Source: Gemmatimonadota bacterium
Lineage (GTDB): Bacteria > Gemmatimonadota > Gemmatimonadetes > Palauibacterales > Palauibacteraceae
DNA length: 52,934 nucleotides
Direction of reading: 5' to 3'
NCBI GenBank assembly: GCA_021295785.1
Contig: JAGWBR010000008.1
Span: 1 to 52,934, forward strand
A program made the translations under genes and the position numbers. Each line of letters starts with the position of its first letter. The first letter of the stretch is position 1. Under the pieces are notes generated by a model. The model was given only the letters and a program-made list of their open reading frames with translations. It had not been told where the DNA came from and searched no databases. Positions 1-52,934 of the stretch are shown one piece after another.

Positions 1-44
1 CTGAGATCCTTGTGCACCCCCAATTTATCTCATTCAACAAACGC

Positions 45-69
45 CCGTGGAACGGAACTTTATCCACGG
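45..69. terminator. possible hairpin after the aconitase-X gene
   Basis: An inverted repeat CCGTGG (45-50) / CCACGG (64-69) with a 13-nt loop lies just beyond the stop codon of the minus-strand aconitase-X gene. There is no clean T-run behind it, so termination is only a weak possibility. Apart from this I see nothing in positions 1-73. Confidence 0.25.
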
Positions 70-73
70 CCTG

Positions 74-1357
74 CTAGACCCAAGCCGGCCCGGTCCGGAC
101 GACGCGTCCCCGCACCGCGGATTCGACACAATCGGGCAAACCCCCAAACACTACCCCCCGCCCCAAGAGCCCTGGCGCGTAGTAGGCGTATTTGGCGGAA
201 TTGGTCATGATGGTCCGGATCTCGTCCGGGAGCATCGGCGAGGTGAGGATGCAGGTGTCGACAGTGATTTCGGCCCCGAAATCCCTTGCAACCGCCAGCG
301 TCCCGTTTAGTCGGGCCAGTTGGGCGACCGCCCGCCCGGTGGTCACAAGCAACCTCACCTCTGGATGGCGCCGTTTGCCGCGTGCCAGTTCGGCGAGGGC
401 GCCGAATTCGGCGAGCGAAAAATGCGGGCTCCCGAGCACCACCATGTCGATTTCTCCCGGCGCACCGGCCCCGGGCGAGCCAAGGGCGTCGCGCGCCCCG
501 GACAGGTCGGCCGCGGTCGGACGGAGGGGCCTGTCGAGTGCCGCCTCCAGCGCTGTAGCGTCCCCGCCGAACGCGTCGGCCAGGGTCGCGGCTTCGGGCG
601 TAACGTCGGGCCAGTGAAACATCGCTACCGCCCCCGAGGATGCCATTGCCGCCCCCAGCGCTTTGAGGTCGTCTTCGGACGGAGTGATGTCCAAGCCGTG
701 AAAGACCGGGACGGATCCGCCCGCCTCGAGCCCCGTCCAGTGTCCGAGCACGGGAAAGAACGCGGGATCCCCAAAAACGGCGGCAGGCAACGCGGCGAGG
801 TCCACCAGAACCTCTCCGGCCCGGTTGGACGAGAGGTGCAGCCCGGCGGCCGGGGCACGCCCGGTCACCGCGCAACAAATGTCCAGCAGATCGGGATACC
901 GCTCGGTCCGGGCCCCCAACACCGAGTTCACGAACACAGTCGCACTCGACTCGCCCCAAGCCACCTGTTCGCCCGGGGCGGGGCGCGGCTCTGTCTGGTA
1001 CGGGGCGCAGGTCCAGGTCGGCCTGCATCCCATTTGCTCGTAGGCCTTCATCTGTGCCAGCGCGCCGCTGGCCCATTCTTCCGGCACCTCCCAACCCCGC
1101 CACCCGTTTTCGTCAACGCCCGCCACGTTGAGGGTGGACGGTACCCGGACCCTTGCGCCGCCGTCGGCCAGACGCCGGGCAAATTCGAGGGTGGCCGGGC
1201 CCTGATACAGCGACGAATCGATGTGTGCGCCGGAGATATCCAGCATACGCTCCGCCCCGATCAGTCTGGCCGATTCGGAGAGGATGCGCATCGCCATCGC
1301 CGTTCCCTCGCCCCGCTCACCGGCCAGCATCGACCGGTCGCGGTCTGAGAGCGTCAG
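74..1357 (-). CDS. aconitase X (AcnX) large/catalytic subunit, DUF521 family
   Basis: The protein matches the DUF521 (AcnX) catalytic family, whose members dehydrate cis-3-hydroxy-L-proline (bacteria) or phosphomevalonate (archaea) with an Fe-S centre. Family landmarks are the N-terminal LxLxxxxxxMLAGERGEG stretch, the SSATVFVNSVLGARTERY segment and the DICCAVTGRAP segment, which supplies cysteines. The length is 427 aa and no DUF126 small domain is fused; a separate small subunit could lie outside the window. The first ATG is at 1330, but the conserved N-terminus begins upstream, so I place the start at CTG 1357, which overlaps the TGA of the preceding M20 gene as CTGA. The tight coupling suggests that the two enzymes act on one substrate set, for example release and then dehydration of a modified amino acid (inference). 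Substrate is unknown. Confidence 0.85.
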   Translation of the reverse strand: MTLSDRDRSMLAGERGEGTAMAMRILSESARLIGAERMLDISGAHIDSSLYQGPATLEFARRLADGGARVRVPSTLNVAGVDENGWRGWEVPEEWASGALAQMKAYEQMGCRPTWTCAPYQTEPRPAPGEQVAWGESSATVFVNSVLGARTERYPDLLDICCAVTGRAPAAGLHLSSNRAGEVLVDLAALPAAVFGDPAFFPVLGHWTGLEAGGSVPVFHGLDITPSEDDLKALGAAMASSGAVAMFHWPDVTPEAATLADAFGGDATALEAALDRPLRPTAADLSGARDALGSPGAGAPGEIDMVVLGSPHFSLAEFGALAELARGKRRHPEVRLLVTTGRAVAQLARLNGTLAVARDFGAEITVDTCILTSPMLPDEIRTIMTNSAKYAYYAPGLLGRGVVFGGLPDCVESAVRGRVVRTGPAWV

Positions 1358-2865
1358 GGTAATCGGCGGTAGTCCAGGGGCGGCGGGCGCTCGCCGAGCA
1401 GCGCGGAGTAAACGAAATTGGGCCCGCGACGCTCCTCCAGCTCCTCTGCGGCCCGCGCGAGCACTTCCGGGTTCTGGAACAACTCAATGGCGGTAGCGGC
1501 CAGAGTTTTCGCCGCCACCATCATGCCCTTGGCCCCGATGCTCGTGCCGCCAGCCGCCACGGCCTGCCAGCTGTGGGCCGACGTTCCGGGCACCCATGTG
1601 GCTGTGCTGAGCCCTGCCGTCGGGATCACCCAGCTGACGTCGCCGACATCGGTCGATCCGCCCCCGGCAGGATCCACGCCGAACGGAGCTATCTCGCGTT
1701 CGGAACCCAGCTGGCGCGACGGCCCGCCCTGGAACGTGGCCTGGATTGCCTCTGCGAAGGCCAGCTCGGTCTCGCTGTACTCGACTCCGCCCACGGCTCG
1801 CAGGTTGCGGTCCACGACCTCGGCCAGGGCAACGTTCGGCATCAGGTCGTAAATGCCGTGGATGACCTCGTATTCCATGGTCGTTCCCGTGCCCAGCGCC
1901 GCCCCCTCGGCGGCCGCGGCCACGCGGTCAAAGATCCCCAGCGCGGTGGCGGCGTCGGGGTGGCGGACGTAGTACCAGACCTCCGAAAAATCCGGCACCA
2001 CGTTGGGCGCATAGCCCCCCTGGGTGATCACGTAGTGGATGCGGGTCTCCTGCGGCACGTGCTCGCGCATCAGGTTGACCATGTAATTCATGGCTTCCAC
2101 CCCGTCCAGCGCACTGCGCCCCCTGTGCGGGGCCCCGGCCGCGTGGGCGGAATACCCGCTAAACCGGAACTTGGCTGACTTGTTGGCGAGTGACCGCCCT
2201 GCACGGGCGCTGTTGCGGTCGCTGGGGTGCCAGTGGAGGGCGACGTCCAGGTCGTCAAGCAACCCCGACCTGACCATATACACTTTGCCGGCACCACCCT
2301 CCTCGGCGGGCGTGCCGTACACCCTGATGGTCCCGCCGTGGCCGGTCGCTTCGAGCCACTCCTTCACGGCCACACCGGCCGCCACGGAACCCGCTCCAAA
2401 CAAATGGTGACCGCAGGCGTGACCCGCTCCCCCCTCCGCGACCGGTTGGCGCTCGGCCACGGCCGCCTGCGAGATGCCTGGCAGAGCGTCGTATTCGGCC
2501 AAGATCCCGATAATCGGTTTGCCGCTCCCGTATGACGCCACGAATGCCGTCGGCATCCCGGCCACGCCGCTCTCAATCTCGAAGCCGGCGGCGCGGAGTT
2601 CTTCCTGGAGGAGCGCAGAACTCTGCTCTTCCTGGTAGCCGACTTCCGCCCAGTCCCAGATCTGCATGGCCACATCCGCGTACCTGTCGGCATGTGCGTC
2701 GAGTCCGGCAAGCACCGCCTCCCGCGGGTCGTCCTGCTCCGGGGTCGGTGTGCCCGGGGTCGCCGCCCGGGCGGAGAGGGCCAGGAGCCCGTTGGCGGCG
2801 ACTAGCGCCGAGAATGAAATCACTGCGCGCGACACAGGCTTCCAGTTGATCGACGGGAAGGGCAT
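1354..2865 (-). CDS. secreted M20D-family amidohydrolase (AbgB/HmrA-like)
   Basis: A zinc-dependent amidohydrolase/peptidase of the M20D group, which includes p-aminobenzoyl-glutamate hydrolase subunit B and aminoacylases. It has an N-terminal signal peptide ending around residues 33-35 (ALSARA), so it probably acts in the periplasm. The metal-binding set is visible: GHACGHH (C151, H153), the GTPAEEGGAGK loop (E188/E189) and the HWHPS histidine (H211). At 503 aa it has the usual length for AbgB-like proteins. A good ribosome-binding site (AAGGAG) lies 8 nt before the ATG. It is the first gene of a two-gene minus-strand operon with aconitase X. Substrate cannot be read from sequence; N-acyl or dipeptide hydrolysis is likely. 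Confidence 0.9.
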   Translation of the reverse strand: MPFPSINWKPVSRAVISFSALVAANGLLALSARAATPGTPTPEQDDPREAVLAGLDAHADRYADVAMQIWDWAEVGYQEEQSSALLQEELRAAGFEIESGVAGMPTAFVASYGSGKPIIGILAEYDALPGISQAAVAERQPVAEGGAGHACGHHLFGAGSVAAGVAVKEWLEATGHGGTIRVYGTPAEEGGAGKVYMVRSGLLDDLDVALHWHPSDRNSARAGRSLANKSAKFRFSGYSAHAAGAPHRGRSALDGVEAMNYMVNLMREHVPQETRIHYVITQGGYAPNVVPDFSEVWYYVRHPDAATALGIFDRVAAAAEGAALGTGTTMEYEVIHGIYDLMPNVALAEVVDRNLRAVGGVEYSETELAFAEAIQATFQGGPSRQLGSEREIAPFGVDPAGGGSTDVGDVSWVIPTAGLSTATWVPGTSAHSWQAVAAGGTSIGAKGMMVAAKTLAATAIELFQNPEVLARAAEELEERRGPNFVYSALLGERPPPLDYRRLP

Positions 2866-2948
2866 GTTCGGGGCTCCTTGGGTTGGTTGACGGAAACTCG
2901 CGAGCTCCCAGGACGGGCAGGAACGGCGCGTGAACCTGACGGCTCGGG

Positions 2949-2954
2949 TATCTT
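2949..2954 (+). promoter_or_regulatory. TATCTT -10-like box, leaderless start of the DUF481 gene
   Basis: TATCTT lies 5 nt before ATG 2960. It is one of a series of TANCTT boxes found at this distance from start codons in the window. No clear -35 element was seen. Confidence 0.5.
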
Positions 2955-2959
2955 ACGGA

Positions 2960-3880
2960 ATGTTCAAGATAGCAATTGCGTCCGGGGCCGTCTTGTCATC
3001 CGCCATCCTTGCCCCCGGCGGGGTCCGGGCAGCGGCCCTGGCGCCGCGGGGCGAGGTGTCCGCGGTGGCTGCCGACACCGGCCAGGGTGCCCCGCCCGAA
3101 GATGCCTGGACCGCGGAATATCAGGGCGAAATGAGCCTGTTGTACGCTGCCGGCAACACCAGCGCCCTCACCGTCGCGCTGGGAGCTCAGGGCCGCTGGG
3201 AGGGCGGGGGCTGGAACATGAAACTGCGCGGCCGCTCCGCGCGGACCCAGACGCGAACGGTCACGCGCTCGGCCGTAGGCTCGCCAGATTCGTTTGAGCT
3301 GTTTGAGAACGCCACGAGCGAACTGACCGGGGAGAACTACGCTCTCGCGGGCGTGACGGAGCGCCAGCTCGGGGGCCAGGTAACCGCAAGGCTGAACATC
3401 GGGTGGGAGAGGAACACTTTTTCCGGGTTCAACAACCGTCTCACGAACGCGCTCGGGTTCGGGGGTGCCATCTTCGAGAGCGGTTGGGCTGCTCTGAGGG
3501 GGAATGCGGCAGCCACCCTTACTTGGCAGGACGACATCGTGGAAGATCCGGACCGGCCAGCGTCTTTCGTCGGGGCCAGGGTGGGGGTTGAACTTATGTC
3601 ACAGCTTACGGAGACCACGTCGTTCGAGATGACGCTGACGGCCGACGAGAACCTGTCGGACCCGGCCGACCTTCGCGTGGACGCCGACCAGTCGTTGCTC
3701 GTGAATATCAACGGAATCCTGCAGCTCAAGACCAACCTGAGGCTGCTCTTCGACAACCGCCCCGCGCTTGCCCAAGTGCCGCTACGCGACCGGGCGGGCG
3801 ACGACACGGGGGAAACGGTCATCGTTTCGCTAATGAAACTGGACACGGCCCTGACCCTCGCGCTGGTGGCCAATTTCTGA
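2960..3880 (+). CDS. DUF481 family outer-membrane protein
   Basis: The 306-aa protein has a hydrophobic N-terminal signal sequence followed by alternating amphipathic strands, and it ends in ...LVANF with a terminal Phe, as outer-membrane barrels do. The EYQGEMSLLYAAGNTS start of the mature part and later strand pattern match the DUF481 family (YdiY-like, putative salt-induced outer-membrane proteins). An ATG at 2930 would add ten residues, but ATG 2960 is preferred because a TANCTT box sits 5 nt ahead and the signal peptide then starts cleanly with MFKIAIASG. The stop overlaps the start of the SRAP gene as TGATG. The function of DUF481 proteins is not established. Confidence 0.75.
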   Translation: MFKIAIASGAVLSSAILAPGGVRAAALAPRGEVSAVAADTGQGAPPEDAWTAEYQGEMSLLYAAGNTSALTVALGAQGRWEGGGWNMKLRGRSARTQTRTVTRSAVGSPDSFELFENATSELTGENYALAGVTERQLGGQVTARLNIGWERNTFSGFNNRLTNALGFGGAIFESGWAALRGNAAATLTWQDDIVEDPDRPASFVGARVGVELMSQLTETTSFEMTLTADENLSDPADLRVDADQSLLVNINGILQLKTNLRLLFDNRPALAQVPLRDRAGDDTGETVIVSLMKLDTALTLALVANF

Positions 3881-4590
3881 TGTGCGGCCGGCTTACCATT
3901 ACCACTCCGGCCTCCACGCTGGCCAACATGTTTGGTGCGAGTCCTGCGGAGGCCGATGAGGCGCCCCGGTACAACGTGGCCCCCACGCAGACGGTCCTCA
4001 CTCTTGGCCAGTCGGAGGCCGGGCGTTCGCTGGGCTGGCTGAACTGGGGGATGAGGGCCCGACGTCCGGTGGGGCGGCCCAGGTTGGTGATAAACGCTCG
4101 CTCCGATACCCTGGGGCAGCGCCCGATGTTCGCCGGCCTGATGGACCGGGGACGCTGCGCGGTGCTGGCCGATTCGTTTTTCGAGTGGCGAGAGGAAGGC
4201 GGCTTGAAGCGGCCCTACCTGATCCGGCGCAGAGACCGGCGCCCCCTTGTGATGGCGGCGCTGCGAACGAGGCAGGAAGGCGGGCAGGCGTGCGTGATCG
4301 TCACCACCGAAGCAAACGAACTTCTGGCTCCGCTGCACCTCCGAATGCCGGCAATACTGGGCGGGGGCGCCGAAGAACCCTGGATCGGCCGGGCACCGGC
4401 CGGGGAGGCGAGCGAGTGCCTGGCCCCGCTCCAGAATGATCTGCTCGAAGCCGTGCCGCTTGGGACCCGTGTGAACGGAACGGCGAACGATGACGCCGGA
4501 TGCATCGAACCGGCGGGACAGCCCGTTCGGACCCGTTCGCAGTGGGCGGAGCGACCTGCTACCGGCCCGGCCCAAACCTCCCTTTTCTGA
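3880..4590 (+). CDS. SRAP-domain protein (SOS response-associated, YedK/HMCES family)
   Basis: SRAP proteins make a protective thiazolidine cross-link between their second residue, Cys2, and abasic sites in single-stranded DNA. The hallmark MCGR N-terminus is present, giving Cys2 after removal of Met. The other active-site elements are also present: Asn in LVINARSDT, Glu in DSFFEWRE and His in LAPLHLRMPAIL. At 236 aa it is of normal length and looks intact. It begins within the stop of the DUF481 gene (TGATG) and is followed after 10 nt by the nitrilase-family gene, so the three genes probably share a transcript. No LexA box was recognised. Confidence 0.93.
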   Translation: MCGRLTITTPASTLANMFGASPAEADEAPRYNVAPTQTVLTLGQSEAGRSLGWLNWGMRARRPVGRPRLVINARSDTLGQRPMFAGLMDRGRCAVLADSFFEWREEGGLKRPYLIRRRDRRPLVMAALRTRQEGGQACVIVTTEANELLAPLHLRMPAILGGGAEEPWIGRAPAGEASECLAPLQNDLLEAVPLGTRVNGTANDDAGCIEPAGQPVRTRSQWAERPATGPAQTSLF

Positions 4591-4600
4591 AACTGACGCC

Positions 4601-5449
4601 ATGAGAATTGCGCTTATCCAACAACACGCCGACCACGATCGGACCAACAACCTGAAACGGGCGCTGGACGCCATGGGGCGGGCGGCGGATGCCGGCGCAC
4701 GGCTGGTGGCGTTTGCCGAGCTGGCCCTGGAGCGGTTTTTCCCACAACAGCGCGGCGCGGCGGCGGCCGAAGCAGCTGCAGAGGTGGCGGGCGAGGGGCC
4801 GGTCTCGTCGGCGATCCGCCGCCGCGCCGCCGAACTCGGATTGGTCACCGTGTTCAATCACTACGAAATCGCCAATGACGGAAAGCGCTACGACGGTTCG
4901 CCGGTGTTCGATGCCGACGGGTGCCTGCTGGGAGTCACCCGGATGATGCACGTTGCCGAGATGCCCGGGTTCCACGAGCAGGAGTACTATTCCTGGGGTC
5001 GGGGCGACGCTCCGGTCTACGACACCGCAGTCGGCCGAATCGGCGTGGCCATCTGTTACGACCGCCACTACCCCGAGTACATGCGGCGGCTGGGAGAGCG
5101 GGGGGCGCAACTGGTGGTAATCCCTCAGGCCGGGTCGCTGAACGAGTGGCCGGACGGGCTGTTCGAGGCCGAACTCCGCGTCGCGGCCTTCCAGAACGGC
5201 TACTTCACGGCGCTGTGCAACAGGGTGGGACAAGAAGAGGCCCTGACCTTTGGCGGCGAGTCATTCGTCTGCGACCCCGAGGGACAGGTCGTTGCTCGCG
5301 GGCCGGCCATGCAGGACGCGGTTGTGGTGGCCGACATCGACCTGTCGCGCTGCGACGGTTCCACGGCCCGTCGCTTGTTCTGGAGAGACCGGCGCCCGGA
5401 AAACTACCGGAGCTGGCCGGTCGTCCAGCCGTCGGTTAGTCGGCCGTAG
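4601..5449 (+). CDS. carbon-nitrogen hydrolase (nitrilase superfamily)
   Basis: The 282-aa protein resembles N-carbamoylputrescine amidase and beta-ureidopropionase, which use a Glu-Lys-Cys triad. Glu is E40 (VAFAELALE) and the nucleophile is C152 (VAICYDRHYP). At the position of the catalytic Lys (family motif YRKxH) this protein reads GVTRMMHV, so the Lys is Met115. Either another residue supplies the function or the enzyme belongs to a clade with changed chemistry. I chose ATG 4601 because family homology starts there (MRIALIQQH); the longer frame from 4490 overlaps SRAP and has no family character. The gene is convergent with the HAD gene, 10 bp apart. Confidence 0.85.
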   Translation: MRIALIQQHADHDRTNNLKRALDAMGRAADAGARLVAFAELALERFFPQQRGAAAAEAAAEVAGEGPVSSAIRRRAAELGLVTVFNHYEIANDGKRYDGSPVFDADGCLLGVTRMMHVAEMPGFHEQEYYSWGRGDAPVYDTAVGRIGVAICYDRHYPEYMRRLGERGAQLVVIPQAGSLNEWPDGLFEAELRVAAFQNGYFTALCNRVGQEEALTFGGESFVCDPEGQVVARGPAMQDAVVVADIDLSRCDGSTARRLFWRDRRPENYRSWPVVQPSVSRP

Positions 5450-5459
5450 GCGGGACTCG

Positions 5460-6143
5460 TTATCCGGCCGCTGGCCGGCCCGTCAACCAGTCCGCGGCGC
5501 TCGCCAGGTTGGGGAACGTTCGCTCCGGCCTGGCCTCCGGCGGCAGGGGTTCGTGTTTCCGGTTTATCCACACGCTGGCCAGCCCCAGCTTGGTCGCCGG
5601 TATGATGTCGTGAAAAAGACTCTGCGCCACGTGGAGCCAGCGTTCCCGGCCTGCGGACCAGCTCCTGCCCAGGTCGAAGTGGGCGCGCCCCGGCTTGTAA
5701 CTGCGCAGGTTCTGAGCAGTCCCCAAAAGATCGAACCTGACGGGAAAGTGCTCGAGCGTGCCAGCCAACAAGTCATTGTCGATGTTGGACAGAATACCCA
5801 GCGCGAAGCCTCCCTCCTGCAACTGGGCCAGGGCCTCGCAGGTGTCGGGGAAAGGGGTCCAGCCCGGGACGCTGGCCGGCACCAATTCGGCGGCACCGGC
5901 GCGCCGGGCCCACCCGCGGGCCGCGGCGACCGAGGCCGCTACTTCAGCCAGGAGCTGGCGGTACGTGCGGTAGCTACCGGTCTTGAGATTGTCCTGAGCG
6001 GCAAGAAAGTCCGAGAACAGGTCTTCGTCTGCCGCCTCGGTCGCTTCCCCGTACGCTTCGCGCATACCGGCCAGGATCCCCGCCTCCCAGTCAATCAGAG
6101 TGCCGTAACAGTCAAACGTCAACAGGGGGCGTTGGTCGGTCAT
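5460..6143 (-). CDS. HAD-superfamily hydrolase, haloacid dehalogenase type II-like
   Basis: Motif I is LTFDCYGTLIDWE, with the nucleophile Asp at residue 10. Motif II is ILSNIDND, motif III is the Lys in YKPGRAHF, and motif IV contains the HVAQSLFHDI segment. The CYGTLID form of motif I and the 227-aa length are typical of 2-haloacid dehalogenase-like HADs, although many such proteins have no known dehalogenase activity. The start ATG overlaps the stop of the upstream PNPOx-like gene as ATGA, which indicates translational coupling. Substrate is unknown. Confidence 0.88.
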   Translation of the reverse strand: MTDQRPLLTFDCYGTLIDWEAGILAGMREAYGEATEAADEDLFSDFLAAQDNLKTGSYRTYRQLLAEVAASVAAARGWARRAGAAELVPASVPGWTPFPDTCEALAQLQEGGFALGILSNIDNDLLAGTLEHFPVRFDLLGTAQNLRSYKPGRAHFDLGRSWSAGRERWLHVAQSLFHDIIPATKLGLASVWINRKHEPLPPEARPERTFPNLASAADWLTGRPAAG

Positions 6144-6796
6144 AGGAGCTCCAACAAATAGGCGGTGCCGGCAGCGGCGGGATCGTCGTCGCCGGGGCCG
6201 TTTGGCGGGCCGCGACGGGCCTTGGCACTGAACCCGTCAACGACCAGCTTGACCAGGACCGTACCTTTCAAGTGCTGCGAGGTGGCACGCGAGTAATCCC
6301 GGCCGACGGTCCGCCCCTCGAAATACCGGGAGACCATCCTTTCCAGTACCTCGTTCTTTTCGTCCGGGTCGGTGATCACCCGGCCCGTGCCGAAACAAAG
6401 GGCGCTCCGGTAGTTCGCGGAGTGGTTGAGGGCTGTCTTGGAGGCCACAAGCTGATCGACGTGGGTCACCGAGACGCAGATCGGTTCTCCCCCAGCCATG
6501 TGTTTCATGATCCGGCTCCTGGTTGACCCGTGCAGGTAGAGCCGGCCACCGAACGAATCCCCTTCCGGTGCGGCTGCGGCCGCCGCGGGCCCGGACCCGT
6601 TGGGTGAGACCGCAGGCGGCTGGGGGTCGTCGTAGTGATACAACATCGGGATCACGTACGGCTGGCCCTCGACCGAAAAGGCGACATGCGCAACGGTACC
6701 TGCGCGAAGAATGTCACCAATTTCCTGGGGGACCGACCGTTCGGAGTGCATTCGGAGGCGGGTTCGCGGATCCACGGTATTGGCGCTCCAGGCCAC
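6140..6796 (-). CDS. pyridoxamine 5'-phosphate oxidase-like FMN-binding protein
   Basis: A split-barrel flavin-binding fold is suggested by the GTVAHVAFSVEGQPYVIPMLYHYD segment, the GRLYLHGSTRSRIMKHM segment and the SANYRSALCFGTGRVI strand. This matches the PNPOx-like/FMN-dependent nitroreductase-like group annotated from Pfam Putative_PNPOx. The 218-aa length is normal. The start is a GTG at 6796 (a second GTG at 6775 is possible). The gene is divergent from the M1 peptidase across 48-117 bp and leads a two-gene operon with the HAD hydrolase. The physiological role is unknown. Confidence 0.8.
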   Translation of the reverse strand: MAWSANTVDPRTRLRMHSERSVPQEIGDILRAGTVAHVAFSVEGQPYVIPMLYHYDDPQPPAVSPNGSGPAAAAAAPEGDSFGGRLYLHGSTRSRIMKHMAGGEPICVSVTHVDQLVASKTALNHSANYRSALCFGTGRVITDPDEKNEVLERMVSRYFEGRTVGRDYSRATSQHLKGTVLVKLVVDGFSAKARRGPPNGPGDDDPAAAGTAYLLELL

Positions 6797-6913
6797 GGGT
6801 GGAGATGGTTGATCGACGGCGGGCGGGGCGGGTAGGCTAACCGGATGTGCCGCGGCGGTCTACCCGGCGCTACGTTCCTGGCCCCGGCGCATCCAACCGT
6901 GACAAGACAAGGA

Positions 6914-9049
6914 ATGGTTTATCTGAAGACAACGGCGGCTGTGCGGTTCATCGCATTCTCGGTTTGCCTCTCGGCCGGTGTTCTCGCATCCGCGGCGTCG
7001 GCTTTTGCACCCGCGGACCTGGCCGCGTGGCAAGACCGCGGGTCTGGGCAGCAACCCGACTCCGTTGAGCTCGCCCGCCTTGATTCCTTGCGAAGGACCT
7101 TCGACCCCGCCCAGGCTTTTGCTCCGCTGGAGCTTCCCCCTCCGAGCGGGACGCGCGCCGCCGACGGCTCCCCTGGAGAGAGTTACTGGCAGCAGCGGGC
7201 CGATTACAGGATCGACGCCGAACTCAGGGGCAGGACCATCGTCGGATCGGAGACGATCACCTATACCAACAACAGCCCCGATTCGCTGGTCAGCCTGTGG
7301 GTTCAGCTCGACCAGAACCTGTTTGCACATGACAGTCGAGGCGCCCAAAGAGCGCGCGAACTGGACGTGGAACCGCGACACGGCGGCTTTTTCAAGGGCG
7401 GCGGATTCCGGCTGTCGAAGGTGATGCTGGAGCGCGAAGGCGAACCGCGCGTCCCGGAATACCGCGTCGACGACACCATGCTGGAGATCTTGCTCGACAA
7501 ACCGCTCCTTCCGGGCGGGGCGCAACTCGAGATCGAGATCGACTTCGAGTTCCAGATCCCGCGCAACGGGGGAGACCGGATGGGTCAGCTGCGGGTTGAC
7601 GGCGGCACGATCTTCCAGGTGGCCCAGTGGTATCCGCGCATGTTCACCTACGACGACGTAAACGGGTGGAACGAATCGTGGTTCCTGGGGCAGGGCGAGT
7701 GGTACCTGGAATACGGCGATTTCGACGTACAGCTGACGGTTCCGCGAAAGTTCCTAGTGGCTGCGACGGGCGAGCTCATGAACCCCCGGGAGGTGCTGAC
7801 GCCCGACCAGCAGGCACGGCTGGCCGACGCGCGGAGATCGGAGGTGCCGGTGTTCATCGTCGAACCGGACGAGGTGGGGCGCCGGGAGTCGAGGCCGGAA
7901 GGGGAGGGCCCGCTAACCTGGCGTTTCCGGGCCGAGAACGTCCGTGATTTCGCCTGGGCCACGTCCGACAGGTTCGTGTGGGACGCCGCCGGTTGGGAAG
8001 ACGTACTGGCGATGTCGTTCTATCCGGCCGAGAGCATGGGCGGCCAGTTTGCCGCCCGCCGTTTTGGAGACGGGTTCGCCAACCCTGGTTCGGCGAGGGG
8101 TCTGGGGGCGGAGTTCGGGACCAGCGGCTGGGAGCGCTCAACCGACTACTTGCTGCACTCCATCAGGCATTATTCCCGGAAGTGGCACCCGTACCCCTAT
8201 CCGGTGGCCATCAACGTGGCCGGACTTGCTCTGGGTATGGAGTACCCGATGATAGTGTTCTGCTCCTGGGAGTCGCGCGGCGCGTTCCTGTTCGCGGTCA
8301 CGGACCACGAGATCGGCCATACATGGTTCCCGATGATGGTGGGCAGTGACGAGCGCCGGTATCCGTGGATGGACGAGGGGTTCAACACCTTCATCAACTA
8401 CTACTCGGGGATCGAGTACTCGGGGGGATCGCCCGTATTGTCGGAGTTCTTTTCACCCCCGCGGATCGCGATGGAGGACCGGCAACCGGGGCTGCCGATC
8501 TTGTCGCATGCCGACACCATCCCCGAAGCTGACATCGGTCATCTGGCCTACGGCAAACCGGCTGCTGTGCTGATTCTCCTGCGCGAACAGATCCTGGGGC
8601 CCGAGGTCTTCGACGAGGGGCTGCGCGAGTACATCAACCGCTGGGCCTGGCGGCATCCCCAGCCCGCCGACTTCATCCGCACCATGGAAGATGTGTCCGG
8701 CCAAGACTTGGACTGGTTCTTCAAGGGCTGGATTTTCGAAGACGCGGTGCTGGATCAGGCCGTGGCCGCGGTGTCGGTTGACGACGGCGTCCCGGTGGTC
8801 GCGGTCGAAAACAGGGGCGGGATCCCGATGCCCGTTCGGCTCCGCGTGGTTTTTGCCGACGGGACCGAACAGGTGCATGACGTGCCGGTATCGGAGTGGC
8901 AACACGGAAACCGGTACGTGGTTCGCCTGGAAACAGGAAAGCGAGTGCGCAACGTGCAGCTTGACCCGGACGGCGTTTTGCCCGACGTTGACAGGTCAAA
9001 TAACATCTGGGGTCGTGGGATCATTCGGCGTACCCCCCGCGGATCGTAA
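6914..9049 (+). CDS. secreted M1-family zinc metallopeptidase
   Basis: An aminopeptidase-N-type gluzincin. The zinc motif HEIGH starts at residue 465, and the third ligand is the Glu of WMDEGF about 23 residues later. The N-terminal domain includes the RIDAELRGRTIVGSETITY strand typical of M1 proteins. The signal peptide (FSVCLSAGVLASAASA) indicates export. The length from ATG 6914 is 711 aa. An in-frame ATG at 6845 would add 23 residues; a TAGGCT sequence lies 6 nt ahead of it, so a leaderless start there is possible, but the signal peptide is better placed from 6914. The GAMEN-like exopeptidase motif appears as GLALGMEYP (GMEY), a known variant position in M1 proteins. Confidence 0.92.
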   Translation: MVYLKTTAAVRFIAFSVCLSAGVLASAASAFAPADLAAWQDRGSGQQPDSVELARLDSLRRTFDPAQAFAPLELPPPSGTRAADGSPGESYWQQRADYRIDAELRGRTIVGSETITYTNNSPDSLVSLWVQLDQNLFAHDSRGAQRARELDVEPRHGGFFKGGGFRLSKVMLEREGEPRVPEYRVDDTMLEILLDKPLLPGGAQLEIEIDFEFQIPRNGGDRMGQLRVDGGTIFQVAQWYPRMFTYDDVNGWNESWFLGQGEWYLEYGDFDVQLTVPRKFLVAATGELMNPREVLTPDQQARLADARRSEVPVFIVEPDEVGRRESRPEGEGPLTWRFRAENVRDFAWATSDRFVWDAAGWEDVLAMSFYPAESMGGQFAARRFGDGFANPGSARGLGAEFGTSGWERSTDYLLHSIRHYSRKWHPYPYPVAINVAGLALGMEYPMIVFCSWESRGAFLFAVTDHEIGHTWFPMMVGSDERRYPWMDEGFNTFINYYSGIEYSGGSPVLSEFFSPPRIAMEDRQPGLPILSHADTIPEADIGHLAYGKPAAVLILLREQILGPEVFDEGLREYINRWAWRHPQPADFIRTMEDVSGQDLDWFFKGWIFEDAVLDQAVAAVSVDDGVPVVAVENRGGIPMPVRLRVVFADGTEQVHDVPVSEWQHGNRYVVRLETGKRVRNVQLDPDGVLPDVDRSNNIWGRGIIRRTPRGS

Positions 9050-9090
9050 GCGGATCCTGACCAACCCTGACTGACGGAGGCGATGACATT

Positions 9091-9657
9091 GTGAAGCGAA
9101 TCATGAACCGGTTGGCGTTGCTGCTCCTGGTCGGGGCAGTCGCGGCTTGCGATGAAACGGCGACAGAGCCGGATCCCGGGCCGGATCCCGCCACTACCAC
9201 ACTCGAAGAAGCCCTGAGTTTGTTCCACGGGCTCAACGACGTTCTGGAACTGACAGCTATTGCCGACGAAGGCGGAGTACCGCCGGACGAGGTGGCCTGC
9301 CCCGACGGAGGCTCGGCCTCCTGGTCCTATCAGTTTGGCGTGTCAGGCACGACCATCACGGTCTCCGCCACCGCCGAATTGGACCAGTGCGCCTTCACGT
9401 ACGATGACGAACAATACATGGTCAGCACGGCCGCCGGTTCGGGGATTGAAGCCTCTGCCTTGGTAACTTCGCTCAGCGATGGGGAGCTTTCCGTCTCATT
9501 GACCGTTTCCGGCGACGTTGAGTGGTCGGCCGATACCGGGGGTAACGAGGACGTGTGTACGATTGATCTGTCGGCGTCCGGAACGGTCTCCGCCGACGAG
9601 ATCCCGACTCTCACCGGGACCCTGTGCGGGCACTCCGTGAGCATTGATTTGGGATGA
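9091..9657 (+). CDS. small hypothetical lipoprotein
   Basis: The 188-aa protein has a lipoprotein signal peptide with lipobox VAAC (Cys20) followed by an acidic, Pro-rich linker (EPDPGPDP). The rest is rich in Ser, Thr, Gly and Asp and predicted to be beta-rich. Three further Cys residues could pair outside the cytoplasm. The start is GTG 9091 with GGAGG about 10 nt upstream; ATG 9103 is an alternative. I do not recognise a family. It lies between the M1 peptidase and the symporter, on the same strand. Confidence 0.7.
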   Translation: MKRIMNRLALLLLVGAVAACDETATEPDPGPDPATTTLEEALSLFHGLNDVLELTAIADEGGVPPDEVACPDGGSASWSYQFGVSGTTITVSATAELDQCAFTYDDEQYMVSTAAGSGIEASALVTSLSDGELSVSLTVSGDVEWSADTGGNEDVCTIDLSASGTVSADEIPTLTGTLCGHSVSIDLG

Positions 9658-9772
9658 CCCGGCCTGCCTGGCCCGGGTGACGCCTGGCCGGTGGAGGCCG
9701 CGAACCGGCTGACCCCGCAACGACGCACGGCGGTATTGCGCATTTCCCCCTAACCCAGGGAGACCGAGTCCC

Positions 9773-11458
9773 ATGGACTTTGCCTCTATCGTAGGCTGGC
9801 TGGACCGCAACGTAGCTCAGTTCGGGATCACCATCGGAGATGAGCGCCTTACCCTCCAAGTAGTGGTTCTGCTGGGTGTCGGGCTGTTTCTGACGCTCAA
9901 ACTTGGCCTCCCGCAAATCCGACGTTTCCTGCACGGGGCGGCCGTTGCCACGGGCAAGTACGACGATCCGAACGACCCGGGCGACGTATCACATTTCCAG
10001 GCGCTGACGACGGCCCTGAGCGCCACGGTCGGAATCGGCAACATCGCCGGGGCGGCTACGGCCATTCACTGGGGCGGGCCGGGGGCGCTGTTCTGGATGT
10101 GGATGACGGCTTTCTTCGGCATGGCTACCAAGTACGCCGAGGTAACATTGGCCCAGAAGTACCGGGATGTCGATGAGGATTCGGCCTCCTACAGCGGGGC
10201 GGTCTCGGGCGGGCCCATGTATTACATCGAGCGTGGCCTGGGGCCGAAGTGGAAGCCCATGGCAGTGTTTTTCGCCGTCCTGCTGGGCATTACGGCGTTC
10301 ATGACCGGTAACGCCGTCCAGGCCAACACGGTGGCCGACACCATCAATGCGCAGTTCAACATCGACCCCAAGATCACCGGAGCAGTCACGGCTGGGTTCG
10401 TGGCCGTGGTCATTCTTGGTGGGATCAAACGGATTGGGCGAGTCACCAGCATTCTGGCTCCCGTAATGGCGGCTATCTACGTCGCGGGTGCACTGGCCAT
10501 CATCCTGATCAATGTCGGTGATGTGCCGGGCGCTTTCGCCCTGGTGTTTCGCGAGGCCTTCAACCCGACAGCCGGTATAGCCGGAACTGGAGCGGGTGCG
10601 TTCCTGGTGACCATGATGTGGGGAGTGCGCCGGGGGCTGTTCTCCAACGAAGCGGGGCAGGGATCCGCGCCCATCGCCCACGCCGCGGCCAAGACCGACG
10701 AGCCCGTGTCCGAGGGCGTCGTGGCGTTGCTTGAACCGTTCATCGACACTCTGGTTATTGTCACGATGACGGCACTCGTAGTGATACTCACGAACTCCTG
10801 GAACGCAAGGGTGCCCACCGAGATCACGCTTGGCGGCGGTGACATCAGTTACGTGATGATCAACGAGTCCGGGAACTCCGTGGCTGCCGAGCCAGACGGG
10901 CCGGTCCTGTACGAGAGCGGGGGACCGGTGGCGCATGGTTCGCCTCACGTAGCGTGGCACGAGGTGTCGGTGCGCGAAATATACGTTGACGAAGACATGA
11001 CAATCCCCTTCACGGGGGCCGTGAACCCGGCAACCGCCAGCGCCACTACGATCCAGGGGGAGACGTTGAACGTGCTGTACGGGCAGGCAGTTGAGAGCGG
11101 CGCGCCCCTCACGCAGCTCGGGTTCCGCCGCGGGTTGGCGCCGCTGGGCGACTGGGGGCACTACATCGTCATTTTCTCGGTGCTCCTGTTCGCGCTGTCC
11201 ACCGCCATTTCGTGGAGTTACTACGGGGATCGATGCGCCAATTACCTGTTCGGGCCCAAGGCCATCATCCCGTACAAGGTGGCGTTCGTGGCCATGCACT
11301 TTGTGGGAGCGGCGCTGCCCCTGGCGGTAGTGTGGTCCCTGGGAGACATCTTCCTGGCCATCGTGATCGTGCCCAACCTGATCGCGCTGACGATGCTGTC
11401 CAAGCATCTCAAGGGGATGACCGACTCCTACTTCCAGCGAACCCCGTGGCAGCGGTGA
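9773..11458 (+). CDS. alanine/glycine:cation symporter family (AGCS) transporter
   Basis: An integral membrane Na+-coupled amino-acid symporter. The family signature SNEAGQGSAPIAHAAA is at about residues 290-305, and the N-terminal TTALSATVGIGNIAG segment carries the Gly/Ala-rich sodium and substrate site. The protein is 561 aa, longer than many AGCS proteins. The extra length is mainly a polar segment at about residues 345-445, between transmembrane helices, rich in Gly, Thr and acidic residues and probably extracytoplasmic. The stop overlaps the GTG start of the DUF1080 gene as GTGA. A Gly-rich GGGAG sequence upstream of the ATG may act as ribosome-binding site. Confidence 0.93.
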   Translation: MDFASIVGWLDRNVAQFGITIGDERLTLQVVVLLGVGLFLTLKLGLPQIRRFLHGAAVATGKYDDPNDPGDVSHFQALTTALSATVGIGNIAGAATAIHWGGPGALFWMWMTAFFGMATKYAEVTLAQKYRDVDEDSASYSGAVSGGPMYYIERGLGPKWKPMAVFFAVLLGITAFMTGNAVQANTVADTINAQFNIDPKITGAVTAGFVAVVILGGIKRIGRVTSILAPVMAAIYVAGALAIILINVGDVPGAFALVFREAFNPTAGIAGTGAGAFLVTMMWGVRRGLFSNEAGQGSAPIAHAAAKTDEPVSEGVVALLEPFIDTLVIVTMTALVVILTNSWNARVPTEITLGGGDISYVMINESGNSVAAEPDGPVLYESGGPVAHGSPHVAWHEVSVREIYVDEDMTIPFTGAVNPATASATTIQGETLNVLYGQAVESGAPLTQLGFRRGLAPLGDWGHYIVIFSVLLFALSTAISWSYYGDRCANYLFGPKAIIPYKVAFVAMHFVGAALPLAVVWSLGDIFLAIVIVPNLIALTMLSKHLKGMTDSYFQRTPWQR

Positions 11459-12228
11459 CGCGAGTGGTGGCGGGGTTGGCGGTGCTGGCCGGCGCGGCCT
11501 GTGCCCCGGGTCAGGACCCGGGCGATGTGGACGGGGCCGGGGGGGAAGTTGCCGCCGAGGCCGGAGCCGCCAACATGCTCACCCCCCAAGAGGCCGCCGC
11601 GGGATGGCGCTTGTTGTTTGATGGCGAAACGACCGAGGGCTGGCGTCTCTACAACGCCGACGCGTTTCCCGCGGCCGGCTGGGAGGTGATCGACGGAGCT
11701 TTGGTGCTGACGGCCCACCGGGGCGAACCCGACCCCGACTCCGGGGGTGATCTGGTTACGATCGAGTCGTTCTCTGACTTTGAACTGAAGTTCGAGTTCA
11801 TGCTGACCGAATCGGCCAACAGTGGGGTGTTCTACCGGGTGCTTGAGGAGGAAGAAGCGTCGATCTGGCACAACGCCCCGGAGTACCAGGTGCTGCACGA
11901 CGCTCCCTACCTGGAGGCGGGAGACATGACCAACCACCTGACCGGAGACAACTACGATCTCCATGCGTCCGGCGAAAAGGCTCTGCACGGACCCGGTGAG
12001 TGGAACCAAGGGCGGATCCGCGTGAAGGACAACAGGGTTGAGCACTGGTTGAACGGGTCCATGACCGTGGCATACGATCTGGGTTCACCCGAATGGGAGG
12101 AGCTGGTCGCGGCCAGCAAGTTCTCCGCGTATCCGCGCTACGGCCGGGCCGCGGAGGGTCCGATCGGGCTCCAGGATCACGGAAACACAGTCTCTTACCG
12201 CAACCTCAAGATTCTCCCTCTGAAATAG
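11455..12228 (+). CDS. DUF1080 (3-keto-disaccharide hydrolase-type) lipoprotein
   Basis: The 257-aa protein carries a lipoprotein signal peptide ending in LAGAAC, followed by one DUF1080 domain: LFDGETTEGW at the start, the SGVFYRVL strand, the NAPEYQVLHD core motif and the closing GPIGLQDHG. These domains are concanavalin-like sandwiches; some members cleave 3-keto-glycosides. The GTG start at 11455 overlaps the symporter stop as GTGA, which fixes the start and puts the lipobox at the right distance. Pairing with an amino-acid symporter gives no clear clue to substrate. Confidence 0.87.
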   Translation: MTRVVAGLAVLAGAACAPGQDPGDVDGAGGEVAAEAGAANMLTPQEAAAGWRLLFDGETTEGWRLYNADAFPAAGWEVIDGALVLTAHRGEPDPDSGGDLVTIESFSDFELKFEFMLTESANSGVFYRVLEEEEASIWHNAPEYQVLHDAPYLEAGDMTNHLTGDNYDLHASGEKALHGPGEWNQGRIRVKDNRVEHWLNGSMTVAYDLGSPEWEELVAASKFSAYPRYGRAAEGPIGLQDHGNTVSYRNLKILPLK

Positions 12229-12265
12229 ACCGCCGCCGCCTCGCCCTCAGGCGGTTGGCGGCGAA
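12229..12265. terminator. convergent GC hairpin between the DUF1080 and small PadR-linked genes
   Basis: CCGCCT and AGGCGG form a 6-bp stem with a 7-nt loop immediately after the DUF1080 stop. The position between convergent genes suits a terminator, but no T-run follows, so an intrinsic terminator is doubtful. Confidence 0.3.
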
Positions 12266-12486
12266 ATACGCCTCTTGTGTCTACCCAGCGGCAAAGCGTT
12301 GGTCACGTCGCCGGCCAGTGACGCGAGGTCCCGTTTTAGGAGCCTGACGGTGGCTGCCGGCGAACGAAACGATCCCCGCGGTTTGCCTGCGCGGGGACGC
12401 AACGCACCCCTGGCCCAGGCTTTCAAGTCCGGGCATTTCCAGTAGAGAAGCCCCCCGATAGCCGCCATCAGCAACAGGTCGCTCAT
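12247..12486 (-). CDS. small hypothetical protein coupled to PadR
   Basis: A 79-aa frame whose ATG overlaps the PadR stop codon as ATGA, the same coupling seen for many real gene pairs here. The N-terminus is hydrophobic (LLLMAAIGGLLYW, one possible membrane segment) and the rest is strongly basic, rich in Arg and Lys. No family is recognised. A single membrane anchor with a basic cytoplasmic tail is plausible. The gene would be co-regulated with the PadR repressor. Confidence 0.5.
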   Translation of the reverse strand: MSDLLLMAAIGGLLYWKCPDLKAWARGALRPRAGKPRGSFRSPAATVRLLKRDLASLAGDVTNALPLGRHKRRISPPTA

Positions 12487-13043
12487 GCGGCACCTGCCTT
12501 GTCGAGGGCCGCCTCAACTTCCCGTGTAGCCCGGTCCAGGGCCCTGCGGACTCCTTCAAGCGCCTCGGCCCCGGCTTCGCGCCTGAACGTGTGATCGAAG
12601 CTCACCTGTGCAAGCCGAATAAATGAACGCGTCACGGCTCTGGCTTCGGGTCCCGCCACCCTGTCGCCAAACTTGCCGAAGCGGCTGAAAACTTCTTTCG
12701 CCCGCGGATTGTGTTCCGCCAGGAAAGCCCGGCCTTCTTCGGTAATCGTGTAGACCCGCCGCCCGTCCTCTTCAACCGAGTTCACGAACCGCTGATCGTC
12801 CAGCATTTGGAGGGTAGGGTAGACCGAACCCGGGCTCGGTGAGTACAGGCCGCCCGAGTCTTCCTCAATTCGGCGGATTATTTCGTAGCCGTGCATCGGT
12901 CCGTCGGCCAAGACCTTCAGCAACAAAAACTTCAGGTCTCCCTTCCTGACGAACCGGCGCCCCGCGCCCCGCGCGAACTTCAACCCGTTGGGGCCAAGGC
13001 AGTTGGCCCAGGCACCCATCCCCCAGTCAGCGTTCGAAAACAT
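12483..13043 (-). CDS. PadR-family transcriptional regulator
   Basis: The winged-helix PadR core runs from about residue 35 (KGDLKFLLLKVLADGPMHGYEI) through SPSPGSVYPTLQML, the recognition-helix segment, to the wing GRRVYTITEEGRAFL. A C-terminal helical region of about 70 residues should give dimerisation. A Gly- and Trp-containing N-terminal extension precedes the domain, as in many PadR proteins with Gly-rich leaders. Three CGATATATCG-type palindromes lie 50-100 bp upstream and suggest autoregulation. The gene is 186 aa long and its stop overlaps the small downstream gene. Confidence 0.93.
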   Translation of the reverse strand: MFSNADWGMGAWANCLGPNGLKFARGAGRRFVRKGDLKFLLLKVLADGPMHGYEIIRRIEEDSGGLYSPSPGSVYPTLQMLDDQRFVNSVEEDGRRVYTITEEGRAFLAEHNPRAKEVFSRFGKFGDRVAGPEARAVTRSFIRLAQVSFDHTFRREAGAEALEGVRRALDRATREVEAALDKAGAA

Positions 13044-13093
13044 CGTCCCTCCCGGACTTCCCGGAATCAGCGTCCCGGTGTTGGTTCTTGAAA

Positions 13094-13142
13094 CGACATA
13101 TCGACATACAACGATATATCGGGACTATAATACGATATATCG
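13094..13142. promoter_or_regulatory. three palindromic boxes, probable PadR operator
   Basis: Two identical CGATATATCG palindromes (13112-13121 and 13133-13142) and one near copy CGACATATCG (13094-13103) lie in a short AT-rich island in otherwise GC-rich DNA. The two identical boxes are 21 bp apart start to start, about two helical turns. TATAAT at 13126-13131 (TATTAT on the minus strand) sits between them, so a bound repressor would block a promoter. The nearest gene reading away is padR itself, so autoregulation is likely. Confidence 0.65.
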
Positions 13143-13395
13143 GAGACGTACGCAAACCTTGCAACGCGCATGAAATATCGGAACGACGACCCCTGCGACC
13201 GGGTTCCGTCGGCGCTCGGACCGCAGAACAGGGTCGTAGAGCACATGAAGGCGCTCCCTCTTCGGGAGGTTGGAGCGGCTATCAGGACGGCGAGACGACG
13301 GACGAAATACCCGGTGGCCCGCTGGCGTTCGAGTTTCTGGTGCGGCCGGCGGCGCGACCAATCTGATGACTGCCGAACGATCATGTCCGTTGCAA

Positions 13396-13424
13396 TTGAC
13401 ACGGATCAGGGGTCCACCTATGCA
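13396..13424 (+). promoter_or_regulatory. sigma70-like promoter TTGACA-N17-TATGCA
   Basis: A perfect -35 hexamer TTGACA (13396-13401) is followed after exactly 17 bp by TATGCA (13419-13424). Transcription would start near 13431, about 50 nt before the micro-ORF at 13478 and about 120 nt before the beta-propeller gene. Confidence 0.55.
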
Positions 13425-13477
13425 TTCTCGGTGCTTTTTGCTGGAAACCCTACCGATCTTCCGAGAGGAGATGCACC

Positions 13478-13522
13478 ATGAAGTCCATTGCTAGCCGAGG
13501 CGTGCGCTATGCATGCGATTAG
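13478..13522 (+). CDS. possible 14-aa leader peptide or displaced gene start
   Basis: ATG 13478 is preceded by a strong ribosome-binding site (GAGAGGAG, 7 nt spacing). It encodes 14 residues (MKSIASRGVRYACD) before TAG. The beta-propeller gene that follows has a weak start with no such site, so this may be a leader peptide, or the true start of that gene separated from it by a +1 frame change and a stop codon. Confidence 0.35.
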   Translation: MKSIASRGVRYACD

Positions 13523-13553
13523 CTACGCCGCCGTCTGTCTCCAACCACAATAA

Positions 13554-14687
13554 GTGTTCCGTCAGGCGATTGGGTCCGCCAGCACCGTACTGCTGGTGCT
13601 GGCGGGCTCGGGCTGTACGGCGGAGCAGGTGGGGAGGGAGGGCGGTCTCCGCCTACTCGAACCCGAGTTCACGGACGAATACTGGACCGGAAACGAGCCG
13701 ACGGACGGGCAGTTTATAGACGTCTCATCGATGGTGTTCGCGCCCAACGGCGAACTCGTGATCTTGGATCGCGGCGAACGTTCGGTGGTCGTGCTTGATA
13801 CAGTTGGCCGCGAGGTTACGCGCTGGGGTCGGCACGGCGACGGGCCTGGGGAGTTCAATCAGGAGCCCAACGGTGTGGCTGTTTCAGCCGATGGCGTGGT
13901 GGCGGTGCACAGTTTCACGCGTGTTGACATGTTCACACTCTCTGGCGGGCCCGTCGATTCGCACCTGGTCGACGTGTCCGTGTTCGATATCGCGTTCAAC
14001 GGCCAAGGCGAGGTTTTGGCGAGGGTGAGGCCTGCCACGGGGATCGAGGCGTTCGCTGAGGGGGTGCCGGAACAGGTCCTGCGTCTCGCGGATCGTAATG
14101 TATTGTGGTCCGCCCCCAGGGCCGGACCGCCACTTGGCAGCTTCCAGTTTGGCGGCTTGCATGCGATTGTTGCCGGAATCAGCCCAAACCAGATTCTGGT
14201 CGGCCTGAGCGACGAGTACGACATGTCCGTACTCGACGCCTCGACCGGCAGAGAGCTTGGGCGCGTCTTCCGAGACGTCGAGCTTCGTGGGCCGACCGAG
14301 CGATTCAACGATGGCCTGCGTGAAATAGGCTTGGCGAGGGCAAGCACCGAGATTGGGCGATCCATCGCCGAGCAGATGGTGTACGGCGACCCGTTCCCCG
14401 TCGTCACCGACGCATTCGTCGGCCCGCCAGGACGGGTGATCTGGGTTCGGCGGGGTATCGGGGTCGGGGACGCACTGGCACCCCCGGTGGGGGAGCCGGA
14501 GGACGACTGGGTGTTGCGACTTTACGATTTGTTCTCTGCGGAAACTTACGAGTACATGGGTACCGTGGAGATCCCCGAGGACCTGAGGCTAATGGCCGGA
14601 GATTCTGCACGCGTCGCCGGACGCCACACCGACCCGCTCGGCGTTCATTCGGTCCGGGTGCTGCGGGTGGCAATGGAGGAGCGGTAA
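13554..14687 (+). CDS. 6-bladed beta-propeller lipoprotein
   Basis: The 377-aa protein starts with a short signal and lipobox (LAGSGC) and then repeats NHL/6-bladed propeller motifs: VSSMVFAPNGELVILD, GRHGDGPGEF, EPNGVAVSADGVVAVH. The GRHGDGPGEF motif is characteristic of this family, which is abundant in Bacteroidota and Gemmatimonadota. The role is unknown; an extracytoplasmic scaffold or sensor is plausible. The GTG start at 13554 follows directly after an in-frame TAA and has no ribosome-binding site. Upstream in the same frame is a further ATG (13509), so the 5' end may have been damaged by mutation or be expressed by coupling to the micro-ORF. Confidence 0.8.
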   Translation: MFRQAIGSASTVLLVLAGSGCTAEQVGREGGLRLLEPEFTDEYWTGNEPTDGQFIDVSSMVFAPNGELVILDRGERSVVVLDTVGREVTRWGRHGDGPGEFNQEPNGVAVSADGVVAVHSFTRVDMFTLSGGPVDSHLVDVSVFDIAFNGQGEVLARVRPATGIEAFAEGVPEQVLRLADRNVLWSAPRAGPPLGSFQFGGLHAIVAGISPNQILVGLSDEYDMSVLDASTGRELGRVFRDVELRGPTERFNDGLREIGLARASTEIGRSIAEQMVYGDPFPVVTDAFVGPPGRVIWVRRGIGVGDALAPPVGEPEDDWVLRLYDLFSAETYEYMGTVEIPEDLRLMAGDSARVAGRHTDPLGVHSVRVLRVAMEER

Positions 14688-14730
14688 CCGAAGGCGACCC
14701 CCTCGGCAAACACTGGGAACGTGCAACGGG

Positions 14731-15582
14731 TTACTCCCCGGGTTCCCGGTAAACGTGATGGGCACCCGCCTGGGCCGACGGAAGCACCAGCACATCGGCC
14801 ACGTTCACGTGCGGCGGAGCCGCTGCGACGTAGGCGACCACATCGGCCACATCATCGCCTGACAGAGCGCGAATACCGTCGTAGACCGACGAGGCGCGCT
14901 GGCTGTCACCCGCAAACCTCACAATGGAAAATTCGGTCTCGGCAAGGCCTGGGTTTACGGCCGACACACGCACGCCGGTCCCCAGGGTCTCCTGGCTCGC
15001 GCCCTCTGTAATGGCGCGGACCGCGAACTTGCTGGCACAGTAGACATTCCCGTCAGGATACACCTGGCGCCCCGCGATGCTCCCAATATTGATGATGTGG
15101 CCCGATCCCCGCCGCAGCATGTGCGGCAGGAAGGCTCGCATCACGAACAGCAGGCCCTTGACGTTAGTGTCGATCATGCGGTCCCAGTTGTCCGGGTCCC
15201 CCTCCGCGACCGGCGCGAGGCCGGCCGCGAGACCGGCGTTGTTGACCACGATATCGGGTATGGTGCCCTGGTCGGCCAAGCGCCGCGCCTCTGCGAAAAC
15301 CGCCGCCCGGTCGCGGACGTCGACCGAGGCCACGCCCGCCACGGGCGAGCCTTCGGAGGCCGCGCCCGAGCTGTTCCGCCCCGCCCACCCGGGGTCGATT
15401 GTGCCCGCCAGAGAGTGGAGCCGGTCCAGCCGGCGAGCCCACAGCACGACCCGCGCGCCGTCGGCGGCCAACCGCCGGGCACACGCCTCGCCGATCCCGG
15501 CGCTGGCCCCCGTGACCAGAGCCACTCTGCCCCGCACACTCCCGTGGCCCCGCGCCGTCGGTCCCCGTCCGGACTGCGTCAC
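14731..15582 (-). CDS. short-chain dehydrogenase/reductase (SDR, YdfG-like)
   Basis: A classical SDR of 283 aa: cofactor motif TGASAGIG, NNAG at the end of beta-4, catalytic Ser in NIGSIAG and the YCASK Tyr/Lys pair. The following NPGLAETEF segment is usual for YdfG-type enzymes, which oxidise L-serine/3-hydroxy acids with NADP. An Arg after the glycine-rich motif (ARRLDRL) favours NADP(H). I chose GTG 15582, 13 nt downstream of the GNAT stop, because homology begins at RGRVALVTGAS; longer frames overlap the GNAT gene. It is the last gene of the racemase-GNAT-SDR series. Substrate is unknown. Confidence 0.85.
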   Translation of the reverse strand: MTQSGRGPTARGHGSVRGRVALVTGASAGIGEACARRLAADGARVVLWARRLDRLHSLAGTIDPGWAGRNSSGAASEGSPVAGVASVDVRDRAAVFAEARRLADQGTIPDIVVNNAGLAAGLAPVAEGDPDNWDRMIDTNVKGLLFVMRAFLPHMLRRGSGHIINIGSIAGRQVYPDGNVYCASKFAVRAITEGASQETLGTGVRVSAVNPGLAETEFSIVRFAGDSQRASSVYDGIRALSGDDVADVVAYVAAAPPHVNVADVLVLPSAQAGAHHVYREPGE

Positions 15583-15595
15583 GCCTGCAGCGCCC

Positions 15596-16324
15596 TCAGC
15601 CCGGCGGCCGGAGGATGTAGTGGGGTGTCTCGAAACGTTCGACTGCATAGTGCCTCCGCAGAAGGGAAGTGAACCGATCTCGCACATCCTGCCGCCACGG
15701 GTCAATGTCTTCGCCCCTCGCCAGGAGCGCCTCTACATTCACCGGGATTTCGATCCGTTCCATGCCCCGAGGGTCCCCGGTCGCGGCGGCGGCAGTGGCC
15801 CGCGGACCGGCGAGCTCCCACCGCACCACCAACCGGTCGGTGTCGGACAAGCCGTGCAGCGGGCTCTGCGAAGGGCCGTACATGTTCACGGCATACTCCT
15901 GCACTTGGGCGCCCAGCCGGTTCAGGTTCAGGTGGGCGTTGCGGGCAACCAGCGGGTCGAAGGTCCAGTAAATCGCTCCGATGCCGTCGGACAGCACCTC
16001 CTCCCGCTGAAACTGCTTGAGCCGGAGCCCCAGACCCATGCCCCGCGCCGGGGGGAGCACGGCCAGCATGTGGGACCAGTGCACGGTCTCTCCGTGGAAG
16101 CGGCCGACCAAAGACCACACGAACCCCGCCAGCGTCCCGGACGGATCAAATGCGCCTGCCAGAAAGCCCCCGGTCTTGGCCGACACCTGCAACACCGAGG
16201 CGGGCGCGATCTCCATCGCATCTCCCCAGGTGACGCGCTGAATGTCGACGCACTCCCGGAAGTGGTCGCCAGAGGTGAGCCGGGCAAGGCGATACTCGCC
16301 GTGGCGCGGCCCGGGTCCGTTCAC
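15596..16324 (-). CDS. GNAT-superfamily acetyltransferase, COG3375-type
   Basis: The 242-aa protein belongs to the predicted GNAT group (COG3375) often found beside MenC-type racemases. It has the acyl-CoA loop region PPARGMGLGLRLK (RGxGxG/A-type) and the conserved WTFDPLVARNAHLNLNRLGA segment. In Bacillus/Geobacillus the equivalent enzyme N-succinylates D-amino acids, and the racemase and a desuccinylase then convert them to L-amino acids. Its GTG start overlaps the racemase stop as GTGA. Substrate here is inferred from context only. Confidence 0.82.
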   Translation of the reverse strand: MNGPGPRHGEYRLARLTSGDHFRECVDIQRVTWGDAMEIAPASVLQVSAKTGGFLAGAFDPSGTLAGFVWSLVGRFHGETVHWSHMLAVLPPARGMGLGLRLKQFQREEVLSDGIGAIYWTFDPLVARNAHLNLNRLGAQVQEYAVNMYGPSQSPLHGLSDTDRLVVRWELAGPRATAAAATGDPRGMERIEIPVNVEALLARGEDIDPWRQDVRDRFTSLLRRHYAVERFETPHYILRPPG

Positions 16325-17466
16325 CGCTGGTCCGGTGAACCGGCGGGGCTCCGCACGGTTTCGTGCCGCTGCGTCAAGCTGTCCACAAGGTCGGTGTCAA
16401 CCTCAACGCCGATGCCGGCGATGCGGCGCGGGGCCGTGACCAGACCGTCTTCGCTCATGGTCCATTCGGGTGTGACCACATCGCGCGCCCAGTAGCGGCG
16501 GCTCGGAGACAGGTCGCCCGGCATCGTGAACCCGGGCAGCGTGGCAAGCGCCACGTTGTACGCCCGGCCAATGCCGCTCTCCAGCATGCCGCCGCACCAG
16601 ACGGGAACATCCGCGCGCCTGCAAATCCGATGGATCTCAAGCGATGACTGGTACCCACCCACGCGCCCGGGCTTGATGTTGACGATCCGCCCACTTCCGA
16701 GCGCCAACATGTCCTCAACGTCCTCGGGGCTGGTCACCGACTCGTCCAGGCACACCGGAGTCTCAAGTTGCTGCTGCAGCTCTGCATGGCGTCGCAGGTC
16801 CCCGGCGGCCAGTGGTTGTTCGATCATGGTGAGCCCGAATTGGTCGAGCTCCGCCAGGCGGCGGATGTCCCGCAGCGTGTAGGCGGCGTTGGCATCCACA
16901 GCCAGGGCGATGTCCGGCCCAAGCGCCTCGCGAACCGCCGCGACGTAGTCGATGTCTGCACCGCGAGTGATCTTCAGTTTGATCTTCCGGTAACCTTGGG
17001 CGGCGGACGAGCGGGCCTTCGCGGCAAGGACCGCCGGGGAGGCCTGGATCCCGATCGAAATGCCAACTTCGACATTCTCGCGGGGACCACCCAGGTAATC
17101 GGCCAGTGATTTGCCTGCCGAGGCAGCCGCCAGACCCCAGCAGCCCATTTCGAGGGCGGCCTTCGCCATGGGGTGGCCCCGCGCTTCCCGCTCCAACGCC
17201 GGGCGCACTTCGGACGGGTGATCCCAGTCAAGCCGCATTGCCCTGGGGATCAGCCACTGCCGCAAAACGAGCCACGCTGTGTCGATGGTCTCGGGAGAGT
17301 AGTTGGGGCGGGAACCGCAGACCCCCTCCGACCAGACCTCGGTCCCATCGTCGCCGACCAGCCGCAGAAGCAAGATGCGACGCGTCTCGGTGCGACCCGA
17401 CGAGATCACAAACGGCTCCACAAGGGGGAGTACGATCTCCCTGAGCTGGACCGCCGTCAATCGCAT
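16321..17466 (-). CDS. menC: enolase-superfamily enzyme, MenC / N-succinylamino acid racemase type
   Basis: A muconate-lactonising subgroup enzyme of 381 aa. The two catalytic lysines are in KIKLKI and NIKPGRVGG, and the metal ligands are Asp in VDANAAYTL, Glu in MIEQPL and Asp in CLDES. The GGMLESGIGRAYN loop is typical of the o-succinylbenzoate synthase/N-acyl amino acid racemase family. No other menaquinone genes are visible, while a COG3375 GNAT is coupled downstream, so racemase function (N-succinylamino acids) is at least as likely as menaquinone synthesis; the two activities occur in one family. ATG 17466 has AAAGGA upstream. The gene is divergent from metH across 80 bp. Confidence 0.85.
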   Translation of the reverse strand: MRLTAVQLREIVLPLVEPFVISSGRTETRRILLLRLVGDDGTEVWSEGVCGSRPNYSPETIDTAWLVLRQWLIPRAMRLDWDHPSEVRPALEREARGHPMAKAALEMGCWGLAAASAGKSLADYLGGPRENVEVGISIGIQASPAVLAAKARSSAAQGYRKIKLKITRGADIDYVAAVREALGPDIALAVDANAAYTLRDIRRLAELDQFGLTMIEQPLAAGDLRRHAELQQQLETPVCLDESVTSPEDVEDMLALGSGRIVNIKPGRVGGYQSSLEIHRICRRADVPVWCGGMLESGIGRAYNVALATLPGFTMPGDLSPSRRYWARDVVTPEWTMSEDGLVTAPRRIAGIGVEVDTDLVDSLTQRHETVRSPAGSPDQR

Positions 17467-17534
17467 CGCTTTCGTCCTTTACCCGGACCCCCCAACCAGA
17501 CCGGGGAAACCTAAACCCGCGGGGGTGCGGCACG

Positions 17535-17542
17535 TAACTTTG
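17535..17542 (+). promoter_or_regulatory. TAACTTTG -10-like box, leaderless metH start
   Basis: TAACTTTG lies 4 nt before the metH ATG, and the same 8-mer occurs 5 nt before the ATG at 24086. There is no ribosome-binding site between box and start, which supports a leaderless mRNA. It also fits the TAnnTTTG -7 motif known from Bacteroidota. Confidence 0.6.
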
Positions 17543-17546
17543 CCCA

Positions 17547-20500
17547 ATGGACCGTATCGAAGCCCTCAAGAGTGCCCTCCGCGAGCGAATTCTCGTTATT
17601 GACGGAGCTACCGGAAGCGAGATCCAGGCCCTCGGTCTGGGCGAAGAAGACTGGCGCGGGAGTCAATTCCAGGATCATTCGCGCTCTCTGGCGGGGAACT
17701 GCGATGTGCTGTGTCTGACCCGGCCCGACGACGTGCGCCGGTTGCATCGCTCCTATTTGGATTCGGGCGCGGACCTGATCACGACCAACACCTTTAACGC
17801 GCAGGCCATCTCGCAGGCTGACTATGGCCTCCAGCACGTGATCGTCGAAATGAACCGCGCCGCGGCAAGCCTGGCCCGCCAGGAGGCAGACCGGGCAACC
17901 GCACTCGATCCCGAGAGGCCCAGGTGGGTGCTCGGCAGCATGGGCCCGACCAATCGCACGGCTTCACTGTCGCCCGATGTGGAAAACCCGGCACTCCGGT
18001 CGGTCACGTTCGACCAGCTTGAAGCCGCCTACCGCGAGCAGGCCAGAGGGCTGATAGAGGGCGGCGCCGACGTTCTGCTGATCGAAACAGTGTTCGACAC
18101 GCTCAACGCCAAGGCGGCGATCTGGGCCGTGAAGGCGCTTGAACAGGAACTTGGTGCCGACGTCGCGCTCGCCATCTCGGGCACCATTACCGACAAGTCC
18201 GGGCGCACGCTCTCGGGCCAGACCCTTGAGGCGTTCTGGATATCGGTCCGCCACGCCGGGCCCGTCTTCGCGGGACTCAACTGCGCATTGGGTCCCGAAG
18301 AGCTCGAGCCGCACGTGGCCGAGCTTTCCCGGCTCGCCGCGGTGGCGACCAGTTGTTACCCGAACGCCGGCCTGCCAAACGAATTCGGGGGATACGACCT
18401 CACTCCCGCGGACATGGCCCGGTGGCTCGGCGATTTCGCCGGGCGCGGCCTCATCAACCTGGCCGGGGGCTGTTGCGGCACGGGTCCGGAGCACATCGCC
18501 GCCATGGCCGCGGCCGTGAAAGGAAAGTCCCCCCGTATTCCGCCTTCGCCCCATCATCTGCCACGGTTTGCAGGGCTGGAACCGGTTACCATCCGTTCCG
18601 ATTCTCTGTTTGTGAACATCGGGGAGCGAACCAATGTCACCGGATCGGCGCGATTCAGGCGCCTCATCAGCGAAGATCGGTACGATGACGCGGTAGAGGT
18701 AGCGAGGGACCAGGTCCAGATGGGTGCGCAGTTGCTCGATGTGAACATGGACGAGGGGTTGCTGGATTCCGAAGCGGCCATGACGCGGTTCCTGAATCTA
18801 CTGGCCAGTGAACCGGAGATCGCACGGCTTCCCGTGGTGATCGATTCTTCCCGGTGGTCGGTTATCGAGGCCGGCCTCAAGGCCGTGCAGGGCCGGTCGC
18901 TTGTCAACTCCATTTCGCTGAAGGAGGGTGAGGAGGAGTTCCGGAGGCAGGCCGGGCTGGTTCGGCGTTACGGGGCCGGGGTGGTCGTAATGGCATTCGA
19001 CGAGACGGGGCAGGCCGAAACCGCTTCGCACAAGCTCGAGATCTGCCGCCGGGCCTACCGCCTTCTTCTTGAGGAGGGCTTCGCACCGCAAGACATCGTG
19101 TTCGACGCGAACGTCTTTGCAGTGGCGACCGGTATACCCGACCACGACGGGTACGGAATCGCGTTCATGGAGGCCGTGCGACGAATCAAGCAGGAAATGC
19201 CCGGCGTCCTGACCAGCGGGGGAATCAGCAACGTCTCGTTTTCGTTCCGCGGAAACGAACCGGTGCGTCAGGCGATGCACGCCGCGTTCCTGTATCACTC
19301 AATACGTGCAGGGTTGGATATGGGCATTGTAAACGCCGGGCGATTGCCTGTTTACGATGAAATATCTGATGAATTACTTGAAGCAGTTGAAGATGCCCTG
19401 CTGGCGCGGCGGGCTGGCGCGGCGGACCGACTGACCGACCTGGCCGGCCGGTATCGCGAATCCGGCGTCGCGGGTGCCAGGGTCGCCGATGACGAGTGGC
19501 GGTCCGCGGCTCCGGGCGAGCGCCTTGAGCATGCCTTGGTGGAGGGCATGGCGGGGTACATCGAAGAAGATGCGCTGGAGGCGCGCGCCGCGATGGGTAG
19601 CGCGCTGGCGGTAATCGAAGGTCCACTCATGGACGGCATGAACCGCGTGGGTGACCTGTTCGGCAGCGGCCGCATGTTTCTGCCCCAAGTGGTCAAGTCG
19701 GCTCGGGTGATGAAGAAGGCCGTAGGTGTTCTGGAGCCGTTCCTGGAGGACGAGACTCCGGCACCGAAAAGCGCCCGTGCCAACGGCGGCCGAGGCGGAT
19801 CATCGCTGTTGGGCAAACGCGCGGGCAAGGTCCTTCTTGCGACCGTGAAAGGCGACGTTCACGACATCGGGAAGAACATCGTGGGGGTCGTGCTCCAGTG
19901 TAACGGCTACGAAATCGAGGATCTGGGAGTGATGGCACCCCTCGACGCCATTCTGGATTCCGCCAGTGAGGGCGGAGCGGATATCATCGGCTTGAGCGGG
20001 CTCATCACTCCGTCGCTGGACGAAATGGTGCGGGTTGCCGAAGAAATGGAGCGCCGCCAAATGACCCTGCCCCTGATGATCGGGGGCGCCACCACTTCCC
20101 GGCGGCACACGGCGGTTCGGATTGACGGGAAGTACGGCGGCCCAGTCGTCCACGTAACGGACGCCTCGCGTGCGGTGGGGGTGGCGGGGCGGCTGTTGTC
20201 CGACCGGGAGGGTTTTTCCCGGGAGGTGCGGTCGGAATACGACGCGATCAGAGTCGATTTCCGGGAGAGGACCCGCGAACTGGTTCCGCTGGAGACGGCG
20301 CGGGCCAACCGTCTGCGTCCGGACGAGTCGGTAGCCCCGCCGCCCCCGGATGAACTGGGAATCCAGTTGTTCAGCCCTTTTCCCGCCGGTGACCTCTCCG
20401 AGTTCATCGACTGGACGCCGTTTTTTTCGGCCTGGGAGTTCAGGGGGCGTTTCCCGGCGTTGCTGAAGGATCCCCGCCGGGGTGCGGCCGCCCGTGCCCT

Positions 20501-21278
20501 GTACGAAGACGCCCGGCGCCTGCTGGATGTGATGATCTCGGCGGGCCTGCCGGAGGTCCGCGCCGTGTGCGGCATCTTCCCGGCGTGGTCCGAAGGAGAC
20601 GACATCGTGGTGGAGGGCGACGCGGGCCAGGTCCGGGTCCCCCAGCTGCGGCAACAGATGAGACGAAAACCCCGCAAAGACGGCGCCACCGCCCCCAACA
20701 TGTCGCTCGCGGACTTTCTCGCGCAGCGCGGTCCAGGAGAGGTTCGCGGGAAAGCCCGTGACTGGGTCGGCGCGTTTGCGGTGACGGGCGGTATCGGGTT
20801 GGATGATTTCGTGGAATCTCTGAGGGGTGACGACTACCGCATGCTAGTAGCCAAGTCCCTGGCCGACCGACTGGCGGAGGCAATGGCCGAACGGCTTCAC
20901 CAGCTGGTCAGGACCAGGATCTGGGGTTACGCTCGGGAAGAGGCCGCCCGAGGTCTGGACAACGCAGCTCTGATCGCGGAGACATACCAGGGAATCAGGC
21001 CGGCTCCGGGTTACCCGGCATGCCCGGACCACTCCCAGAAGGCTGACTTGTTTGCCCTGCTCGATGCACCGTCGAGGATCGGAGTCGAACTCACCGAGTC
21101 AATGGCGATGACGCCTGCTGCGTCGGTCAGCGGCTGGTATTTCACTCGCCCCGAGGCCCGCTATTTCGGGGTGGGCCGGCTGGCGCGCGATCAGGTGGCC
21201 GATTACGCCATGAGGCGCGGCATGGCGGTGGTCGCGGCGGAGCGTCTGCTCTCGGCCAACCTGGGGTATGAGCCGTGA
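17547..21278 (+). CDS. metH: cobalamin-dependent methionine synthase
   Basis: The full four-module enzyme of 1243 aa transfers methyl groups from 5-methyl-THF to homocysteine via cobalamin. The homocysteine domain spans about residues 1-325, with zinc ligands in the [10 protein letters not shown] motif. The pterin-binding domain ([12 protein letters not shown]) spans about 345-620. The helical cap and B12 domain follow, with [10 protein letters not shown] at about residue 769 supplying the axial His. The SAM-binding reactivation domain runs from about 930 to the end. No cobalamin riboswitch fits in the 80-bp upstream region. The stop overlaps the next gene as GTGA, so the methionine/one-carbon genes are coupled. 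Confidence 0.97.
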
Positions 21279-23167
21279 GTCTCCTGCGCGAGTGGATCGA
21301 CGGGGGACCGCCCCGGCTGATCGATGGCGCGGTCGGAACCGTGCTCTACAGCCGCGGGGTATTCGTGAACCAGTGTTTTGATCACCTGGCGCTCACGGAC
21401 CCCGACACGGTCCTGGCGGTCCACGCGGATTACGTGCGGGCCGGGGCGGAGTTGATCGAGACCAACACGTTCGGTGCCAATCCCGTCAAGTTGGAGATGT
21501 TTGGTCTTGAGAAACTGACCGAGGATATGAACGCCAGGTCGGCGGAGTTGGCCAGGCGGGCGGCCGGGGGTCGCCCCGTCGCCGTGCTGGGGGCGGTTGG
21601 CCCGCTTGGGATCCGCATGGAACCACTGGGGCCGACCTCCAGGAGCGAGGTTCGGGCTTTTTTCCGAACCCAGATCGGCGCGCTTGCCAACGGCGGCGTG
21701 GACGGGATCATCCTGGAGACATTCGCCGATCCCAACGAGATCTCGGAGGCCATCGCCGCGGCGCGTCAGGCTGCCTCCGATCTGCCGGTGATCGCACAGA
21801 TGAGCTTCGGGGAGGAAGGATACACCGAATTTGGCACCGAGGCTGCAGAAGCAGTGCCGGTCTTGGAGAAGGGCGATGTAGTCGGAGTGAATTGCTCGGT
21901 TGGCCCGTCTCCGATGCTCCTGACCGTGGAGAAGATTGTGTCCCTGTCGCGGTTACCAGTTGCCGCGCTGCCCAACGCCGGCCTGCCCCGCGACGTGGGA
22001 GACAGGAAGATCTACCTGGCGAGCCCGGAGTACATGGCTCGTTGCGCGGTACGCATGGTGCAGGCGGGTGCCAGATTCGTGGGTGGCTGCTGCGGGACCA
22101 CTCCGGAGCACACCCGGATGATGGCGGCTCACCTCGCGCCCCTCCGGGAGCGCCGCGGAGGGAAGGCCGGCCGGTCAACCACCGCGGCGGTCCCGGTCGA
22201 CGGGAGCCGGGAGCCGGCGGTCGGCCGGGCCGGGGAAGGGTCGGCCGGTCACCGCGCCGCGGCACGGACGACGGTGCTGGCGGAACGGTCTGCTCTGGGG
22301 GCCAAGTTGGCGGCCGGCGAGTTCGCCAGGTTAGCCCGGGTTTCGTCTCCGCGGGGAGCCGATGCGAGCGGGTTGATGGCGGCGGGGAGGGCCCTGGCCA
22401 GGGCTTCGAGTGGCGTGGACGCCGTTGTTGTCTCGGATCCGCCTGAAAAGCGGAGTCGCATGGCAACCCTCGCGGCATGCGCGGTGCTGGAACGAGGAAC
22501 GGGTATCGAGACGGTCGCCCAGTACGGGTGCCGGGACCGCAACCTCTCGGGGATCATCGGGGATCTGCTGGGCGCGGCGGCATCAGGGCTGAAGAACCTG
22601 TTCGTGGTAACGGGGGACCCGCCGCGGGAAGGCCCGTACGACTCCGGCGGTGTGTACGATATCGACAGCATCGGACTCGTGAACCTGGTCGCCGGATTGA
22701 ATGCGGGGCGTGATCCGGGAGGCGGCGACATCGGTTCGGCGTCGCGGTTCCTGATTGCCGTGGCGGCGAACCCGTGCGCCGTAGACCCGGACGAGGAAGA
22801 ACGGCGGTTGGTCTGGAAGGTCGAGGCGGGTGCCGATTGCGCCATCACGCCGCCGGTTTTCGACGCGGAACGGTTCTTGAGGTTCGCGGAAACCACGCGG
22901 GATCCGGGCATCCCCCTCCTGGCCGGCCTGCGTCCTCTGGCCAACCTGGCCGAAGCCGAGTTCCTGGCCAACGAGGTGCCGGGAATATCGGTTCCCGATG
23001 CGGTGGTAAGGCGGATGGCGCGCGCCAGCCACGAAGGGCGCGCCGGAGCCGAGGGAATCGCAATTGCCCGCGAAGTGCTACACGATATCAGAGACGCCGC
23101 GGCCGGTGCGGTGGTGATTGCCGGAGCCAGTTCGGTCGAGGGCGCCGTGGAGGGCGTGCTGGACTAA
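21275..23167 (+). CDS. homocysteine S-methyltransferase / MTHFR fusion (YitJ-like), reductase half probably degenerate
   Basis: The N-terminal half (about 1-290) is a homocysteine methyltransferase with zinc ligands in [12 protein letters not shown]. An Ala/Gly/Arg-rich linker (about 290-340) leads to a methylenetetrahydrofolate reductase half with [16 protein letters not shown] and KVEAGADC. The overall order matches YitJ-type bifunctional proteins. In the reductase half the expected catalytic Glu (family F-x-x-x-x-E-x-x-P-P-R-G) is Arg355, within RVSSPRG. The folate-binding Gln of the TQPVF motif is Pro526 (ITPPVFD). The methyltransferase half looks intact. GTG 21275 overlaps the metH stop. 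The gene is convergent with a second MTHFR-like gene, 22 bp away. Confidence 0.9.
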
Positions 23168-23189
23168 CCGCCGTGGTCAACCGGTTCTG

Positions 23190-24065
23190 TTACCGCGTGA
23201 GGGCTTCCACCTCTTCGCGTATCCTCTTGAACCGGACGTGGGCAAGCCGTGCCCCCAGGTTGCACACATACACGTGGTTCACGCCCGCTGAACGCAGGAA
23301 GGCGATGGTCTGGGCGCAGTGACGCTCCGGGCTGATCCCGGACCCCAGGGCGCGGGCAACCTCGTCAACCGGAACGGGGAAGAACCGGGCAAGCTTCTCC
23401 AGCACCGTGCGCCGGGCGTTACGGTAGTAGAAAACACCGAGACTCCCGGGCAGGTCGATTCCTTGCGAGAGCCAGTCTTCTACCTGAGTCGGACGGTGGT
23501 GCGACACAATCTGGGTCAGGTAATAGTCCGCGCAGAAACCGTGTCCGCGCACATGGGCCGCCTGTTCTTCGGCGGGCCGGTTCGGGTTGACCCAACCCCC
23601 CACCGCCCCGCCCCCGCCGCGCAGGTCGGCACGCAGCAAGCTGGAACGGGGCAGACAGCGCTTTACTCCGCTTCCCGCGTCCCCTCCGACCACCGTCAGA
23701 GCATCAACGCCCAGTGCCCGGGCCCTGGCCGCGTACCGGCGGCAGTAGTCCAGAGAGTGCAGGCAGGTCAGGAAGGGGACCAGTCTCCACGGATCGACCT
23801 CTCCGGCCAGATTTGAAGCCAGGTGCTGGAGGTTTTCCTCTTCTTCCTGTCCCACCGCGCTGTCGGTGAGAAGCACGAACGCGTCTTCGGCGACCAGGCG
23901 TCTTACCGTGCTGCCCAGGTCGATCCAGGTGTCCATCGCCCGGCCCCGGACCAGCCCGTGCCGTGGAGGGCGGAGTTCCACGCTGATCGAGGGTGCGGTC
24001 CGGGACAGCCGCTCAAGGAACCAGCTTCGGGGCGGAGCGCCCGGGGCTGGCGAATTATCGGGCAT
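23190..24065 (-). CDS. short methylenetetrahydrofolate reductase-like protein
   Basis: The 291-aa protein has the MTHFR barrel signature: Glu30 in ISVELRPPR, VPFLTC at about 97-101, the VVGGD segment in place of the usual RGD, and Gln185 in CADYYLTQIV, the two residues lost in the fusion next door. Identity elsewhere looks low, and the insertions differ from E. coli MetF. It resembles short non-canonical MTHFRs in that it lacks obvious extra domains. Its role is likely reduction of methylene-THF, inferred from residues and neighbours. The start codon is only 20 bp from the divergent start at 24086. Confidence 0.75.
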   Translation of the reverse strand: MPDNSPAPGAPPRSWFLERLSRTAPSISVELRPPRHGLVRGRAMDTWIDLGSTVRRLVAEDAFVLLTDSAVGQEEEENLQHLASNLAGEVDPWRLVPFLTCLHSLDYCRRYAARARALGVDALTVVGGDAGSGVKRCLPRSSLLRADLRGGGGAVGGWVNPNRPAEEQAAHVRGHGFCADYYLTQIVSHHRPTQVEDWLSQGIDLPGSLGVFYYRNARRTVLEKLARFFPVPVDEVARALGSGISPERHCAQTIAFLRSAGVNHVYVCNLGARLAHVRFKRIREEVEALTR

Positions 24066-24072
24066 ACCGGTC

Positions 24073-24080
24073 TAACTTTG
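24073..24080 (+). promoter_or_regulatory. TAACTTTG -10-like box, leaderless start at 24086
   Basis: An exact second copy of the metH box, 5 nt before ATG 24086. It lies within the 20 bp between two divergent start codons. Confidence 0.55.
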
Positions 24081-24085
24081 TCACC

Positions 24086-24448
24086 ATGAATGATCCTTCG
24101 CTTCGCGATGAACTCCTGCTTCTGCTGGAGCGGGGGCCGTTGAATGCCAGGGTAATGGTCGAAGACCTTCCCGAGGAAGTTCTTCGGTGCGGGCCGCTCG
24201 GTGCGCTGCGCAAAATGGTGGCCGCCGAACTCGCTCGCTTGGGCGAGCGCCGCTCCCCCCCGCCTGGCCCCGGGAAGGACGCCAGGCAGGCAGCGATCGC
24301 TGATCTCGACCAGCTGGAGGGGCTCCGGACCGAACTATTGGGCTCGGGGGCGGTTTCGGCATCCACCGAAGTGTTGGCTGTATGGGTGTGGGAAGACATG
24401 GAGAATCTGGGTGCGATCGCATCCGCGGCTGCCGGGGCACTGGGCTAG
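24086..24448 (+). CDS. hypothetical protein, 120 aa
   Basis: I recognise no family. The protein is Leu-, Glu- and Ala-rich and mostly helical in character: an N-terminal helix (RDELLLLLERGP), a middle segment with a helical MVAAELARLGERR, a short Pro/Gly linker and a C-terminal Ala-rich helix. There is no signal peptide or Cys motif apart from one Cys. ATG 24086 is preferred over the upstream start at 23993 because that extension overlaps the MTHFR-like gene, and a TAACTTTG box sits 5 nt ahead. Its shared 20-bp divergent promoter with the MTHFR-like gene suggests co-regulation. Confidence 0.6.
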   Translation: MNDPSLRDELLLLLERGPLNARVMVEDLPEEVLRCGPLGALRKMVAAELARLGERRSPPPGPGKDARQAAIADLDQLEGLRTELLGSGAVSASTEVLAVWVWEDMENLGAIASAAAGALG

Positions 24449-24451
24449 CTT
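24446..24451 (+). promoter_or_regulatory. TAGCTT -10-like box ahead of the S9 peptidase gene
   Basis: TAGCTT overlaps the stop codon of the upstream gene and lies 6 nt before GTG 24458, which opens a 16-codon frame ending at 24508. The S9 gene itself starts at 24533 with a normal ribosome-binding site, so here the transcript would have a leader of about 75 nt. Confidence 0.4.
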
Positions 24452-24532
24452 CTCACCGTGCCCGTCCGCGTGGCCACCCTCGTCTTGGCGGCGCAGCGGC
24501 GGGCATGAACCAACAAAATACCGGGAGGTCGC

Positions 24533-26578
24533 ATGAAGAAGTTGCACCTGCTTCGCGTAGTTGCCTGCTCACTAGCCGCCGGGGGTGCCCCAAACGGACT
24601 TGCCGCCGCGCCGCAGCAGCCGTTGCAACCCGAGGACGTCTTTGAATTTGAGATGGCGGCCGACCCGCGAATTTCGCCTGATGGTTCGCAGGTAGTCTAT
24701 GCCCGCACGTCGATGGATATCATGACCGACCGCGCAAGTAGCGTGCTCTGGATTATCGATGCGGACGGCTCCGGGCACCGCCCCCTGGCCGAGGCCTCGT
24801 CGCCCAGATGGTCGCCCGATGGATCGCGGTTGCTCTACGTGTCCGCCGACGAGGATGAGCGGGCGCAGCTCTTTGTCCGGTGGATGGACACCGGCCAGAC
24901 CGCCACTCTGAGCAATCTGGAAAGGTCACCCCGGGGGCTCTCGTGGTCGCCCGACGGCAACTGGATTGCGTTCAGCATGTTTGTCCCGGACGAGTCGACC
25001 CCCTTCGCGTCGCTCCCCGCGAAACCGGAAGGTGCCGCGTGGGGGCCGTCCGCGGTGACTTACGAACGAATGATCTACCGGATGGACGGACAGGGATTTC
25101 TGGAACCGGGAAACCAGCACGTGTTCGTGATCCCCGCCGAAGGCGGCACCCCGAGGCAGCTCACCAGCGGGCCGTACAACCACGGGGGGACTCCAGAGTG
25201 GACGCCCGACTCGGGCAGCTTGCTCATCTCCGCCAACCGCCGGGACGACTGGGAATACCGGGCCAGCGATTCCGAGATCTACGAGGTGGATGTCGCGACA
25301 GGCGACGTTCGGCAGATCACCGACCGGCGCGGACCCGACAACGGTCCGCGGGTCTCGCCCGACGGCAGCATGATTGCCTACACGGGCTACGAGGACCGTT
25401 TCCTCGGCAATCAGGTCACCAAGCTGTGGATTACGGACAGGGACGGCGGATCCCCCCGGCTCATCGCCGGTGCACTGGACCGCGACATCGGCAACGTACA
25501 GTGGCTCTCAAACGGCGTTCTGTTATTCCAGTACGACACAGAGGGGAATACCCGAATCGCCAGTGTCTCCCTGGACGGAGAGGTGACCGACATTGTGTCG
25601 GACGTGGGCGGCCTGTCGTTGGGGCGTCCCTACCCGGGCGGCACCTTCACCTCCAACGGCGGGGGCATGATCGCCTACACGCTCGGGCCGGTCGAACACC
25701 CGGCGGATGTGGCCGTGGTCTCGACCGGCGGGGGGGACCCCCGTCGCCTCACCAACCTGAATGACGACCTGTTTTCCCAGCGCGAGCTCGGGCAGGTCGA
25801 GGAGCTCTGGTGGGAGTCTTCGCACGACGGCTTGCCCATTCAGGGCTGGGTGGTCAAGCCCCCCGGGTTCGATCCGGACCGCGAATACCCGCTGATTCTT
25901 GAGATCCACGGCGGACCGTTCGCCAACTACGGTGACCGTTTCAGCGCCGAAGTGCAGCTCTACGCCGCCGCCGGTTACGTGGTGCTCTACACCAACCCGC
26001 GCGGCAGCACCAGCTACGGGGAAGATTTCGCGAACGAGATCCACCACGCGTACCCCGGTAACGACTTCCACGATCTCATGTCAGGCGTGGACGCTGTGAT
26101 TGACCACGGCTACGTGGACGAAAACCAATTGTTCGTGACCGGTGGTTCGGGCGGGGGAGTGCTCACCGCATGGATCGTTGGTCACACGGACCGATTCGCT
26201 GCCGCGGCCTCCCAGAAACCTGTCATCAACTGGTACAGCTGGGTTCTGACGGCAGACATGGGCGGCACCGGCGGACTCAATTACTGGTTCCCCGCCAAGC
26301 CGTGGGAGGCGCTGGACCATTACATGAGCAGGTCACCGATTCACTATGCGGGGAACGTCACCACGCCGACCATGCTGATTACCGGAGAGGTGGACTGGCG
26401 AACTCCGATGTCCGAATCCGAACAGTTCTACCAGGCGCTGCAGATTGAGCGGGTACCAACGGCCCTGGTCAGGATCCCCGACGCCTCGCACGGGATTGCG
26501 GTGCGCCCGAGCCATTTGATCAGCAAGGTGCAGCACATCCTTGCCTGGTTCGAGCGCTACCGCCGCACTACGGCCTAA
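24533..26578 (+). CDS. secreted S9-family serine peptidase (prolyl oligopeptidase/acylaminoacyl type)
   Basis: After a signal peptide (LRVVACSLAAGGAPNGLAAA) comes an N-terminal beta-propeller built of WSPDG and ISPDG repeats (about 45-420), then an alpha/beta-hydrolase domain. The nucleophile is Ser in TGGSGGGVLTAW at about residue 536, with an Asp in the VDWRTP segment and His in DASHGI near 652. At 681 aa it matches family S9C. The oxyanion region EIHGGPFANYG precedes the nucleophile. GGGAGG lies 5 nt before the ATG. Exported S9 peptidases are expected in a heterotroph that uses peptides. The stop overlaps the convergent minus-strand gene by 4 nt. Confidence 0.93.
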   Translation: MKKLHLLRVVACSLAAGGAPNGLAAAPQQPLQPEDVFEFEMAADPRISPDGSQVVYARTSMDIMTDRASSVLWIIDADGSGHRPLAEASSPRWSPDGSRLLYVSADEDERAQLFVRWMDTGQTATLSNLERSPRGLSWSPDGNWIAFSMFVPDESTPFASLPAKPEGAAWGPSAVTYERMIYRMDGQGFLEPGNQHVFVIPAEGGTPRQLTSGPYNHGGTPEWTPDSGSLLISANRRDDWEYRASDSEIYEVDVATGDVRQITDRRGPDNGPRVSPDGSMIAYTGYEDRFLGNQVTKLWITDRDGGSPRLIAGALDRDIGNVQWLSNGVLLFQYDTEGNTRIASVSLDGEVTDIVSDVGGLSLGRPYPGGTFTSNGGGMIAYTLGPVEHPADVAVVSTGGGDPRRLTNLNDDLFSQRELGQVEELWWESSHDGLPIQGWVVKPPGFDPDREYPLILEIHGGPFANYGDRFSAEVQLYAAAGYVVLYTNPRGSTSYGEDFANEIHHAYPGNDFHDLMSGVDAVIDHGYVDENQLFVTGGSGGGVLTAWIVGHTDRFAAAASQKPVINWYSWVLTADMGGTGGLNYWFPAKPWEALDHYMSRSPIHYAGNVTTPTMLITGEVDWRTPMSESEQFYQALQIERVPTALVRIPDASHGIAVRPSHLISKVQHILAWFERYRRTTA

Positions 26579-27765
26579 CCGCCGCCTCCGCGCCTGCGGG
26601 CGGTCCTGCCGGTGCTGCTGCCCGAACTGCCGCTGGACGAGGGGGGATTGACCGAACCGCGCGACCCCGAGTCGCCCGATGATCCGCTGTTGCCGCTCTG
26701 GCGGGTGGGGCTTCTGTATCCTTCGCCGGCCACGGCGCGGCCGCCTCCGTCGCGGTCCTGCCCTTGCACGGTAATTACTGTGCCGTAACCGCCGTAGATG
26801 CGACCGTAGCCGCCGTAGGGACCCCAGGCGGGACCCCAGCCGGAGTACCCCAGGGGGGAGTAGTAGCCCCAACCACCCGGGTAAGCTCCGTATGCCCCGT
26901 AGTACGGATCGTAAATGTAGCCGCGCGGTGAAAGCGTGCGCCGCGAAAGGCTCCCGCCCGAGAAATACTCGGGGTAGCTCCGCGCCACCATGAGGTCGAT
27001 CACGTTGGGGTCAACGCCCCCGTCGGCCAGAGCCGTCAACGCCCTGGAGTCAACCCATGTCGGTGCGTCCAGGTGGTTCTGCCACGCGTGCACCGCCTCG
27101 GGTTCCACGTTCTCGGAGGCGTCCACGACATCCGCCACCGAGGGTTCTTCCGCGGCGGCCATGCGCATGGTGCGCACCGTGACGCTGGTGCTGGGCGGGA
27201 AAAGAGTGACCCCGGCTGCCCCGGCCACGGCGTCTGAGACTGCGATGTAGTCCGTGACCCACGTAACTCGCTGTCCGCCGATGGTTACTACCTGCGCATC
27301 AATCCACTTGGACTGCGACACCATCGCCAGCATGCCGGACGACTCTCGAGTGACTCCGTTCTGGCACCGGTAGGTGCCGTTCACGTAGATCTGCCCGATT
27401 CCGGGGGCCAGCGTTGTGGTTTCGGTGCCCTGGCAGTCCTCGGTCTCGGCCGGCATCGGATACCCCGGGTGCAGGCTCTCGCGCGCCAAAACCACACCGT
27501 CCTCGATGGAAAGCAGGTGCATCGCAGCCGGACCGGTCTCGCTCCCGTCGCCCTGCACAAAGCACAGCGACACATTGGAAGCCTCGCCGTCGTCCTCGGA
27601 ACCAGTGGGTTGGGCGGGCTGCCAGCAGCCGATCCACGGCACCCAGCGCTCGTCCACCGCCTGCGCCGCGGCCTCCCGCGGGGCCGCCGCGCCAAACGCA
27701 ACCATGATCGCGGCCGCAGTTAGCACGGGCCTTAGCTCAATTCCAGGTTGATAACGTTCAGTCAT
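26575..27765 (-). CDS. secreted hypothetical protein with Gly/Tyr-rich and Ser/Gly-rich tail
   Basis: The 396-aa protein has a signal peptide (TAAAIMVAFGAAAPREAAAQA), then a mixed domain of about 260 residues opening with DERWVPWIGCWQP and containing four Cys. The tail is low-complexity: a Tyr/Gly/Pro-rich part (GAYGAYPGGWGYYSPLGYSG) and a final Ser/Gly/Arg stretch. ATG 27765 is chosen because the signal peptide follows and AAGGA lies upstream; the longer frame has no support. Function is unknown; a cell-surface or matrix role would suit the tail. Confidence 0.7.
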   Translation of the reverse strand: MTERYQPGIELRPVLTAAAIMVAFGAAAPREAAAQAVDERWVPWIGCWQPAQPTGSEDDGEASNVSLCFVQGDGSETGPAAMHLLSIEDGVVLARESLHPGYPMPAETEDCQGTETTTLAPGIGQIYVNGTYRCQNGVTRESSGMLAMVSQSKWIDAQVVTIGGQRVTWVTDYIAVSDAVAGAAGVTLFPPSTSVTVRTMRMAAAEEPSVADVVDASENVEPEAVHAWQNHLDAPTWVDSRALTALADGGVDPNVIDLMVARSYPEYFSGGSLSRRTLSPRGYIYDPYYGAYGAYPGGWGYYSPLGYSGWGPAWGPYGGYGRIYGGYGTVITVQGQDRDGGGRAVAGEGYRSPTRQSGNSGSSGDSGSRGSVNPPSSSGSSGSSTGRTARRRGGGG

Positions 27766-27796
27766 GTTCAGTTGGTCCTTCGTCTTTTGGTTAGGC

Positions 27797-27809
27797 GCCG
27801 TGACACGGC
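27797..27809. promoter_or_regulatory. 13-bp palindrome, possible operator
   Basis: GCCGTGACACGGC is a perfect inverted repeat around one central base. It lies about 32 bp ahead of ATG 27765 on the minus strand. It may bind a dimeric regulator or be an RNA feature of the intergenic segment; evidence is limited to symmetry and place. Confidence 0.3.
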
Positions 27810-27859
27810 ACCCTGAATCCTGATTCTCCGGCGGCAACGTCGCTGCTGGGCCGACCGGG

Positions 27860-28618
27860 CTACCAGCGAACATTCAGCCCGGCGGTGAATGTCATGCCAG
27901 AAAGATCAATCCCCTCAAACCCAACATAGTCGGAGCCCCCAATCGAGGCGTCCGACCAGATGTAACGGCCGCCGACGTCCATGGCCACTCGCTTGCCGAG
28001 GGTGTATTCGAATCCGGCTCCCGCGTAAGCCATCGACGAACTGCCCTCGGTGGTGAAATGATCCCACCAGATATCGAGCGTCACCTCGTCGACGAATTCG
28101 CCCTCCTGCTCAAATTCAAAAAACGCCCAACCGATACCGGCATCCACATAGGGGACGAAGGTGCGGCTGATCCACGCCAGCGAACTGATGCGGCGCCCCG
28201 GCCTCACGAGGTGGTACCGGACGCCAGCGTTCAGCGGCGCTCTCGCGAACCTGGTCTCTTGCAGGATGGGCAGGCCATCGGTGCCGATGAACTCGCGTGA
28301 CTCCGACTGGACATTGCTTTCGTTGAATGCCACGCCAAAGGCCAGGCTGAGCTGGTCGGTGAGCGCGCGCCGGTATTCGAATTCGAGGCTCGCAGCGCCA
28401 AAATCATCCCGCTCGACGGTGAGATTGTCGATCGTGAAATCGAACAGATCGCTCTCTGCGCGCGGCGCGAAATAACCAACGCGCATGGTCAGCGACGAGT
28501 TGGGGCGCCCAAAGTTGAAGTCTTGGGCCTGGACTGGGGCAACCGGCGCCAGGATGGCAAAAGCCCCGGCGGCACTCGCAACCAAACTGGCGTGAGCAGG
28601 TCTCAACGCACCAAACAT
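27860..28618 (-). CDS. outer-membrane beta-barrel protein
   Basis: The 252-aa protein has a signal peptide (AAGAFAILAPVAPVQAQ) and then a series of short amphipathic strands, among them LTMRVGYFAP, SLEFEYRRAL, LNAGVRYHLV, PYVDAGIGWAF, MAYAGAGFEYTL and TAGLNVRW. It ends with an aromatic residue (Trp), a usual signal for outer-membrane assembly. This looks like an OmpW/OmpA-type 8-strand barrel; family is not certain. ATG 28618 has a very strong ribosome-binding site (GGAGG, 4-5 nt spacing), which decides the start over an upstream in-frame codon. It is followed by the Gly/Ser-rich protein gene. Confidence 0.78.
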   Translation of the reverse strand: MFGALRPAHASLVASAAGAFAILAPVAPVQAQDFNFGRPNSSLTMRVGYFAPRAESDLFDFTIDNLTVERDDFGAASLEFEYRRALTDQLSLAFGVAFNESNVQSESREFIGTDGLPILQETRFARAPLNAGVRYHLVRPGRRISSLAWISRTFVPYVDAGIGWAFFEFEQEGEFVDEVTLDIWWDHFTTEGSSSMAYAGAGFEYTLGKRVAMDVGGRYIWSDASIGGSDYVGFEGIDLSGMTFTAGLNVRW

Positions 28619-28720
28619 ATTTCCTCCAAATCCGGTTCCATCAGGTGTACGGTCCTGACCAACGGCTCGCATGTCGTGGCCGCCCCAAAGACGCGGCGCA
28701 CCGCGCGAGGGTCACACGGC

Positions 28721-29926
28721 TCATCCGAACGCGGCCCTGAATCGTTCGCGCAGCGTGGCCAAACGGGAGGTGGGTTCGTTGCTGAACACCAACCGGAGTT
28801 GTCCGGCCGCCCTCCCGGTTCCCCACGCATCCATTGGCGTTGCCGCGACCCGTCCGTTGTCGAGCAGTCCCCGAGATGCCTGCTGCGCGGTCATGCCCAT
28901 GGCAGCCGCGTCCAGTAGCAAAGACCATCCCCCGGCTGCCGCTCGTACCGGCCAGTCAGCCAGCTGGTCGAGCACTGCCTCGTGTCTGGTTTCCCACCGG
29001 GCGACCGCGGCCCGCACGTCGGCGGCTTCCCCCGGATCCGAAAGTACCTGCGCGGCAGCGGCCTGAGCAATTCCGACCGGGGTGACGACGTTGTAGACGC
29101 CGACCCTTGCGATCGCCTCAATCGCGGCAGCCGGGCCGGTAACCCAACCCGTACGCCACCCAATCATCCGGTACTCCTTGGAGACGGATCCGACGGTCAC
29201 CGTCCTGTGCCGGAGTCCGTCGACCGCGGCGGGCCGGCTGACCGGCCGGCCGCCGTATACGATTCGCTCCATTGCTGCGTTGTAGATGAGCCAGAGCCCC
29301 CGCCCGGCGCACGCCTGCCGGACCACTTCCCAGTCCTCCTGGTCCAGCAGGCCGCCGGCCGGCATGGACGGGTTCATGATGAACAACGCCCGAACCGCCG
29401 GTCGCTCCGTTTCCCGGGCCAGCGCCCCGGTGTCCAGCCGCCAACCCGCGTCTTGGCCCGGTACCCACGGCACAAAACGCGGCACACCCCCGGCCAGCCG
29501 AATCCGCTGGATCATGCCGGCATAGGTCGGGTCGGTAACAACCACCTCGTCCCCGGGATCCGTAAGCGCCAGGATGGCGTTGAGCATGCCCTCGGTGCCG
29601 CCGGCCGTGATCACGCACTCGCGGTCAGGGTCGCACGGGTGCCCGGTGTCCCGTTCGGTCCTGGCTGCAACGGCCCGCCGCAGGGCCGCACTGCCAGTGA
29701 AGGGGAGGTAGCTGTTGGCCGCCCCGGCGGACAGCTCCCGCAGCGCTGCCCTGGTGGCCCGAATCGCAGCGGCGGGCGGAGGGAGGTCGGTGTCCAGATT
29801 CTCCATGCGGAGCATTTCTGGATCCGTGCCCGCCGAAGCCGCCACCGCATCGATGGAAAACCCGGGTATGCCCGTGAGCCGGGCGGCGATCCGGGTGTTT
29901 GCCGCGTGCCTCCCGCCACCGGTCAC
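28721..29926 (-). CDS. fold-type I PLP-dependent aminotransferase with unusual active-site residues
   Basis: Class I/II aminotransferase fold of 401 aa, with PLP Lys250 in GSVSKEYRMIGWR and Arg in GWRTG. Several normally conserved positions differ. The Asp of the usual D-E-x-Y segment, which holds the pyridine nitrogen, is Asn216 (LIYNAAMER), and the Tyr three residues later is Met219. The family NPxNPTG loop reads NPSMPAGG. These changes suggest a distinct subgroup or altered chemistry. The GTG start overlaps the ligD stop as GTGA, so it is co-translated with a DNA-repair ligase, with no obvious metabolic link. Confidence 0.83.
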   Translation of the reverse strand: MTGGGRHAANTRIAARLTGIPGFSIDAVAASAGTDPEMLRMENLDTDLPPPAAAIRATRAALRELSAGAANSYLPFTGSAALRRAVAARTERDTGHPCDPDRECVITAGGTEGMLNAILALTDPGDEVVVTDPTYAGMIQRIRLAGGVPRFVPWVPGQDAGWRLDTGALARETERPAVRALFIMNPSMPAGGLLDQEDWEVVRQACAGRGLWLIYNAAMERIVYGGRPVSRPAAVDGLRHRTVTVGSVSKEYRMIGWRTGWVTGPAAAIEAIARVGVYNVVTPVGIAQAAAAQVLSDPGEAADVRAAVARWETRHEAVLDQLADWPVRAAAGGWSLLLDAAAMGMTAQQASRGLLDNGRVAATPMDAWGTGRAAGQLRLVFSNEPTSRLATLRERFRAAFG

Positions 29927-32547
29927 GCGAGCAGACTTTCCAGGGCGGAGACCGCCCGGACCAGATCGGGCCGTTCGGTCAGGACAGGCAGCAGCGGATC
30001 GTTCAGTTCACGCGCACGTGCGGGCATGGTCTGGATCGTGAAATCGGTCATCGACAACTTGTCGTTCACCTCGTCCCACAAGAGGGGAGCAGACACGGTG
30101 GCCCCCGTCCGGGGCCGCACGCAGTAGGCAGACGCGCAGAGCCTGCCGCGCCCGTTCTGGACATAATCAATGTAGACCTTACCGCGACGGCGGTCCGGGC
30201 TCCGTTCAATCGTGGCGAGGTTCCCCGCCCGCTCAACCACGGCCCGGGCCATCAACAGGCCCAGCGCGCGGGCCTGATTGTGCGGCAACTGTCCGCCCAG
30301 GGGCACAAGCACGTGAATCCCGGACGAACCGCTGGTCTTCGGGTAACAGGGAAGCCCGATTTCGTCGCACACACTGCGCACGGCCAGAGCAACCTGCACA
30401 ACCGTCCCGAAGGGCAGCGTGACCTCTCTACCCCCCTGGCGGTGCTTGGGGTCCAGATCCAGCAGACACCAGTCGGGTTTCTCCAGGTCGGTCACGCGAC
30501 TCGACCACACATGCAGGGGGATGGCCGCGAGGTTGGCCAGGTAAACCAAGGCGGAGGCGCTGTCGGCGATGAAATATTCGATGTCTCGCTCGCTGCCTCC
30601 CGAGACGGTCTCGGTCCTCACCCACTCCGGCTGGCCCGCTGCGGCGTTTTTCTGGAAGAACGATTTCCCTTCGATCCCGTCCGGGTACCGGGTCAGCACA
30701 AGGGGCCGCTCGCTCAGGTGCGGCAGCATGAACGGGGCGATTTCGCGGTAGTAATCCACGAGGTCGCCCTTTGTGTATCCCTCGCCCGGCCAGAACACCT
30801 TGTTCGGGTTTGAGACGGGAACTTCTTTGGGCGGCGGCGCAGCCGTGTCGACTTGAGCCAGGGTCTCGCGGCGGGGAAGGGGCCCGACGCAATCAGCCAG
30901 CGGAGTATCCACAAGGTTCAGGAACACCGGGAGTCGTAACAGTCCCTCGGAAGTCAGCTCCTTGAACTCGATTTCCGCCACGAGTTCGGGCTCCACCCAC
31001 CGGTGGTCGGGCCCGCGAGGGGCGCCCGCGGCCACCGGGTCGTCCACAACGCGCCCGGCCAGATGTTCAGCCAGGTCAACCAGCACGGCTTCGGTAAGAC
31101 CGGTCCCGACGCGACCCCTATACCGGAGAACTGGATTGCCGGCTCCCGAAGGGGAATACGCCGCCACGTGCAAGGCGCCGAGCCCGCTACGCGACCCCGC
31201 CGGCAGTGTATGACCGACCACCGCGAACAGGCCCTTGCGGTTGGCGTGAATCTTGAGCCAGGACTCTGACCGGCCAGCCGTGTACTTGCTGTCCAGTCTC
31301 TTGGCCATGACGCCCTCCATCCCCATCCGGGCTACCTGGTCGAAGAGGGAACGTCCGGCCGTGCCGGGGAACTCCTCACTGATCCGAATCGGACCCGCTT
31401 CGGGGATTACCGTCCGCAGGAGTCGCCGCCGCTCCCGCAGGGGCAGACCGCGAAGGTCAAGGTCGCCGATGGCGAGCATGTCGAAGGCAAAGAACGTCGC
31501 GGGGTCCCCCAACGAGACGGCCCGCACATCGGCCGCTCGTCTGAACCGCGCACGGGCCTGAAGGCGCTGGAAACTGGGCCGGCCCTGCTCGTCGGTCATC
31601 ACGGTCTCGCCGTCCAGGACCAGGCCCGGGTACGGTATTTTGCGAAGCGGGCGCATCAGTTCCGGGAAGCTTGGCCCGGCGTCGTGCCCGGCCCGTGTCC
31701 GGAGAAAGGGCCTCGCACGGCGCGAACCGGCGGTCGCCGCCACCATCCGGTATCCGTCCAGTTTGAGTTCGAACTGCCACCGGGGGTCATCGAACGGGTC
31801 CTGCCGCGCCATCGCCAACTGAAGATCCAACGTGCCGGGATCCACCACGCCCGCCTTTGCCCCCGCCTCCCTGGCCGCCTCCATGACCTCCGTAGCCGGG
31901 CTCCAGCCGGACTCGGTTCGGCCCAGCTCCTCAACGGTCAGACCCGACAGGACAGACGTTTCGGGAAGCGACCGGTCGGGCAGTACCGGATGCCCGCCCC
32001 GCGCCTCGCGGATCAGGAGCCACTCCCGTCCCGTTTCGCCCTTGGCGATTTTCACCAGCGTCCAAACGCCGTTGAGCTTGTAGCCCCGCAGTTCGAACAA
32101 CAGCTTCCCGGTTTCGAGCCCTCGTTCGGGGTCTTCCAAGGGAATCCAGCGGCCCAGGTCCCACACAATCATGGGGCCGCCCCCGTACTCGCCCTTAGGG
32201 ATCACATCCTCGAATTCCATGTAGTCGATCGGATGGTCCTCCACATGCATGGCGAGTTTCTTGTCGGCCGGATCGGGCGAAATACCCTTGGGCACAGCCC
32301 AGGAGAGCAGTGTGCCGCCGAGCTCCAGGCGCAAGTCGTAGTGGAGGCGAGTGGCCTCATGCTTGTGAACCACAAACACGCCAGCACCGGTGCCGCCTCC
32401 CCCGCCGAACGGCTCGGGCGAACGCTCGGCGGATCGTTTGGCCAGATAGCGGGCCAGCGATCCGTCCGCATCGGTTCCGGGACCCGGAGAGTCGGCGGCG
32501 GAAGAGACTCCCGGCCCGTCAGGCGGGTTACGGCGTGCGCGCGGCAT
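29923..32547 (-). CDS. ligD: ATP-dependent DNA ligase D (PE-LIG-POL)
   Basis: The NHEJ ligase of 874 aa carries three modules in the order phosphoesterase-ligase-polymerase. The 3'-phosphoesterase module (about 30-190) shows RLHYDLRLE with His69 and the HPIDYMEFED and GEYGGG motifs. The ligase module holds the adenylated Lys262 in ELKLDG. The archaeo-eukaryotic primase-type polymerase (from about 600) shows YPDGIEGKSFF, the metal-binding LLDLDP and SGSSGIHVL. All key motifs look intact. It is divergent from ku, with start codons only 73 bp apart. A TAGCTT box lies 6 nt before the ATG, consistent with a leaderless transcript. Confidence 0.97.
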   Translation of the reverse strand: MPRARRNPPDGPGVSSAADSPGPGTDADGSLARYLAKRSAERSPEPFGGGGGTGAGVFVVHKHEATRLHYDLRLELGGTLLSWAVPKGISPDPADKKLAMHVEDHPIDYMEFEDVIPKGEYGGGPMIVWDLGRWIPLEDPERGLETGKLLFELRGYKLNGVWTLVKIAKGETGREWLLIREARGGHPVLPDRSLPETSVLSGLTVEELGRTESGWSPATEVMEAAREAGAKAGVVDPGTLDLQLAMARQDPFDDPRWQFELKLDGYRMVAATAGSRRARPFLRTRAGHDAGPSFPELMRPLRKIPYPGLVLDGETVMTDEQGRPSFQRLQARARFRRAADVRAVSLGDPATFFAFDMLAIGDLDLRGLPLRERRRLLRTVIPEAGPIRISEEFPGTAGRSLFDQVARMGMEGVMAKRLDSKYTAGRSESWLKIHANRKGLFAVVGHTLPAGSRSGLGALHVAAYSPSGAGNPVLRYRGRVGTGLTEAVLVDLAEHLAGRVVDDPVAAGAPRGPDHRWVEPELVAEIEFKELTSEGLLRLPVFLNLVDTPLADCVGPLPRRETLAQVDTAAPPPKEVPVSNPNKVFWPGEGYTKGDLVDYYREIAPFMLPHLSERPLVLTRYPDGIEGKSFFQKNAAAGQPEWVRTETVSGGSERDIEYFIADSASALVYLANLAAIPLHVWSSRVTDLEKPDWCLLDLDPKHRQGGREVTLPFGTVVQVALAVRSVCDEIGLPCYPKTSGSSGIHVLVPLGGQLPHNQARALGLLMARAVVERAGNLATIERSPDRRRGKVYIDYVQNGRGRLCASAYCVRPRTGATVSAPLLWDEVNDKLSMTDFTIQTMPARARELNDPLLPVLTERPDLVRAVSALESLLA

Positions 32548-32553
32548 TGGCCG

Positions 32554-32559
32554 AAGCTA
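32554..32559 (-). promoter_or_regulatory. TAGCTT -10-like box for ligD
   Basis: Read on the minus strand, TAGCTT lies 6 nt before the ligD ATG. It is separated by a single base from a plus-strand TAACTT box pointing to ku. Confidence 0.5.
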
Positions 32560-32560
32560 C

Positions 32561-32566
32561 TAACTT
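32561..32566 (+). promoter_or_regulatory. TAACTT -10-like box for ku
   Basis: TAACTT on the plus strand lies 54 nt before the ku ATG. The ku start has its own ribosome-binding site, so this transcript has a leader. The 13 bp from 32554 to 32566 form an imperfect palindrome. Confidence 0.45.
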
Positions 32567-32620
32567 CCGGGACCGTTGCTGCCCCCTGGACAGCAGGACC
32601 CTTCACCAGAAGGAAGTGCA

Positions 32621-33448
32621 ATGGCTGCAAGGCCCCTCAGCTCGGCGACCATTTCATTCGGCTTGGTTTCGATTCCGTGCCAGCTGTATTCGTCGGCCGA
32701 AACCACCAAGAAAGTCAGTTTCAACTTCCTGTCGCCCGACGGGAAGCGCGTCAAGCAGCAATATGTGGATTCGGCGACCGAAGCCCCCGTGAACCGTGCG
32801 GATCTGATCAAGGGCTACCAGTTCGCCAAGGACAAGTTCGTCACTTTCAGCCCCGACGAACTGAAAGCCCTGGAAGCTCAGGCCACCCAGACGATAGCCA
32901 TCGAGGAGTTTGTGCCTCTCGACAAGGTGGAACGGGCCTATATCGGCAAGACCTACTACATGGGACCCGACAAGGGCGGTGCCAAGGCCTACGCTCTGCT
33001 GGGAGCGGCAATGAGGAAGACCGAGCGGGCGGCGCTGGGGCGATATGCTGCGCGGGGCAAGCAGTACCTCGTGTTGGTGCGTACCGTCGGGCAGCGCTTG
33101 GTCATGGAGCAGCTCCACTACCAGCATGAGGTTCGGGACATCGCCGAAGTCCCAGCGGGGGATGACGAGGTCTCGGACGCCGAACTGGGGCTTGCCGTTC
33201 AGTTCATCGACCAGCTCGGAGCCGAGGAGTTCGACCCGTCCAAATACCGGGACGAAGTGGGCGACCGCATGCTTGAGGCAATTGAGAAGAAGATATCCGA
33301 GGGATCCAAGATCGAAGCCGCATTGCCCGAACAGGATACGGGCGCTGCCGTCATCGACATCATGCGGGCGCTCAAGGCCTCGGTGCAGGGCTCGGCCGAT
33401 TCGGAGTCAGGGCAGGGGGTGCCGGAGGCAGGGAGAAAATCAGCCTAA
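32621..33448 (+). CDS. ku: Ku, non-homologous end-joining protein
   Basis: Bacterial Ku forms a dimeric ring on DNA ends and recruits LigD. The N-terminus MAARPLSSATISFGLVSIP and the core motifs KGYQFAKDKFVTFS and ERAYIGKTYYMGPDKGG are characteristic. The length is 275 aa. The C-terminal tail is short and not strongly Lys-rich, so the extended DNA-binding tail of some Ku proteins is missing. ATG 32621 is chosen over the upstream in-frame TTG 32576 because GAAGGAAG precedes it and homology starts there. Confidence 0.96.
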   Translation: MAARPLSSATISFGLVSIPCQLYSSAETTKKVSFNFLSPDGKRVKQQYVDSATEAPVNRADLIKGYQFAKDKFVTFSPDELKALEAQATQTIAIEEFVPLDKVERAYIGKTYYMGPDKGGAKAYALLGAAMRKTERAALGRYAARGKQYLVLVRTVGQRLVMEQLHYQHEVRDIAEVPAGDDEVSDAELGLAVQFIDQLGAEEFDPSKYRDEVGDRMLEAIEKKISEGSKIEAALPEQDTGAAVIDIMRALKASVQGSADSESGQGVPEAGRKSA

Positions 33449-33620
33449 CCCGGAAAAGAACCGTCCCTCATCGAGGCAGGCGGCAGGGGGTCATCATTGC
33501 CAGGACCCTGAGCCGGCGCGATATTCCAAGGCTGTACACGCCGGACTGCACAAGCGGGCTTTCAAGCGGCCTCCCTACCCGCCAATTCCAGTATTCGAGA
33601 CCAAGAGGACCAGTGGCTGA

Positions 33621-33845
33621 ATGAGATCGGGCATCCACCCCAACTACGAAAAGGCACGGATCACCTGCGCTTGTGGGCGGGCCACCGAGACACGTTCGAC
33701 CGTGGGCGACATCCAAGTCGAAATCTGTTCGCACTGCCACCCCTTCTTTACCGGGAAGCAGAAACTGGTCGACACGGCGGGTCGCGTGGAGCGCTTCATG
33801 GCCAAGTACGGGTCGTCGTCGGACGGCGACACCGGCGGCGAATAG
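33621..33845 (+). CDS. rpmE: 50S ribosomal protein bL31
   Basis: The 74-aa protein has the bL31 pattern: [19 protein letters not shown], a [12 protein letters not shown] segment and VERFMAKYG. Cys residues in CACG and CSHC identify the zinc-binding (C+) form, in contrast to the zinc-free paralogue induced by zinc limitation. It opens the long plus-strand housekeeping series and is followed after 30 bp by prfA, a common arrangement in bacteria. Confidence 0.96.
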
Positions 33846-33875
33846 AAGCCCGGCAGACCCAGACTGTCCGGGAGG

Positions 33876-34969
<1,094 letters not shown>

Positions 34970-34973
<4 letters not shown>

Positions 34974-35923
34974 AGCGTGTTCCCGCTCCAACCCGGAGCG
35001 AAATCGAGAGGGGAATCGCGAGAGAGCTTGAACTGGCCGGGGTACAATCCGCGGCGGTGGAGGCCCGCAGGTTGGTGGCTGCCGCCCTGGACCAAGCCGG
35101 GGGCGGCTACCCGGGAGGCGAAGGCCACGGGGAGGCCGGCGGAGCGGGCAAGGGCCGCGCGGAAACGGTAACGAGGCAGGCCGCCCTTGAACTGGCGAAG
35201 GCCGTGTCTCGGCGCCTGGCAGGCGAGCCGCTTCAACACATTGAGGGCGAAGCCCACTTCAGGACCCTGCGCCTCGTGTCTGACGGGCGCGCCCTGATAC
35301 CCCGTCCCGAGACCGAGCAGCTGGTTGACCACGTGAGCGCCTGGGCAAAAGGCCGCGCGGAGCGAAACGGCCGGCCGGATTCGGCGCTGGAAGTTGGCTG
35401 CGGTTCGGGCGCAGTGGCCATTTCGCTGCTGCGCGAAGGACTGGCACGGACGGTGGTCGCGCTCGACGTGTCCCCGCGGGCCGTATCGCAGGCTCGTGAA
35501 AACGCGCGACGAACCCTGGGGGCGGGGGCCGCGTCGCTGGACCTCCGGGTGTGCCCGCGGGATTTCTGGACGGCACTTCGCCCGGGGGATCAGTTTGACT
35601 TCATCGTGTCCAATCCGCCCTACGTGAGGAGCTCCGAGATCCCCGAACTCCCGCCGGAAATTCGTCTGCACGAACCTCGCGAGGCGCTGGACGGAGGGGC
35701 GGACGGGCTCGCGGTGATCCGCCGGATCGTTAGCCGTGCAGGGGAGTTCCTCGCCCCCGGGGGCGCCCTCTTCATTGAGATCGGCGGCTCGCAGGCCGCG
35801 CAGGCTCTGGAGGCGATTGACCGGACCCCCGGTCTGGCGGGCGGGAGGGTGGAAAAAGATCTGGCGGGCCACGACAGGTTTGCACTTGCGCTACGGCCTG
35901 CCGGGAATAGTCAGACCCCCTGA
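34970..35923 (+). CDS. prmC: release factor glutamine methyltransferase
   Basis: PrmC N5-methylates the GGQ glutamine of release factors using S-adenosylmethionine. It has an N-terminal helical domain (about 1-90, with an unusually Gly-rich loop near residues 45-62) and a Rossmann domain. Motifs are the SAM site [13 protein letters not shown] and the substrate-Gln site [12 protein letters not shown]. The length is 317 aa. GTG 34970 overlaps the prfA stop, so the two are coupled. Confidence 0.95.
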
Positions 35924-35985
35924 GCCCCGTCCGCCCGCAGTCCCCGAAACGTCGCAATTCCGTAGCGCGCCCAAAGAATCGTCGG

Positions 35986-35991
35986 TAGCTT
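35986..35991 (+). promoter_or_regulatory. TAGCTT -10-like box, leaderless start at 35999
   Basis: TAGCTT lies 7 nt before ATG 35999, and an earlier ATG (35993) is only 1 nt from the box. Spacing in the other examples favours 35999 as the true start. Confidence 0.5.
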
Positions 35992-35998
35992 AATGCCC

Positions 35999-36367
35999 AT
36001 GCAGCTCCAAGAGCAGGTGGTCCGCAAGGCCGAAGAGCTGGGCCGCCTGATTTCTCAGACGCCCGAAATGTCCTATCTCAAAGCAGCCCGTTCGGACGCT
36101 GAATCGGACGCCGATCTGTCAAGGGCCATCCGCGAACTCAGCCGCCTGGAAGCCGAAACACTCAAGGCGGCGCAACAGGGCGAGGAACCGACGAGCGCGG
36201 TCAGGGATGAGTATGCCAGGCTGCGGGACGACATCCAGACCAAGACTCGGTTCCAGGCGCTCGTGGCTGCCGAAAGCAATTACCACAAGATGATGGAACG
36301 CGTGAGCAAGGCAATTGAGGAGGGCATCAGCAAGGCTCGGAGCAGCGGGATCATCATTCCGTCATGA
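35999..36367 (+). CDS. YlbF/YmcA-family helical protein
   Basis: The 122-aa all-helical protein has the YlbF/YmcA (DUF964) pattern: an N-terminal helix with KAEELGRLISQTPEMSYLKAA, then a Glu/Arg-rich coiled helix (LSRAIRELSRLEAET) and a C-terminal helix with YHKMMERVSKAIEEG. In Bacillus YlbF and YmcA are part of a complex that steers RNase Y and mRNA maturation. Here the partner is unknown. The preceding prmC and the CDP-alcohol phosphatidyltransferase gene downstream lie on the same strand; a TAGCTT box suggests an own promoter. Confidence 0.8.
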   Translation: MQLQEQVVRKAEELGRLISQTPEMSYLKAARSDAESDADLSRAIRELSRLEAETLKAAQQGEEPTSAVRDEYARLRDDIQTKTRFQALVAAESNYHKMMERVSKAIEEGISKARSSGIIIPS

Positions 36368-36419
36368 GACCGCTCGTGGATGAACTGACGGGGTCCGCAC
36401 TTCCGGGGAGACCGACTCG

Positions 36420-37094
36420 GTGACTCTGCGCTGGGGAGCTGCGATTCGGGGTGCCGCCGAGAGGGGCCTGCGAATGGCTCTGGAACCGGCCACGAAAACG
36501 TTCGCGAGGTGGCGCGTCCACCCCAACATCCTCAGCAGTACCGGTTTTGTTCTGACCTGCGTCTCCGGATACCTGTTCAGTCAGCACCGAATCAGCACGG
36601 CCGGCATAGTCATGCTGGCCGGGGGTGCATTCGACCTTTTCGACGGAACGGTGGCCCGGCGCACCGGGCGGGCGTCGTCATTCGGGGCGTTTTTCGATTC
36701 GACGCTTGACAGGGCCTCGGAAATTGCCGTTTACATCGGCCTCATGGTCCTGTTTTCCGATCTGGGGCTGGCGTTTGTCGGAATCAGGGCATCCGTCTGG
36801 GTCGTGGCCGGGCTGGCCGGATCACTGATGATCAGCTACACAAGGGCCCGGGCTGAGGCGCTCGGCATGAAATGTGCGGTCGGCCTGATGCAACGGGCCG
36901 AGCGCGTGATTCTGGTCGGCGGTGTCGCGGCGGTAATCGGGGCGGCACCGGCGGCGGGCAGCCCCGGCATCATCCTGGGCTGGACCATTGTCGTACTGGC
37001 CGTACTTGCCATCCTCACCGCTGCCCAGCGCGTGGCGTGGATCTACCGAATCACACGGCCCGACGGCGAACCGCGGCCGGGAGCGGACGATTGA
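36420..37094 (+). CDS. CDP-alcohol phosphatidyltransferase, likely phosphatidylinositol-phosphate synthase
   Basis: A 224-aa integral membrane enzyme with the family motif D-G-x2-A-R-x8-G-x3-D-x3-D visible as DLFDGTVARRTGRASSFGAFFDSTLDR. About six hydrophobic segments are present. These enzymes transfer a phosphatidyl group from CDP-diacylglycerol to an alcohol. The next gene, overlapping it as TTGA, makes inositol 1-phosphate, so phosphatidylinositol phosphate is the most likely product. Phosphatidylglycerol phosphate synthase is the alternative. The start is GTG 36420, with GGGGAG upstream. Confidence 0.85.
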   Translation: MTLRWGAAIRGAAERGLRMALEPATKTFARWRVHPNILSSTGFVLTCVSGYLFSQHRISTAGIVMLAGGAFDLFDGTVARRTGRASSFGAFFDSTLDRASEIAVYIGLMVLFSDLGLAFVGIRASVWVVAGLAGSLMISYTRARAEALGMKCAVGLMQRAERVILVGGVAAVIGAAPAAGSPGIILGWTIVVLAVLAILTAAQRVAWIYRITRPDGEPRPGADD

Positions 37095-38407
37095 ATCAGC
37101 TGGCTGAAATCGCCCCGGCCGAGGGCCGGCTGGGCGTATTGCTCGCGGGCCTGGGGGCCGTCTCCACCACCTTCATAGCCGGAGTCGAGTCCGTGCGCCG
37201 TGGTCTGTCGGTCCCGCACGGGTCTCTGACCCAGATGAACACGATCCGGCTCGGCATGCGCACTGAAAATCGCACTCCGCTGATCAACGATTTCGTGCCT
37301 CTCGCGAGGCTGGACGATCTCGTGTTCGGCGCGTGGGATCCCTATCCCGACGATGCCATGCGCTCTGCGGAGACCTGCGGCGTGCTGACCTCCGAAGACG
37401 TTCGCCGGGTTGCCGACTTCATGAAGACCATTAAGCCGATGTCGGCGGTCTTTGACTCTGACCATGTCAAGAAGCTGGACGGCAAAAACGTGAAGAAAGG
37501 TGGCAGCAAACGCGATCTGGCGGAGCAGCTCCGGGCCGACATTCGCCGTTTTCGCGAAGATAACAAGTGCGACCGCCTTGTGATGATTTGGGCTGCGTCC
37601 ACCGAGGTTTTCCTGCCCGCGGGCGATCCGGCCCATGCCACCGTCGAAGCGTTTGAAGCGGCCATGGCCGCGGACGACCCCGCCATCGCACCTTCCATGC
37701 TCTATGCCTGGGCTGCGATCCGCGAGGGAGTTCCGTTTGCCAACGGGGCACCCAACCTGACTTGCGACATCCCGGCACTGACCGACCTTGCGGTGCAAGC
37801 AGGCGTCCCGATTGCGGGGAAGGATTTCAAGACCGGCCAGACCCTGATGAAGACCATCCTGGCCCCCGGCCTCAAGGCGAGGATGCTCGGAGTGAAGGGG
37901 TGGTTTTCCACGAACATTCTCGGTAACCGCGACGGAGAGGTCTTGGACGACCCCGGCAGTTTTCGCACGAAGGAGGAATCCAAGCTCGGGGCCCTGGAGT
38001 ACATTCTCCAGCCGGATCTTTACCCCGAGTTGTACGGCGACATGTACCACAAGGTGCGCATCAACTATTACCCGCCCCGCGGGGACAACAAAGAAGGCTG
38101 GGACAACATCGACCTGTTCGGGTGGATGGGATACCCCATGCAGATCAAGATCGATTTCCTGTGCCGGGACTCGATTCTGGCGGCCCCGATCGTGCTTGAT
38201 CTGGCGCTTTTCCTGGACTTGGCGTCCCGGGCCGAGATGTCGGGCATCCAGGAATGGTTGTCGTTCTACTTCAAGGCGCCCCAGACGGCGGAAGGGCTAT
38301 ACCCGGAACACGATCTGTTCATCCAGCACTGGAAGCTGAAGAACACGCTGCGCTGGCTGATGGGCGAAGAACAGATCACCCACCTGGGTGTCGAATACTA
38401 CGACTGA
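37091..38407 (+). CDS. ino1: myo-inositol-1-phosphate synthase
   Basis: Converts glucose 6-phosphate to inositol 1-phosphate with NAD as internal redox cofactor. Matching features are the Rossmann loop LAGLGAVSTTF near the N-terminus, then the central KDFKTGQTLMKTILAP segment with conserved catalytic Lys residues, GWFSTNILGNRDG and KIDFLCRDSILAAP. The length is 438 aa. The start is TTG 37091 in a TTGA overlap with the phosphatidyltransferase stop; upstream residues of the open frame have no homology. The pairing supports inositol phospholipid synthesis. The stop region overlaps tmk. Confidence 0.93.
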   Translation: MNQLAEIAPAEGRLGVLLAGLGAVSTTFIAGVESVRRGLSVPHGSLTQMNTIRLGMRTENRTPLINDFVPLARLDDLVFGAWDPYPDDAMRSAETCGVLTSEDVRRVADFMKTIKPMSAVFDSDHVKKLDGKNVKKGGSKRDLAEQLRADIRRFREDNKCDRLVMIWAASTEVFLPAGDPAHATVEAFEAAMAADDPAIAPSMLYAWAAIREGVPFANGAPNLTCDIPALTDLAVQAGVPIAGKDFKTGQTLMKTILAPGLKARMLGVKGWFSTNILGNRDGEVLDDPGSFRTKEESKLGALEYILQPDLYPELYGDMYHKVRINYYPPRGDNKEGWDNIDLFGWMGYPMQIKIDFLCRDSILAAPIVLDLALFLDLASRAEMSGIQEWLSFYFKAPQTAEGLYPEHDLFIQHWKLKNTLRWLMGEEQITHLGVEYYD

Positions 38408-39071
38408 GGCCGGCCCGGACGGCGCGGCGGGGTTGTTGCGCGGTACCCCGTTTGTTGTCATTGAGGGGGTCGACGGATCGGGCAAGTCCACGCAGGTGCG
38501 CATGCTCTCCGAGGTCCTTTCGGCCAGGGGCGTCGCCCACCGGGTAACCGAAGAACCCGGCGGTTCTCCCGAGGGAGTTATCCTGCGGGACCTGTTACTT
38601 GGCGCGGGCGGCAGCCGTCTAAATGGCGCTGGCGAGATGTTGGCGGTGTCGGTGGCCCGGCAGCTTCACGTCGAGGGGCTGATTCGGCCCGCTCTGGCCA
38701 GGGGCGAGGCGGTTTTGTGCGACAGGTTCGCGCTTTCTACCGTGGCGTACCAGGGGTACGGCAGGGGAGTCAGCCTGGACCTGATCAGACGCGTCACCGC
38801 GGCCGCCACGGGCGGTCTGGAGCCCGATATTTGTTGGGTGCTGGACGTTCCGCCGGGTGTGGGGCGAGGTAGGCGGAGTGCAGCCGAGGGATCGCCGGAC
38901 AGGATTGAATCAGAGGGCTCTGAGTTCATGGAGAGGGTCAGGCGGGGCTATCTGGAGGCGGCGGCGGAGCACCCGCGGATTGAGGTCGTGGACGCCGTTC
39001 GCGGCGCGAAGGCGGTCCACGCCGACCTCTTGGCCCGCATGGACGCTCGTTTCCCGGGGCTCGGAGGATGA
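38388..39071 (+). CDS. tmk: thymidylate kinase
   Basis: Phosphorylates dTMP to dTDP. P-loop GVDGSGKST, the EEPGGSPEG motif, and the DRFALSTVAYQGYGRG segment that binds dTMP are present. The C-terminal lid lies around residues 145-170, with a short Arg-containing region (RGRRSAAEG). The length is 227 aa from GTG 38388, which overlaps ino1 by 20 nt; a start at TTG 38432 would still keep the P-loop. The overlap places it in the same operon as ino1. Confidence 0.94.
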   Translation: MSNTTTEAGPDGAAGLLRGTPFVVIEGVDGSGKSTQVRMLSEVLSARGVAHRVTEEPGGSPEGVILRDLLLGAGGSRLNGAGEMLAVSVARQLHVEGLIRPALARGEAVLCDRFALSTVAYQGYGRGVSLDLIRRVTAAATGGLEPDICWVLDVPPGVGRGRRSAAEGSPDRIESEGSEFMERVRRGYLEAAAEHPRIEVVDAVRGAKAVHADLLARMDARFPGLGG

Positions 39072-39196
39072 GGCCGGGGGACGGGCGGATGGCGGCTGGT
39101 TGGCGCTTTGGTGCCAAATTGCGGAAAATTGGCAGTGCAGCGTTGTTGGGCTGCGCAACTGAATTTGAATCAGTTTCCACTCTGGGGGGCTGGAAG

Positions 39197-40861
39197 ATGG
39201 CACGACGGCGCATCGGGACGGGCGGTACGATTCTGGGAGTGGCCCTGGCGGCGTTCATGGGTTGGCTGGTTTACACCGGCGGGGTCCAGGCAGGCGATTC
39301 CGCGGCCGACGACAACCGACGCCTGTTTGAGCAGGTCCACCGGCTCGTAGCCGAGCGCTACGTCGAGGAGATCTCCTCTGACGAACTGTACAAAATGGCC
39401 GTGGAGGGGATGCTGGACCGCTTGGGCGACCCGTACACGGATTTCCTGGATTCGGATGAGTGGGAGCAGATTCGTTATTCGACCACGGGCAACTACGGTG
39501 GCCTCGGAGTCCGCATCAACAAACAGGGCGACTGGATCACGGTAGTCCAGGTGCTGCCCGGGTCCCCCGGTATGGACGTGGGGCTGCTGGCGGGCGACCG
39601 GATCGTTGAAGTGGAAGGTGAGACCGCGCGGGGTTGGACCTCGGAACAGGCGGTGAGCGTTCTCCGCGGCCCGAAGGGCGAACCGGTCAACATCAAGGTC
39701 GGCAGACCCGGGGTGCCGGTGCCGCTGGCTTTCCGCGTTGTCCGCGACCAGATCCAGGTTCGCCAGGCGCTGGGCGTCATGCTGGACGGGCGAGTCGGGC
39801 TGACTAGCCTCCGCGCCTTCGGCAGGCCGGCCCGCGAGGAACTGGTTGGGGCGCTTGACGAGCTCGTGGACCAGGGCGCGCAGGGGTTGATTCTTGACCT
39901 CCGCGGCAACCCGGGCGGTATCCTTGAGGAGGGCATCGCGGTGGCTGATCTGTTTCTACCGCGCGGAGCCCGAGTAGTGGAAACGCGGTCCCGCATCAAG
40001 GCAGAGGCAGCCACTCATGATGCCCCGTCGTCAGAGCGGTACCGCGATGTGCCGGTCGTGGTATTGGTGGACGGGTTTAGCGCCAGCGCCTCGGAAATCG
40101 TGGCGGGAGCACTGCAAGATCATGACCGGGCCGCGATCGTCGGAACCACCACTTTCGGCAAGGGCTCGGTACAGGGCCTGTTCTCGCTGCAGGGCGCAAA
40201 CCACGTGAAGGTGACTACCGGGCGCTGGTACACTCCTGTTGGCCGTTCGATATCGCGCGATCGTCGGGTCGAAGGGCCGGCGGTGCTGGACGCTGTCTCC
40301 GTCAACGGAGCGCCGATAACGGTGACTCCGGCCACGGGCGAGGACGATGAACCGGTTGAAGAGTTCAGCACCATGACCGGGCGAACGGTGTATGGCGGCG
40401 GGGGGATCAGGCCTGATCTGGTGGTCTACCGCGACACTCTGACCGCCGACGAGCAGGTCCTGCGCCGGGAAGCGACGGCAGCTGGGGCGCCCCCCAGTCA
40501 GGTCGTGTTCCGGTGGGCTGCCGAGCGGGTCCAAGCCGGAGATCTCGAACCCGATTTCACGCTGACCGGGCAAATGCGAGACGAGGTCTGGGAGGATCTG
40601 GTCGAAGCCGGGTACGAGGGCGACCGCGAGCTCTTCGACAATTCACGGAACTGGATTGACTACATGATGGTGAGCACCCTGGCGATCGCCGGCTTCGGCG
40701 AGCTGGTCCAGATGGAGCGCCTTGCCGCCCGGGACGCGCAGGTGCGGACCGCGGTCTCGCTGCTCCGGTCGGTCGGCCCGGCAGGTGATCTGTTCGCTGC
40801 GGTGAGCATCGAGGCCAAGAGGCGCGAGTCGACCGAAGAATCGACGGAAGAAGGGAACTGA
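39197..40861 (+). CDS. S41-family C-terminal processing peptidase (Ctp)
   Basis: A periplasmic serine peptidase with a PDZ domain. An N-terminal membrane anchor (GVALAAFMGWLVYTG) is followed by the PDZ domain (about 95-190, GNYGGLGVRI). The S41 core has the Ser/Lys dyad in GFSASASE and TTFGKGSVQ. The C-terminal part is longer than usual. ATG 39197 has a Gly-rich ribosome-binding region and starts just before the anchor. An upstream in-frame ATG at 39068 overlaps the tmk stop as ATGA and would add 43 residues with no family likeness. Confidence 0.92.
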   Translation: MARRRIGTGGTILGVALAAFMGWLVYTGGVQAGDSAADDNRRLFEQVHRLVAERYVEEISSDELYKMAVEGMLDRLGDPYTDFLDSDEWEQIRYSTTGNYGGLGVRINKQGDWITVVQVLPGSPGMDVGLLAGDRIVEVEGETARGWTSEQAVSVLRGPKGEPVNIKVGRPGVPVPLAFRVVRDQIQVRQALGVMLDGRVGLTSLRAFGRPAREELVGALDELVDQGAQGLILDLRGNPGGILEEGIAVADLFLPRGARVVETRSRIKAEAATHDAPSSERYRDVPVVVLVDGFSASASEIVAGALQDHDRAAIVGTTTFGKGSVQGLFSLQGANHVKVTTGRWYTPVGRSISRDRRVEGPAVLDAVSVNGAPITVTPATGEDDEPVEEFSTMTGRTVYGGGGIRPDLVVYRDTLTADEQVLRREATAAGAPPSQVVFRWAAERVQAGDLEPDFTLTGQMRDEVWEDLVEAGYEGDRELFDNSRNWIDYMMVSTLAIAGFGELVQMERLAARDAQVRTAVSLLRSVGPAGDLFAAVSIEAKRRESTEESTEEGN

Positions 40862-40862
40862 A

Positions 40863-41327
40863 ATGGATTCAGGGCAGGTTCGGGTCGCCGGCCGCGGGGG
40901 CCGTCTGGCAGTGGGCTCAAGGGCGGTGCTGTGGTGCGTGCTGGGAGCGGGCGCCCTGCAGGCGTGCGCAGCCTCGTCACGCCTGGGGCGGTACTCAGGG
41001 GTGATCATAGACGGGGCGGACGTGCGTGCCGCCGGGCAGGCCACTGCGCTGGAGGCACTGCGCAACCACCGCGACATCATTGTCAACGAGACCCGAATCG
41101 GGTTCAAGGGCGGCGACGATTATGCGTTCGGCTCGGCCCGCCAGGCGTATTACATCCCCCTGTTGGCGGTGGACGGTGTAATTGGGGTGGGGCAACCAGT
41201 TTCGGTGCTTGGGCGCATCTCGGCGGACGAGCTCTTGTATATCCGGCTGTATCGGGGCAGCGAAGTGCCGCCTCAGTACCGCCGCGACGGTTATGGCCGG
41301 GGTTTGATTGAGGTTGTAACAAACTGA
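40863..41327 (+). CDS. plug-like hypothetical lipoprotein
   Basis: The 154-aa protein has a basic N-terminus, a hydrophobic stretch (VLWCVLGAGALQAC) ending in a lipobox Cys, and a globular part. The last 40 residues (ELLYIRLYRGSEVPPQYRRDGYGRGLIEVVTN) resemble the plug-like end of TonB-dependent receptors and of small Gemmatimonadota lipoproteins (pattern YRR-x-GYGRGLIEV-x-T). Function is unknown. It is preceded by ctp with one base between them, and its stop overlaps the next gene as CTGA. Confidence 0.65.
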   Translation: MDSGQVRVAGRGGRLAVGSRAVLWCVLGAGALQACAASSRLGRYSGVIIDGADVRAAGQATALEALRNHRDIIVNETRIGFKGGDDYAFGSARQAYYIPLLAVDGVIGVGQPVSVLGRISADELLYIRLYRGSEVPPQYRRDGYGRGLIEVVTN

Positions 41328-42025
41328 ACGCGGACGGGCCGTCGCCCGCGGCCTTCCGCCTGATGGTGTTCGGCAGGCTCCCCGAGCCGGGCCGAACCAA
41401 AACCCGTTTGATTCCCGGCCTGGGTGCAGAGGGTGCCGCCCTGCTGTACCAAGCCTTCCTCGATGACGCGATGGCTGTCTCCCAGAGGGCGGACCGCGGC
41501 ATCGAATCAGAGTTGTGGGTGCCGCACCGTCCCGGGGCTGTCGCAACGCTTGCCGCGAGGTATCCCGGCGCCCGGATACGCATCCAGCCCGGCGGCAGCC
41601 TCGGCGACCGGTTGCGGGCGGCGTTCGACCGTGCCTTCACCGAAGGATGTCAGGCCGCCGTCGCGCAGGGGAGCGACCACCCCACCCTCCCCCCCGCGTT
41701 CCTGGCGCAAGCGAGGATGGCGTTGGAGTCAGGTGCTGATATCGTGGTGTGTCCGGCCGCCGACGGGGGCTATTGCCTGATTGGTCTGCCCGCCCGTGTG
41801 TGGCCTGCCGCGGGCGGCCTGTTTGCAAACGACGCCCCCTGGTCCGCGCCGCGGCTGCTGCAATGGACCCGGCGAACCGCCGCGGAACTGGGCCTTGAAT
41901 GGTCGGAACTGCCGGGGTGGTACGACGTGGATGAACCCGAAGATCTGCCGCGGTTGCAACAGGACATGCGCCCGGAGACGGCTACCGCGGCGGCCTGGGC
42001 GGCGGTTGCCGTGGCCGTCCGCTGA
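41324..42025 (+). CDS. DUF2064 glycosyltransferase-like (TIGR04282-type) protein
   Basis: A nucleotidyltransferase/glycosyltransferase-A fold protein. The N-terminal signature RLMVFGRLPEPGRTKTRL, the QGSDHPTLP segment (donor-metal region) and the CPAADGGYCLIGL segment match the DUF2064 family, annotated in part as arsenosugar-type glycosyltransferases. ATG 41363 would cut into the first beta-strand, and upstream in-frame codons encode family-like residues, so I place the start at CTG 41324 in a CTGA overlap with the previous stop. The length would be 233 aa. The next gene also starts in a CTGA overlap. Substrate is unknown. Confidence 0.85.
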   Translation: MNADGPSPAAFRLMVFGRLPEPGRTKTRLIPGLGAEGAALLYQAFLDDAMAVSQRADRGIESELWVPHRPGAVATLAARYPGARIRIQPGGSLGDRLRAAFDRAFTEGCQAAVAQGSDHPTLPPAFLAQARMALESGADIVVCPAADGGYCLIGLPARVWPAAGGLFANDAPWSAPRLLQWTRRTAAELGLEWSELPGWYDVDEPEDLPRLQQDMRPETATAAAWAAVAVAVR

Positions 42026-43029
42026 CAGCGGCGCATCCCCCCGTCCGGGTTGTTCTGACCCGGGCGGGCGCGGCGGAGTCCGAACATCTGGTACACGGAG
42101 TTGTGTGCGGACCGGAGGGTGACCCGATCATCAGATGGGGTTCGCCGGAACGCGTCATATTCTGGCGTTCTTCCATGAAACCCTTCCAGGCCCTGCCATC
42201 GGTGCGCGCCGGCGTTTTCGACGCACTCGGGCTCGGGACCGACGCGCTCGCCATTGCTTGCTCGTCCCATTACGGCGCGTCCAGACACGTTGATACCGTC
42301 CGGGCGGTTTTGGCGGCATCGGGTGTGGACCAGCACGCGCTGGCCTGCGGGCCTCACAGACCCTTCGACGAGGCCTCGGCCAGGGCGATGGACAAAGCGG
42401 GTCGGCTGCCGGAGTCGGTTCACAACAACTGCTCGGGGAAGCACGCCGCGATGCTGGCCCTTGCCAGGCGCATGCGGTGGGATACGGGGGGCTATGAGAC
42501 CTATGTCCACGGCGTGCAGGACCTGGTCAGGAAAGAACTCTCTCATTGGTTGGGGACCGATGCCGAGCTGCTTCACTGGGGCGTTGACGGGTGCGGAACT
42601 CCCACGCCGGCCCTGCCGATCCTCGAAATGGGTCGCGCATACGCGAGGCTGGCGGCTGCCGCGCGCGGGGACGACAAACATGCCGCGGTAGTTGTCAGCG
42701 CGATGACAGCCCATCCTATCTTGATCGGTGGAGAGGCCGCGCTGTCCACTGGCCTGGTCAGAGCCACGGCCGGCCGGTTGTTGGGCAAGGAGGGGGCGGA
42801 AGGTGTATTCTGCGCTGCTTTTCCGTCAGATGAGCCAAGTGAGACATGGGGTGCAGCTTTCAAGGTCGCGGACGGAGCCATGCGGGCGGTCGGCCCGGCC
42901 GCGATCAAGGCACTAACCGACGGGGGATTCCTCAGATCGGCAGAGCGCGAGGCGCTGGCCAGGTTTGCGAGTCCGCCGGAGAGGAACACTGTCGGCACGG
43001 CAGTGGGGGCGCTCTACGCCGAGGACTAG
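42022..43029 (+). CDS. L-asparaginase II family protein
   Basis: Member of the bacterial asparaginase group PF06089: RSSMKPFQALP, CSSHYGASRHVDTV, NNCSGKHAAMLAL and SAMTAHPILIGG are family segments. The family N-terminus with its R-x-G-x-x-E-S-x-H-x-x-x-G motif is encoded upstream of the first GTG (42103), as TRAGAAESEHLVHG. The gene must therefore start further up. No ATG, GTG or TTG exists there in frame; CTG 42022 overlaps the previous stop as CTGA and is the likely start, giving 335 aa. Followed directly by obg. Confidence 0.88.
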   Translation: MTAAHPPVRVVLTRAGAAESEHLVHGVVCGPEGDPIIRWGSPERVIFWRSSMKPFQALPSVRAGVFDALGLGTDALAIACSSHYGASRHVDTVRAVLAASGVDQHALACGPHRPFDEASARAMDKAGRLPESVHNNCSGKHAAMLALARRMRWDTGGYETYVHGVQDLVRKELSHWLGTDAELLHWGVDGCGTPTPALPILEMGRAYARLAAAARGDDKHAAVVVSAMTAHPILIGGEAALSTGLVRATAGRLLGKEGAEGVFCAAFPSDEPSETWGAAFKVADGAMRAVGPAAIKALTDGGFLRSAEREALARFASPPERNTVGTAVGALYAED

Positions 43030-44160
43030 ATGTTCGTTGACGTCGCTGAGATATGGGCGCAGGCCGGAGCCGGCGGGGCCGGGGCCGTTGCCTTTCGCCG
43101 GGAAAAGGGCGTGCCGCGCGGAGGTCCCAGCGGGGGGCGGGGTGGGGACGGGGGCGATGTAGTCCTTTTCGCTGACCCGGGCGTGGCCACGCTTCTGGAT
43201 TACTCTTACCGCCAACACGTCCGGGCCGGAAGCGCATCGCACGGGGAGGGGAACAACCGGAACGGCGCAGACGGGGAAGATTCAAGGCTGCCCGTGCCTG
43301 CCGGGACCTTGGTCTCCGACGCCGAAACGGGTGACCGGTTGGGGGATCTGCTCGCACCCGGAGACGAGTTGGTGGTGGCGCGCGGCGGACGCGGTGGCCG
43401 GGGAAACGCGAGCTTTGCCGCGCCCGTGAACCAGGCTCCACGGCGGTGGGAACCCGGCGAATGGGGCGAGCGCCGCCGGATCCGCCTGGAACTCAAGCTG
43501 ATCGCGGATGTTGGCTTGGTCGGCGCACCCAACGCTGGGAAATCGACCCTGCTCGCTCGCATGACCGCGGCCCGTCCGAAGATCGCCGACTACCCGTTCT
43601 CCACACTGACCCCAAATCTGGGCGTCGCCTTTCTCGGGCCCGGCCGGTCATTCGTTGTGGCGGATATCCCGGGACTGATCGAGGGGGCGCACGAAGGCAA
43701 AGGGTTGGGGGCGCGATTTCTGCGTCACATCGAACGTACTCGTGTACTGGCTCTCCTGGTTCCGGCCGACAGCAAGGACCCGCAGGCGGCCTTCGACATG
43801 CTGCGCGAGGAGCTGGTCCGGCACTCGGCTGTGCTGGCGGCGCTGCCGCACTGCGTCGTGGTGTCGAAGCAGGATCTGGCAAGCGGGAAGGCCGAAGGCG
43901 GAAACCTGCGGGCCCCCGGAGCCTGGGCCTCCCATGCCGTGTCAGCGGTCACCGGGGAAGGGGTGAAGGAACTCAAGGAGGCGTTTTGGAGCAAGTTGGC
44001 CGAGGAACCGACACCGGAGCTCAAACCGTTGCCTCCGCGGGACGGGGCGGGATCAACACGGGTTCCTCCCGCCGATTCGGCCTCCCTGCCTCCCGGTGGC
44101 CGCCAGGACGGTTCTCCCGGCGCGGGCGTGTTCGACAGTCTGGACGAGTGGGCACCGTAG
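43030..44160 (+). CDS. obg: Obg/CgtA GTPase
   Basis: Ribosome-associated GTPase. The N-terminal glycine-rich OB domain (GGAGAVAFRREKGVPRGGPS and GGRGGRGNASFAAP) is typical. The G domain carries G1 GAPNAGKST, switch I with YPFSTLTPNLG, G3 DIPGLIEGAHEGKG and G4 VSKQDL (variant of NKxD). The C-terminal tail is short and Pro/Gly-rich. The length is 376 aa. ATG 43030 is directly adjacent to the asparaginase TAG. The stop lies inside the dprA start. Confidence 0.95.
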   Translation: MFVDVAEIWAQAGAGGAGAVAFRREKGVPRGGPSGGRGGDGGDVVLFADPGVATLLDYSYRQHVRAGSASHGEGNNRNGADGEDSRLPVPAGTLVSDAETGDRLGDLLAPGDELVVARGGRGGRGNASFAAPVNQAPRRWEPGEWGERRRIRLELKLIADVGLVGAPNAGKSTLLARMTAARPKIADYPFSTLTPNLGVAFLGPGRSFVVADIPGLIEGAHEGKGLGARFLRHIERTRVLALLVPADSKDPQAAFDMLREELVRHSAVLAALPHCVVVSKQDLASGKAEGGNLRAPGAWASHAVSAVTGEGVKELKEAFWSKLAEEPTPELKPLPPRDGAGSTRVPPADSASLPPGGRQDGSPGAGVFDSLDEWAP

Positions 44161-45317
44161 AGTCCGAAGCAACGGCCTGGCTGGCGCTTCTGGCGGTTGA
44201 CGGAGTGGGCCCGAGTACGGCCAACCGGCTTGCCGAGCACTTCGGAGGAGTGAGCAGGGCAATACGCTCCGCCAACACGATGTCCGCCCGGGACTATTGC
44301 GCTGGCGTGCCCGGGGGGAGGAAGATTCGCCCGGAGGTTGTAGCGGCGATCGCCAGGGCTGATATCGCCCGTGCCAGGGCGGTCATCACCGGGGCTCGGG
44401 CCCGCGGCATAGAGGTCTGGGTGCGGGGCAGGGAGAGTTATCCGCCGGGGCTGCTCAACCTGCCCGATCCGCCGCCCGTCCTGTTCGTCCGCCCGCCCGG
44501 TGCGGCGGGTGACCGCCCAAGCGCGTCTTTTCCAACAAAGAGAGTGGCGATTGTCGGTACGCGGGCGGCCACGGCACCCGGGCGCCGCGTGGCCTTCGAG
44601 ATGGGGCGCGACCTCGGCACGCTGGGCTGGTCCGTGGTCAGCGGGATGGCCAGCGGCATTGACGCGGCCGCCCACGAGGGCAATCTCTCCTCGGGGGGAG
44701 AGTCGGCAGGAGTGCTGGGTTCGGGTCACCAGCACCAGTACCCTCCGGGCAACGCGCGCCTCTACGGGGAGATGCGCGAGAGCGGATGGCTGGTCAGTGA
44801 GTTTGAACCATCGGAAAAGCCCGTCAAAAGCTCCTTCCCGCGCCGAAACAGGATTATCGCCGCCCTGTCCGAGGCAGTAGTTGTGGTGGAGGCGGGGATG
44901 CGCAGCGGAGCCCGGATCACGGCTGAATTCGCGCTCGATCTGGGCCGCGCGGTGTTGGCCGTGCCGGGGCGCGTGCACGATCGAAAATCGGCCGGATGTC
45001 TGGATTTGCTTGGCGACGGAGCCATACTGGCGAGGGGAGCGCACGACGTGGTCGCGGCGGTCGAAAACCAGTCTGGTGGAGGCTTTCGGGGTTGGCCGAG
45101 GCCCGAATTGGAAACTGAGGAAGACTGTCCCGCAACCGGAGACCGGGCCGTGCTGGCCGCCCTGCGAGACGGCGCAATGACCGTGGATCAGTTGTCACCA
45201 GCCCTCTCATGGTCCCTGGCAGATGTCATTGCGGCGCTGGGGCGGCTGGAGCTTCAGGGGGCGATTCAAAAAGACCTGCGCGGCGCCTTCGACCTGGCCC
45301 CGCCGCGCCTGTTTTAG
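44148..45317 (+). CDS. dprA: DNA processing protein DprA
   Basis: DprA loads RecA on incoming single-stranded DNA. An N-terminal helix-hairpin-helix-like region (about 1-70, LLAVDGVGPSTANRLA) precedes the Rossmann-like DprA core: [52 protein letters not shown] and ITAEFALDLGRAVLAVPG. The usual VLGCGLDxxYP loop reads VLGSGHQHQYP. A C-terminal winged-helix (about 330-389) closes the protein. The start GTG 44148 overlaps obg by 13 nt; the longer open frame upstream is a shadow of obg. The length is 389 aa. Confidence 0.93.
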   Translation: MGTVESEATAWLALLAVDGVGPSTANRLAEHFGGVSRAIRSANTMSARDYCAGVPGGRKIRPEVVAAIARADIARARAVITGARARGIEVWVRGRESYPPGLLNLPDPPPVLFVRPPGAAGDRPSASFPTKRVAIVGTRAATAPGRRVAFEMGRDLGTLGWSVVSGMASGIDAAAHEGNLSSGGESAGVLGSGHQHQYPPGNARLYGEMRESGWLVSEFEPSEKPVKSSFPRRNRIIAALSEAVVVVEAGMRSGARITAEFALDLGRAVLAVPGRVHDRKSAGCLDLLGDGAILARGAHDVVAAVENQSGGGFRGWPRPELETEEDCPATGDRAVLAALRDGAMTVDQLSPALSWSLADVIAALGRLELQGAIQKDLRGAFDLAPPRLF

Positions 45318-45337
45318 TGCCCGGCCCCGACGGGACC

Positions 45338-46516
45338 ATGCAGGTAGCCCCCGCGGTTCCCGCGGCGTTGTATGTCCATTTTCCGTTCTGTGCCAGGCGG
45401 TGCCATTACTGCGATTTCGCAGTGAGTCGGTCTGAACGGCCTCCGGTTGAAGAATGGCTCGCGGTCGTTGAGGTCGAACTGGGTTGGTGGTTTGCCGCGG
45501 GGGGGTGGGAACCGGGGTCGTCCCTCGACACGGTCTACGTGGGGGGTGGTACCCCGTCGCTGCTGGGAGCCGACGGCATGCGGGGACTCCGGGACGTGCT
45601 GGCCGGCAAGCTTGACCTGTCATCCGTGCGAGAATGGAACGCCGAGGCCAACCCGGTTTCGTTTTCCGCGGCCCTGGCGGAGGCATGGGCCGAGTCGGGC
45701 GTGAACCGCGTGAGCCTGGGGGTGCAGTCGTTCGACGACCGGGTTTTGAGTTGGCTGGGCAGGTCGCACACAGCCGCCAGGGCCGCGGAGGCGGTGCGCG
45801 AAGCCCGCCGGGGCGGTATCCGGCGGTTTAATCTGGACATCATGTTCGGACTCCCCGATACCGTGGGGCGAGACCTGCCTGCCGAGTTGGAACGGGTTGC
45901 CGCCCTGCAGCCCCCACACCTGAGCTTGTACGGGCTCTCGGTAGAGCCTGGCACACTCCTGGCCCGGCGAATCGCCCGGGGCGTCCAACCAGGCCCTGAT
46001 CCGGAAAAGTACGCCGACGAATTTGTGCGGATCGCCGAGTACCTGACCACGGCCGGCTACGAACACTACGAGGTGTCGAACTTCTGCCTGCCGGGAGAAG
46101 AGTCCCTGCACAACCAGAGCTACTGGAACCGTAGTGCGTGTTTGGGGCTCGGCCCATCCTCCCACGGATTCCACCCGCCGTCAAGGTGCTGGAACCTGCG
46201 CAACTGGCCGGCCTGGCGGGACTCCGTCATGGGTGGCCACGGTCCGTTGGAGGGGCACGAAGTGGTCGGGGCGGAAGACTCCAGACTGGAGAAGGTCTGG
46301 CTGGGTTTGCGCACCCGCAACGGCGTCGACTCCGGGATCCTGGAGGCCTCCCATCAAGAAACGCTGTCACGGTTTGAGTCGGCCGGGTGGATCCGTCGGT
46401 CAGAGGGTCGGGTGCGGCCCACGGCCCGGGGCTGGCTGCGGTTGGACTCGATTGTGGCGGAACTCAACTCTGCCGGCTCGCCGCCCGCGGCTCCCTCCGG
46501 GTCGCGCGAAACGTAA
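45338..46516 (+). CDS. hemW: HemW-type radical SAM haem chaperone
   Basis: Radical SAM protein with the CARRCHYCDF cluster (C-x3-C-x2-C), then GGGTPSLLG, SLGVQSFDD and the HNQSYW segment near the end of the core. This is the HemW family, formerly annotated as oxygen-independent coproporphyrinogen oxidase-like, which handles haem. The C-terminal HemN-like domain carries the RLEKVWLGLRT segment. Two starts are possible: GTG 45317 overlapping the dprA TAG, or ATG 45338. I list ATG 45338 because homology starts soon after it. The length is 392 aa. Confidence 0.92.
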   Translation: MQVAPAVPAALYVHFPFCARRCHYCDFAVSRSERPPVEEWLAVVEVELGWWFAAGGWEPGSSLDTVYVGGGTPSLLGADGMRGLRDVLAGKLDLSSVREWNAEANPVSFSAALAEAWAESGVNRVSLGVQSFDDRVLSWLGRSHTAARAAEAVREARRGGIRRFNLDIMFGLPDTVGRDLPAELERVAALQPPHLSLYGLSVEPGTLLARRIARGVQPGPDPEKYADEFVRIAEYLTTAGYEHYEVSNFCLPGEESLHNQSYWNRSACLGLGPSSHGFHPPSRCWNLRNWPAWRDSVMGGHGPLEGHEVVGAEDSRLEKVWLGLRTRNGVDSGILEASHQETLSRFESAGWIRRSEGRVRPTARGWLRLDSIVAELNSAGSPPAAPSGSRET

Positions 46517-46545
46517 GGGATCTGTACGAAAATTCCCCCCGCGGA

Positions 46546-46551
46546 TAGCTT
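46546..46551 (+). promoter_or_regulatory. TAGCTT -10-like box, leaderless hrcA start
   Basis: TAGCTT lies 6 nt before ATG 46558 and 3 nt before ATG 46555. No CIRCE repeat was found in the 38-bp gap between hemW and hrcA. Confidence 0.5.
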
Positions 46552-46557
46552 CCCATG

Positions 46558-47679
46558 ATGCAGAGTAATGTGGAGGCCAACACCCCAAGGAGCCCGGTAC
46601 CCCGCCGGAAAACACCTCCGCGGGGAGGTTTTTCGTCCGGCGCGGTCCTGCCCGAACTCACCGACCGGGAGCACGAGGTCCTGGGCGCGGTAATCGATTC
46701 GTTCGTCCGTTCGGCCACGCCCTCCGGATCGCGGAAGTTGGTGCGGGAATACGAGTTTGGCGTGTCTTCGGCCACGATCCGAAACGCCATGGCCGACCTG
46801 GAGCGCAAGGGGCTGTTGATGCATCCCCACACTTCGGCCGGACGCCTGCCGACCGACCTCGCCTATCGCTACTACGTAGACCACCTCATGCGCCGCAGGC
46901 CGATGGATGCCGAACGCCAGCGGGTTCGGGCCGAGCTTGAAGACGCGTATGTGGGCGGGGTGGACGACATTCTGGCCAAAGCCGTTCGGGTGTTGACACT
47001 GCTGACGGGGGAACTGGGGCTCGCAGTCGGGCCGGTCCTGGCCGGAGCAACCCTGCGGCGTATCGAACTTGTCAGGGTGTCCGCGGAGAAGGTCCTGATT
47101 GTGCTGACCCTGGAATCGGGACTGGTCCGGACCGTCTACGTGGACGTCGAATCGGTGCTTCCCAGGGAAACCCTCCAGGCGCTGTCGTCGGCTCTCAGCG
47201 AGAGACTGTCGGGAGACACCCTCCGCGAGATCACCCGCACCCTGCGCCAGCGTCTGGGAGACCTGCATTTGGATGCTCCCGGGGCGCAGGAAATGATCAA
47301 CATCTTCGTCCAGGGCGGACAGGAGATCTTCGAGTGGGCCCGAACCGAAAGCGATATTCACCTTGGCAGCCCAACCGTTCTGGCGGGGCAACCAGAGTTC
47401 ACCGAGGGCGACAGGCTGCGCTCTCTGCTGAAGTTGACCGAGCGGCGCGAGCTCCTGGCGGAGGTGCTGGGGGACAGGAAATCGAAGGGGGCGCACGTCA
47501 CGATCGGACAGGAACACGGTCAGCCGGAACTGGACAGTCTGACCATCGTCACCGCGAACTACGAGGTTGGCAACCTGCAGGGAACCGTGGGCGTGATCGG
47601 ACCTACCAGAATGCCATATGACAAGGTGGTGTCGCTTGTGGACTGGACCTCAGAGATGCTGACACGGTTGACACCGTGA
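46558..47679 (+). CDS. hrcA: heat-inducible transcription repressor HrcA
   Basis: HrcA represses chaperone genes through CIRCE operators. The N-terminal winged helix-turn-helix reads LTDREHEVLGAVIDSFV and then VSSATIRNAMADLERKG, which is the recognition helix. The GRLPTDLAYRYYVD segment follows. The C-terminal GAF-like domain ends with NLQGTVGVIGPTRMPYDKV, a strong family mark. The length is 373 aa from ATG 46558. Unlike classical operons, no grpE or dnaK follows; dnaJ comes next after 55 bp. A GC-rich hairpin with a T-run lies inside the first codons (46609-46633). Confidence 0.95.
   Translation: MQSNVEANTPRSPVPRRKTPPRGGFSSGAVLPELTDREHEVLGAVIDSFVRSATPSGSRKLVREYEFGVSSATIRNAMADLERKGLLMHPHTSAGRLPTDLAYRYYVDHLMRRRPMDAERQRVRAELEDAYVGGVDDILAKAVRVLTLLTGELGLAVGPVLAGATLRRIELVRVSAEKVLIVLTLESGLVRTVYVDVESVLPRETLQALSSALSERLSGDTLREITRTLRQRLGDLHLDAPGAQEMINIFVQGGQEIFEWARTESDIHLGSPTVLAGQPEFTEGDRLRSLLKLTERRELLAEVLGDRKSKGAHVTIGQEHGQPELDSLTIVTANYEVGNLQGTVGVIGPTRMPYDKVVSLVDWTSEMLTRLTP
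46609..46633 (+). terminator. hairpin with T-run inside the start of hrcA
   Basis: ACCTCC (46614-46619) and GGAGGT (46624-46629) form a 6-bp stem with a 4-nt loop, with A-tract on one side and TTTTT on the other. The shape is that of an intrinsic terminator, but it is within coding sequence about 50 nt after the start. It might attenuate transcription or be chance. Confidence 0.3.
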
Positions 47680-47734
47680 GGGGACTCCGCGCCGCCGGAT
47701 CGCGGCCCCTGATGCGCTACCGGGCCGTGTCTGA

Positions 47735-48883
47735 ATGAGCGCTGATTACTACACCCTGCTCGAGGTAGGGCGTGACGCTTCAGAGACGGAAATCACGAGG
47801 GCTTACCGGCGGATGGCGATGCGGTACCATCCTGACCGCAATCCGGCTCCCGACGCTGCGGAAAACTTCAAGAAGGTCACCGAGGCCTGGGAGGTGCTCC
47901 GCGACCCCAACAAACGCTCGGTCTATGACCGCCTGGGCCACGATGGCCTGAAGGTGGGCCGCGGCGCGGGCGGACCCGGATTCAGCGGTTTCGGAAGTTT
48001 CGGCGACGCTTTCGAGGTATTCATGCGGGAGTTCGGCGGGGCCGGCGGGGTTTTCTCGGAGGGGTTTGGCCAGCCCCGGCGAGCGCGGGCCGGGAAGAAC
48101 ATCGAGGTTTCCGTCAAGGTCACCCTGGAGGAAGCTGCGGAAGGTGCCCGGCGCCAACAGAAGATTCGGGCCGTGCGGGCGTGCGACACCTGCGCTGGCA
48201 CGGGTTCCGAACCGGGTACCGGCACCGTCACTTGCCGTGCCTGCCGGGGCGCGGGCCAGGTCAGAACCGCCCACCGCACCGCGCTGGGTTCGTTCGTCCA
48301 GGTTGGACCCTGCCGGGACTGTGGCGGCAAGGGTGCGCGCCTCGAATCCGAGTGTGCGGGCTGCGAAGGAGAGGGAAGGGTGCGCCGGACGGATACGGTT
48401 TCGTTCGATTTGCCCCCGGGGGTCTCTTCGGACGATTACCTGCGCATCAGGGGCCGGGGCGAAGCCGGTTTCCGGGGAGGTCCGGTCGGTGATCTCATCG
48501 TCAGGGTGGAAGTTGAACCGCACGACCGGTTTGAGCGAGACGGAGACGATCTCATTTCAGACTTGTGTGTCACGTTCTCGCAGGCTGCCCTCGGCGCTGA
48601 CGTTGTGGTTCCCACGATCCACGGCGAGGCGGAGCTCTCGGTTCCGGCTGGCATCCAGTCGGGCCAGGCCCTGCGAATGCGGGGAGAGGGAATGCCCCGC
48701 TTGCGCCGCGAAGGCCGCGGAGACCAGGCGGTTCGGGTGCATGTCTGGACCCCCAAAGACCTGGACGGTCAGCAGCGGGAGTTGCTGGAGTCCCTGGCGC
48801 AGGTCGAGGATCAACCCCCGGAGGGAAGGCCGGTGGGGGAGGCCAGCTTCTGGGACAGGGTCAAGTCGGCCTTCACCGGCTGA
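47735..48883 (+). CDS. dnaJ: chaperone DnaJ
   Basis: Hsp70 co-chaperone of 382 aa. The J domain (about 5-70) has the HPD motif in MRYHPDRNP. A Gly/Phe-rich linker (GPGFSGFGSFGDAFEVF) follows. The zinc-finger region holds four CxxCxGxG repeats, beginning CDTCAGTG, CRACRGAG, CRDCGGKG and CAGCEGEG, and the C-terminal substrate domains follow. The gene follows hrcA after 55 bp. No dnaK or grpE is in the window. Convergent with pgl. Confidence 0.97.
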   Translation: MSADYYTLLEVGRDASETEITRAYRRMAMRYHPDRNPAPDAAENFKKVTEAWEVLRDPNKRSVYDRLGHDGLKVGRGAGGPGFSGFGSFGDAFEVFMREFGGAGGVFSEGFGQPRRARAGKNIEVSVKVTLEEAAEGARRQQKIRAVRACDTCAGTGSEPGTGTVTCRACRGAGQVRTAHRTALGSFVQVGPCRDCGGKGARLESECAGCEGEGRVRRTDTVSFDLPPGVSSDDYLRIRGRGEAGFRGGPVGDLIVRVEVEPHDRFERDGDDLISDLCVTFSQAALGADVVVPTIHGEAELSVPAGIQSGQALRMRGEGMPRLRREGRGDQAVRVHVWTPKDLDGQQRELLESLAQVEDQPPEGRPVGEASFWDRVKSAFTG

Positions 48884-48900
48884 AACTGAAGCTCCTGCCA

Positions 48901-48926
48901 GCCAGGGGCCGTGGTCAGTGCCTGGC
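48901..48926. terminator. possible bidirectional hairpin between dnaJ and pgl
   Basis: GCCAGG (48901-48906) and CCTGGC (48921-48926) form a 6-bp stem with a 14-nt loop between convergent genes. No T-run is present. Confidence 0.25.
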
Positions 48927-48928
48927 GG

Positions 48929-49672
48929 TTAGCCCGGCCCCAAATCTCTCAAGAACCCGCCCGCCACATCGTCAAGCACCCAGATGGCGGCAGGGCAGCG
49001 TGCGAGGCGGGCAGGGCACGTGTTCACGTCGCCTCCGCCCAGCAGTGCGCACTCAAGAGCCTGTTGCTTTCCGGAACCGCGCGCCAGGACGAAGATGCGC
49101 CGTGCGCCGGCGATCACCGAAGGCCCGATGGTCAGTCTCTGTCTGGGGTGCACCGGTGCCTCCGAGACTGCGGCCTTACCGGTTGCGCGCAGTGAATCGG
49201 TCCCCGGAAACAACGAGGCTGTGTGTCCGTCGGACCCAATCCCCAGAATCAACACATCAAGTGCAACCGGCAGAAGGTCCCCGTACATCCGGGCCATTTT
49301 CCCGAGCGATGGCGCCGAGCCAACCGTTCCGCCCCCGTCCGGGACCACGAACATCGGGTGGACCGCGCGCGGGGCCCGCTCCGGACCGAGGTTGCCGACC
49401 AGGATCTCCTGAACCAACCGGAAGTTGCTGGCGGGATCGTCGGGCGGCACGGCACGTTCGTCCGCCAGGAACACATCCACTTTTTTCCACTCAATCCGCG
49501 GGTCCGAGGCCAACTCCCGGTAAACCGGGCCCGGCGTGGAACCACCAGACAGCGCGATTGACGCGGATCCAGACCGGGCGGCTGCCGCGATCTCGGATCC
49601 AATCAACCACGAGGCGGTCGAGACGTAGGAACTCCCCTCGACCACGCGGCAGTCAGCACCACCAAAACTCAC
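48929..49672 (-). CDS. pgl: 6-phosphogluconolactonase
   Basis: DevB-type lactonase of 247 aa that hydrolyses 6-phosphogluconolactone in the oxidative pentose-phosphate pathway. Motifs are SGGSTPG near the N-terminus, DVFLADERAVPPDD, and the catalytic LGIGSDGHTASLFPG. The start is GTG 49672. It is the last gene of a minus-strand operon tkt, rpiB, tal, pgl; glucose-6-phosphate and gluconate dehydrogenase genes are not in view. Confidence 0.95.
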   Translation of the reverse strand: MSFGGADCRVVEGSSYVSTASWLIGSEIAAAARSGSASIALSGGSTPGPVYRELASDPRIEWKKVDVFLADERAVPPDDPASNFRLVQEILVGNLGPERAPRAVHPMFVVPDGGGTVGSAPSLGKMARMYGDLLPVALDVLILGIGSDGHTASLFPGTDSLRATGKAAVSEAPVHPRQRLTIGPSVIAGARRIFVLARGSGKQQALECALLGGGDVNTCPARLARCPAAIWVLDDVAGGFLRDLGPG

Positions 49673-49732
49673 TGCAACTCCGCCGCACTCCTGGGCCCGT
49701 GGTCCGGCGAGCCTGGTATGACCCTTCCCCGC

Positions 49733-50854
49733 CTAGGCCGGGACCGAGAGACGTTGTTCGAGCCAGGCGATCGTGCTGCAATACGGCTCAATGAACTTGG
49801 TTACTCCCTCGTCAAGCAGTTCACGGCACACCTGATCAAAGTCGATTCCGACCGCTGCCAGACGGTCCATTACGGCCCGGGCGGTTTCCCGCCCGTCGCG
49901 GACGGTCAGCGCGGCAGTGCCGTGGTCGTCGAAGGCGGTGATGGTGCTCTCCGGCAGCGTGTTCACCGTCAACGGCCCAATCAGCGGTTCCACGTATTTC
50001 ACGTCGCTGTAGGCCGGATTCTTGGTGCTTGTGCTGGCCCAGAGCATGCGTTGTGGTCTGGCCCCCGCCTCCTCAAGGCGCTTCCACCGGTCAGACGCCA
50101 GCCTTCGCTCAAACCCCTGGTAGGCAATTTTGGCGTTGGCGACCGCTGCTTCGCCGGCCAGCGATTCAACCCCGGCCTTTTCGCTCCCGTCAAGCCCCGC
50201 GGCCAGCGCGGCCAGTTTCTTGTCGGTCAGGGAATCAATCCGACTGAGGAAGAAACTGGCGACCGAGGCGGTGTCGTCAACCGGGAGGCCCGCATCCAAC
50301 CGGTCTTCCAGGGCCTGGGTATGCGCCTCGGCCACAGTCTCGTATGCCTCGCACGAAAACAGCAGCGTCACATTGACGTTGATGCCCTCAAAAAGAGCCC
50401 TGCGAATTGCGGCCCCCCCCGCGGGCGTGCCGGGGATCTTGATCAGAGCGTTTTTGCGGCCCAGGGCGGAATAGAGCCGGCGCGCTTCCGCCAGAGTGGC
50501 CTCGGTGTCGTTGGCGAGTCGCGGCGACACTTCAAGCGAAACATACCCGTCAACTCCGTTTGTCCGCTCCCAAACGCCGAGAAGCAGGTCGCAGGCCTCG
50601 CCCACATCGGCCACTGTCAGTTGCTCGTAGATCTCTGAGGGACCAAGGCCGGAGGCACCCAGGTGTTCCACCTCGGCTTCGTACCAACTCCCGCCTCTCA
50701 TCGCCTTGTCAAAAATGGCCGGATTGGATGTGATCCCGAGCAGGCCCCCCTCGACCCGCCGCTGCAGGTCACCATTGCGGAGCATTTCACGTGAGAGGTT
50801 GTCGAGCCAGAAACTCTGCCCGAAATCGGCCAGCTGCGATAGAGCGCTCATCAT
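49733..50854 (-). CDS. tal: transaldolase
   Basis: Long-form (class TalB/mycobacterial-like) transaldolase of 373 aa. The Schiff-base Lys is in ALIKIPGT, and the entry LLGITSNPAIFDKAM and the central NVNVTLLFSCEAY segment are family marks. ASTSTKNPAYSDVKYV and ITAFDDHG complete the barrel. It transfers a dihydroxyacetone unit between sugar phosphates. The gene lies 58 bp after rpiB and 60 bp before pgl in one operon. Confidence 0.96.
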   Translation of the reverse strand: MMSALSQLADFGQSFWLDNLSREMLRNGDLQRRVEGGLLGITSNPAIFDKAMRGGSWYEAEVEHLGASGLGPSEIYEQLTVADVGEACDLLLGVWERTNGVDGYVSLEVSPRLANDTEATLAEARRLYSALGRKNALIKIPGTPAGGAAIRRALFEGINVNVTLLFSCEAYETVAEAHTQALEDRLDAGLPVDDTASVASFFLSRIDSLTDKKLAALAAGLDGSEKAGVESLAGEAAVANAKIAYQGFERRLASDRWKRLEEAGARPQRMLWASTSTKNPAYSDVKYVEPLIGPLTVNTLPESTITAFDDHGTAALTVRDGRETARAVMDRLAAVGIDFDQVCRELLDEGVTKFIEPYCSTIAWLEQRLSVPA

Positions 50855-50912
50855 GTCGTGGTTCCCCCGTATTGGTCTTGGTCCCCGCCACCGTCAGGCG
50901 TAGTGCAAGGAT

Positions 50913-51359
50913 TCATGTTTTCGCTTCGGCCGCCAGGACTTTGTCGAGCCGTCGCTGAAATCTCGGTTCATCAGAAAAAGTGGCTCCGAGAAAGGCGGCC
51001 GTCACCTCCCAAGCTAGCTTCCAGCCGATCACCAACTCGCCCATGCACAGGATGTTCATGTCGTCGTGCCGGACGCCCTGCGCGGCCGAATAGGGGTCGT
51101 GACACGTCGCCGCTCGAGCACCCCGGACCTTGTTCGCGGCCACGCTAACTCCAACGGCCGACCCGCATACCAGGATGCCCCTCTCCGACGCACCCGAAAC
51201 AACGTGCTTCGCAACGGCCATCGCCACGTCGGGGTAATCGGTCGGCTCGGTGTCGTGCGTGCCAAGATCCGCGACCTCGTGCCCCCCGGCGCGCAGTTTC
51301 TCGGCAAGTGCGTTCTTGTATCCCACGCCGCGGTGGTCGGCCCCAAGTGCGATCTTCAC
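50913..51359 (-). CDS. rpiB: ribose-5-phosphate isomerase B
   Basis: RpiB/LacA-family isomerase of 148 aa. The N-terminus KIALGADHRGVGYKN and the active-site segments LVCGSAVGVSVAANKVRGARAA and HDPYSAAQGVRHDDMNILCMG are diagnostic. The start is GTG 51359, overlapping the tkt stop as GTGA; an upstream ATG frame to 51389 would add residues with no homology. Interconverts ribulose and ribose 5-phosphate between transketolase and transaldolase steps. Confidence 0.95.
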   Translation of the reverse strand: MKIALGADHRGVGYKNALAEKLRAGGHEVADLGTHDTEPTDYPDVAMAVAKHVVSGASERGILVCGSAVGVSVAANKVRGARAATCHDPYSAAQGVRHDDMNILCMGELVIGWKLAWEVTAAFLGATFSDEPRFQRRLDKVLAAEAKT

Positions 51360-52934
51360 TTGCCGCCGCCGCAACAACCGTCGCTGCATGCCCTGACGGC
51401 CCTGAGCGCGGCTGCCTTCGCCCGGTCAGACGTTATCCCAAGATCCCGGAAGTTGTCTTGTGAAGCACCGGACCGGCCAAATCGTTCAAGGCTGACCACG
51501 CTGCCGCAGGGGCCAGTCCACTCTGACCATCCCAGGGCGGCACCTGCCTCAATGGCCACGACCGGCACCGAAGGCGGAAACACGGACTCGCGGTAAGCCG
51601 CCGGCTGCCGGCGGAAAACCTCCCAACTCGGGAAAGACACCGCCCGCGCGGCGACCCCTTCCCGCGCAAGTTCCTCCGCGGCTGCCCGTGCCAGCTGCAC
51701 CTCCGAACCCGAACCGACGATTACCACGTCCGGTGTTTCGCCGCTCTCGGCGACCACCACGCCCGCCCCCCTTTTCACGGCCTCGCGGGCGGACTCCGAG
51801 TCTCCGACGGGCAGTGCCTGCCGCGACAAGACGAGAACGGTCGGGCCGTCGGTGCGTTGAGCCGCTTGTCGCCAGGCTTCGGCCGTCTCGTTCGCGTCGC
51901 CCGGCCTGACCAATGTCATCCCCGGCATTGCCCGGAATGAAGCCAGGTGTTCGACGGGCTGGTGGGTGGGGCCGTCGGCACCGAGCCCGATCGAATCGTG
52001 GGTCAGCACGTAGATGACCGGCAGTTTCATCATTGCCGCCAGTCGCATGGCCGGCCGTGCGTAGTCGCTGAAGATGAAGAAAGTGGCGACGTACGGGCGA
52101 ACTCCGCCGTGCAAAGCCATTCCGTTGGCGGCGGAGGCCATGGCGTGTTCCCGCACCCCCCACCGGATGTTGCGCCCCTCGGGCGACGCCGCTTGGAAAT
52201 CGGGCGATTCGACGTTCGAGTTGTTGGACCCGGCCAGGTCAGCACTTCCCCCGATCAGTTCGGGCAGGCGGCGGGCCAGGGGTACCAGCGACTTGCCGGA
52301 GGCCACCCGGGTGGGGAGGGCGGATCCGGCGTCAAACACCGGCAGTTCTTTGTCCCAGTCCTCTGGCAGTTCACCGGTCAGCCGGCGGCCGAACTCGCGG
52401 GCCAGGTCGGGATGCGCGCTCTCGTAACTGGCCATCTGCCGGTCCCATGCCGCCGAAAGCGACCGACCGCGTTCGACCTGGCCGCCCATGTGGGCCCGAA
52501 CCTCGTCCGGCACCAAGAACGAATCGTCGGTCGGCCACCCGTAGCTAGCCTTGGCCAACCGGATTTCGTCTTCGCCCAGGGGGGCACCGTGGGCCGAGGG
52601 AGTATCCTGCTTGTTGGGGGCCCCGTATCCGATGTGGGAACGCACGGCTATCAGCGACGGGGCGTCGGGCCGGTCACCGGCCCGTTGCAGGGCGGCGTCG
52701 AGGGCATCGATGTCGTTTGCATCCTCCACCCGCTGCGTATGCCAGCCCAGAGCCCTGAAACGCGCTTCCACGTCTTCGGTGAAAGCGATCTGGGTCGTTC
52801 CGTCAATTGTGATCCGGTTGTCGTCCCAGAGCCAGGTGAGCTTGCCCAGTTTGAGGTGGCCCGCCAGAGAAGCGGTTTCGTGTCCCACTCCCTCCATCAG
52901 GTCGCCGTCACTGCAAATCGCGTAGGTCCGGTGG
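51356..52934 (-). CDS. tkt: transketolase, 5' part cut by the window edge
   Basis: The visible 525 residues cover the C-terminal part of the thiamine-diphosphate-binding domain onward. At the window edge the frame reads HRTYAICSDGDLMEGV, the family GDG-type ThDP-binding motif, and NRITIDG follows. The central domain has the catalytic Glu in REHAMASAANGMALHGG and the SIGLGADGPTHQPVEHLAS segment. The C-terminal domain closes with a Cys/Gly-rich tail (CSDGCCGGGK) of uncertain role. About 150 N-terminal residues lie outside the window. The gene leads the operon with rpiB, tal and pgl. Confidence 0.96.
   Translation of the reverse strand, partial: HRTYAICSDGDLMEGVGHETASLAGHLKLGKLTWLWDDNRITIDGTTQIAFTEDVEARFRALGWHTQRVEDANDIDALDAALQRAGDRPDAPSLIAVRSHIGYGAPNKQDTPSAHGAPLGEDEIRLAKASYGWPTDDSFLVPDEVRAHMGGQVERGRSLSAAWDRQMASYESAHPDLAREFGRRLTGELPEDWDKELPVFDAGSALPTRVASGKSLVPLARRLPELIGGSADLAGSNNSNVESPDFQAASPEGRNIRWGVREHAMASAANGMALHGGVRPYVATFFIFSDYARPAMRLAAMMKLPVIYVLTHDSIGLGADGPTHQPVEHLASFRAMPGMTLVRPGDANETAEAWRQAAQRTDGPTVLVLSRQALPVGDSESAREAVKRGAGVVVAESGETPDVVIVGSGSEVQLARAAAEELAREGVAARAVSFPSWEVFRRQPAAYRESVFPPSVPVVAIEAGAALGWSEWTGPCGSVVSLERFGRSGASQDNFRDLGITSDRAKAAALRAVRACSDGCCGGGK

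Follow-up and report, generated by a model that had tools for sequence, protein, structure and literature searches.

Probable use of CTG as a minor fourth start codon in a Gemmatimonadota lineage

Results and discussion

The DUF2064 and asparaginase genes and their CTGA junctions

The window, the whole stretch of 52,934 nucleotides that was analysed, is contig C13 of a draft Gemmatimonadota genome (2.18 Mb, 36 contigs, 85% complete). The gene order at the locus is S41 peptidase, a 154-residue protein without an assigned family, a DUF2064 (TIGR04282) protein, asparaginase II (PF06089) and Obg GTPase. ATG, GTG and TTG are referred to as standard starts throughout. The features concerned are:

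40863-41327, forward strand: upstream gene of 154 residues, unmatched in Pfam and NCBIfam, with a TGA (41325-41327) that overlaps the DUF2064 CTG
41310-41314, forward strand: GAGGT, Shine-Dalgarno-like, 9 nt before CTG 41324
41324-41327, forward strand: CTGA stop-start overlap, proposed CTG start of DUF2064
41324-42025, forward strand: DUF2064/TIGR04282 glycosyltransferase-like gene, proposed extent
41363-41365, forward strand: first ATG of the DUF2064 frame, the rival start, one codon inside TIGR04282
42022-42025, forward strand: CTGA stop-start overlap, proposed CTG start of asparaginase
42022-43029, forward strand: asparaginase II (PF06089) gene, proposed extent
42103-42105, forward strand: GTG, the first standard start of the asparaginase frame, 81 nt past the CTG, at residue 28 and 18 residues into the profile match

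A sequence-only reading of this DNA had claimed that two tandem genes start at CTG codons lying in CTGA overlaps. Both overlaps were confirmed: at each, two bases of the CTG belong to the TGA of the preceding gene, and the CTG is in phase with the next gene, 41324 with the DUF2064 stop at 42023-42025 and 42022 with the asparaginase stop at 43027-43029. As both proposed starts are CTG, neither junction belongs to the -4 nt overlap pairs defined by an ATG, GTG or TTG start. The remark that other junctions use ATGA, GTGA and TTGA also held, since these are common: the TGA pairs in the -4 frame number 38 with A, 53 with G, 19 with T and 38 with C in the 970,761 bases of the studied genome that were covered.

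The case is strongest for asparaginase, whose top named matches by score come from Gemmatimonadales and Gemmatimonadetes metagenome-assembled genomes (MAGs). The PF06089 match is full-length and far above its cut-off (349.2 bits against 25, E 2.5e-104, profile 1-320 of 322), and its first position falls on residue 10 of the frame read from CTG 42022, 27 nt after that codon. The frame is open from 41935 and offers its first standard start only at GTG 42103, and the only NTG or ATN codons preceding the profile start (42049) are CTG 41995 and CTG 42022. No standard start is thus compatible with the conserved N-terminus, and the claim that family-conserved sequence is encoded ahead of the first standard start is borne out, with 18 match residues preceding the GTG. 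No Shine-Dalgarno-like motif from our own list was found upstream of CTG 42022. On profile and frame, this codon is strongly indicated as the likely asparaginase start.

For DUF2064 the same claim stands in a weaker form. The TIGR04282 match is above its cut-off (151.4 bits against 134, profile 1-189 of 189), its position 1 corresponds to residue 13 (codon CTG 41360) and ATG 41363 to residue 14, so that the profile itself loses only one position if translation starts at the ATG. The R-L pair before the strand (RLxxFGRLPEPG), which that start would drop, is kept in all 15 same-genus relatives that yielded a match (G004 gave none). In G007, G012 and G015 a CTG at -12 is the only NTG in the open frame ahead of the profile; it lies 33, 19 and 27 nt, respectively, past the stop of a gene ending in EVNTR and shares no bases with that stop. 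The other relatives offer varied starts, namely the same CTG together with a GTG at -48 in G009, a TTG at -27 in nine relatives, a GTG in G002 and both an ATG and a GTG in G006. With moderate confidence we regard CTG 41324 as the likely DUF2064 start. The predicted truncation applies to asparaginase under a gene finder limited to ATG, GTG and TTG, while DUF2064 could start at ATG 41363.

The asparaginase site in relatives

An NTGA about 21 nt ahead of the asparaginase profile recurs among relatives with any of the four bases as N:

GTGA: G024, G030, G025 and G022 (L004, L006, L008, L009)
TTGA: G029 and G026 (L002, L005)
ATGA: G017
CTGA: G023, G018, G020 and G040-G044

The expected conservation of the overlap is thus supported as far as the tetranucleotide goes; that its TGA is the actual stop of an upstream gene holds for the studied locus. 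The congeners G017 and G023 carry ATGAGT and CTGAGT at the same site, both with GGAGG 6 nt upstream. All six genomes of the genus g5 (G020, G040-G044) have the CTG at -21 with GGAGG 5-7 nt before it, and in G044 no standard start occurs between this codon and the profile start. The frame ending at the -21 CTGA of G044 is open for just 5 codons, and a frame of 70 codons or more ends at a second CTGA, at -39. Rival standard codons are a GTG at the profile start in G018, an ATG at -6 in G020, G040, G042 and G043, a TTG at -6 in G041 and a TTG at -45 in G044. In a further named MAG (L071) the CTG is the sole NTG ahead of the profile in the open frame and is preceded by GGAGG at 5 nt.

The pgsA start within the genus

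All 16 same-genus relatives carry a CTG as the homologous first codon of pgsA, directly before NLPN or KLPN. Each has a Shine-Dalgarno-like motif 6-7 nt upstream, GGAG in 14 and GGGGG in 2, the latter having joined our motif list only once the pgsA sequences had been inspected. In five of them (G004, G006, G013, G014, G015) the frame is shut by a stop 15-30 nt upstream and contains no standard start up to +44; in the remaining 11 the nearest upstream ATG or GTG lies at -102 or -105, within the previous gene. The CTG overlaps the TGA of that gene (its frame reading ...GDPH*) in 13 of the 16. The three without overlap are G004, G006 and G013, whose CTG follows the end of the previous gene by about 30, 18 and 90 nt, respectively, and the motif is present in each. 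The pgsA of the studied genome itself has two CTGs, one within a CTGA and the other 12 nt later at the homologous place. In the sister genus g2 (G017, G023) the homologous codon is GTG, with a TTG 12 nt upstream. It is these relatives, pgsA above all, that make CTG initiation convincing.

The CTG-NLPN word occurs in 29 of 394 genomes of the class, 15 of this genus and 14 outside it. With G298 left out because the word sits at a contig edge, all 13 outside genomes have an in-frame ATG or GTG, the nearest 3-15 nt upstream, so that the CTG there is most simply an internal leucine; the word outside the genus was accordingly dropped as a sign of wider CTG use. The corresponding word with A, G or T in place of the first C is found in 74 of the 394 genomes, of which the upstream starts were read in five and in a few family members.

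In two genomes of another family, G136 and G142 (L375, L376), pgsA has a TTGA start with the same 4-nt overlap with a similar upstream protein.

Further candidate genes

The window holds a third CTGA junction:

1354-1357, reverse strand: CTGA junction, proposed CTG start (at 1357) of aconitase X
74-1357, reverse strand: aconitase X gene; PF04412 aligns from its position 2 at residue 2, ahead of the first ATG (residue 10)

Across the studied genome, the genes at CTGA junctions in which a profile begins before the first downstream standard start, with none in frame within 60 nt upstream, are pgsA, aconitase X, a UvrD-like gene and an M20 peptidase; the M20 case rests on NCBIfam models scoring below their cut-offs. 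By the same profile criterion MoeB, a glycosyltransferase 4 (GT4) and thymidine kinase have a CTG that shares no bases with a stop. In MoeB the CTG is preceded by AGGAGG at 7 nt and falls within the final stretch of the previous gene, sharing no bases with its TAG. The GT4 codon stands 9 nt past the previous stop with GAGG upstream, in a frame closed 9 nt upstream, and NF053787 position 2 falls on residue 2 at a score below the model cut-off. No motif of our list precedes the thymidine kinase CTG. In all, 8 well-supported CTG starts were counted among 748 called genes (45% of the genome), or 11 with the weaker ones; this is about 1% and some 45 times the published bacterial share.

The four CTGA genes above are among the 12 CTG-only pairs counted below, several others of which did not qualify. 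PdxA and PdxJ have profile matches before the downstream standard start, yet standard codons occur at -33 and -24, respectively, inside the previous gene; the DUF2064, RluA-like and HMGL-like proteins have a standard codon within 3 residues of the profile start, and the Diphthami_syn_2 protein has a GTG at the profile start itself.

In the single-contig genome G035, from another family, a CTGA overlap marks the putative start of an SDR gene (L235:13129-13956, forward strand). This gene matches its profile from residue 2, and its next standard start is residue 63 with the nearest upstream at -63. CTG starts may extend beyond the studied family.

Junction counts against chance and a control replicon

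Genes were predicted with our own codon-usage gene caller, which gave the 748 genes in 970,761 bases of the studied genome; S. meliloti pSymB served as the control replicon and, its stretches being nearly unannotated, was used through the same caller only. Of 166 unambiguous ATG starts in the studied genome, 46 have a motif of the Shine-Dalgarno-like list upstream, compared with 19 of 166 internal controls.

In the studied genome 108 of 294 co-directional pairs have a C ahead of the TGA, so a CTGA by itself is unsurprising and the absent standard start is what counts. Pairs in the -4 frame with C and no standard start nearby by a fixed rule (CTG-only pairs) make up 12 of 38, compared with 6 of 47 for the other frame (Fisher p 0.033), and 10 of 34 against 5 of 44 if the window is left out (p 0.043). 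The asparaginase of the window is outside these 12 because its codon-usage onset is late, and the profiles of two that are among them, an abhydrolase and an outer-membrane protein, were uninformative. No excess was seen over pSymB, where the counts are 3 of 14 (p 0.36) and 0 of 16 in the other frame. The comparison genomes gave 2 of 16 (G026), 1 of 10 (G035, the SDR gene described above), 0 of 1 (G013) and 0 of 5 (G018); one of the two G026 cases is a TPR protein with matches beginning before the next standard codon.

Short open leaders lacking a standard start number 23 of 251 in the studied genome (15 with CTG) and 7 of 156 in pSymB (4 with CTG), and the CTG cases show no clear excess between the two (15/251 vs 4/156, p 0.086). 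The corresponding figures are 7 of 114 in G013 (4 with CTG), 0 of 24 in G018, 6 of 139 in G026 (5) and 6 of 105 in G035 (2). Since the counts are weak against pSymB, the case rests on profiles and orthologues. In all three CTG-only cases of pSymB an ATG lies at or ahead of the profile start, and the profiles tell the studied genome from pSymB better than the counts do.

Codon counts near predicted onsets had no power in the studied genome (CTG in 60 of 131 windows that lack a standard start, or 0.46, and in a share of 0.39 where one is present). Start-codon weights estimated by expectation-maximization (EM) from the onsets of codon usage were discarded, as the estimate favoured codons disliked in coding sequence, and a pairwise stop-to-stop frame comparison with sampled relatives was discarded as too noisy.

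Initiation machinery

All 45 tRNA places found in the 85%-complete genome were typed. Four have the CAU anticodon, and the two of these that are of initiator type keep the GGG/CCC anticodon stem, so no altered initiator stem was found; among the 45 there is no initiator-like tRNA with a CAG anticodon, the sole CAG being a tRNA-Leu. In G005 (same genus), G017, G020 and G037 the 16S rRNA agrees with that of E. coli at G1338, A1339 and the CCUCC tail, while the 16S sequence of the studied genome ends before this region. Where they are seen, the sites in tRNA and 16S rRNA that are reported to set CUG discrimination thus look ordinary. IF3 aligns with E. coli IF3, the sole comparison, over its length and differs at two arginines among the positions selected for comparison (R129M and R147E), and nothing is claimed from this.

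In the studied genome and in the same-genus genomes G001, G002, G008 and G012 the 16S match is either interrupted or stops near model position 546 or 873, which may reflect insertion, masking or assembly breaks.

Interpretation

The sequence, the frames, the profile alignments and the conservation among orthologues are direct observations. From these we infer initiation at the CTG codons, the amino acid inserted there and the coupling between genes. A ribosome finishing DUF2064 would restart at the overlapping CTG 42022 with the initiator tRNA, inserting formylmethionine, and DUF2064 would most likely be initiated in the same way at CTG 41324, perhaps helped by the upstream GAGGT. Elsewhere in the lineage CTG starts could be placed by a Shine-Dalgarno-like motif, the overlap being unnecessary. 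We thus consider it very probable that this Gemmatimonadota lineage has CTG as a minor fourth start codon, that asparaginase is translated from CTG 42022 by termination-reinitiation and DUF2064 most likely from CTG 41324, and that the overlap is not required.

The idea that stop-start coupling is what makes a poor codon usable holds only in part, as the overlap appears to be one setting among others. An obligatory coupling, with CTG functional only where it overlaps the previous stop, would agree with both junction genes, with aconitase X, with 13 of the 16 pgsA genes and with the lack of a listed motif before CTG 42022; yet as a general rule it finds no support in the motif-bearing pgsA of G004, G006 and G013, in MoeB and the GT4 gene, each with a motif, or in DUF2064 of G007, G012 and G015, in none of which the CTG shares bases with a stop, and we regard it as unlikely. 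Less probable still is that the two proteins start at ATG 41363 and GTG 42103 and that the residues upstream are untranslated relics. Both codons exist and the ATG comes just one profile position late, but asparaginase would lose the first 18 residues of its profile match and DUF2064 the R-L pair kept by every same-genus orthologue.

Two further explanations seem barely plausible to us. Errors of sequencing or draft assembly might conceal a standard start or frame, and the genome is indeed a draft, with runs of N in two of the sequence stretches analysed (L140 and L148); against this, separate genomes have the CTG at the same homologous position (pgsA, 16 of 16) and a CTG case is found in the one-contig genome G035. 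Frameshifting at the CTGA could yield a DUF2064-asparaginase fusion, given that the two frames overlap across 41935-42025, but pgsA retains its CTG in relatives whose previous gene ends 18-90 nt earlier.

More tentatively, in a proposal that may nearly as well be right as wrong, the genus might have adopted CUG as a regular fourth start for about 1% of its genes, including housekeeping genes such as pgsA (16 of 16), with the known discrimination sites apparently unchanged. This could have come about through a so far unknown change in initiation or through purely local motif or overlap context, possibly as a throttle governed by IF3.

CTG is a start codon very rarely used by bacteria, and here it probably initiates two adjacent genes and other genes in relatives. 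A gene finder limited to ATG, GTG and TTG truncates these proteins or sets their starts wrongly, and CUG use is all but invisible to surveys that rely on such annotation.

Relation to known systems

CUG mismatches the CAU anticodon at the first position, as do GUG and UUG. The codons described here share that mismatch with the rare CUG starts of other bacteria and differ from them in that pgsA carries CTG in 16 of 16 same-genus relatives. According to the available part of one study, CUG accounts for 0.024% of bacterial initiation codons and its expression in E. coli is 0.86% of that of AUG (PMC11497404). In the accessible text of two others, CTG was not enriched among mycobacterial reporters (0.03%; PMC4633059), and switches to CUG numbered 4 among 68,906 reconstructed starts (2 of 61,358 AUG, 1 of 5,080 GUG and 1 of 2,468 UUG; PMC5622118). 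The tRNA-fMet M1 and 16S G1338A variants loosen CUG discrimination in E. coli, as far as the excerpted text of PMC11497404 goes, and would predict CUG use; here, in contrast, the GGG/CCC stem is kept, as are G1338 and A1339 in four relatives. If true, the genus-wide CUG start of pgsA would offer a natural system for asking why CUG is so much less frequent than GUG and UUG, which the same excerpted text calls an open question.

Overlaps of -4 nt of the NTGA type with termination-reinitiation are common in prokaryotes (PMC12548453, PMC6728339 and PMC10666635, from the portions available), and the geometry is the same here, an NTG start and a TGA stop sharing two bases. Those portions name ATGA, GTGA or a generic NTGA, whereas the junctions here are CTGA; word searches of them returned no match for CTGA in PMC6728339, CTG in PMC10666635 or CUG in PMC12548453. 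Among open PMC papers, with subscription papers mostly outside the search, we found no report of CTG starts in Gemmatimonadota, and none of CTGA overlaps was recognised among the matches listed.

By analogy, Streptomyces sigR would be the nearest precedent for a genus-wide non-standard start behind a strong ribosome-binding site. In the available part of PMC5472188 its GTC start is conserved in 32 of 34 species, lies in a coupled operon and is repressed by IF3. The likeness is that a whole genus keeps a non-standard start behind such a site; sigR differs as a single gene with GTC, experimental proof and a regulatory role, whereas here several genes with CTG are known from sequence alone.

A separate observation concerns contig C14 of the same genome. 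There the frame GVKIVARNRKARREYEV (L151:10992-11504, forward strand), which we take to be SmpB-like, has no ATG, GTG or TTG between the upstream stop and a point 50 nt beyond its coding onset, and the near-cognate codons present are ATC, AAG and ATT only.
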